This document shows positions 1 through 36,506 of a stretch of DNA of 36,506 nt, piece after piece. Source of the stretch: Actinomycetota bacterium (GTDB taxonomy: Bacteria; Actinomycetota; Acidimicrobiia; IMCC26256; PALSA-555). The position numbers were made by a program, and so were the translations under genes. How positions within the stretch are numbered: the first letter of the stretch is position 1; each line of letters opens with the position of its first letter. The notes below the pieces were generated by a model. It was not told the origin of the DNA, ran no database searches, and saw only the letters and a list, made by a program, of their open reading frames with translations. The stretch lies in contig VGCA01000007.1 of the NCBI GenBank assembly GCA_016870245.1, forward strand, positions 1 through 36,506, given 5' to 3'.

Positions 1-28
1 GCCGGTTCCGGCTCCCGCGCCCGAGGCG

Positions 29-1168
29 GTGGGGCCGCCGGGACCCACGGCACCGGAGCGCCGACCCGTCGGGTCCCTTTTGCGTCGCCCTCGCAACGTC
101 CTCGTCGCCGTCCTGGTGGTCTGCACGCTCGTGGCCGCGGGCCTGGGCATGCGTCAGGTGGCCGACGGCGAGTCCTCGGTCGAGGTCCGGGTCGACGGTC
201 GGCGGGTGTCGGCCGCCTCCGGTGCGGCCACGGTGGCGGCGCTGCTGCGTGAGCGCGACGTGCGCCTGGGCGAGTTCGACCGCGTCGTGCCGGGGTCCGG
301 CGCGGCGCTGCGTGACGGCATGACCGTGACGGTGCTGCGGGCGTTCCCCATCCGTCGTGACCTCGACGGTCGGATCGAGACCGTGTACACGACCTACGCG
401 TCGCCGTCCGACTACCTGCGCCGGGAGGTCCCCGGCGGCAAGGCCCTGGCGTTCCGGAGCAAGCCCGACCGGCTCCAGGCCGGCTCCTTCATCATCCTGC
501 GCACCCCCCACACCGGCCGCCTCGCGGTGGACGGCGCCGAGGTCGACTATGACGTCCCCGCCCTCGACGTCGACGAGCTGCTCGCGCAGTACAGCATCGA
601 GCTCGGGCCCGAGGACTACGTGCTCGATGGCTCCGGTGCCGCGGCCGCCCGCGACACCCGCCTCGTCGACGGGCAGCAGTACTCCGTCGTGCGGGTCGGC
701 CGGGAGATCGTCCGGGAGGACGAGACCTACACCGCCCCCGACGAGCGCCGGGCCGACCACTCCATGAACGTCGGGGAGACCCGGGTCGAGCCCGGGTCGG
801 CGGGGATCATGAGCGTCTCGGCCGAGGTCACGCGCCGCAACGGCGAGGTCGTCGAGCGCAAGGTGATCTCGCGGATCCCGCGGGTCGTCGCCGTCCCCAT
901 GGTCACCCACTACGGCACGAAGGCCGACCCCATGTGGGACCGCATCGCCCAGTGCGAGACGGCCGGCAACTGGGGCATGCAGGGCCCGCTGTACTCGGGC
1001 GGGCTCGGCTTCTACAACGGCACCTGGGAATCGTTCGGTGGGCGCGACTTCGCCAACAACGCAGGCCAGGCCACCCGCGAGGAGCAGATCATCGTGGCCG
1101 AGCGGATCCGCTCGCGGGTCGGCATCGGGGGCTGGGGTTGCGCCCACACGCTCGGCTACGTCCGCTGA
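29..1168 (+). CDS. rpfB: RpfB-like resuscitation-promoting factor (DUF348, G5 and transglycosylase domains)
   Basis: This is a secreted or membrane-tethered peptidoglycan-cleaving factor of the actinobacterial Rpf family. The N-terminus has a basic stretch followed by one hydrophobic segment (about residues 23-42), read as a membrane anchor or uncleaved signal. DUF348-type ubiquitin-like repeats follow (about 50-215), then a G5 domain (about 222-297). The lysozyme-like Rpf domain starts at about 302 with WDRIAQCETAGNW; Glu310 is the expected catalytic acid. The Cys next to it and the Cys in the final GWGCAHT can form the family disulfide. The length of 379 aa fits RpfB. The GTG at 29 is the first start in the window, but the frame stays open to the left edge, so the true start may lie upstream. 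The gene precedes rsmA and ispE, a common actinobacterial order. Confidence 0.9.
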   Translation: MGPPGPTAPERRPVGSLLRRPRNVLVAVLVVCTLVAAGLGMRQVADGESSVEVRVDGRRVSAASGAATVAALLRERDVRLGEFDRVVPGSGAALRDGMTVTVLRAFPIRRDLDGRIETVYTTYASPSDYLRREVPGGKALAFRSKPDRLQAGSFIILRTPHTGRLAVDGAEVDYDVPALDVDELLAQYSIELGPEDYVLDGSGAAAARDTRLVDGQQYSVVRVGREIVREDETYTAPDERRADHSMNVGETRVEPGSAGIMSVSAEVTRRNGEVVERKVISRIPRVVAVPMVTHYGTKADPMWDRIAQCETAGNWGMQGPLYSGGLGFYNGTWESFGGRDFANNAGQATREEQIIVAERIRSRVGIGGWGCAHTLGYVR

Positions 1169-1209
1169 GCCCGCCGGCACCGCTTCCCGTCGCCCCGACG
1201 CGCGGGCAG

Positions 1210-1215
1210 TAGCGT
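1210..1215 (+). promoter_or_regulatory. Candidate -10 element (TAGCGT) for rsmA
   Basis: TAGCGT ends 9 nt before the rsmA ATG, and no Shine-Dalgarno sequence lies between them. It fits the -10-to-start pattern seen repeatedly in this window, so the transcript may start at or close to the ATG. No convincing -35 is visible. Confidence 0.35.
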
Positions 1216-1224
1216 CCCCGCACC

Positions 1225-2061
1225 ATGCCGTCGCTGACTCCGGGGTCCGTCCGTGACCTGCTCGCCGCCCACGGGTGCCGCCCGAGCCGGGCGCTGGGTC
1301 AGCACTTCCTGGCCGACCCCAACCTCGCCCGGAAGATCGTGCGGCTCGCCGACGCCGCCGACGGCGACCTGGTCGTGGAGATCGGCCCGGGGATCGGGTC
1401 GCTCACCGTGGCCCTCGCCGAGGCGGGCACCCAGGTGGTCGCGCTCGAGCTCGACCGGCACCTGCTGCCCGTGCTCGCCGAGGTGCTGGCCGGGTCGAGC
1501 CACCCCGAGGCGGTCGAGGTCGTCCAGGGCGACGGCATGACCGCGGACTTCCGTGCGCTCACCGACGGGCGCCGGTGGGTGTGCGTGTCCAACCTCCCGT
1601 ACAACGTCGCCACACCGATGGTCGTGCGGCTGCTCGAGGAGTTCCCCGAGATGACCCGCTGCCTGGTGATGGTGCAGAAGGAGGTCGGTGAGCGGCTCGT
1701 CGCCGGCCCCGGCACCAAGGCCTACGGCGCGGTGTCGGTCAAGGTGGCGTACTACGCGCTGGCCCGGATGGTCGGTACCGTCGCGGCCACCGTGTTCGTC
1801 CCTCCGCCCAACGTCGCCTCCGCGCTGGTCCTCCTCGACCGCCGCGACACCCCTCCGGTCGACGTGCCGTCGCCCGAGGCGCTGTTCACGCTGGTGCGGG
1901 CCGGCTTCGGCCAGCGCCGCAAGACCCTGCGCCGGGCCCTCGCGGGCACGCTGGGCGAACGCACCGAGTCGGTGCTCGACGCCGCGGGCGTCGACCCGTC
2001 GGCCCGGGCGGAGACGCTCACGCTCGACGACTGGGCCCGCGTGTGCCGGGAGGCCGCGTGA
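1225..2061 (+). CDS. rsmA: 16S rRNA (adenine1518-N6/adenine1519-N6)-dimethyltransferase RsmA/KsgA
   Basis: The enzyme dimethylates two adjacent adenines in the 3'-terminal hairpin of 16S rRNA using SAM during 30S maturation. The 278-aa product shows the family start motif GQHFLADPNLARKIV (about 26-40), the SAM-binding motif I EIGPGIGSLT (about 52-61) and the catalytic motif IV NLPYNVATP (about 123-131). A C-terminal helical domain contains FGQRRKTLRRAL, typical of KsgA. The ATG at 1225 gives a family-standard N-terminus. Its stop overlaps the ispE start by 4 nt (GTGA), the usual ksgA-ispE arrangement in actinobacteria, implying translational coupling. The call is firm. Confidence 0.96.
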   Translation: MPSLTPGSVRDLLAAHGCRPSRALGQHFLADPNLARKIVRLADAADGDLVVEIGPGIGSLTVALAEAGTQVVALELDRHLLPVLAEVLAGSSHPEAVEVVQGDGMTADFRALTDGRRWVCVSNLPYNVATPMVVRLLEEFPEMTRCLVMVQKEVGERLVAGPGTKAYGAVSVKVAYYALARMVGTVAATVFVPPPNVASALVLLDRRDTPPVDVPSPEALFTLVRAGFGQRRKTLRRALAGTLGERTESVLDAAGVDPSARAETLTLDDWARVCREAA

Positions 2062-2948
2062 ACCGCCTGTCTCGGGTCCGGGCCAGCGCCTATCCGAAGC
2101 TCACCCTCTCGCTGCGGGTGCTGGGCCTGCGCAAGGACGGCTATCACGAGATCGAGGCGCTCACCGTCTCCCTCGGCCAGCCGAGCGATGTGGTCGAGCT
2201 CACCGCCGTGCCGCACCCGGGCGGGGTGTCGTTCGAGGTCCAGGGCGAGACCGAGCACGTGCCGACCGGCATGGACAACCTCGCGGCCCGGGCCGCCGAG
2301 GACGCGATGCTGCGCGCGGGCCGCTCCGGGCACGGCGTCAAGATGGTGCTCCGCAAGCGCATCCCCGCCGGTGCCGGGCTGGGCGGGGGCTCGGCCGACG
2401 CCGCCGCCACGCTCGTTGCCGTGCGCACGCTGCTCGAGCTCGAGCTGACCGACGACGACCTGCTCGAAATCGCAGCCAAGCTCGGCTCCGACGTCCCGTT
2501 CTGCCTCCAGGGCGGCGCGGCCTGGATGCGGGGCCGGGGCGAGATCCTCGAGCCGGTGCCCCTGCGCCCCGGGCTCGGGTTCCTGGTGGCGATCCCGCCC
2601 TTCCGCCTCGCCACGCCGCTCGTCTACAAGGCCTGGGACGACCTCGGCGGCCCCGAGGCCGCCCGCAGCGTGGAGGCCCAGGGCCCGGTGGCCCGGCTCA
2701 TCGGCGAGCTGGCCAACGACCTCGAGCCGGCGGCCGAGGCCGTGGAGCCGGGCCTGGCCGACTTCCGGCGCGCGCTCGAGCGTGCGGCCGGGCGTCCGGC
2801 GATCCTCGCGGGCTCGGGCTCGGCCTACGTGGTGCCGCTCGAGCGCGGGGTCGACCCCGCGGCGCTCGCCGAGGGGATCGGCCGCAAGCTGCGGGTGCCC
2901 GTCGCCGGAGCCCGCAGCACCGCCGTCGGCGTGCGCATCGGCAGCTGA
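2058..2948 (+). CDS. ispE: 4-diphosphocytidyl-2-C-methyl-D-erythritol kinase (IspE)
   Basis: This GHMP-family kinase performs the ATP-dependent phosphorylation step of the MEP (non-mevalonate) isoprenoid pathway. The N-terminal ASAYPKLTLSLRVLG matches the substrate-binding start of IspE. The glycine-rich ATP motif PAGAGLGGGSADAA sits at about residues 102-115, and the third GHMP motif LAGSGSA at about 249-255. I place the start at the GTG at 2058 rather than the track's 2043. It overlaps the rsmA stop as GTGA and has GGGAGG 5 nt upstream, giving 296 aa. The earlier start would only add five residues. It is probably co-transcribed with rsmA. Confidence 0.95.
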   Translation: MNRLSRVRASAYPKLTLSLRVLGLRKDGYHEIEALTVSLGQPSDVVELTAVPHPGGVSFEVQGETEHVPTGMDNLAARAAEDAMLRAGRSGHGVKMVLRKRIPAGAGLGGGSADAAATLVAVRTLLELELTDDDLLEIAAKLGSDVPFCLQGGAAWMRGRGEILEPVPLRPGLGFLVAIPPFRLATPLVYKAWDDLGGPEAARSVEAQGPVARLIGELANDLEPAAEAVEPGLADFRRALERAAGRPAILAGSGSAYVVPLERGVDPAALAEGIGRKLRVPVAGARSTAVGVRIGS

Positions 2949-2955
2949 CCCGGGA

Positions 2956-3035
2956 GTCAGGAGCGCAGCGAGCGTCCTGGGTCGGGGCGCCGTGGACCGA
3001 CGGATGACGTTGTGGTGCAGCGAGCGCAGCGACCA
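2956..3035. repeat. Two short stem-loop motifs sharing a GAGCGCAGCGAGC-like core
   Basis: Between ispE and the bS22 gene lie two related motifs. CAGGA (2958-2962) pairs with TCCTG (2975-2979) around a loop containing GCGCAGCGAGCG. TGGT (3013-3016) pairs with ACCA (3032-3035) around GCAGCGAGCGCAGCG. The string GTCAGGAGC also occurs twice, at 2956 and 3039. They may be a small dispersed repeat or a weak bidirectional terminator between the convergent genes. There is no T-run. Confidence 0.4.
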
Positions 3036-3046
3036 GAAGTCAGGAG

Positions 3047-3148
3047 CTACTTGCCCTGCTGGCGACGCTGCCAGCGGGTCTTCTTCAGGAGCTTCTTGTG
3101 CTTCTTCTTCCGCATGCGCTTGCGGCGCTTCTTGATGAGAGACCCCAT
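3047..3148 (-). CDS. Small ribosomal subunit protein bS22 (AURKAIP1/COX24 domain), 33 aa
   Basis: Too short for the ORF track, this minus-strand ORF starts at an ATG at 3148 and stops at TAG 3047-3049. The product begins MGSLIKKRRKRMRKKKHKKL and ends with RWQRRQQGK. It is almost entirely Lys/Arg, with the MGS-IKKRRKRM-KKKH-KLL pattern of actinobacterial bS22 and the COX24/AURKAIP1 (mS38-like) domain. This tiny protein is found on the 30S subunit of mycobacterial ribosomes. The length matches the family exactly. The gene is convergent with ispE. A TACCGT hexamer (3159-3164, minus) 10 nt before the ATG is a plausible -10 of a nearly leaderless transcript. Standard gene callers often miss this gene. 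Confidence 0.93.
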   Translation of the reverse strand: MGSLIKKRRKRMRKKKHKKLLKKTRWQRRQQGK

Positions 3149-3158
3149 GGCGGCGGGC

Positions 3159-3164
3159 ACGGTA
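3159..3164 (-). promoter_or_regulatory. Candidate -10 element (TACCGT) for the bS22 gene
   Basis: Read on the minus strand, TACCGT ends 10 nt before the bS22 ATG. No clear Shine-Dalgarno sequence is present in the short leader. Confidence 0.35.
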
Positions 3165-3238
3165 GTCGCTCGAACCCCCGATGTCACAGTCGCGTGAACG
3201 CGGCGCCAACCCTCGGGGGTCCGCGGGGGTGCGCGCAG

Positions 3239-3244
3239 TAGGGT
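3239..3244 (+). promoter_or_regulatory. Candidate -10 element (TAGGGT) for tRNA-Gln
   Basis: TAGGGT lies 11 nt upstream of the mature tRNA-Gln 5' end, the right distance for a transcript with a very short 5' leader. No -35 of the TTGACA type is visible. Confidence 0.4.
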
Positions 3245-3255
3245 CGGGGGACCCT

Positions 3256-3326
3256 TCGGGGGTGGTGTAACGGCAGCACGGGGTCCTTTGGAGTCCCAAG
3301 TCGAGGTTCGAAACCTCGCCCCCGAG
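3256..3326 (+). tRNA. tRNA-Gln (anticodon TTG)
   Basis: A 71-nt cloverleaf can be folded by eye. The acceptor stem TCGGGGG pairs with CCCCCGA, with discriminator G. The D-arm is GTG..CAC, the anticodon loop CTTTGGA carries anticodon TTG, and the T-arm is CGAGG-TTCGAAA-CCTCG. The 3' CCA is not encoded (GCAACC follows). The anticodon stem GGGTC/GTCCC has one T-T mismatch at position 30-40. The gene sits directly upstream of glmU, where many actinobacteria carry a tRNA-Gln. Confidence 0.93.
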
Positions 3327-3363
3327 CAACCACCGTCGGTGTGCGATGCGAGGAGACGCGGAG

Positions 3364-4815
3364 ATGCCCTACCGGCCCCTGTCGGCAGTGGTCCTGGCGG
3401 CGGGTGAGGGCACGCGGATGCGCTCCTCGCTCCCCAAGGTGCTGCACCCGCTGTGCGGGCGCCCGATGGTGCTGCACGTGCTCGACACCCTGGTGGCGCT
3501 GCCGCTCGCCCGGGTCGTGGTGGTGGTGGGCCACGAGGCCGAGGCGGTCACGAAGGCGATCCAGGCCGGGCTCGACACGGGCATCCCCGTCGAGTTCGTG
3601 GAGCAGCGGGTGCAGCGCGGCACCGGCGACGCCACCTCGGTGGCCCTCACCGCGTTCTCCGACGCGGTCGACGACGACGACGTCATCGTCTGCAGCGCCG
3701 ACATCCCCTTGCTGCGGCCCGAGACGCTCGCCGCGCTCGTCACGGAGCACCGCCACGCCGACGCCGCCGCGTCGCTGCTCACCGCGGTGTCCGATCCCAC
3801 GGGGTACGGCCGCATCGTGCGCGACGCCCGGGGCAACGTCGCTCGCATCGTCGAGCAGACCGACGCCACGGCCGAGGAGCTCGAGATCCGCGAGTGGAAC
3901 CCGTCGATCTACTGCTTCGGCCGGGCGTTCCTCGCGCCGGCCCTGCGCCGGGTGAGCCCGGAGAACGCGCAGGGCGAGTACTACCTCACCGACGTCATCG
4001 AGGTGCTGCGCGGCGCCGGGCACACCGTCGTCGCGATGCCGGCCGACGACCCGACCGAGGTCGTGGGGGTCAACGATCGGGCCCAGCTCGCCGAGGCCGA
4101 GACGGTGCTGCGCGACCGCATCAACACCGCCTGGATGAAGGCCGGCGTGACCATGGTCGACCCGTCCCGCACCTACGTCGACGCGACCGTCGAGCTCGCG
4201 CCCGACGTGCGCCTCCTGCCCGGCGTGATCCTCGAGGGCCGGACGGTCGTGGGGCGCGGCGCGGTCATCGGGCCCGACTCCCGCGTCGTCGATTCCACGG
4301 TGGGTGAGGGCGCGGAGGTCGCGTCGAGCGTGCTGCGCGACGCGACCGTCGGTCCCGACGTCCACGTCGGCCCGTTCGCCCACCTGCGCCCGGGGACCGT
4401 GCTCGCCCGCGACGCCCGGGTCGGCTCGTTCGTCGAGACCAAGAACGCCGACGTCGGCGCCGGCGCCAAGCTGCCGCACCTGTCATACGTGGGCGACGCC
4501 GAGGTGGGGCCGGGCGCCAACGTGGGGGCCGGGACGATCACCGCCAACTACGACGGGCGCGACAAGCACCGCACCTCGATCGGCGCCGGGGCCCGGACCG
4601 GCTCCAACAGCGTGCTGGTCGCCCCGGTCGAGCTGGGGCCGGGCGCATACACCGGCGCCGGCGCCGTGGTCACCCGTGACGTCCCCGCCGATGCGCTGGC
4701 GGTCGGCGTCCCCGCGAGAATCGTGGAAGGCTGGGTGAAGGCGCGCGACGCCGAGCCCACGGACCACGTCGGCGAGGCGAGCGACACGAACGAGGCGGGG
4801 GAGTCGGGGGACTGA
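3364..4815 (+). CDS. glmU: Bifunctional N-acetylglucosamine-1-phosphate uridyltransferase / glucosamine-1-phosphate acetyltransferase GlmU
   Basis: GlmU makes UDP-GlcNAc, the peptidoglycan precursor, in two steps. The N-terminal pyrophosphorylase domain has LAAGEGTRMRSSLPKVLH (about 11-28) with the nucleotide-binding G-x-G-T-R-M and the conserved Lys. The C-terminal left-handed beta-helix (from about 250) has hexapeptide repeats and KLPHLSYVGD; His372 aligns with the acetyltransferase base His363 of the E. coli enzyme. GAGTITANYDG is also diagnostic. I choose the ATG at 3364 over the track's 3346 because AGGAGA ends 7 nt before it and MPYRPLSAVVLAAG fits the family. The stop overlaps the prs start (ATGs and TGA share 1 nt), so glmU-prs form an operon, as is usual in bacteria. 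Length is 483 aa. Confidence 0.96.
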   Translation: MPYRPLSAVVLAAGEGTRMRSSLPKVLHPLCGRPMVLHVLDTLVALPLARVVVVVGHEAEAVTKAIQAGLDTGIPVEFVEQRVQRGTGDATSVALTAFSDAVDDDDVIVCSADIPLLRPETLAALVTEHRHADAAASLLTAVSDPTGYGRIVRDARGNVARIVEQTDATAEELEIREWNPSIYCFGRAFLAPALRRVSPENAQGEYYLTDVIEVLRGAGHTVVAMPADDPTEVVGVNDRAQLAEAETVLRDRINTAWMKAGVTMVDPSRTYVDATVELAPDVRLLPGVILEGRTVVGRGAVIGPDSRVVDSTVGEGAEVASSVLRDATVGPDVHVGPFAHLRPGTVLARDARVGSFVETKNADVGAGAKLPHLSYVGDAEVGPGANVGAGTITANYDGRDKHRTSIGAGARTGSNSVLVAPVELGPGAYTGAGAVVTRDVPADALAVGVPARIVEGWVKARDAEPTDHVGEASDTNEAGESGD

Positions 4816-5798
4816 TGGAGTTCACTCCGAAGAAGCGGCTGCTGCTGGTGGCGGGCCGGGGCAACCGCGAGCTGTCCGAGGAGATCGCCGCGTGCCTCCA
4901 GGAGCCGCTCGGCGAGATCATGCTGTCCACCTTCTCCAACGGCGAGCTGTACTGCCGCTACGGCGAGAGCGTGCGCGGCGCCGACGCGTTCGTGATCCAG
5001 AGCCACACCGATCCGATCAACGACCGGGTCATGGAGCAGCTGATCATGATCGACGCCGCGAAGCGGGCGTCGGCCAAGCGCATCACCGCCGTCTGCCCGT
5101 TCTACGGCTACGCGCGCCAGGACCGGAAGGCCGAGGGGCGCGAGCCGATCACCGCCCGGCTGGTGGCCGACATGCTCAGCGTCGCCGGCGCCGACCGCGT
5201 GGTCACCGTCGACCTCCACACGGGCCAGATCCAGGGCTTCTTCGACTTCCCGGTCGACCACCTCACCGCGGTGCCGCTGCTCGCCAAGCACATCGCCGAG
5301 ACGGTGGAGGGCGAGGTCACGGTGGTGTCGCCCGACGCCGGCGGCGGCAAGCTCGCCCGCCGCTACGCGAACCACTTCGCCGACTTCGGCATCGAGACCG
5401 AGCTCGCGTTCATCGACAAGCGCCGGCCCAAGGGCACCCAGAACGTCGCCGAGGCCGTGGAGGTCGTGGGCGAGGTGGAGGGCCGGGTCTGCGTGCTCGT
5501 CGACGACATGATCGACACCGCCGGGACGATCGCCAGCGCCGCCTCGCTGCTGAGCCAGCGGGGGGCCGTCGACGTCGTGGTGGCCGCCACCCACGGGGTC
5601 CTCTCGGGGCCGGCGGTCGACCGCCTGAAGAACGCCCCCATTCGGGAGGTCGTGGTCTCCAACACCCTCGAGATCCCCTCCGAGAAGCAGTGGGACGGTC
5701 TCCGGGTGGTCTCGATCGCCCCGGTGATCGCCGAGGCGCTGGCGGCGGTGTTCGCCGAGACCAGCGTCAGCGAGATCTTCCGCGGCGACAACGTCTAG
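4815..5798 (+). CDS. prs: Ribose-phosphate pyrophosphokinase (PRPP synthetase)
   Basis: The enzyme transfers pyrophosphate from ATP to ribose-5-phosphate to give PRPP for nucleotide, His, Trp and NAD synthesis. The 327-aa protein shows two class I phosphoribosyltransferase-like halves. DLHTGQIQGFFDFPVDHL lies near residue 133, and the PRPP-binding loop VLVDDMIDTAGTI near 228. YGYARQDRK (about 97-105) is the ATP-binding flexible-loop region. The start ATG overlaps the glmU TGA (TGATG), indicating translational coupling. The substrate use of GlmU (UTP) and Prs (ATP) explains the conserved pairing. The call is firm. Confidence 0.96.
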   Translation: MEFTPKKRLLLVAGRGNRELSEEIAACLQEPLGEIMLSTFSNGELYCRYGESVRGADAFVIQSHTDPINDRVMEQLIMIDAAKRASAKRITAVCPFYGYARQDRKAEGREPITARLVADMLSVAGADRVVTVDLHTGQIQGFFDFPVDHLTAVPLLAKHIAETVEGEVTVVSPDAGGGKLARRYANHFADFGIETELAFIDKRRPKGTQNVAEAVEVVGEVEGRVCVLVDDMIDTAGTIASAASLLSQRGAVDVVVAATHGVLSGPAVDRLKNAPIREVVVSNTLEIPSEKQWDGLRVVSIAPVIAEALAAVFAETSVSEIFRGDNV

Positions 5799-5821
5799 GC
5801 TTTCCGGGCTTCTGCGGTGCC

Positions 5822-5837
5822 GCGCCCGACCGGGCGC
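5822..5837 (+). other. GC hairpin in the prs-rplY gap
   Basis: GCGCCC-GACC-GGGCGC forms a perfect 6-bp stem with a 4-nt loop, 24 nt after the prs stop. No T-run follows, so it is a weak terminator, an mRNA stability element or chance in GC-rich DNA. A TAGGCT hexamer spanning the prs stop codon (5796-5801) could be a -10 for a separate rplY transcript whose leader would contain this hairpin. Confidence 0.3.
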
Positions 5838-5899
5838 CGCCCGCACCCGACCGCACTCTCCGGCCACCCGCGCCGGAACCCACGGAAAGAACGTGCCCC

Positions 5900-6544
5900 A
5901 TGGCCGACGACGTCGTTGTGATCGCAGAGCCCCGCAGCGAACGGGGGTCCGGGCCGGCCGGCCGCCTCCGCCGGGAGGGCCGCACGCCGGCGGTCGTCTA
6001 CGGCCTGGGGGGTGAGACGACCGCGGTCACCGTGCCGACCCACGACCTCGACCTGATCCTGGCCAAGGGCGTCAACTCGCTGATCACCTTGCGCCTCGAC
6101 GGCGCCGACCAGCTGGCCCTGGCCCGCCAGGTCCAGCGTCACCCGGTGCGCGGCGACCTCGTGCACATCGACTTCGTGCGGGTCGACGTCAACGTCGCCA
6201 TCGCCGCCGACGTCGCCCTGGTCCTGAGCGGGGAGGCCGAGGGCGTGAAGTCGGGCGGTCTGCTCGACCAGCAGGTGTTCACCCTGCCGATCGAGGCGAA
6301 GCCGGAGGCCATCCCGGCGTCGATCGAGTTCGACGTGTCGAACATGGTCCTCGGCGACCAGCTCCGCGTGGGCGAGCTCACGTTCCCGGCCGGCGTCACC
6401 ACCACGCTCGACGACGACACCCTCCTCGCCGTGATCGCCGTCCCCCGTGGCCTCGGGTCGCAGGAGGAGGAAGAGGGCGAGGAGGGCGCCGAGGGCGACG
6501 AGGGCACCCCGGCCGCGGAGAGCGCCGGCGCCGACGAGGACTAG
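5900..6544 (+). CDS. rplY: 50S ribosomal protein bL25, long Ctc/TL5 form
   Basis: bL25 binds the 5S rRNA on the large subunit. This 214-aa protein is the two-domain Ctc type. The N-terminal 5S-binding barrel (about 1-95) has the signature GPAGRLRREGRTPAVVYGLG, and the C-terminal TL5 domain (about 97-187) follows. A final tail of about 26 residues is almost wholly acidic (EEEEGEEGAEGDEG), as seen in other actinobacterial bL25. The track shows it inside a larger ORF from 4892, but homology starts at the ATG at 5900 (MADDVVVIAEPR). It lies between prs and pth, the classical prs-ctc-pth-mfd order of Gram-positive bacteria. Confidence 0.95.
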   Translation: MADDVVVIAEPRSERGSGPAGRLRREGRTPAVVYGLGGETTAVTVPTHDLDLILAKGVNSLITLRLDGADQLALARQVQRHPVRGDLVHIDFVRVDVNVAIAADVALVLSGEAEGVKSGGLLDQQVFTLPIEAKPEAIPASIEFDVSNMVLGDQLRVGELTFPAGVTTTLDDDTLLAVIAVPRGLGSQEEEEGEEGAEGDEGTPAAESAGADED

Positions 6545-6547
6545 TCG

Positions 6548-7153
6548 GTGTTGCGCCGCGGTGCCCGCAGCGGGCCGCGGACGGGCACGCCGGCCGACCT
6601 GCTCGTGGTCGGCCTCGGGAACCCGGGTGCCGAGTACGCCCGCACGCGCCACAACGTCGGCGCCGAGGTCGTGGAGATCCTGGCCAAGCGCCACGGCGCC
6701 AAGCTCCGCAAGGGCAAGGAGCGCGCCGAGGTCGACGAGGTCGTGGTCGGCGGGTTGCGCCTCGCCCTCGCGATCCCGACCACCTACATGAACGACTCCG
6801 GCGCCGCGGTGCAGGCCCTGGCTCGGCGTCACGGCGTCGAGCCCGCCCGGATCGTGATCGTCCACGACGAGCTCGACCTGCCGGTCGCGGCGCTCAAGCT
6901 GAAGGTGGGTGGCGGCCTCGCCGGCCACAACGGGCTGCGGTCGGTGAAGGCGCACCTCAAGACCGACGAGTTCCTGCGGGTCCGCATCGGCGTGGGCAAG
7001 CCCCGCTCGAAGGAGCAGGGCGTCGATCACGTGCTCAACAAGTTCTCGAAGGCCGAGCGCGCCCAGATCGACGTGACGCTCGAGGAGGCGGCCGACGCGG
7101 TGGAGCTGATCCTCGCCGACGGCATCGATGCCGCCATGAACCGCGTCAACTGA
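6548..7153 (+). CDS. pth: Peptidyl-tRNA hydrolase (Pth)
   Basis: Pth releases peptides from tRNAs that drop off stalled ribosomes. The core begins LLVVGLGNPGAEYARTRHNVG; His35 or so is the catalytic base and the Asn of GLGNPG a substrate contact. VHDELDLP (Asp near 106) and GGLAGHNGLRSV (Asn near 128) complete the active site. The 201-aa length is normal. The GTG at 6548, 3 nt after the rplY stop, gives an approximately 17-residue N-terminal extension. GAGGA inside the rplY end can serve as ribosome site. A TTG at 6551 is an equally possible start. Close spacing to rplY and mfd indicates an operon. Confidence 0.95.
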   Translation: MLRRGARSGPRTGTPADLLVVGLGNPGAEYARTRHNVGAEVVEILAKRHGAKLRKGKERAEVDEVVVGGLRLALAIPTTYMNDSGAAVQALARRHGVEPARIVIVHDELDLPVAALKLKVGGGLAGHNGLRSVKAHLKTDEFLRVRIGVGKPRSKEQGVDHVLNKFSKAERAQIDVTLEEAADAVELILADGIDAAMNRVN

Positions 7154-7161
7154 ACCCACCC

Positions 7162-10100
7162 ATGCCCGCGACGCCGCCGCTCGCCCCCCTCGTCCCGCTC
7201 CTCGCCGAGGAGCCGGCCCTGCGCGCCGTCATCGCCCGGGAGCCGGTCGTCGCGGTGCCCGACCCGGCCCGGGCGCTGTTCGTCGCCGGGCTCGCTCACG
7301 CCACCACGCGCCGCCCGATCGTCGTGGCGGTGCCCACCCGCACCGAGGCCGAGCGGCTGGTGCACGACCTCGCCCAGCTGCTCCCGGCCGGCGCGATCGA
7401 GGAGTTCCCGGCGTGGGAGACCCTGCCGTTCGAGCGGGTGTCGCCGTCGGTCGAGACGATGGGCCGCCGGCTCCGGGTCATGTGGCGCCTCCGCTCGGGT
7501 GACCTCCCCGCCGTCTTGGTCGCTCCGGTGCGGGCGCTCGTGCAGCGCCTCGGGCCGCACGTGGAGGACGTCGAGCCGGTGGTGGTCGCCCCCGGCGCCC
7601 ACATCGACCGCGACGGTCTCGTGGCCACGCTCGTCGACATGGGCTACCGCCGGGAGTACCAGGTGGAGGCCCGGGGAGAGATCGCCGTGCGCGGCTCGAT
7701 CGTCGACGTCTACCCGTCGACCCTGGACCACCCGATCCGCATCGACCTCTGGGGCGACGAGGTCGACCGCCTGACAGCCTTCTCCGTGTCCGACCAGCGG
7801 ACCACCCACGACGTGCCCGAGGCCGTGATCTTCCCGGCCCGGGAGCTGCTCCCGACCGACGAGGTGCGCGAGCGGGCCGCGGCACTGGTGCGCGAGCAGC
7901 CGTGGGGGGCCGCGCACTGGGAGCGCCTGGCCGAGGGCCAGTCGTTCGATGGGATGGAGTCCTGGCTGCCGTTCCTCTGCGAGCAGGACCATCTCGTCTC
8001 CGACCTGCTGCCTGCCGAGGCGCTCGTGATCGTGTGCGAGCCCCGTCGCCTGCGCGACCGCGCGCAGGAGCTCCTCGACGACGAGGCCGCGATGGCCGCG
8101 ACCCTCGCCACGACGTGGGGCGCGTCGGGCGACGACGCCCCTCGGCTGTCGCTCCCGTTCGACCGCTTGCTCGCGCACACCTCGGCCGGCGTCACGAACG
8201 TGCTGCCCACCCCCGAGTCGCCGGCCACACCGTTGCTCCAGGCCACCGGGTTCGACCCCGTGGTCGGGTCCAACGAGCGCGTCGGCACCCGACTCGCGCA
8301 GCTGCGGGCCGACGGATTCCGGGTGGTCGTCGCCGCCGACGGTTCCGGCAGCGCCCAGCGGCTCGCCGACGTGCTCCACGAGGACGGCGTCGACAGCACC
8401 CGCGACGCGATCGCGCCGGGCGAGATCGGCATCGTGGTGGCGCCGCTCGAGCGGGGCGCGGTGCTGGGCGGCTCGAAGGTCGCGCTGGTCGCCGAGGCCG
8501 ACCTCACCGGGCGGCGCCGGGTGCACCGCCGGGCCCGCGGCGCCCGGAAGGCGATCGACCTCTACGAGGACCTCGCCAAGGGCGACTTCGTCGTGCACCA
8601 GACCCACGGCGTCGCTCGCTACGAAGGCATGGTCACCCGGGCGATCGGGGGATCCGAGCGCGACTACCTGCTGCTCGGGTACAAGGGCAGCGACAAGCTC
8701 TACGTGCCGACCGACCAGGTGGGCACCGTGCGCAAGTACACCGGTGGCGACACGCCGACCCTGCACCGAATGGGTGGCGCCGACTTCGAGAAGTCGAAGG
8801 CCCGCGTGCGCGCCGCGACCCGGGAGATCGCGCAGGAGCTCGTCGTCCTGTACCGCCGCCGCCTCGCGACGCCGGGCCACGCGTTCGCGCCCGACACGCC
8901 GTGGCAGCACGAGGTGGAGGAGGCGTTCCCGTTCGAGGAGACGCCCGATCAGCAGGCGGCGATCGACGCGGTCAAGGCCGACATGGAGGAGCCGGTCCCG
9001 ATGGACCGGCTCGTGTGCGGCGACGTCGGGTTCGGCAAGACCGAGGTGGCGGTGCGGGCCGCGTTCAAGGCGGTGCAGGACGGCAAGCAGGTGGCGGTGC
9101 TGGTGCCCACCACCCTCCTCGCCGACCAGCACGGCCAGACCTTCCGCGACCGCTTCGCCAACTATCCGGTACGGGTCGAGACGATCTCCCGCTTCCTCAC
9201 CGCCGGCGAGCAGAAGAAGGTCATCGCCGCGATCGCGGCGGGCGACGTCGACGTCGTCATCGGCACCCACCGGCTCCTGTCGGAGGACGTGCGGTTCAAG
9301 GACCTCGGGCTGCTCGTGGTCGACGAGGAGCAGCGCTTCGGCGTCACCCACAAGGAGCGCATCAAGGAGATGCGGGCCAACGTCGACGTGCTCACGTTGT
9401 CGGCGACGCCCATCCCCCGCACGCTCGAGCTCTCGATCACCGGCATCCGCGACATGTCGCTGGTCAACACGCCGCCCGAGGACCGCCAGCCGATCCTCAC
9501 CTACGTGGGTGAGTACGACGACCGTGTGGTGGGTGAGGCGATCCGCCGCGAGCTGCTGCGCGAGGGCCAGGTCTTCTTCGTGCACAACCGGGTGCAGGAC
9601 ATCGAGTTCGTCGCCGAGCACGTGAAGGAGCTCGTCCCCGAGGCCCGGGTCGCGATCGCGCACGGTCAGATGGACGAGGGCCGCCTCGAGCAGGTGGTCA
9701 TCGACTTCTGGGAGCGCAAGTACGACGTGCTCGTGAGCACGACCATCGTCGAGAGCGGGCTCGACATGCCGATGGTCAACACGTTGGTCGTCGATCGGGC
9801 CGACCTGCTCGGCCTCGCGCAGCTCTACCAGCTGCGCGGACGCGTGGGCCGCCGCGGACAGCGGGCGTACGCGTACCTGCTGCACCCGGCCGACCGCGCA
9901 CTCACCGAGGAGGCGTACGAGCGGCTGCGCACCATCGGCGAGTTCACCGAGCTGGGCTCCGGGTTCAAGATCGCGATGCGCGACCTCGAGATCCGCGGCG
10001 CCGGCAACCTGCTCGGCGGTGAGCAGTCGGGCCACATCGCCGCGGTCGGCTTCGACCTCTACTGCCAGCTCGTCACCGAGGCGGTGGCCGAGCTCAACGG

Positions 10101-10566
10101 CGTGACGCCCGAGGAGCCGGTGGAGGTCACCATCGAGATCCCGGTGCCCGCCCACCTCCCGGCCGAGTACGTGGCCCGCGACGACGTGCGCATGGAGGCG
10201 TACCGCCGCCTCGCCGCCGTCACCGACCTCCGGGACGTCGACGACGTGCGGGCCGAGTGGGAGGACCGCTACGGGCCGCCACCGCCGCCGGCCGAGGCGC
10301 TGCTCGCCATCGCCCGGCTGCGGGTGGAGTGCGTGCGCCTCGGCATCCGCAGCCTCACCCTCGCCCAGCGGGTCGTGCGCATCCGCGGGCTCGAGCTCAA
10401 GGCCTCGCAGCAGGTGCGACTCAACCGGTTCGCACCCGGGTCGAAGGCGGGAGCCGGCGAGATCATGATCCCGTGGCCCGGGAAGCCGGCGGCCGCGGCC
10501 GCCGAGCTGGCCGACCTGCTCGAGGCGGTGCTGCCCCGCGAGGTCGCCGCCGCGGCCGGGTCCTGA
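7162..10566 (+). CDS. mfd: Transcription-repair coupling factor Mfd
   Basis: Mfd is an ATP-driven DNA translocase that removes RNA polymerase stalled at lesions and recruits UvrA. The 1134-aa protein has the UvrB-like N-terminal module (about 1-330). A CarD-like RNA polymerase interaction domain follows around 470-560 (GDFVVHQTHGVARYEGM), then a superfamily 2 helicase core with Walker A CGDVGFGKTEVA (about 620) and Walker B VVDEEQRFG (about 720). The motifs SATPIPRTL and QLRGRVGRRGQRAYAYLL come next. The C-terminal TRCF domain (about 970-1110) is complete. It starts 8 nt after pth. Length and motifs match full-length Mfd, with no sign of damage. Confidence 0.97.
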   Translation: MPATPPLAPLVPLLAEEPALRAVIAREPVVAVPDPARALFVAGLAHATTRRPIVVAVPTRTEAERLVHDLAQLLPAGAIEEFPAWETLPFERVSPSVETMGRRLRVMWRLRSGDLPAVLVAPVRALVQRLGPHVEDVEPVVVAPGAHIDRDGLVATLVDMGYRREYQVEARGEIAVRGSIVDVYPSTLDHPIRIDLWGDEVDRLTAFSVSDQRTTHDVPEAVIFPARELLPTDEVRERAAALVREQPWGAAHWERLAEGQSFDGMESWLPFLCEQDHLVSDLLPAEALVIVCEPRRLRDRAQELLDDEAAMAATLATTWGASGDDAPRLSLPFDRLLAHTSAGVTNVLPTPESPATPLLQATGFDPVVGSNERVGTRLAQLRADGFRVVVAADGSGSAQRLADVLHEDGVDSTRDAIAPGEIGIVVAPLERGAVLGGSKVALVAEADLTGRRRVHRRARGARKAIDLYEDLAKGDFVVHQTHGVARYEGMVTRAIGGSERDYLLLGYKGSDKLYVPTDQVGTVRKYTGGDTPTLHRMGGADFEKSKARVRAATREIAQELVVLYRRRLATPGHAFAPDTPWQHEVEEAFPFEETPDQQAAIDAVKADMEEPVPMDRLVCGDVGFGKTEVAVRAAFKAVQDGKQVAVLVPTTLLADQHGQTFRDRFANYPVRVETISRFLTAGEQKKVIAAIAAGDVDVVIGTHRLLSEDVRFKDLGLLVVDEEQRFGVTHKERIKEMRANVDVLTLSATPIPRTLELSITGIRDMSLVNTPPEDRQPILTYVGEYDDRVVGEAIRRELLREGQVFFVHNRVQDIEFVAEHVKELVPEARVAIAHGQMDEGRLEQVVIDFWERKYDVLVSTTIVESGLDMPMVNTLVVDRADLLGLAQLYQLRGRVGRRGQRAYAYLLHPADRALTEEAYERLRTIGEFTELGSGFKIAMRDLEIRGAGNLLGGEQSGHIAAVGFDLYCQLVTEAVAELNGVTPEEPVEVTIEIPVPAHLPAEYVARDDVRMEAYRRLAAVTDLRDVDDVRAEWEDRYGPPPPPAEALLAIARLRVECVRLGIRSLTLAQRVVRIRGLELKASQQVRLNRFAPGSKAGAGEIMIPWPGKPAAAAAELADLLEAVLPREVAAAAGS

Positions 10567-10580
10567 CCCGGCGGGCTGGG

Positions 10581-10586
10581 TAGGCT
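10581..10586 (+). promoter_or_regulatory. Candidate -10 element (TAGGCT) for the SurA-N-like gene
   Basis: TAGGCT ends 9 nt before the ATG at 10596, with no Shine-Dalgarno sequence between. It suggests a promoter internal to the mfd-mazG gene run. Confidence 0.35.
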
Positions 10587-10595
10587 CCGGCTCTC

Positions 10596-11168
10596 ATGAG
10601 CAGGCGCACCTCCAGCATCGTCGTCTTCGTCGTGATCCTCCTGGTGACGGCGGTCATCGTGGCGGCCGTCGGCCTCGGCACCGACGGCGCCACCGCCATC
10701 ACCGTCGGCGACCAGCGGATGTCGGCCAAGGCGGTCAACGACGAGCTGGCCGAATGGGCCGACTTCCCTCCGGCCGAGGCGCGGGCGACCGCGGGCTCGG
10801 TCAACGGTGCCGCGGGCGCGGGCTTCACCACCCAGATGGTGTACGAGATGCTCGCCGACGAGTACCTGGACCGCACGGGTGAGCAGGTGACCCGGGCCGA
10901 CCGGGCCAAGGCCCGGCGCTCGGTGGCCGGCGTCGAGGAGTTCCGGGAGCGGTCGGCGTGGTTCCGTGACCGCTACCTGCAGCGGGCCGCCACCTTCTCC
11001 GCGCTCACCCGCCTCGTGGGTGAGGACGACCAGGGGACCGTCGAGGTGCGGGTGCTGCGGCGCGAGGCCCGGCGGGTCGGCGTGACGGTCGATCCGGCGT
11101 ACGGTCGCTGGGCACCGGTCCGGGCGCGGGTCACGGAGTACCCCACGCCGTTCACGCCCCAGGGCTAG
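10596..11168 (+). CDS. Membrane-anchored SurA-N-like protein without a PPIase domain
   Basis: The 190-aa protein has an N-terminal transmembrane segment (about 8-28) with no lipobox cysteine, so it is probably anchored with its body outside the membrane. The following TAITVGDQRMSAKAVNDELAEW resembles the first strand-helix of SurA N-terminal domains, and a mostly helical region continues to about 140. A parvulin/PpiC rotamase domain, which would need about 90 more residues, is absent. A role as a small periplasm-side chaperone is therefore inference. It sits between mfd and mazG, where other actinobacteria often carry a lipoprotein or foldase-like gene. The last 30 residues are probably disordered. 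Confidence 0.6.
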   Translation: MSRRTSSIVVFVVILLVTAVIVAAVGLGTDGATAITVGDQRMSAKAVNDELAEWADFPPAEARATAGSVNGAAGAGFTTQMVYEMLADEYLDRTGEQVTRADRAKARRSVAGVEEFRERSAWFRDRYLQRAATFSALTRLVGEDDQGTVEVRVLRREARRVGVTVDPAYGRWAPVRARVTEYPTPFTPQG

Positions 11169-11180
11169 GCGGGTCCCACG

Positions 11181-12698
11181 ATGACGCGGGTCGTGGTCGT
11201 GGGGCTGGGGCCGGCGGGTGCCGATCTGCTCGTGCCGCGGGCGCGGGCGGAGATCGAGCGCGTCGCCGCGCGGTACGTGCGCACGGCGCGCCATCCGGCG
11301 GTCGACGAGCTCGCCGCCGACGGAATGACCTTCACCGCGTTCGACGCCGTCTACGACGCGGCCGACGCGATCGACGATGTGTACCCGCGCATCGTCGAGG
11401 CGCTGCTCGGTGCGGCCGCCGAGCACGGTGAGGTGCTGTACGCGGTGCCGGGGAACCCGGTCGTCGCCGAGCGCAGCGTGCAGCTGCTGCACGCGCGGGC
11501 CGCGTCCGGTGAGGTCGCGCTGACGGTGGTGCCGGGCGTGTCGTTCGCCGAGCTCGCATGGGCCCACGTCGGCGTCGACCCGCTGGGCGGCGCCCGCGTC
11601 CTCGACGGGCGAGCGCTCGACCCCGCCGATCTCGAGGCGGGCGGCCCGGTGCTCGTCGCTCAGGTCGACGGGGCGCTGGTCGCCTCCGACCTCAAGCTCG
11701 CGCTGCTCGAGCACACCGGCCCCGACACGCCGGTGGTCGTCCTCCAGCGGCTCGGCCTGCCCGACGAGGCGGTGACACGCCTGGCCCTGGTCGAGCTCGA
11801 CCGGGCCGTCGTCCCCGATCACCTCACCAGCGTGTTCGTCGACCTCCCGGTGGGCGCGGCCGACGCGTTCGGCGCGCTGGTCGCGCTCGCCCGGCGGCTC
11901 CGGGGCCCCGACGGCTGCCCGTGGGACGCGGAGCAGACCCACCACTCGCTCACGCGCTACGTCCTCGAGGAGGCCTACGAGGTCGTCGACGCGATCGAGG
12001 CCGTGCCCCGCGACGACGACCCCGACGCCCTCGGTCCCGACCCGGCGGTCGCGGCGGCCTACGCCGATCTCGCCGACGAGCTCGGTGACCTACTGTTCCA
12101 GGTGGTGTTCCACAGCGTCCTGGGTGAGGAGTCGGGCGACTTCACGACGGCAGCGGTCGCGTGCGGGATCCACGAGAAGCTCGTGCGCCGTCACCCCCAC
12201 GTCTTCGGCGACGTCGAGGCCGAGACCGCCGGTGACGTCGTGCGCAGCTGGGAGCAGATCAAGAAGGCGGAGAAGGACACCGACTCGCTGGTCGAGTCGA
12301 TCTCGCCGGGGCTCCCGGCCCTCCTCTACACGCACAAGCTGTTCCGGAAGGCGGCGGCGATCGGGCTCGCGCCGGCCGACCACACCGAAGCCGTGCGGAT
12401 GCTGACGGGGGCGGCGTCGGCCGCGGCCCTCGGCGACGCTGCTCCGGAGGGCCGTGAGGCCGTGCTCGGCGACGCGCTCGCCGCGGTGGTGCTCCTGGCG
12501 ATCGACGGCGGGCTGGACGCCGAGTCGGCCCTGCGCGGCTGGGCCGGCCGCTACCGGTCCCGGTTCCTGCGCATGGAGGCGCTCGCCCGCGCGCGCGGCG
12601 TCGACCTGCACGCGCTCGACCCCGACGCGGTGGCGGAGCTGTGGGACGACGCCGCGGTGCTGCCCGGGCCGGACCCCGACTCCGGAGCCGGCGCGTGA
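11181..12698 (+). CDS. mazG: YabN-type fusion: SAM-dependent tetrapyrrole methylase-like domain plus MazG NTP pyrophosphohydrolase
   Basis: The 505-aa protein joins two domains. Residues 1 to about 215 resemble the tetrapyrrole (corrin/porphyrin) methylase fold: VVVVGLGPAGADLL at the start, YAVPGNPVVAERSV near 90 and VVPGVSFAELAWA near 117. Residues from about 225 form MazG, a house-cleaning NTP pyrophosphatase that removes damaged or unwanted nucleotides. Its motifs are LRGPDGCPWDAEQTHHSL, the metal-binding EEAYE and DELGDLLFQ (about 305), HPHVFGD and SWEQIKKAEK. The same fusion is known as YabN in Firmicutes; the methylase substrate is unknown there too. The stop overlaps the next start as GTGA. 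The MazG half is certain and the methylase activity is inferred. Confidence 0.9.
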   Translation: MTRVVVVGLGPAGADLLVPRARAEIERVAARYVRTARHPAVDELAADGMTFTAFDAVYDAADAIDDVYPRIVEALLGAAAEHGEVLYAVPGNPVVAERSVQLLHARAASGEVALTVVPGVSFAELAWAHVGVDPLGGARVLDGRALDPADLEAGGPVLVAQVDGALVASDLKLALLEHTGPDTPVVVLQRLGLPDEAVTRLALVELDRAVVPDHLTSVFVDLPVGAADAFGALVALARRLRGPDGCPWDAEQTHHSLTRYVLEEAYEVVDAIEAVPRDDDPDALGPDPAVAAAYADLADELGDLLFQVVFHSVLGEESGDFTTAAVACGIHEKLVRRHPHVFGDVEAETAGDVVRSWEQIKKAEKDTDSLVESISPGLPALLYTHKLFRKAAAIGLAPADHTEAVRMLTGAASAAALGDAAPEGREAVLGDALAAVVLLAIDGGLDAESALRGWAGRYRSRFLRMEALARARGVDLHALDPDAVAELWDDAAVLPGPDPDSGAGA

Positions 12699-13354
12699 CC
12701 GGCGGCCGGGTCCGCGCCATCACCGGTGGCGCCGGGCTCGCGGCCGTCATCCTCATGGTCATCGGCTGGGTCCTCGTGCCGGCGGACCCGCCGGGGCCCG
12801 CCGCGGTCGCCGAGCAGGTCGTGCGCTGGACGCTCGACGACCGGCGGCGCCTGCTCGCGGGCACGGTGACCATCGCCGCGGGACTCTCCCTCGCCGTCGT
12901 GTTCTTCGCCGGGATCCGTTCGCTGTGTGCGCGCGCCGAGGGCCCGCCGGGGATCGTCTCCACGATCGGCTGGGGGTCGATGCTCGTCGCCCTCGCCACC
13001 GCATTCGTGGGGATCGCGATGGCGCAGACCCAGGCCTTCCTCGTGCTCGACGGCGATCCCGCCACCGTCGAGGCGTTCCACACCGCGCGCCTGCTGCTCG
13101 TCAACCTGGCCGGGATGCCGGCCGCGGTCGGTCTGTGCGCGTTCGGCGTCACGATGTACCGCACGCGCTTCCCGGCCCGGTGGCTCGGCACGTTCGCGCT
13201 CGTGGCCGCCGTGACCCAGCTCTTCGGTGTGGTCGCGCTGTCTCGCGCCGGGTTCTTCGCGCCGTCGGGTGGCGCGTCGCTGCTCGGCGCCGTCGGGCTG
13301 GCCGCCTGGGTCGCGGCGCTGTCGATGTACCTGCTCGCCCGCCCGGGCGACTGA
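12695..13354 (+). CDS. Hypothetical membrane protein with about six transmembrane helices
   Basis: I do not recognise the family. The product is 219 aa from the GTG at 12695, which overlaps the mazG stop by 4 nt and is preferred over the track's 12641. About six hydrophobic segments are visible (roughly 9-28, 52-73, 84-108, 125-149, 157-177 and 187-210), with short polar loops between. A DUF4386-like integral membrane protein would be a fair alternative. No catalytic or binding motif stands out. The overlap implies coupled expression with mazG, but nothing links the functions. Confidence 0.75.
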   Translation: MTGGRVRAITGGAGLAAVILMVIGWVLVPADPPGPAAVAEQVVRWTLDDRRRLLAGTVTIAAGLSLAVVFFAGIRSLCARAEGPPGIVSTIGWGSMLVALATAFVGIAMAQTQAFLVLDGDPATVEAFHTARLLLVNLAGMPAAVGLCAFGVTMYRTRFPARWLGTFALVAAVTQLFGVVALSRAGFFAPSGGASLLGAVGLAAWVAALSMYLLARPGD

Positions 13355-13395
13355 CGACCCTCGCCGAATGCGGCGCCGAGCCGGGCCCTCGCGGG

Positions 13396-16088
<2,693 letters not shown>

Positions 16089-16097
16089 CCCTCGTCC

Positions 16098-16442
16098 ATG
16101 GCCGAGCAGCGGCGCCACGCCGCCCACGCCCAGCAGCACCGGGTCCGCCGGCGGCGCGGCGTGGTGGTGCTCGTGCTGCTCGGATTCGCCGTCGTGGTGG
16201 TGCTCTTCGCGTTCGTCTACCCGACCCGCACGTTCCTGTCGCAGCGGGAGGAGGTCAGCGCGGCCGAGCGGCGGCTCGAGGTGCTGGAGGAGAGCGCGAA
16301 GGCGCTCCGCCGCGACAACGCGCAGCTCCAGACCGACAGCGAGGTCGAGCGCCGCGCCCGCGAGGACTTCGGCATGGTCCGCCCCGGCGAGACCCCCTAC
16401 GTCCTCGTCCCCGCCCCGCCCCCCACCACCTGGCTCCCGTAG
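16098..16442 (+). CDS. ftsB: Septum formation initiator protein, FtsB/DivIC family
   Basis: The 114-aa single-pass protein belongs to the FtsB/DivIC group that bridges FtsQ/DivIB and FtsL in the divisome. The cytoplasmic N-terminus is very basic (RVRRRRG). A transmembrane helix spans about 22-43, and an extracytoplasmic coiled coil runs from about 48-90 (EEVSAAERRLEVLEESAKALRRDN). The typical EVERRAREDFGMVRPGETPYVLV ending follows. It starts 9 nt after eno, so the two are probably one transcript. The family call rests on topology, motif and position; whether the cell would call it FtsB or DivIC cannot be decided. Confidence 0.9.
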   Translation: MAEQRRHAAHAQQHRVRRRRGVVVLVLLGFAVVVVLFAFVYPTRTFLSQREEVSAAERRLEVLEESAKALRRDNAQLQTDSEVERRAREDFGMVRPGETPYVLVPAPPPTTWLP

Positions 16443-16460
16443 CTCCCCCGACACCCGTTG

Positions 16461-16528
16461 ATGCGTCCCTGAGCGACGCTCAGCGTCGGTCTGGGGACGC
16501 ATGGTCTGACCATGCGTCCCTGAGCGAC
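16461..16528. repeat. 27-bp perfect palindrome with flanking 17-bp direct repeats upstream of the DUF501 gene
   Basis: ATGCGTCCCTGAGCGAC occurs at 16461-16477 and again at 16512-16528. Between them GGGACGCATGGTC (16494-16506) and GACCATGCGTCCC (16508-16520) form a perfect palindrome around one T. GGGACGCAT (16494-16502) can pair either with the first or the second ATGCGTCCC, giving two mutually exclusive hairpins. A smaller palindrome, GACGCT-C-AGCGTC, lies at 16475-16487. The large palindrome covers about -56 to -30 relative to the DUF501 start, overlapping the -35 zone of its promoter. It could be an operator, an attenuator for read-through from ftsB, or a dispersed repeat. Confidence 0.85.
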
Positions 16529-16536
16529 ATCGGTCG

Positions 16537-16542
16537 TACACT
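16537..16542 (+). promoter_or_regulatory. Candidate -10 element (TACACT) for DUF501-ppx, leaderless
   Basis: TACACT ends exactly 7 nt before the GTG at 16550, with no Shine-Dalgarno sequence. The palindrome at 16494-16520 ends 16 nt upstream of it. Confidence 0.5.
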
Positions 16543-16549
16543 CCGAGCC

Positions 16550-17059
16550 GTGCCGGCCACGCTCGAGGATCGTGACGCGGTCGCGGCCCTGCTCGGGCGG
16601 GAGCCGACGGCCGACTTCGACGTCGTGGTGCGACGCGCACACGGCGCGCCGGTCGTGATCCGCAACGCGCCGTTCACTCGCGACGGCACCCCGATGCCGA
16701 CGCGCTACTGGCTGGTCGACCCCGAGTGGAACCGCGCGGTCGGCCGTCTCGAGGCCGACGGCGGCGTCGACGAGGCCGAGGTCGAGATCGGACCGGAGGC
16801 GCTCGCGGCGGCGCACACCGCCTACGCCGCAGCACGCGACGCCGTGATCGCCGACGACCACGCCGGGCCCCGACCCTCCGGTGGCGTGGGTGGCACCCGC
16901 ATCGGGGTGAAGTGCCTCCACGCGCACGTCGCCTGGCGCCTCGCGGGGGGCGACGACCCGGTGGGCGACTGGGTGCTCGCTCGGCTCGACCCCACACTCC
17001 TCGCCGACACCCGTCCCGACGACCGCGCCGCGCCGGCCGCCGCGGGGGATCCGGCATGA
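16550..17059 (+). CDS. DUF501 domain-containing protein
   Basis: The 169-aa protein belongs to the actinobacterial DUF501 family, of unknown function, nearly always encoded between an ftsB-like gene and ppx. Recognisable parts are the LLGREPTADFDVVVR opening, the Pro-rich turn around PMPTRYWLVDP, and the conserved GGVGGTRIGVKCLHAHVAWRLAGGDDPVG block. Its Cys-Leu-His-Ala-His could bind a metal, though that is speculation. The GTG start is supported by the -10 element 7 nt upstream. The stop overlaps the ppx start as ATGA, so the two proteins are probably made together. Confidence 0.88.
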   Translation: MPATLEDRDAVAALLGREPTADFDVVVRRAHGAPVVIRNAPFTRDGTPMPTRYWLVDPEWNRAVGRLEADGGVDEAEVEIGPEALAAAHTAYAAARDAVIADDHAGPRPSGGVGGTRIGVKCLHAHVAWRLAGGDDPVGDWVLARLDPTLLADTRPDDRAAPAAAGDPA

Positions 17060-17997
17060 GCCGCCGTCTCGGCGCCGTCGACATCGGCACCAACTCGGTC
17101 CGCCTGCTCGTGGCCGATGTCGACGGCTCGGACGCCGACATGCGGGTCGCCACCCTCGAGCGGCTCATGACCATCACCCGGCTGGGGCAGGGCGTCGACG
17201 AGGAGCGCCGGCTCCACCCCGAAGCGATCGCCCGCACCCTCGCGGTCCTCGACCGCTACGGCGCGATCGCCCGCGACCTGGGCGTCGAGGCGTTGCGGGC
17301 CACGGCCACCAGCGCCGCGCGCGACGCCGCCAACCGCGACGACCTGTTCGATCCGGCCGAAGCCGCCCTCGGCGTGCGGCCCGAGCTGCTCAGCGGCGCC
17401 GAGGAGGCCCGGCTGTCGTTCCTCGGTGCGACGGCCTCGCTCGCCGACGTGGGCGCCACCCCGCCGTACCTCGTGGTCGACATCGGCGGCGGATCCACCG
17501 AGTTCGTGCTCGGCACCGACGCGCCCTCCGGCCTTCTCTCGGTCGACATGGGATGCGTGCGCATCACCGAGCAGTACCTGCACTCCGACCCTCCGGCACC
17601 CGAGGAGCTGTCGACCGCGGTGTCGATCGTGCGCGATCACCTGACCGACGTGGAGCGGGCGATCCCCGACCTGCGCGACGCCCGCACGCTCGTCGGTCTC
17701 GCCGGCACCGTCAGCGCCGTCGCCACGGTGGAGCAGGGTCTCCACGAGTACGACCGCGACCGCATCCATCACTTCCGGCTCACCCGGGCCGCGGTGGAGG
17801 ACGTGTTCCGCACCCTCGCCACCGAAGCGGCCGACGATCGCCGCCACAATCCGGGTCTCGAGGCCGAGCGGGTCGACGTCATCGTGGGCGGCGTGACGGT
17901 GCTCGCCACCGTGATGCGCACCTTCGGCTTCGACGAGCTGCTCGTGTCGGAGGAGGACATCCTCGACGGACTGGTGCGGGACCTCGCCGCCCGCTGA
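17056..17997 (+). CDS. ppx: Exopolyphosphatase / guanosine pentaphosphate phosphohydrolase family (Ppx/GppA)
   Basis: The 313-aa product is the short actinobacterial Ppx form: the ASKHA-type N-terminal catalytic module without the extra C-terminal domains of E. coli Ppx. Visible motifs are the phosphate-binding GAVDIGTNSVRLLVADV (about 6-22), ALRATATSAARDA (about 82-94) and the second phosphate loop VVDIGGGSTEFVLG (about 139-152). GLAGTVSAVATVEQG follows later. The family hydrolyses polyphosphate or (p)ppGpp; short actinobacterial members differ in activity, so the exact substrate is open. The ATG overlaps the DUF501 stop. Confidence 0.92.
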   Translation: MSRRLGAVDIGTNSVRLLVADVDGSDADMRVATLERLMTITRLGQGVDEERRLHPEAIARTLAVLDRYGAIARDLGVEALRATATSAARDAANRDDLFDPAEAALGVRPELLSGAEEARLSFLGATASLADVGATPPYLVVDIGGGSTEFVLGTDAPSGLLSVDMGCVRITEQYLHSDPPAPEELSTAVSIVRDHLTDVERAIPDLRDARTLVGLAGTVSAVATVEQGLHEYDRDRIHHFRLTRAAVEDVFRTLATEAADDRRHNPGLEAERVDVIVGGVTVLATVMRTFGFDELLVSEEDILDGLVRDLAAR

Positions 17998-18064
17998 CCT
18001 CACCGGACTGGAACCGGTTCTCCTTTCGGCCCGCGATATCCACCACTTCGGCGTCCGCGTTCAG

Positions 18065-18070
18065 CAGTAT
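18065..18070 (+). promoter_or_regulatory. Candidate -10 element (CAGTAT) for the gene at 18077
   Basis: CAGTAT ends 6 nt before the GTG at 18077. It deviates from TANNNT at the first base but has the same spacing as the leaderless set and there is no Shine-Dalgarno sequence. Confidence 0.3.
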
Positions 18071-18076
18071 GCGCGG

Positions 18077-18442
18077 GTGGAGCTCACGGAGTTCGTCGCT
18101 GCCCTCGACCGTCTGACCGCCGACGACATCCGGCTCGTCGCGAAGTCGCTCGAGAACGAGACGTTCTCCGACGAGGTCGACTGGTGGCGGGCGACCATCG
18201 CCATCGACCGCGCGATCCGGCATGCACGCGTCGCCCGTCACGCGGCGCGTGCGGCCGCCCGGGCCGCCCAGATCGTGCAGGAGCGGGCCGAGCAGGGCGG
18301 CGTGATGCTCCCCGACGACGACGTCACCCGGGTGGCCCGGGCCGCGGCCGAGATCGCCCGTGGCCTCAGCGTGGGCCCGGCGACCCAGCCCATCGTGGTC
18401 CTCCTCATGGAACCCTGGGCAGCCGTCGTGCCCATCGTCTGA
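18077..18442 (+). CDS. Hypothetical protein, helical, 121 aa
   Basis: No family is recognised. The protein looks fully helical and cytoplasmic. An acidic N-terminal part (LTADDIRLVAKSLENETFSDEVDWWRATIAIDRAI) precedes an Ala/Arg-rich amphipathic stretch (RHARVARHAARAAARAAQIVQERA). A second helix pair ends in a hydrophobic C-terminus. The codon use looks like that of its housekeeping neighbours, which supports a real gene. It stands alone between ppx and the aminotransferase gene with short gaps on both sides. Confidence 0.65.
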   Translation: MELTEFVAALDRLTADDIRLVAKSLENETFSDEVDWWRATIAIDRAIRHARVARHAARAAARAAQIVQERAEQGGVMLPDDDVTRVARAAAEIARGLSVGPATQPIVVLLMEPWAAVVPIV

Positions 18443-18494
18443 CGCGTCTCGTCCCGACCCGCACGCGGGTCCCGCGTGGCTCGGCCCGCGTCCG

Positions 18495-18500
18495 TAGGAT
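18495..18500 (+). promoter_or_regulatory. Candidate -10 element (TAGGAT) for the aminotransferase gene, leaderless
   Basis: TAGGAT ends exactly 7 nt before the GTG at 18508. This favours that start over the ATG at 18499, which would overlap the -10 itself. Confidence 0.5.
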
Positions 18501-18507
18501 GCGGTCC

Positions 18508-19602
18508 GTGACGACGACCGACCGACTGCTGCTGGGCCCCGGCCCCTCCAACCCCTACCCCGAGGCGGTGGCTGCGCTCGGCCGACCGATGCTCGGGCAC
18601 ATGGATCCCGAGTTCATCCTCGTCATGGACCAGACGATGGAGCGGCTGCGGGCGGTGTTCCGCACCGAGAACGAGCTCACGCTGCCGATCAGCGGCACCG
18701 GCTCGGCCGGCATGGAGACGTGCTTCGTCAACCTGCTCGAGCCGGGTGACACCGCGATCGTCGGGGCCAACGGCGTGTTCGGCGACCGGATGTGCGAGGT
18801 CGCCCGTCGTTGCGGTGCCGAGGTCGTGCGCATCGAGGAGGAGTGGGGCCGTGCGCTCGATCCGCAGCGCCTGCTCGACGCACAGCGCGCGCACCCGGAT
18901 GCGCGTCTCGTCGCCGTCGTCCACGCCGAGACGAGCACCGGCGTGGAGAACGACGTCGCGCCGCTACGAGCCCTCCAGGGCACCGACACGCTCTTCGTGC
19001 TCGACACGGTCACGTCGCTCGCCGGCATCCCGGTCGAGATCGACGGCTGGGGCGTCGACGCCGCGTACTCGGGCACGCAGAAGTGCCTCGGCGTGCCGCC
19101 GGGGCTCTCGCCGGTGACGTTCTCACCGCGCGCGGTCGAGCGCATCCAGTCGCGCGACACGTCCGCGCAGAGCTGGTACCTCGACCTCGGCCTGATCGCG
19201 AGCTACGTGTCGGGCTCGTCGCGCGTGTACCACCACACCGCGCCGATCTCGATGGTGTTCTCGTTGCACGCCGCCCTCGGCGCGATCCTCGACGAGGGAC
19301 TCGACGCGGTGTGGCGACGCCACGCCGCGGTGGGCCTGCACCTGCACGAAGCGCTGCCTCGGCTCGGCTTCAGCCTCCTCGCCGAGGAGGGCCACCGTCT
19401 CCCCGAGCTCACGACCGCCTGGCTGCCCGAGGGCGCCGACGACGCCGCGCTGCGCAAGGCGCTGCTCAACGACTACGGCATCGAGGTCGGCGGGGGGCTC
19501 GGTCAGTTCGCCGGCAAGGCGTGGCGCATCGGCCTGATGGGTCACAGCGCACGCGAGCGCTCCGTCGTCACCCTCCTCGGCGCGCTCAACGACCTGCTCT
19601 AG
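18508..19602 (+). CDS. Class V PLP aminotransferase, alanine/serine-glyoxylate type
   Basis: A fold-type I aminotransferase of the alanine-glyoxylate / serine-pyruvate / (S)-ureidoglycine-glyoxylate group, of 364 aa. The N-terminal LLLGPGPSNPYPEAVAALG is the substrate-binding signature of this group. SGTGSAGMETCFVNLLEPGD (about 62-81) positions the cofactor phosphate and ring, and LDTVTSLAGIPVEIDGWGVD supplies the Asp that contacts PLP nitrogen. GTQKCLGVPPGLS carries the Schiff-base Lys192. Which amino donor is used cannot be told. The start is set by the -10 element 7 nt upstream. Its neighbour on the right, orn, is convergent. Confidence 0.92.
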   Translation: MTTTDRLLLGPGPSNPYPEAVAALGRPMLGHMDPEFILVMDQTMERLRAVFRTENELTLPISGTGSAGMETCFVNLLEPGDTAIVGANGVFGDRMCEVARRCGAEVVRIEEEWGRALDPQRLLDAQRAHPDARLVAVVHAETSTGVENDVAPLRALQGTDTLFVLDTVTSLAGIPVEIDGWGVDAAYSGTQKCLGVPPGLSPVTFSPRAVERIQSRDTSAQSWYLDLGLIASYVSGSSRVYHHTAPISMVFSLHAALGAILDEGLDAVWRRHAAVGLHLHEALPRLGFSLLAEEGHRLPELTTAWLPEGADDAALRKALLNDYGIEVGGGLGQFAGKAWRIGLMGHSARERSVVTLLGALNDLL

Positions 19603-19623
19603 CGTTCCGAGCCGGGCCGGGCC

Positions 19624-19641
19624 GCCGGTCGGATCACCGGC
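19624..19641. terminator. Weak hairpin between convergent aminotransferase and orn genes
   Basis: GCCGGT-CGGATC-ACCGGC makes a 6-bp stem with a 6-nt loop in the 54-nt convergent gap. No T-run flanks it on either side, so terminator activity is only a suggestion. Confidence 0.3.
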
Positions 19642-19656
19642 AGTCGCCCTTCTCCG

Positions 19657-20256
19657 CTATCGCTCGCCGAGGGTCAGGAAGTGGTCGCGGTAGTAGGCGA
19701 GCTCGGTGATGGAGTCGTGGACGTCGAGCAGGGCGCGGTGGGTCTCCTGCTTGGCCGGGCGGCGGCGATAGGTCTCGGGTGCCCAGCGGCGGCACAGCTC
19801 CTTGAGCGTCGACACGTCGATGCTGCGGTAGTGCAGGTACTCCTCGAGCCGGGGCAGGTGCGCGTCGAGGAAGCGGCGGTCCACCCCGATCGAGTTGCCG
19901 CACAGCGGCGCGGTACGGGGCGTGTCGACGTGCTGTTGCACGTAGGCCAGTGCCTGCGCGCCGGCGTCGGACAACGGCAGGGTCGACGCCTCGATCGCCG
20001 CGAGCAGGCCCGATCGGGTGTGCATCTTCTGCACGAAGTCGTCCATCTCGGCGAGTGCGGCGGCATCCTGGTGCACGACGAGGTCGATGCCGTCGTCGAG
20101 CGGGGTGAGCGCGGCATCGGTCACGAGCACCGCGATCTCGACGATCACGTGCCGGCGCACGTCGAGCCCGGTCATCTCCAGATCGAGCCAGACCAGACGG
20201 TCCGCGCCGGCACCGTTCCCGTTGGATGCTTCGGCGCCGGACGCGTTTGCTGACAT
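19657..20256 (-). CDS. orn: Oligoribonuclease (Orn)
   Basis: Orn is a DEDDh 3'-5' exonuclease that degrades short RNA such as dinucleotides and pGpG to mononucleotides. The 199-aa product has WLDLEMTGLD (Asp25 and Glu27 as metal ligands), VIVEIAVLVTD, CGNSIGVDRRFLD, YRSIDVSTLKEL and HRALLDVHDSI, which together complete the DEDDh set. The start at 20256 replaces the track's 20598. The sequence before it has no homology to the family, and TAGCGT lies exactly 7 nt upstream as a leaderless promoter. The extra N-terminal GAEASNGNGAGAD is a short disordered leader. Confidence 0.95.
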   Translation of the reverse strand: MSANASGAEASNGNGAGADRLVWLDLEMTGLDVRRHVIVEIAVLVTDAALTPLDDGIDLVVHQDAAALAEMDDFVQKMHTRSGLLAAIEASTLPLSDAGAQALAYVQQHVDTPRTAPLCGNSIGVDRRFLDAHLPRLEEYLHYRSIDVSTLKELCRRWAPETYRRRPAKQETHRALLDVHDSITELAYYRDHFLTLGER

Positions 20257-20263
20257 GCGTGTC

Positions 20264-20269
20264 ACGCTA
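20264..20269 (-). promoter_or_regulatory. Candidate -10 element (TAGCGT) for orn, leaderless
   Basis: On the minus strand TAGCGT ends exactly 7 nt before the orn ATG. It faces the divergent -10 of the acetyltransferase gene 38 bp away. Confidence 0.5.
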
Positions 20270-20307
20270 GACGCCCGGCACTTGTGCGCTTCGGCGCGGT
20301 GATGGAT

Positions 20308-20313
20308 TACCGT
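20308..20313 (+). promoter_or_regulatory. Candidate -10 element (TACCGT) for the GNAT gene, leaderless
   Basis: TACCGT ends exactly 7 nt before the GTG at 20321, with no ribosome site between. TTGTGC at 20282 is a poor and too distant -35. Confidence 0.5.
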
Positions 20314-20320
20314 CCCGCGC

Positions 20321-20956
20321 GTGCGGCGTGCTCCTTCGCTGACGGGACCTCGGGTCGAGCTCCGTGGTCTGCGCGCGGACGACTGGGAGCAGTGGCGAGC
20401 GGTGCGGTTGCGCAGCCGGCACTGGCTCGAGCAGTGGGAGCCGCTCCCCGACGTCGGTGCGCCCGATCCGGTCGGCGATCGCGAAGCGTTCCGAGCCCGC
20501 TGTGGCGCATGGGAGCGCCAGCGTGCGTTCGACAGCGCGTACGGCTTCGGGATCTTTCTGCGGCGCGGCGAGTTCATCGGGGAGGTGAGCCTCGGCACGG
20601 TGCAGCGCGGCCCGTTCCAGTCGGCGTTCGTCGGCTACTGGGTCGACGAGGCCCACGCGGGCAACGGCTTCGTGCCGGAGGCCGTCGTCCTCACGTTGCG
20701 GTACGCGTTCGAGGAGCTCGGGTTGCACCGCGTCGAGGCGGTGATCGTTCCCCGCAACGACCGCAGCCGTCGCGTCGCCGCGAAGCTCGGTCTGCGCGAG
20801 GAGGGCATCGCCGCACGGTTGCTCCAGATCCAGGGCGTGTGGGAGGACCACGTGCGCTACGCGATCACCCGCGAGGAGTGGGAGGCGCGGCGCGAGGACT
20901 ACGAGCGCACGTTCCTGGGTCGGCGGCGGGTCACGGCCGTCGAACGCGCTCGTTGA
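20321..20956 (+). CDS. GNAT family N-acetyltransferase, RimJ/RimL type
   Basis: The 211-aa protein is a GNAT acetyltransferase of the kind that acetylates protein N-termini or small amines with acetyl-CoA. VELRGLRADDWEQWRAVR begins the fold. YGFGIFLRRGEFIGEVSLG and VGYWVDEAHAGNGFVPEAV (about 107-125) give the strand-4 and the acetyl-CoA pyrophosphate loop in its RimJ-like G-N-G-x-x variant. LHRVEAVIVPRNDRSRRVAAKLG is the usual C-terminal signature. RimJ (ribosomal protein S5 acetylation) is the nearest named type, but the substrate is not proven. Its 3' end overlaps the convergent crotonase gene by 26 nt. Confidence 0.88.
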   Translation: MRRAPSLTGPRVELRGLRADDWEQWRAVRLRSRHWLEQWEPLPDVGAPDPVGDREAFRARCGAWERQRAFDSAYGFGIFLRRGEFIGEVSLGTVQRGPFQSAFVGYWVDEAHAGNGFVPEAVVLTLRYAFEELGLHRVEAVIVPRNDRSRRVAAKLGLREEGIAARLLQIQGVWEDHVRYAITREEWEARREDYERTFLGRRRVTAVERAR

Positions 20957-21677
20957 GGTAGCCCTGCGCGAACGACCACGCCTGGCGGTCGAGCTCGGTG
21001 GTCACCGCCGCCTCGAAGTCGGGCTGCCACGGCGCATCCCGCAGCGTCTGCTTCACCCTGGTCATCAGGTCTCGTGGCACGCTCGCGGCGCGCGTGGCCA
21101 TCGCGACGGCGGTGTCGACCAGCACGTCGGCGTCGACGCAGCTCCACGCGAGTCCGAGGTCGACGGCGCGCGTGCCGTCGACCCGCTCGCCGAACAGCGC
21201 CATCGCCGCCGTGGTCTGCGGGCCGGCGAGGCGGTCGAGCATCCACACGTGTCCACCGCCGGGGTGCAGTCCGATCTGCGCGAAGCGGGTGTCGAAGCGC
21301 GCGGCGGGACAGGTGATGCGCACGTCGCACACGAGGGCGAGGTTCATCCCGGCGCCCACGGCGGGGCCGTTGACTGCGGCGATCGTCGGCAGCGGCGAGT
21401 CGCGGAAAGCGAGGAAGCCGTCGTAGATCGCGCGCACCTCGGTGGGGTCGCCGCCCTCGGCGGCGGTGAGCTTGACGAGGTTGCCGAGGTCGGCGCCCGA
21501 GCAGAACGCGGACCCCGCGCCGGTCACCACCAGCGCGCCGACCGATTCGTCGTCGTTCAGGCGGCCGACGGTCGAGACGATGGCGTCGACCATCTCGGGG
21601 CTGAGCGCGTTCTTGCGGTCGGGGTCGTCGATGGTGAGCACGGCCACGCGGTCGTGCTGCTCCACGAGCAAGGGCAT
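20931..21677 (-). CDS. Enoyl-CoA hydratase/isomerase (crotonase) family protein
   Basis: The 248-aa protein has the crotonase fold. VTGAGSAFCSGADLGNL (about 62-78) and AVNGPAVGAGMNLALVCDVRI (about 104-124) supply the CoA-binding and oxyanion-hole glycines. In the next region, FAQIGLHPGGGHVWMLDRLAG, I do not find the two glutamates of canonical enoyl-CoA hydratase, so hydratase activity is doubtful. Isomerase, hydrolase or another crotonase chemistry is possible. A GGAGGAG ribosome site supports the ATG at 21677. It lies 38 nt downstream of the MATE gene on the same strand and probably shares its transcript. Confidence 0.85.
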   Translation of the reverse strand: MPLLVEQHDRVAVLTIDDPDRKNALSPEMVDAIVSTVGRLNDDESVGALVVTGAGSAFCSGADLGNLVKLTAAEGGDPTEVRAIYDGFLAFRDSPLPTIAAVNGPAVGAGMNLALVCDVRITCPAARFDTRFAQIGLHPGGGHVWMLDRLAGPQTTAAMALFGERVDGTRAVDLGLAWSCVDADVLVDTAVAMATRAASVPRDLMTRVKQTLRDAPWQPDFEAAVTTELDRQAWSFAQGYLNERVRRP

Positions 21678-21715
21678 GGGCTCCTCCGGCGGTGGGTGAC
21701 GGTGGAGGCCCGACG

Positions 21716-23062
21716 CTACGCGGCCACGTGCTCCCAACGGGGACCCACGAACCGCCCGACCATGCCGACGGCGCGCGCGACCATCCAGGCGGCGATCGTG
21801 GCCCACAGTGCGAGGAGGCCCCCGCCGGCAAGGGCGACGAGCACGGCGAGCGGAGCGAAGACGCCGAACGACGCGACGACCATGGCCCAGGCGAGGTAGC
21901 GCTGGTCGCCGGCGCCGATCAGCACGCCGTCGAGCACGAACACCACGGCGGCGAGCGGTTGGAGCACGGCGACGACCAGGAGCACCTGGGCCGCGAGGTC
22001 GACCACGGCGTCGTCGTTCGTGAACAGGTCGGGGAACCACGGCGCGCTCACCGCGACGACCAGGCCGACGACGATCCCGCACCCGATGCCGAGCACGATC
22101 ATCCGCCGGCTGGCCGCCCGCGCCGCGACGGGTTCGCCCGCGCCCAGGTACCGCCCCACCATCGCCTGGGCGGCGATGGCGATCGCGTCGAGCGCGAGGG
22201 CGAGCAGGAGGTTCACCTGGAACGCGATCTGGTGCGCGGCGACGGCCACGTCGTCGATGCGGGCCGCGAGCGCGGTGACCGTGATCGAGACTGCGAGGAG
22301 CGAGCCGGTGCGGATCACCAGCGGACCGCCGATGACCGCGACCTGTCGCACGCCCGCCGCGTCGGGGCGCAGGCGGGCGCCGGTCGAGCGGGCGAAGCGA
22401 CGGATGATCCAGACGTAGGCGAGGGCCGCGCTCACCTGGGCGATCACCGTGCCCCAGGCCGAGCCGGCGATCCCGAGGTCGAGCCCGTAGACGAGCAGCA
22501 CCTCGAGCACGATGTTGACCACGTTGGCGGCGACCGCGATCACGAGCGTGGTGCGGGTGTCCTGCATGCCCCGCATGAACCCGGCCCCGGCCAGGGCCAG
22601 GAGGTAGGCCGGCGCACCCACCGCGCTGATCTGCAGGTAGGTGATCGCGTAGCCCCGGGCGCCCGACGACGCCCCCATCGCGTCGACCACGACCGGCGCG
22701 AGCACCACCCCCGCGACCATGAGGGCGAGGCCGAGCCCGAGCGCCAGCCACGCGGCGTCGACCCCGATGCCGGTGGCCTCCGCCCGCCGGCCGCCCCCGA
22801 GGCGGCGGGCCACCGCACCGGTCGTCGAGTAGGCCAGGAAGTTGAAGAGGGCGAACGCGGCGGTGAGCACGATGCCCGCCACGGCGAGGCCGGCGAGCTG
22901 GCGGGTGCCGAGGTGGCCGACGATCGCGGTGTCGGCGAGCACGTACAGCGGTTCGGCGATCAGCGCCCCGAGGGCGGGCACCGCCAGCCGCACGATCTCC
23001 CGGTCGTACGGGCTGCGCCACGTCGCCACCGGCTGGACCGTATCGGACCGGCGCCGCAGCAT
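21716..23062 (-). CDS. MATE family efflux transporter (DinF-like)
   Basis: The 448-aa protein is a multidrug and toxin extrusion antiporter with about 12 transmembrane helices in two homologous halves. The first half opens with REIVRLAVPALGALIAEPLYVLADTAIVGHLG, a near-consensus MATE/DinF start; GFMRGMQDTRTTL and AAHQIAFQVNLLLALALDAIAIAAQAMVG are further family signatures. These exporters move cationic drugs or metabolites using Na+ or H+ gradients; the substrate is unknown. The ATG at 23062 has AGGA about 10 nt upstream. The gene is divergent from the small unknown gene at 23201. Confidence 0.92.
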   Translation of the reverse strand: MLRRRSDTVQPVATWRSPYDREIVRLAVPALGALIAEPLYVLADTAIVGHLGTRQLAGLAVAGIVLTAAFALFNFLAYSTTGAVARRLGGGRRAEATGIGVDAAWLALGLGLALMVAGVVLAPVVVDAMGASSGARGYAITYLQISAVGAPAYLLALAGAGFMRGMQDTRTTLVIAVAANVVNIVLEVLLVYGLDLGIAGSAWGTVIAQVSAALAYVWIIRRFARSTGARLRPDAAGVRQVAVIGGPLVIRTGSLLAVSITVTALAARIDDVAVAAHQIAFQVNLLLALALDAIAIAAQAMVGRYLGAGEPVAARAASRRMIVLGIGCGIVVGLVVAVSAPWFPDLFTNDDAVVDLAAQVLLVVAVLQPLAAVVFVLDGVLIGAGDQRYLAWAMVVASFGVFAPLAVLVALAGGGLLALWATIAAWMVARAVGMVGRFVGPRWEHVAA

Positions 23063-23138
23063 CCGATCGCATTCCTCGCACCATGTTGCAGCCGGCGCCC
23101 TCCCGAGGGATCCACGGCCACATGAACGGCGCCACGTG

Positions 23139-23150
23139 ATCCGGGCGGAT
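23139..23150. promoter_or_regulatory. Short inverted repeat in the MATE divergent region
   Basis: ATCCG-GG-CGGAT, preceded by the palindrome CACGTG at 23133-23138, lies in the 138-nt gap between the divergent MATE gene and the gene at 23201. It may be an operator but is short enough to be chance. Confidence 0.25.
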
Positions 23151-23200
23151 AACTGTCACACCCGGGCGCGACGATCACCGACGTGGGTGGAGCCTTGGGT

Positions 23201-23581
23201 ATGAGTGCTCCCGGACCGACCGGGGTGGAGGGCTTCGCCACCGTCGCGCGCCGACTGGCCGAGGCGACCCGGGCGGCCGGCCTGGCCGTCCCTGCGTTCC
23301 GCTCGCCGCCCCGGGTCCCGGGCGCGGTGCGCACGCTGCGGCGCTACCCCGGGGGCACGGTGGTGTCGGTGCGCCTGCGCGACCGCCCGTTCGACGCGGT
23401 GATGACCGACATGGTCGAAGGGGTCATCGTCGCCAACCGGATGGGTGGTGAGGCGGCGCTGCGGGCCCGCACCTACCTCGCCGAGGCCGTGTCCGACCTC
23501 GGGATCGTCCCTGCCCCCGACGCGGGCGGCGTAGCCTCCGGCCAGGCTCGGGTGGTGGAACGGCAGACACAGGCGGCTTAA
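23201..23581 (+). CDS. Hypothetical protein, 126 aa, running into tRNA-Leu
   Basis: No family is recognised. The N-terminal half is helical (GFATVARRLAEATRAAGLAVPAF). The middle has strand-like RRYPGGTVVSVRLRDRPFDAVMTDMVEGVIVANRM, and a second helix follows (AALRARTYLAEAVSDLG). Codon use in the body looks genuine. The ATG at 23201 follows GGTGGAG at a distance of about 10 nt; a GTG at 23183 is an alternative. The last 12 codons overlap tRNA-Leu, and the TAA stop is exactly the tRNA anticodon. A -10 for the tRNA also lies inside the coding region. Confidence 0.6.
   Translation: MSAPGPTGVEGFATVARRLAEATRAAGLAVPAFRSPPRVPGAVRTLRRYPGGTVVSVRLRDRPFDAVMTDMVEGVIVANRMGGEAALRARTYLAEAVSDLGIVPAPDAGGVASGQARVVERQTQAA
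23532..23537 (+). promoter_or_regulatory. Candidate -10 element (TAGCCT) for tRNA-Leu
   Basis: TAGCCT ends 8 nt before the mature 5' end of tRNA-Leu and lies within the upstream coding sequence. Confidence 0.4.
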
Positions 23582-23630
23582 ACCCGCCTGCTCCGCAAGG
23601 GGCGTGAGGGTTCGACTCCCTCCCCGAGCA
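23546..23630 (+). tRNA. tRNA-Leu (anticodon TAA)
   Basis: An 85-nt class II tRNA folds by eye. The acceptor stem GCTCGGG pairs with CCCGAGC, with discriminator A. The anticodon arm is GGCGG-CTTAAAC-CCGCC with anticodon TAA. The long variable arm is GCTCC-GCAA-GGGGC, and the T-arm is GAGGG-TTCGACT-CCCTC. CCA is not encoded (CCC follows). The gene marks the boundary between housekeeping DNA and a more accessory-looking region; tRNA 3' ends are common integration sites. Confidence 0.94.
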
Positions 23631-23742
23631 CCCGCTGGACTGGAATCATGGGCTCCGAAGGCGTGGGTGTCGGCGGTGCGCCGGCGTTTCGGTCACGCGA
23701 CCACCGGGGTCACCCTCGTTGTCGGCTGTGGGTGTCACGTGG

Positions 23743-24255
23743 TCAGGCGCGAGCGACGCGTCCGTCGATCGCCTCTCGGATCAGGTCCGCGTGACCGTTG
23801 TGCCGCGCGGTCTCTTCGATCATGTGCGTGAGGACCCAACGGAGCGGGAACTGGAGCCCACCGAGTTCCGGCGGTGACCCCGTGGACAGCTGGTCCAGGT
23901 CTCTGCTCGTCGCGACGATCTCGTCGGCAACCGCCCACTCGGCGCGGTACGCGCCGATCGCTTGTGCGAGGGTGTCGTTGCTGGTCGGGTTGAAGCAACG
24001 ATCGGGGTCCTCCGGGGTCGACCACTGGCTCTCGACGGCCTCTCCTGCGAATGCGATGCGGAACCACCAACGTTCTCCCTCGGCGAGGTGGCGGATCAGT
24101 CCCATGATCGACAAGGCAGACGGCGGATGGCGACGTCGAGCCTGGTCGTCCGTCAGACCGTCGGCCTGATCGACGAGGAGTCGGCGGTGGAAGTCGAGCC
24201 ATCCTCGAAGGGAGGCTCGCTCGTCCGGGTCGAACCCGGGGCGAATCGGACCCAT
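23743..24255 (-). CDS. DinB family protein (DUF664 type)
   Basis: The 170-aa protein resembles the DinB/DUF664 four-helix bundle superfamily, which includes mycothiol- or bacillithiol-dependent transferases and many uncharacterised metal-binding proteins. ASLRGWLDFHRRLLVDQADGL forms helix 1. SALSIMGLIRHLAEGERWWF carries the typical helix-2 His (here RHLAE), and WVLTHMIEETARHNGHADLIREAIDG holds the HxxxxxxHxGH-like metal site. The start at 24255 (MGPIRPGFDPDERASL) is chosen over 24327 because the extra 24 residues look unlike the family. No clear ribosome site is seen. A specific reaction cannot be assigned. Confidence 0.85.
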   Translation of the reverse strand: MGPIRPGFDPDERASLRGWLDFHRRLLVDQADGLTDDQARRRHPPSALSIMGLIRHLAEGERWWFRIAFAGEAVESQWSTPEDPDRCFNPTSNDTLAQAIGAYRAEWAVADEIVATSRDLDQLSTGSPPELGGLQFPLRWVLTHMIEETARHNGHADLIREAIDGRVARA

Positions 24256-24342
24256 GGGCAGAGATGCTTGCCGACACGGGGCCGGCCCGCCAGATCTGCC
24301 GGGCAGTGAAGCCCGTGTCGAAGCCATCCGGACGCGGAAGCC

Positions 24343-24897
24343 TCAACCCTCACCGGTCTGCCCGGATTCTCGCGCCGAGTCGTCGGCAGCGAGGAAGAAC
24401 TCCATCTCGGTCACGGCATCTCTGATGAGATCGGGCGCGCACAGGCGCGCCGCGGCCTGCCGGCGCTCCGCGTCCGTGAACGGGATTGCGGTGTAGGACC
24501 ATTCGACGACGTTGCCGTTGGGGTCTTCGGCGTAGATGGAAGGCCCGCGGGCGTGCGCCATTCCGACGACGTCGCATCCGAAGCGCAGCAAGCGGTCGCG
24601 CGCCGCGTGGAGCGCGTCGAGGCTGGCGGCGCGGAACGCGAGATGGTTGACCCAGCTCGGGAGGCCGAGACCGCGAGAGATCGCGAAGTCGACGCCCTCG
24701 GCGCGATCGTCGTGCAGCTCCTGGAACGCCAGGAGAGTGCCGTCGCCGGTGTCGTAGAACGCGTGGCGCAGCCAGCCGCCGGGCGCGTCGGTGTCCGCGC
24801 CTTCGACGTGCACGAGCTCGAAGCCCATCGCCTCGGTGTAGAAGCGATGCGTTGCCGTGAGGTCCCCGGTCGCGATTCCGATGTGCGCGTAGCCCAT
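24343..24897 (-). CDS. VOC (glyoxalase/dioxygenase) superfamily protein
   Basis: The 184-aa protein has the paired beta-alpha-beta-beta-beta modules of vicinal oxygen chelate enzymes. YAHIGIATGDLTATHRFYTEAMGFELVHVEG begins module 1 with a metal His at about residue 5. LPSWVNHLAFRAASLDALHAARDRLLRFG begins module 2 with the second His, and SIYAEDPNGNVVEW ends with the metal-ligand Glu. These enzymes act as glyoxalases, extradiol dioxygenases or resistance proteins, and no choice is possible here. GGAGG ends 6 nt before the ATG. It is divergent from a TetR gene whose tandem operators cover its promoter, so induction by the TetR ligand is likely. Confidence 0.9.
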   Translation of the reverse strand: MGYAHIGIATGDLTATHRFYTEAMGFELVHVEGADTDAPGGWLRHAFYDTGDGTLLAFQELHDDRAEGVDFAISRGLGLPSWVNHLAFRAASLDALHAARDRLLRFGCDVVGMAHARGPSIYAEDPNGNVVEWSYTAIPFTDAERRQAAARLCAPDLIRDAVTEMEFFLAADDSARESGQTGEG

Positions 24898-24912
24898 CGC
24901 AGCCCTCCTTCG

Positions 24913-24949
24913 CTACAGTGATACTGTAGTCACTACAGTGAGACTGTAT
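24913..24949. promoter_or_regulatory. Tandem palindromic operators between VOC and TetR genes
   Basis: Two 17-bp inverted repeats sit 20 bp apart: CTACAGT-GAT-ACTGTAG (24913-24929, perfect) and CTACAGT-GAG-ACTGTAT (24933-24949, one mismatch). Both lie within the 63-nt divergent promoter region, and TACAGT hexamers inside them can serve as -10 elements. The 20-bp, two-turn spacing puts two regulator dimers on the same DNA face. The obvious binder is the adjacent TetR protein, repressing itself and the VOC gene. Confidence 0.85.
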
Positions 24950-24960
24950 AACCCCGGCCG

Positions 24961-25620
24961 GTGGACAGCAAGCAGACTGCGCGAATGGGCACGCGGGAGC
25001 GACAGCGAGCGGCGACTCGGACGGCGATCCTCGAGGCGGCACGCGCCGCGTTCGTCGAATCCGGCTACGCGGGCACGACCATCACCTCGGTCGCCCATCT
25101 CGCGGATGTGTCGCCCGAGAGCATCTATCTCATCTTCACCAGCAAGCGCGGGCTGTTCGGAGCCGTCATGGAGGCGGCTGCCGCGGGCGATCGAACGGCG
25201 GTCGTTGACGAGTCCTGGATCGATGGCGTGAGGGCCGAGCCGGACCAACGGCGCCGGCTCGCGCTGATGGCGGAATCGACGCGTGACGTCTTGCGGAACG
25301 TCGCCCCGCTCGACGAGGCCGCCCGCGCCGCAGCGCTGTCCGATCCCGAGATCGCGGCGATGTGGCAGCTTCACGAGGAGCAACGACTTCGCGATACGCG
25401 TGTGCTCGTCGAGCTGCTCGCCGAGGCCGGCCCACTCAGAGTGACCGTCGCGGATGGGGCGGACCTGATGTGGGCGCTTTCCCGAAGCACCGACCTCTAC
25501 CGCGCACTCACGAAGGACCGCGGGTGGGACGACGACAAGGCCTTCACGGTCCTCAACGACCTCCTTGCGCGAGTGCTCCTCCCCGACTCGCCGAACGGGG
25601 TCGGACCGAGAGAGCGGTAG
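24961..25620 (+). CDS. TetR/AcrR family transcriptional regulator
   Basis: The 219-aa regulator has the TetR N-terminal helix-turn-helix: RAATRTAILEAARAAFVESGYAGTTITSVAHLADVSPESIYLIFTSK (about 17-63). The ligand-binding helical C-terminus (about 70-205) is unlike any member I can name. The GTG at 24961 lies 11 nt after the second operator, and no ribosome site is visible. A TATAAC hexamer ending 8 nt upstream suggests a leaderless transcript; the ATG at 24985 is an alternative start. Autorepression through the tandem operators and control of the divergent VOC gene are inferred. It is convergent with the LLM oxidoreductase gene. Confidence 0.92.
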   Translation: MDSKQTARMGTRERQRAATRTAILEAARAAFVESGYAGTTITSVAHLADVSPESIYLIFTSKRGLFGAVMEAAAAGDRTAVVDESWIDGVRAEPDQRRRLALMAESTRDVLRNVAPLDEAARAAALSDPEIAAMWQLHEEQRLRDTRVLVELLAEAGPLRVTVADGADLMWALSRSTDLYRALTKDRGWDDDKAFTVLNDLLARVLLPDSPNGVGPRER

Positions 25621-25665
25621 GACTCGGGCGCGAGCTCGCCGTCAGGCCGAACGCGGGCCCCGTGA

Positions 25666-26592
25666 TCAGTCGGAGACGTCGTCGAGGACGCCGCGCATCC
25701 GAGCGACGAACGCGGCGACGTTGTCGACGTCGACGGCACCCGCCTCGAAGGCCGTGAAGACGATCCGGTCGACGCCGAGCGCCGCCAGCTCACCCAGGAG
25801 CTCCGGGTCGGTGCCTCGCGAGTAGTCCCAGCTCCCCGGCCACACGGTGATCTCGATGGCGGCCGGGTCGCGGCCGGCGACGTCGGCGGCCCGGCGGATG
25901 GTCTCGATGCCTTCGGCCACCTCGGCGGGGCCGACGACGTAGGGGAACCAGCCGTCCCCGCGGGTGCCGGCGCGTCGGGCAGCGGCCGCCGATGATCCGC
26001 CGACGATGACGGGGACGCCGCCCGGCCGGACCGGCTTCGGGTCGACGTTCACGCGGGAGAAGGCGACGGTCGTCCCTGCGTAGCTCACGGGGTTCGGCGC
26101 CCAGCAGGCCCGCATGGCGTCGATGGTCTCGTCGAGGCGACGCCCCTTCCCCTCGTAGGGGACGTTGACGGCCCGGTACTCCTCGATCTGCCAGCCCATG
26201 CCGACGCCGAGGCGCACCCGGCCCGACGACATCCGATCGAGGGTCGCCACGGCTTTGGCGAGGATGAGCGCCGGGTGCTGGGTGGCGACGACGACGGAGG
26301 TGCCGAGCACCAAGCGCTCGGTGTGGGCGCCGACGAATGCGAGCACCTGCAGGGGATCGGGCATCAGTGCTGCGCCGCCGCCGGGCATGCGACCATCGGC
26401 CGAGTAGGGGTAGCGGGGCTCGTAGTCCTCGGCGACGAGGATGTGCTCGACCGCCCAGAACGACTCGGCTCCCGCGGCTTCGATCCCCGTGGCGAGCGCT
26501 TGGAGGTACGCGGGGTCACCGACGGTCTCGGGTGAGAAGGGGGGCAGCAGGCCGAGGCGCATCGCGCCGTCACGGGTTCCGGACGCCGTCAT
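25666..26592 (-). CDS. LLM class F420-dependent oxidoreductase (luciferase-like monooxygenase superfamily)
   Basis: The 308-aa TIM-barrel protein matches the actinobacterial F420/FMN-dependent LLM group. MRLGLLPPFSPETVGDPAYLQALATGIEAAGAESFWAVEHI opens the barrel, and LGTSVVVATQHPALILAKAVATLDRMSSGRVRLGVGMGW is the diagnostic stretch at about 97-135. VPVIVGGSSAAAARRAGTRGDGWFP closes the cofactor site. It starts 3 nt after the amidohydrolase stop with GAGAGGGG as ribosome site, so the two form an operon. The substrate is unknown; the context suggests an oxidation or reduction step in the adjacent catabolic cluster. F420 rather than FMN use is inferred from the family. Confidence 0.9.
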   Translation of the reverse strand: MTASGTRDGAMRLGLLPPFSPETVGDPAYLQALATGIEAAGAESFWAVEHILVAEDYEPRYPYSADGRMPGGGAALMPDPLQVLAFVGAHTERLVLGTSVVVATQHPALILAKAVATLDRMSSGRVRLGVGMGWQIEEYRAVNVPYEGKGRRLDETIDAMRACWAPNPVSYAGTTVAFSRVNVDPKPVRPGGVPVIVGGSSAAAARRAGTRGDGWFPYVVGPAEVAEGIETIRRAADVAGRDPAAIEITVWPGSWDYSRGTDPELLGELAALGVDRIVFTAFEAGAVDVDNVAAFVARMRGVLDDVSD

Positions 26593-26595
26593 CGG

Positions 26596-27810
26596 TCAGC
26601 CCCTCTCTGCGGGAACGGGCAGGTCGTAGAGCCGGATCGCGTTGTCCGACATCACCCGCCGGCGGCTGAGCTCGGGGAGCGAACGGACGGCGTTCGATGC
26701 CACTGCGACGCTGTCGGGGAAGAGGCAGGTGGGGTGCGGGAAATCAGTCTCGAACATGACGTTCGTGTCGCCCAGTGCCGCCACCGCCTCGGCGACGCCC
26801 GCCTCCTCGAACCAGAAGCAGGCGTGCATCTGCCGCCGGAAGTACTCCGTGGGCGTCAGCGAGTAGCGCGTGCCGTAGGTGTCGGGAGTGCTCTGCGCCT
26901 GCTGGTAGTCGAGCGACTCCAGGAAGAACGGGATCCAACCGATGCCGCTCTCGACCGACACGAACTGCAGGGTCGGGTGCCGTTCGAGCACGCCGCCGAA
27001 GATCAGGTTGGCCATCACCGACGCGTTGGACAGGTACATCATCGCGGAGCCGATCGCGAGCTTGGTGTTCTCGTCGAACGAAGGCCACGGTGACGACCCG
27101 AACCACGAGAACGTGTCGGTGCTGGCGCCGATGTGGAAGTTCACCGGCATCGACAGCTCGGCGCAGGTGTCCCACAGCGGGTCCCAATGCGTCTGCCCGA
27201 GGTCGGGCAGACCGATGAGGTGCGGCCCGGTGCCACAGTTGACTCCGCGCATGCCCATCGCGTGGCAGCGGCGCACCTCGGCCGTCGACGCCTCCATGCT
27301 CCACCACGGCAGGATCACCATGCCGAAGAGCCGGTTGCCGGTGGCCTCCTGCATCTCGGCGGAGGCGTCGTTGTAGATCTGGACGGTCAGCAAGCGGAGG
27401 GCTTCGTCCTCCTGGGCGATGAGCCCCTGCCCGCCGAACCCGAACGTGTTCGGGTAGATGATCTGGGCCCAGATGCCCAGCTCGTCCATCAGCTTCACGC
27501 GCTCGTGGATGTCGAATGCCGCCGGGTGGATCTCGTCGAAGCTCATCCCGGCGAAGCTGAGGCCGAGATGCTTCCCGCCGTGCCGATCGACGACAGCCGA
27601 TGAACCGGCCGGGCCGACCAACGTGCCGTCGAACATCCACACGTTGCGGCCGTCGACGACCTCGACCCGCGGCACCCGGTCGGCGTAGGCGGCGGGCGCG
27701 CGAGACGTCCACAGGTCGCGGGGCTCGGTCAGATGGGTGTCGACGTCGATGATCGGGACGTCGATGGGGAGTCCCAGCGCCTCGTTGACCGAGGCGGGCG
27801 CGGTCGTCAT
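26596..27810 (-). CDS. Amidohydrolase-2 (ACMSD-like) family metal-dependent hydrolase
   Basis: The 404-aa protein belongs to the amidohydrolase-2 TIM barrels, which include ACMSD-type decarboxylases and lactone hydrolases. The N-terminal IIDVDTHLTEPRDLW holds the first metal ligands. VNFHIGAS (about 230) supplies a further His, and FETDFPHPTCLFPDS (about 350) the conserved Asp. Long insertions with FWFEEAG and SPWPSFDEN resemble actinobacterial members found in aromatic and terpenoid degradation clusters. I choose the ATG at 27810 over 27855; AGGAG lies 8 nt upstream. It heads an operon with the LLM gene, and a TCAA-N6-TTGA element sits about 50 bp upstream. Decarboxylation versus hydrolysis cannot be decided. 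Confidence 0.85.
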   Translation of the reverse strand: MTTAPASVNEALGLPIDVPIIDVDTHLTEPRDLWTSRAPAAYADRVPRVEVVDGRNVWMFDGTLVGPAGSSAVVDRHGGKHLGLSFAGMSFDEIHPAAFDIHERVKLMDELGIWAQIIYPNTFGFGGQGLIAQEDEALRLLTVQIYNDASAEMQEATGNRLFGMVILPWWSMEASTAEVRRCHAMGMRGVNCGTGPHLIGLPDLGQTHWDPLWDTCAELSMPVNFHIGASTDTFSWFGSSPWPSFDENTKLAIGSAMMYLSNASVMANLIFGGVLERHPTLQFVSVESGIGWIPFFLESLDYQQAQSTPDTYGTRYSLTPTEYFRRQMHACFWFEEAGVAEAVAALGDTNVMFETDFPHPTCLFPDSVAVASNAVRSLPELSRRRVMSDNAIRLYDLPVPAERG

Positions 27811-28088
27811 GGGTGCACTCCTCGTGCGCTCTTCGGAGGGGGCGCCGTGGCCCACTAGTCAAGCGGGATTGACGTGTCGGTGCAAGCCAGGGCACAAGGG
27901 AACCCGCCGAGATGGCGTCGCCACGGACTAGTTTTCCCGGCCGTGACCGGGGATCGGCGCGCCGCGACGCCGGCGGGCTGGTGTGCGAGCCGACGGCGTT
28001 CGGTCACCTCCACCTGGGCGCGCGGCAGCATCAGACCCTGCGACTTCGGGCGGAGGCCGGTGGCGAGTCCGACGAAGGGAGCACCGCG
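27811..28088. other. 278-nt divergent intergenic region between amidohydrolase and SDR genes
   Basis: The longest gap in the window. It contains the amidohydrolase ribosome site, the shared operator at 27856-27877, two ACTAGT palindromes (27854-27859 and 27926-27931) and the SDR ribosome site GAAGGGAG. The ORF track extends the SDR frame leftwards to 27912, but that extension has no SDR character. No RNA gene is seen. Confidence 0.6.
27856..27877. promoter_or_regulatory. Shared catabolic-cluster operator, copy 1 (TCAA-N6-TTGA core)
   Basis: The core TCAAGCGGGATTGACG, with arms GTCAA and TTGAC around GCGGGA, lies upstream of the amidohydrolase-LLM operon and the SDR gene. It matches copy 2 at 30458-30479 in 18 of 22 positions. 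MarR-family dimers often bind such short inverted repeats; the fused MarR encoded at 30490 is the likely ligand-responsive repressor. Confidence 0.7.
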
Positions 28089-28874
28089 ATGAAGCTCGAC
28101 GGCAGGGTGGCGCTGATCTCGGGGGGCGCTCGGGGACTGGGTCTGGCGATGGCCGAGGCATTCGTGGCCGAGGGCGCTCGGGTGATGATCGCCGATGTGC
28201 TCGATGACGAAGCAGCGGGCGCATGCCGGCGGCTCGGCGACGATGCCGCGTGGGTCCACCTCGACGTGACCGAGGAGGCGGAATGGGACCGCGCGGTCGC
28301 CGCGACGGTCGAGCGCTTCGGGCATCTCGACGTGCTGGTCAACAACGCGGGCACGGCGGAGGGCGCGCCCCTGTGGGAGATGTCGGCGGAGAGCTACCGG
28401 CGCGTGATCGATGTGAACCAGGTGGGGGTGTTCCTCGGGATGAAGGCGGTCGTCGCGGCCATGACCGCGGCGGGTCGGGGCTCGATCATCAACATCTCGT
28501 CGATGGACGGCCTGGTGGGCGTGCCGCGCATCATCTCCTACGTGGCGAGCAAGTGGGCGGTGCGGGGCATGACGAAGGCTGCGGCGATGGAGCTGGCGCC
28601 GCGCAACATCCGGGTCAACTCGATCCACCCGGGGAACGTGCACACGCTGCTCGCCGCGGTTCCGGGGCAGGACCGTGCGCCCGTGCGTGCGATGATCGAG
28701 ACCGCGACGAAGCGTCACGCGCCCATGGGGCGGGTGGGCGAGGCATCCGAGATCGCGTCCATGGCGGTGTTCCTCGCGTCGGATGACAGCTCGTACTCGA
28801 CCGGGTCGGAGTTCGTCGCCGACGGCGGCTTCACCGCCGGCTATCCGGGTCCGGGGTCGGCCGACCCGTTCTGA
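28089..28874 (+). CDS. Short-chain dehydrogenase/reductase (classical SDR)
   Basis: The 261-aa NAD(P)-dependent oxidoreductase has the cofactor motif SGGARGLG (11-18) and the adenine-ring motif LDV. NNAG (85-88), a catalytic Ser in INISSMDG, and Tyr151/Lys155 in SYVASK follow. The acidic residue after strand 2 (IADVLDD) favours NAD+ over NADP+. C-terminal FVADGGFTAGYP is standard. The closest general description is a hydroxysteroid or cyclic-alcohol dehydrogenase. GAAGGGAG ends 7 nt before the ATG, so the track's longer ORF is not used. In this cluster it could oxidise an alcohol to the ketone used by the neighbouring Baeyer-Villiger-type enzyme, which is convergent with it. Confidence 0.93.
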   Translation: MKLDGRVALISGGARGLGLAMAEAFVAEGARVMIADVLDDEAAGACRRLGDDAAWVHLDVTEEAEWDRAVAATVERFGHLDVLVNNAGTAEGAPLWEMSAESYRRVIDVNQVGVFLGMKAVVAAMTAAGRGSIINISSMDGLVGVPRIISYVASKWAVRGMTKAAAMELAPRNIRVNSIHPGNVHTLLAAVPGQDRAPVRAMIETATKRHAPMGRVGEASEIASMAVFLASDDSSYSTGSEFVADGGFTAGYPGPGSADPF

Positions 28875-28928
28875 TCCCGCGCTCACCGCGCTCACCGTGC
28901 TCGGCGGGCCAGTCGCGGTCAGGAGCGG

Positions 28929-30389
28929 TCAGCGCGCGGCAACGTCGTAGTCGGCCGGGTCGATGGTGGCGGTGCGGTCGTGGAACTCCGTCATCGAGAA
29001 GGGCCATTGGGTGACGATGCGGCCCGAAGGCGTGCGGTAGTAGCCGTTGCACCCGAAGTTCCACACCGGGATGTCGGCGATGGCCTGTTGGACCTCGGCG
29101 TTGAAGCGCGTCATCGGCTCCGGGCGTACGTCGACCCACGCGAGGTGCTCGTCGCGCAGCCGGCGGATGTGGGCGAGGATGTGCTCGACCTGATACTCGA
29201 TCATCGTGAGGATCGAGCCGTTGTTCGTGTTGGGTCCGTAGAGCATGAAGAGGTTGGGGAACCCGGCGGTGGTGATGCCCAGGTAGGCGGTCGCTCCGTC
29301 GCTCCACGCATCGTCGATGCTCGTCCCGTCCCGACCCACGACGTCGATCGCCGACAGGTACTTGGTCGCGGCGAAGCCCGTCGCGAGGACGATCGTGTCG
29401 ACGACCCTCTCCTGTCCGTCGTCGGTCACGACGCCGTTGGGCGTGATCCGGACGATGGGCTCGGTGACGAGCTCGAGGTTCGGTTCGTTGAACGCGGGGT
29501 AGTACACGTTCGACATCAGCGGTCGCTTGCAGCCGAAGGGATGCTGTGGGCGCAGCTTCTCCCGCACCACGGGGTCCTGCACCTGGTCGATCGCCTGGTT
29601 GACCGCGGTGACCGAGAGGGCGAGCTTCTCGGTGTTGGTGAAGGTCATGCCCTTGTTCATCGAGTCCTCGACCTCGCGACGGAACTCGAGGATCGGGGTC
29701 GGGTCGTCGCGGAACGCCGCGAGCTGCTCGTCGGTGTACGGCGTGTCGATCTTCGGTGTGACCCAGTTCGCGGTGCGCTGGAAGAGGTGCACCATGGCGG
29801 CCTGCTTGCGGATCTCGGGCACGAACTGCACCGCCGAGGCCGCGGCGCCGATCACCGCCACGCGTTCTCCGGTGAGGTCGTGGTCCCAGTTCCACTGGGC
29901 CGAGTGGAACATCGTTCCGGCGAAGTCGTCGAGCCCGTCGATGGCCGGCCAGGCCAGGTCGTTGAACATGCCGATCGCACTCACCACCACGTCGGCGGTG
30001 ACCGTGGCGCCGTCGTCGAGGGTGAGCGCCCACGTGGCCGACGTCTCGTCCCAGACGGCGCGCGTGACCCCGTTGCCCAGGCGGACGTGGGGGAGCACGC
30101 CGAACTTCTCGGCGACGTGCTCCATGTAGGCGAGGATCTCGGGCTGGGTCCCGTAGGGCTTGGACCAGTCGGCCTTGATCTCGAACGAGAACGAGTACAG
30201 GGCGGACTGCACGTCGCACTCGCACCCGGGGTAGCGATTCAGGTTCCAGGTGCCCCCGACGCCGTCGGACTTCTCGAGGAGCACGAAGTCGTCGAAGCCT
30301 TCGTCGAGCAGGCGTTTGCCCATGCAGAGCCCGCCCGGTCCCGCGCCGATGATGGCGACCTGGACACGATCCGTTCCGTGTGTGCTCAT
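28929..30389 (-). CDS. Flavin-containing monooxygenase, Baeyer-Villiger type
   Basis: The 486-aa NADPH-flavoprotein inserts oxygen next to a ketone or N/S-oxygenates substrates. It has the FAD Rossmann motif GAGPGG (15-20), GGTWNLNRYPGCECDV of cyclohexanone/4-hydroxyacetophenone monooxygenases, and FAGTMFHSAQWN (156-167). The last is the type I Baeyer-Villiger fingerprint FxGxxxHxxxW[P/D] with Asn in the last position. A second Rossmann motif VIGAAASAVQFVP (about 177-190) and LATGFAATKYL follow. The start at 30389 has GGGAG about 7 nt upstream; the track's 30578 is too long. It is divergent from the MarR gene, sharing operator copy 2. The substrate is unknown; the cluster context favours a ketone. 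Confidence 0.9.
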   Translation of the reverse strand: MSTHGTDRVQVAIIGAGPGGLCMGKRLLDEGFDDFVLLEKSDGVGGTWNLNRYPGCECDVQSALYSFSFEIKADWSKPYGTQPEILAYMEHVAEKFGVLPHVRLGNGVTRAVWDETSATWALTLDDGATVTADVVVSAIGMFNDLAWPAIDGLDDFAGTMFHSAQWNWDHDLTGERVAVIGAAASAVQFVPEIRKQAAMVHLFQRTANWVTPKIDTPYTDEQLAAFRDDPTPILEFRREVEDSMNKGMTFTNTEKLALSVTAVNQAIDQVQDPVVREKLRPQHPFGCKRPLMSNVYYPAFNEPNLELVTEPIVRITPNGVVTDDGQERVVDTIVLATGFAATKYLSAIDVVGRDGTSIDDAWSDGATAYLGITTAGFPNLFMLYGPNTNNGSILTMIEYQVEHILAHIRRLRDEHLAWVDVRPEPMTRFNAEVQQAIADIPVWNFGCNGYYRTPSGRIVTQWPFSMTEFHDRTATIDPADYDVAAR

Positions 30390-30452
30390 CGAAGTCTCCC
30401 GTTGCGTTCCCGATCGTCCCTCACGGCAACGATCCCGGCCGGCCGTGCAGAG

Positions 30453-30458
30453 TAGAGT
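30453..30458 (+). promoter_or_regulatory. Candidate -10 element (TAGAGT) for the MarR gene
   Basis: TAGAGT would start transcription around 30465, inside the operator core, so a bound repressor would block initiation. The overlapping complement TACTCT (two copies, 30449-30459, minus) can act as -10 for the divergent monooxygenase gene. Confidence 0.4.
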
Positions 30459-30479
30459 ACTCAAGCAGAATTGACGAGT
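30458..30479. promoter_or_regulatory. Shared catabolic-cluster operator, copy 2 (TCAA-N6-TTGA core)
   Basis: The core TCAAGCAGAATTGACG sits between the divergent monooxygenase and MarR genes, ending 10 nt before the MarR GTG. It differs from copy 1 at only four of 22 positions, two of them in the spacer. Its position over the MarR start region and behind the monooxygenase -10 fits autorepression and co-repression. Confidence 0.7.
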
Positions 30480-30489
30480 TGGGGTCGCG

Positions 30490-31623
30490 GTGGTTGAGTC
30501 AGAGCGCGAGGTCGAGCGGGGCTCGGAAACCCATCGCAGCGCGGACAATGTGGTGCACCACCTGATCGCGATCGCCAACGACCTGCGTCGTCACATCGAT
30601 CGCGTGCTGGCGGATTCCGGGTACGAGCACCGGCGTCCCGCGTTCGCTCCGCTGTTCTCGCTTCTGTGGAAGGGGGCGGTGCCCCAGGGCCGACTCGCGG
30701 AGGCCCTGGGCGTGAGTGCCCAGGCTGCCAGCCAGTCGGTCGGGTTCGCCGCCCGCGCGGGGTTCGTGGCGCGCGTCGCCAACCCCGACGACGGCCGGTC
30801 GAAGCTCGTGGAGCTCACGGATCTGGGGCGTGCCTTCGTGTCCGATGGCGCGGACGCCATCACCGAGCGCGCCCGCGACTACTCGGCCATCATCGGTCCT
30901 CGCCGCTTCGCCCGCTTCGATCTCGCGTTGCGCCGGCTGTCGACCGGGATGCGCCTCGGTGCCGACGGCGATCCCGTCGCCAGCCTCGCGCCACGGGCGT
31001 CGATCATGGCGGTCGTGGCGTTGGCCGATGAGGCGATGCGCTCGCTGCACGAGGTGATGCACGCGGCCGGTCATGGGTGGATCACTGCGGGCCAGAACCT
31101 CGTCCTCGTGTACGTCGGCCCCGACGGGGCGCGGTCCAGCGAGCTGGCGCGGGTCCAGCGGGTGAGTCGCCAGGCGGTCAGCGCAGTGCTCCACGAGCTC
31201 GAGGCACAGCGATGTGTGCGGCGTCGGAGCGACTCGAACGACGGGCGGGGAGTCGTGTTCGTGCCGACCGCGAAGGGTCGTCGGGTGCTCGCCGACTACG
31301 TCGCCGGCATCGATGACGTGGAAGCCCGGTACACGGAGATCCTCGGGGCCGCTCGGTTCGAGGAGCTGGCCGGCACCGCGCGGGATCTCAGCCGCATCCT
31401 GGTGCTCGAGCACGCGTTCTCCCTCCCGGCCGACCCGTCGTCGCTTCCCACCACTCCGACCGAACGCCGCCGAGGTGAGCTCGCCGACCTCGGGGTCGAG
31501 CTGCTGCGATGGCTGGGCGAAGCCGACGCGTGGTGGCTCGCGGCGCACCTGCGTGAGCAGGTGATCGCGCGTATCGAGGATCCCATGACTGGATCCGTCG
31601 ACGCGGACCGGCGCTCCGGCTGA
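30490..31623 (+). CDS. Tandem-domain MarR family regulator (two fused winged helices)
   Basis: The 377-aa protein is more than twice the usual MarR length because it contains two winged-helix units. Unit 1 (about 20-150) has PQGRLAEALGVSAQAASQSVGFAARAGFVARVANPDDGRSKLVELTDLG. Unit 2 (about 165-290) has SSELARVQRVSRQAVSAVLHELEAQRCVRRRSDSNDGRGVVFVPTAKG. Both keep the recognition helix and the D-x-R wing (NPDDGRSKL and SNDGRGV). A C-terminal helical stretch of about 80 residues follows. Ordinary MarR proteins are dimers, so this is probably a covalent pseudo-dimer. The GTG start lies just after operator copy 2. It probably represses the surrounding catabolic genes until a substrate binds. Confidence 0.88.
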   Translation: MVESEREVERGSETHRSADNVVHHLIAIANDLRRHIDRVLADSGYEHRRPAFAPLFSLLWKGAVPQGRLAEALGVSAQAASQSVGFAARAGFVARVANPDDGRSKLVELTDLGRAFVSDGADAITERARDYSAIIGPRRFARFDLALRRLSTGMRLGADGDPVASLAPRASIMAVVALADEAMRSLHEVMHAAGHGWITAGQNLVLVYVGPDGARSSELARVQRVSRQAVSAVLHELEAQRCVRRRSDSNDGRGVVFVPTAKGRRVLADYVAGIDDVEARYTEILGAARFEELAGTARDLSRILVLEHAFSLPADPSSLPTTPTERRRGELADLGVELLRWLGEADAWWLAAHLREQVIARIEDPMTGSVDADRRSG

Positions 31624-31636
31624 CGAGGAGGACCCC

Positions 31637-31690
31637 ATGACCGGCGGAGCGAACGACCCGACCGCGGGCTGCACGCGACGGACCGGATGA
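31637..31690 (+). CDS. Candidate 17-aa leader ORF coupled to the CoA-transferase gene
   Basis: Too short for the ORF track. After the MarR stop, GAGGAGG (31625-31631) is followed 5 nt later by ATG, then 17 codons beginning MTGGANDPTAG, and a TGA at 31688-31690. That TGA overlaps the ATG of the CoA-transferase gene as ATGA. The strong ribosome site belongs to this small ORF, while the large gene has none of its own. Translation of the large gene is therefore likely by termination-reinitiation. It may alternatively be the remnant of an N-terminal extension put out of frame. No function is assigned. Confidence 0.5.
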   Translation: MTGGANDPTAGCTRRTG

Positions 31691-34071
31691 TGGCGGCGCG
31701 CGTGGTCGACGAGTCCCGCCCGCTCGACGGCGTCCAGGTCATCGAGTGTGCGACGGGGATCTCGGGACCCCTCCTCGGCAAGCTGTTCGTCGATGCCGGT
31801 GCCGACGTCGTCAAGGTCGAGCCGCCCGGCGGCGACCCGCTCCGGCGGTTCGCGTCGACGGTGTCGGTGCCGGATGGTCACGATGGGGCGCTGTTCCGCT
31901 ACTTGAACCGGGGCAAGCGCTCGACCGTGGGTTCGGTCGTCGATGCTCGGGTTCGCGCCCTGCTGCCCGGCGCGGACCTGCTGATCGACGACGGTGATCC
32001 GGCCCTCGACATCGCGGCGCTCCGCCGTTCCTGCCCCCGGCTCGCGGTCGTGTCGATCTCCGCGTTCGGTCGCGGCGGACCCTGGTCGGGCCGGCCCGCC
32101 ACCGACCTGACCATCCAGGCGGAGTCGGGCGGGCTGCAGTTCCGCGGGCCGACCGACCGACCTCCGGTGCAGGCCGGGGGTCGGATCTCGGAGTTCCTCG
32201 GTGGCCTGTTCGCCGCGGCCCCGGCGCTGGCCGCGGTGCTGCACGCGCGTTCCGGCGGTGAAGGGACGCATCTCGACCTGTCCCTCCACGACGTGATGGC
32301 CCTCTCGGGCACCAATCACCTCGACCTCGTGCACCAGCTCACGGGCGCGCCGGACGTCGGGCCTCCCGTGCGCACGCTCGACACGCCCGGGATCGAGCAG
32401 GCGCGCGACGGGCTGGTCGCGTTCAACTGCAATGCCGGGCACATGATGCAGATGTTCCTGCTCCTGCTCGGTCGGCCCGATCTCATGGAGGACCCGCAGT
32501 ACCTGAGCCTGAATGCCCGGCTCGGGATGGGTGCGTCGTGGCAGGACGTGATCGACGCGTGGGTGTCGACTCGCACGGTGCGCGAGGTCATCGACGACGC
32601 GGTCGCGCTGCGGGTTCCGGTGGCGCCGTGCCACGACGGCGCGTCGGTGGGCCACGACGAGCAGCTCGTCGCCCGCGACGTCTTCGTCACGGCCGAGGAC
32701 GGGCAGGTGGGGCTGCGCCCACCGTATCGATTGGGTGGGCAGGCCATCGGCGTACCGCCCCGTGCGCCGCGCCTGGGCGAGCACGACGCCGACGTGCGAC
32801 CGCGCCCTGCGCCCGAGCGGTCCATGGCCGCGCTCGGGACGGATCCGGCTCGGCCGCTCACCGGGCTCCGGGTGGTGGATCTGACGGCGTGGTGGGTCGG
32901 CGCGCTCACGACCCAGATCCTCGGTCGCCTCGGCGCCGACGTGATCCACATCGAAGGGCCGGGCAATCCTGACGGCATGCGGCTCCTGGGCAAGGTGCTC
33001 GCGCGCTCGGACGACTGGTGGGAGTACGGGCATGTCTTCGCCGCGGTGGACACCGATCGCCGTGGCATCGCCGTCGATCTCGGGACCGACGAGGGCCTTG
33101 GCCTCCTGTGGCGCCTGATCGAGCAGGCCGATGTGCTCGTCGAGAACTTCGCGCCGAGGGTGGCCGAGGCCTGGGGACTCACCCACGACGCCGTGCTCGC
33201 CCGGAATCCCGACATCGTCTACCTCCGGATGCCGGCGTTCGGCCTCGACGGCCCGTGGCGCGACCGCCCGGCCTTCGCCCAGACGATCGAGCCGATGTCC
33301 ACGATGTCGTCGATCACGGGCTTCGCCGACGGCATGCCGGTCTCGAAGGGCGGGCTGCCCGACCCGGTGGGGGGTGCGACCGGCGCCTGGGCTGCGTTGG
33401 TGGGCCTCGCGCAGCGTGCACGCACGGGTGCGCCGGTGGCGGTGGAGTCGGTGATGCTCGAAGCCGCGCTGCACGTCGCGGCCCAGCCGATGCTCGAGCA
33501 CCGCGCGTACGGCACCACGATGGGCCGCGCGGGCAACCGGGCCGCCCACGCTGCGCCGCAGGGCGTCTACCGCACTGCGGCAGAAGGCGAGTGGCTCACC
33601 GTGAGCGTGACGACCGACGCGCAGTGGCAGGCGCTCGCCGCGCGTGTGGGGGATCCGGCGCTCGCTCGCGACCCCCGGTTCACCTCCCACGACGGACGGG
33701 TCGAGCACCACGACTCGCTGGACACGATCATCGGAGCGTGGGTTGCGACCCGTGACGCCTCGACGGCCGCCGACGAGCTGTGCGCGCTCGGCGTGCCGGC
33801 CGGCTGGTGCCGCGACCCGCGACTGATTCGCCATCACCCGCAGTACCGGGCGCGTGGTCTGTTCGAGCCGGTGGACCATCCCGTCCTCGGACGCATCGAG
33901 GTCCCGGGCCAGCCGTATCGGGCACCCGGTGTGAGCAAGTGGATCACGCGCCCCGCGCCGACCTTCGGGCAGCACACGCGCGAGGTCCTCGGCGAGCTCG
34001 GCGTCACCGCCGACGCGATCGACGACCTCTACCGGCGGGGTGTGGTCGCCGATCGGCCTCGCGATCTCTGA
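31687..34071 (+). CDS. Double-length CaiB/BaiF family CoA-transferase (two fused class III domains)
   Basis: Class III CoA-transferases move CoA between carboxylic acids. This 794-aa protein is two complete family domains in series. Domain 1 (about 12-380) opens RPLDGVQVIECATGISGPLLGKLFVDAGADVVKVEPPGGDPLR and carries DLSLHDVMALSG. Domain 2 (about 388-785) opens RPLTGLRVVDLTAWWVGALTTQILGRLGADVIHIEGPGNPDGMR and carries VESVMLEAALHV. Both have the ENF-type substrate loop region, clearest in domain 2 as VLVENFAPRVAEAWGL. Family enzymes are interlinked dimers, so the fusion makes an internal heterodimer. The ATG at 31687 overlaps the small ORF stop. In the cluster it would activate the acid product as a CoA thioester. 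Confidence 0.92.
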   Translation: MMAARVVDESRPLDGVQVIECATGISGPLLGKLFVDAGADVVKVEPPGGDPLRRFASTVSVPDGHDGALFRYLNRGKRSTVGSVVDARVRALLPGADLLIDDGDPALDIAALRRSCPRLAVVSISAFGRGGPWSGRPATDLTIQAESGGLQFRGPTDRPPVQAGGRISEFLGGLFAAAPALAAVLHARSGGEGTHLDLSLHDVMALSGTNHLDLVHQLTGAPDVGPPVRTLDTPGIEQARDGLVAFNCNAGHMMQMFLLLLGRPDLMEDPQYLSLNARLGMGASWQDVIDAWVSTRTVREVIDDAVALRVPVAPCHDGASVGHDEQLVARDVFVTAEDGQVGLRPPYRLGGQAIGVPPRAPRLGEHDADVRPRPAPERSMAALGTDPARPLTGLRVVDLTAWWVGALTTQILGRLGADVIHIEGPGNPDGMRLLGKVLARSDDWWEYGHVFAAVDTDRRGIAVDLGTDEGLGLLWRLIEQADVLVENFAPRVAEAWGLTHDAVLARNPDIVYLRMPAFGLDGPWRDRPAFAQTIEPMSTMSSITGFADGMPVSKGGLPDPVGGATGAWAALVGLAQRARTGAPVAVESVMLEAALHVAAQPMLEHRAYGTTMGRAGNRAAHAAPQGVYRTAAEGEWLTVSVTTDAQWQALAARVGDPALARDPRFTSHDGRVEHHDSLDTIIGAWVATRDASTAADELCALGVPAGWCRDPRLIRHHPQYRARGLFEPVDHPVLGRIEVPGQPYRAPGVSKWITRPAPTFGQHTREVLGELGVTADAIDDLYRRGVVADRPRDL

Positions 34072-34157
34072 CCGGTCCGCGACCTGCGCGTCTTCCGCCT
34101 CGACGGCCGTGAGGGCCGCCAGGCCGCGCGGATCCGCCCGCAGGTGCGTCGTGCTTC

Positions 34158-34913
34158 TCAGCCCACCAGGAGCCGGACGGCGGCGATGACACCGACGACG
34201 ACGACGGCGCCGCGCAGCCATGGGCCCGGGAGGCGACGGCCCACGTGCGCGCCGGCCTGGGCACCGACGATCGAGCCGATCGCGATGAGCGCGGACACCT
34301 CCCATACCACGTCGGCCGAGAACACGAAGATCAGCGCGGCCACGCCGTTGGCGATGAGGGCGAGCACGTTCTTCACGCCGTTGAGTCGCTGGAGCGAGTC
34401 GATGATGAAGATCCCGAGGAGCGACAGCAGGATCACGCCCTGGGCAGCTCCGAAGTAGCCGCCGTACACGCCCGTGAGCAGGATGCCGACCCACAGCACC
34501 GGCCCCCCGTGCTCCACGTGCGCCTCCCGGCGGCCGGCGACCCAGGCGCTGAGCCGGGGCTGCACGATCACCAGCGCGACCGCGAAGAGGATCAGCACGG
34601 GGACCACGGCGTCGAACACCGACGACGGCAGCGTGAGCAGGAGGATGCTGCCGGTGATCCCGCCGATGAGCGAAGCCGACCCGAGGAGCAGGAGCCGGCG
34701 CCGTTGGCCCCGCAGCTCCCGCCGGTAGCCCACGGCGCCGCTCAGCGAGCCGAACACGAGGCCCACGGTGTTGCTCACGTTGGCGGTGACCGGCGAGTAC
34801 CCGAACGCCAGCAGCGTGGGGAAGGTGATGAGCGAGCCGGAGCCCACGATGGTGTTCACCATCCCCGCGAGGAGGCCGACCCCGAGGATCGCGACCGCCT
34901 CCCAGACCGACAT
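34158..34913 (-). CDS. TSUP (TauE/SafE) family permease
   Basis: The 251-aa membrane protein has about eight hydrophobic segments in two repeats. The family signature GLLAGMVNTIVGSGSLITFPTLLAFG (about 13-38) opens repeat 1, and GVYGGYFGAAQGVILLSLLGIFIIDSLQRLNGVKNVLALI opens repeat 2. TSUP members export sulfite, sulfonates or other sulfur or organic anions; no substrate can be chosen here. The ATG at 34913 is supported by TAGGCT 9 nt upstream. It is convergent with the CoA-transferase gene and divergent from moxR, so it may or may not belong to the catabolic cluster. Confidence 0.92.
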   Translation of the reverse strand: MSVWEAVAILGVGLLAGMVNTIVGSGSLITFPTLLAFGYSPVTANVSNTVGLVFGSLSGAVGYRRELRGQRRRLLLLGSASLIGGITGSILLLTLPSSVFDAVVPVLILFAVALVIVQPRLSAWVAGRREAHVEHGGPVLWVGILLTGVYGGYFGAAQGVILLSLLGIFIIDSLQRLNGVKNVLALIANGVAALIFVFSADVVWEVSALIAIGSIVGAQAGAHVGRRLPGPWLRGAVVVVGVIAAVRLLVG

Positions 34914-34922
34914 GCCGCACGG

Positions 34923-34928
34923 AGCCTA
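34923..34928 (-). promoter_or_regulatory. Candidate -10 element (TAGGCT) for the TSUP permease gene
   Basis: On the minus strand TAGGCT ends 9 nt before the ATG at 34913, with no Shine-Dalgarno sequence between. Confidence 0.4.
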
Positions 34929-34995
34929 GAGGCGCCCGTCGACGGGCGCCTCGACCGTTCGTGCCGTCGCGGTCCGGACCCCGTCGGCGACCTGC

Positions 34996-35001
34996 CACTA
35001 T
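34996..35001 (+). promoter_or_regulatory. Candidate -10 element (CACTAT) for the moxR gene
   Basis: CACTAT ends 6 nt before the ATG at 35008. It has the same geometry as CAGTAT before the gene at 18077, and no ribosome site follows it. Confidence 0.3.
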
Positions 35002-35007
35002 GCCGGG

Positions 35008-35949
35008 ATGGAGCAGGGCAGTGCGGCGGCGGTCGCCCGGGCGCTGATCGACAACGTCGAGCGGGCGGTCCTCGGCAAGGGCGATGTGGTCCGCATCGTC
35101 GTCGCGGCGCTCCTCGCGGGCGGCCACGTGCTCATCGAGGACGCGCCGGGCACCGGCAAGACGCTGCTCGCCAAGGCGCTCGCCCGTTCGATCGGTGGCA
35201 CTGTCGGCCGGGTCCAGGGCACCGCCGACCTCCTGCCGTCCGACGTCACCGGCGTGACGATCTTCGACCCGGAGCGCCGTGAGTGGGAGTTCCGGGCCGG
35301 GCCGGTGATGCACAACGTGCTGCTCGTCGACGAGATCAACCGGGCCACGCCCCGGGCCCAGGCCGCGCTGCTCGAGGCGATGGCCGAGCGTCAGGTCACG
35401 GTCGACGGCGTGACCCGGCCGCTTCCCGACCCGTTCTTCGTGCTCGCGACCCAGAACCCCCACGGCGAGGGCGGCACGTTCCCGCTGGTCGCCGGCGAGT
35501 ACGACCGCTTCGCCGTGCGCGTGCACCTCGGCGCGTCCGACCGCGAGAGCGAGCGGCGGCTCCTGCGCGGGGAGGGCGGACTCGGCGGGCTCGACAGCCT
35601 GGTGCCCGTCGGCACTCCCGAGGGCATCGCGCGGGCCCGGTCCGAGGTGGCGCGCCTGCACGTGGCGCGCGGGGTCGAGGACTACGTGCTCGACCTGGCC
35701 GCGGCCGCCCGGACCGACGCCGCGATCCCGCGCGGCATCAGCACCCGAGCGGTCCAGATGCTCCTCGGGGTGGCGAAGGGCCATGCCGCGGTCGCAGGGC
35801 GGGACTTCGTCACCCCCGACGACGTGCAGGCGGTCGCCGTCGCAGTCCTCGCCCACCGTGTCGACGACGCGGGCGGCCTGGCGTCGACCGCGGCGGGTCG
35901 TGCCGCGGTCGAGCGGCTGCTCACGTCGGTCTCGGTCCCGGTGGCGTAG
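35008..35949 (+). CDS. MoxR family AAA+ ATPase
   Basis: MoxR ATPases act as chaperones that mature partner proteins, commonly those with von Willebrand A or DUF58 domains. The 313-aa protein has Walker A APGTGKT (46-52), Walker B LLVDEINRA (Asp108-Glu109), and sensor 1 FFVLATQNPHGEGGTFPL. The MoxR-specific EAMAERQVTVDG and the lid region PRGISTRAVQMLLGVAKGHA with the sensor 2 Arg are also present. It lies 9 nt upstream of a DUF58 gene, the usual partner, so the two form an operon that continues beyond the window. Confidence 0.94.
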   Translation: MEQGSAAAVARALIDNVERAVLGKGDVVRIVVAALLAGGHVLIEDAPGTGKTLLAKALARSIGGTVGRVQGTADLLPSDVTGVTIFDPERREWEFRAGPVMHNVLLVDEINRATPRAQAALLEAMAERQVTVDGVTRPLPDPFFVLATQNPHGEGGTFPLVAGEYDRFAVRVHLGASDRESERRLLRGEGGLGGLDSLVPVGTPEGIARARSEVARLHVARGVEDYVLDLAAAARTDAAIPRGISTRAVQMLLGVAKGHAAVAGRDFVTPDDVQAVAVAVLAHRVDDAGGLASTAAGRAAVERLLTSVSVPVA

Positions 35950-35958
35950 GCGGCACCC

Positions 35959-36506
35959 GTGCCCGGGCCCCGCCCGTCGTCCCGCCTGCACCCCCACCCG
36001 CTGCTCCTGCTGGCGGTGGTCGGCTGGTTCCTGCTCGCCCGGGCCGACGACGTCCTGCTCGCCCGGGGCCTGCGCCTCGCGATGCTCCTCATCGTCGCGG
36101 CCGACGTCGTCTGGGCGGTGGTGCGCACACGACGGGCGTCGGTGCGGATCGTCGACCAGCCCACCTCGGCCTTCGTGGGTGACGAGATCGCCCTCGACGT
36201 CGAGGTCACCGGTGCCGGCCGCGGCATCACGGTCGGGATGACGTCGTCGCCCGGCGCGCCGTGGGTGGTGGCGGTGGGCGACGGCGTGGGTCGCCTCCCC
36301 GGCACGGCAAACTTCCGCGGGGTGGCCCGCCTGGTCACCGTGCAGCTGCGCGGGCACGGTCCGCTCGGCCTCGTCGGCTTCTCGCACTCCTCCTCGCTGC
36401 CCATCCGGCCCCTGTGGATCGCCCCCCGACCGGTCGCGCCGCCGGCCGAGCTCCGCCTGGGCGCCGGCCACGGCGACGAGTCGGGACCGCCCGACCTGGG
36501 CGACGC
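35959..36506 (+). CDS. DUF58 domain-containing protein, 5' part
   Basis: The gene is cut by the right edge of the window and so is absent from the ORF track. From the GTG at 35959 the frame is open for 182 codons. Two hydrophobic helices (about 14-27 and 37-53) sit near the membrane-side N-terminus. A beta-rich region follows with FVGDEIALDVEVTGAG and the DUF58 hallmark RGHGPLGLVGF, then LWIAPRPV. The rest of the domain, including the DUF58 core, lies outside. The gene follows moxR by 9 nt. A transglutaminase-like gene often comes next in such operons. An alternative start cannot be excluded. Confidence 0.85.
   Translation, partial: MPGPRPSSRLHPHPLLLLAVVGWFLLARADDVLLARGLRLAMLLIVAADVVWAVVRTRRASVRIVDQPTSAFVGDEIALDVEVTGAGRGITVGMTSSPGAPWVVAVGDGVGRLPGTANFRGVARLVTVQLRGHGPLGLVGFSHSSSLPIRPLWIAPRPVAPPAELRLGAGHGDESGPPDLGD

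Follow-up and report, generated by a model that had tools for sequence, protein, structure and literature searches.

The 27-bp palindrome between ftsB and the DUF501 gene is very probably one copy of a non-coding, non-autonomous, REP/MITE-like palindromic repeat that has multiplied in a single Acidimicrobiia species. Its ~36 copies have a fixed polarity, prefer a TGA triplet at their outer end and are absent from relatives, and we infer transposition in trans as the way they spread and TGA as the insertion target. This removes a false lead, namely a special operator for DUF501-ppx. It also brings to light a repeat family of the Acidimicrobiia that seems not to have been described before, is limited to one species and follows an insertion rule that can be measured (3′ of TGA). 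As this rule illustrates, apparent targeting of stop codons can arise from nothing more than the fact that the majority of intergenic TGA triplets are stops, and the family lends itself well to testing ideas about palindromic repeats that have no recognised transposase.

The unit between ftsB and DUF501

In the window (the whole 36,506-nt stretch analysed here) the ftsB/DivIC-like gene occupies positions 16098–16442 (Pfam DivIC, 1.3e-14) and ends with TAG at 16440–16442, and the DUF501 gene follows at 16550–17059 (Pfam DUF501, 1.3e-25); these genes and all the features of the gap are on the + strand. The initial annotation described a perfect palindrome in this gap, and it is indeed there, with arms GGGACGCATGGTC (16494–16506) and GACCATGCGTCCC (16508–16520) that are 100% identical as inverted copies and separated by one T (13+1+13 = 16494–16520). 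Among hairpins of this class (loop up to 8) in the window none other is as long, and 30 resampled versions of the window under a first-order Markov model had just 0.03 hairpins per window with arms of at least 13. The second copy of the flanking 17-nt sequence ATGCGTCCCTGAGCGAC is also present as described, the two direct copies lying at 16461–16477 and 16512–16528 with a spacing of 51.

These parts make up one repeat unit of ~68 bp at 16461–16528, which is matched by our covariance model of the repeat (R1) at 16457–16531 with 92.1 bits and aligns with 19 other copies. It consists of an outer arm, ATGCGTCCCTGAGCGAC (16461–16477), a 7-nt linker GCTCAGC (16478–16484, delimited by the alignment of copies) and a long imperfect hairpin, GTCGGTCTGGGGACGCATGGTC-T-GACCATGCGTCCCTGAGCGAC (16485–16528, from the repeat search and DNA fold), which contains the perfect core. 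The arm is preceded by GTTG, and the TGA at 16459–16461 abuts it as in most copies; since ftsB ends with TAG, this TGA is outside its frame and is not its stop. The copy thus falls between the ftsB stop and a promoter-like box of DUF501 and not on an in-frame TGA. Folding gives z = −4.15 for 16440–16550 as RNA and z = −6.5 for 16457–16532 as DNA. The competing hairpin that had been proposed is also predicted, in that 16461–16502 alone folds as DNA by pairing ATGCGTCCC with GGGACGCAT at −19.7 kcal/mol, nearly equal to the −20.5 kcal/mol of the hairpin at 16481–16528 with which it competes for the same strand. Its outer helix is 96% paired across copies and shows no covariation; stem conservation is no evidence for RNA structure here because the copies share their sequence by descent, and we rejected a selected RNA structure, as the stems lack covariation.

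The initial annotation suggested an operator or a read-through attenuator; one that acts specifically on DUF501-ppx would account for the palindrome, the alternative hairpins and the −10-like box TACACT at 16537–16542, which lies 8 nt downstream of the unit. However, the same sequence occurs in some 30 unrelated gaps, mostly at the 3′ ends of genes and not at promoters, and the ftsB-DUF501 gap has no such repeat in the three genus-mates or in 41 further relatives (relatives found through DUF501 are Acidimicrobiia MAGs), which argues against a conserved regulatory role; this reading is thus highly improbable. In the genus-mates the gap is short or different and retains TACACT 13 nt before DUF501, and because they keep this box without the palindrome, the repeat appears to have come in upstream of a promoter-like box that was already there. 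The distance is shared by the four genomes of the genus and is not kept beyond it, a placement that suggests a (nearly) leaderless DUF501 promoter. The copy in the window separates ftsB from this box, and we see nothing in it that points to a regulatory role under selection. The gap of one genus-mate (G002, locus L037) is ~150 nt long, unlike the others of the genus, and carries a GC-rich inverted repeat of its own.

A search of positions 16000–17100 for intrinsic terminators (a GC hairpin followed by a T run) found no terminator-like site, and the Rfam covariance models gave nothing above the gathering score, only a sub-threshold chance match elsewhere. The window also contains a second palindrome of 12+12 bp with no spacer at 34929–34952 (GAGGCGCCCGTCGACGGGCGCCTC), which lies in a divergent gap between a − strand gene (5′ end near 34913) and a + strand gene that starts near 35008, and is a candidate operator.

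Copies in the genome and absence from relatives

The initial annotation held that tens of scattered copies would mark a repeat element, and a genome-wide search for the arm and the palindrome found just that. With up to three mismatches allowed, the 17-nt arm has 66 matches in its own genome compared with six for a reversed control, and a 25-nt palindromic core has 61 compared with none. The covariance model, built from 20 copies, gives 65 overlapping matches, many of which are the two strands of one palindrome, and so corresponds to ~33 units. In total we count ~36 units, spread over 25 contigs of the 3.36-Mb draft genome, three partial copies included and the two halves of a double form on contig C222 taken separately. 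The genes that flank them are unrelated and ordinary. An integron attC-like reading was considered because the arms follow stop codons, and was rejected because the copies are scattered singly over the 25 contigs.

The anatomy read from the 30 loci comprises the outer arm ATGCGTCCCTGAGCGAC, a 7-nt linker (mostly GCTGGGC) and an imperfect hairpin of ~44 nt, GTCGGTCtgGGGACGCATGGTC-n-GACCATGCGTCCCcaGACCGAC. In some copies two half-units stand back to back and make up a symmetric double form of ~93 bp, for example C222:2696–2794, which folds end to end; terminal inverted repeats are thus present in the full form, and many copies are one-sided. Identity between copies is 68–92% (median 81%), and the repeat has therefore not been active recently. 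The start of the arm (16461–16472 and other copies) reads ATG CGT CCC TGA, a three-codon ORF that begins with an ATG overlapping the TGA stop, and no longer ORF is present in the frame that starts at this ATG. Two genes (on C18 and C70) terminate at the inner TGA of the arm, and the module lengths of 42, 51 and 93 are all multiples of 3.

Searches for the repeat were negative in the three genus-mates and eight further genomes of the family, in 57 genomes of the order and 295 of the class besides its own (genus-mates included), and in plasmids and phages. The exact core is absent from viral_contigs and from the 84,980 species genomes of genome_contigs, a set that may not include its own genome. 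Frequent 15-mers of genus-mate G001 (1.14 Mb) contain no comparable repeat family, and we found no published description of the repeat in a literature search that left out most subscription journals.

Probable insertion sites and gene ends

Gene ends near the copies were taken from a simple codon-usage gene caller. TG stands directly before the outer arm, making TGATGCG, in 29 of 36 copies. The resulting TGA is the in-frame stop of the neighbouring gene in 18 of the 27 assessable copies, and this stop shares the first A of the arm. The outer neighbours are nearly always oriented into the outer arm (32/34), and some convergent gaps (on C33, C70, C105, C151 and C222) have a separate copy at each gene end. 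Convergent, unidirectional and divergent gaps number 13, 14 and 1 at copies compared with 183, 728 and 186 in the background, so that convergent gaps are over-represented (13/28 vs 17%, p = 3e-4) and divergent ones rare. Among same-strand TGA triplets in gene gaps 62.6% are stops, this and the gap background coming from the window and the 1.14 Mb of G001 and not from the whole of the repeat's own genome. The observed 18/27 (67%) matches the ~63% expected under random choice among gap TGA triplets (p = 0.41), so a TGA target and loss of insertions inside genes are sufficient, and recognition of stop codons as such is not needed.

Comparison with G001 is informative at several of these gene ends. 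At C33:18004–19302, C75:4754–5581, C105:2887–4011 and C222:2791–3966 the G001 gene already ends with TGA at the same codon and has no repeat, although the C222 counterpart is only 53% identical. At C30, C83:2118–3302, C151:5919–6626 and C162 the G001 frame runs further, and the stop has thus moved. No exact empty site was found at base resolution, as the gaps of the nearest genomes are too diverged, and the copy termini have no TA and no recognisable target-site duplication.

The most likely course is that the palindrome would be moved in trans by some enzyme, copies inserting with fixed polarity so that the outer arm comes to lie directly 3′ of a TGA triplet, and that they would survive almost only in intergenic DNA. 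As TGA triplets between genes are mostly stops in this GC-rich lineage, most copies would then lie exactly on gene ends, often in convergent gaps, where two copies, one from each gene end, may sometimes fuse into the ~93-bp double palindrome. Insertion with polarity just 3′ of a short sequence resembles the mode of IS200/IS605 elements and REPs. The narrower proposition that this is a mobile palindrome with strand-specific insertion just 3′ of TGA, with stops as safe landing sites and a mover other than a Y1 (RAYT) transposase, is tentative, and we think it rather unlikely to be right in all its parts.

It is also unlikely that the copies are domesticated 3′-end elements under selection as bidirectional terminators, mRNA 3′-end protectors or ribosome-stalling hairpins. 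Copies that abut stop codons exactly, the excess of convergent gaps and the very stable folds all favor such a role, and ribosome stalling has been reported in E. coli for REPs that lie within 15 nt of a stop (PMC12306157). Against it, overlap with stops is no higher than TGA-targeted insertion predicts, the gap in the window has no T-run terminator match, the stems do not covary, a ~3.4-Mb genome has only ~36 copies and its genus-mates none, and the hairpin in the window starts 18 nt past the TAG of ftsB. Such a role could also hold for part of the copies in addition to their being mobile by origin. If the copies are mobile palindromes, those that are transcribed would form strong hairpins just after stops, and any effect on transcript ends or on ribosomes at termination would be incidental at most; the upstream gene could plausibly feel side effects where a copy abuts its stop, and less so in the case of ftsB because of the 18-nt distance.

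Search for a mobilising enzyme and relation to known repeats

A Y1_Tnp (RAYT; PF01797) search had no match in the repeat's own genome (an assembly 95% complete) while control genomes were positive, and no DDE rve integrase domain was found there; the Y2_Tnp profile also had no match, but its controls were silent too. The Y1_Tnp and rve searches, which survey the IS content in part, thus revealed no parental insertion sequence. The repeats might instead be the ends of a larger, gene-carrying mobile unit, and inverted pairs 0.2–1.1 kb apart on C27, C75, C83, C98 and C234 point that way, as do the helix-turn-helix plus Vsr-like nuclease gene on C98 and the methyltransferase gene between a pair on C83, a gene that G001 lacks at the corresponding position. 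Most copies, however, do not flank a gene in pairs, the genome's four other AbiEi_4 genes lie on contigs without copies, and the "cargo" gene on C75 keeps the same upstream neighbor in G001 without copies there, so that a larger unit of this kind is improbable. The C98 gene (L073, 2090–3031; AbiEi_4 + DUF559) is tightly bracketed by its two inverted copies, and was rejected as a mobiliser because only one of five such genes is near copies. The C83 methyltransferase gene (L072, 3385–4005) possibly was inserted together with the repeats, or was lost in G001.

Among known repeats, those of mycobacteria called MIRUs are similar in being actinobacterial and dispersed, with a module length that is a multiple of 3 and a stop/start-type TGA/ATGA insertion site. 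MIRUs target a TGA-type site, and TGA stands at the outer arm in 29 of 36 copies here. Our repeat differs in being palindromic, with nearly half of its gaps convergent and only the three-codon ATG CGT CCC TGA in place of a coupled ORF; MIRUs are described as ORF-carrying and located at the start codons of coupled genes (PMC12548453). It is like MITEs (ERIC, RUP, NEMIS) and CIR repeats (PMC2229807) in being a ~100-bp, non-coding, intergenic inverted-repeat element with inverted ends in its full form, and is unlike them in that we found no TA at its termini, no recognisable target duplication and no parental insertion sequence.

The annotation stated that no listed family explains the palindrome, and this stands for Rfam, none of whose families match; the kind to which it belongs, REP-like interspersed palindromic repeats, is nevertheless well known (PMC3733652). 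Like the GTAG and CGTC REP superfamilies (Di Nocera et al. 2013; PMC3733652), the repeat is short, dispersed, strongly palindromic and species-limited, with frequent inverted pairs, and lies mostly near 3′ ends in convergent or unidirectional gaps and rarely in divergent ones. GTAG REPs often supply a TAG stop to flanking genes, as our repeat supplies TGA, and CGTC REPs have no dedicated transposase, as none was found here (PMC3733652). It differs from REPs in its unit of ~68–93 bp, a module spacing of 51 bp instead of 20–40 bp, a copy number of ~36 rather than the typical >100, and the TGA at its outer end. With the GTAG REP/RAYT system it shares dispersed extragenic palindromes (~36 units in gene gaps), without a Y1_Tnp gene having been found and with no GTAG tag in 16461–16528 or the consensus; CGTC REPs have an unpaired CGTC tag and an 8–9-bp stem that starts with A-T pairs and closes on a 4–5-nt loop, whereas our repeat has a GC-rich, perfect 13-bp stem with a 1-nt gap. 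Although it thus departs in specific features from GTAG REPs with RAYT, CGTC REPs, MIRUs and the Rfam families, the repeat belongs with the REP-like/MITE-like interspersed palindromes.
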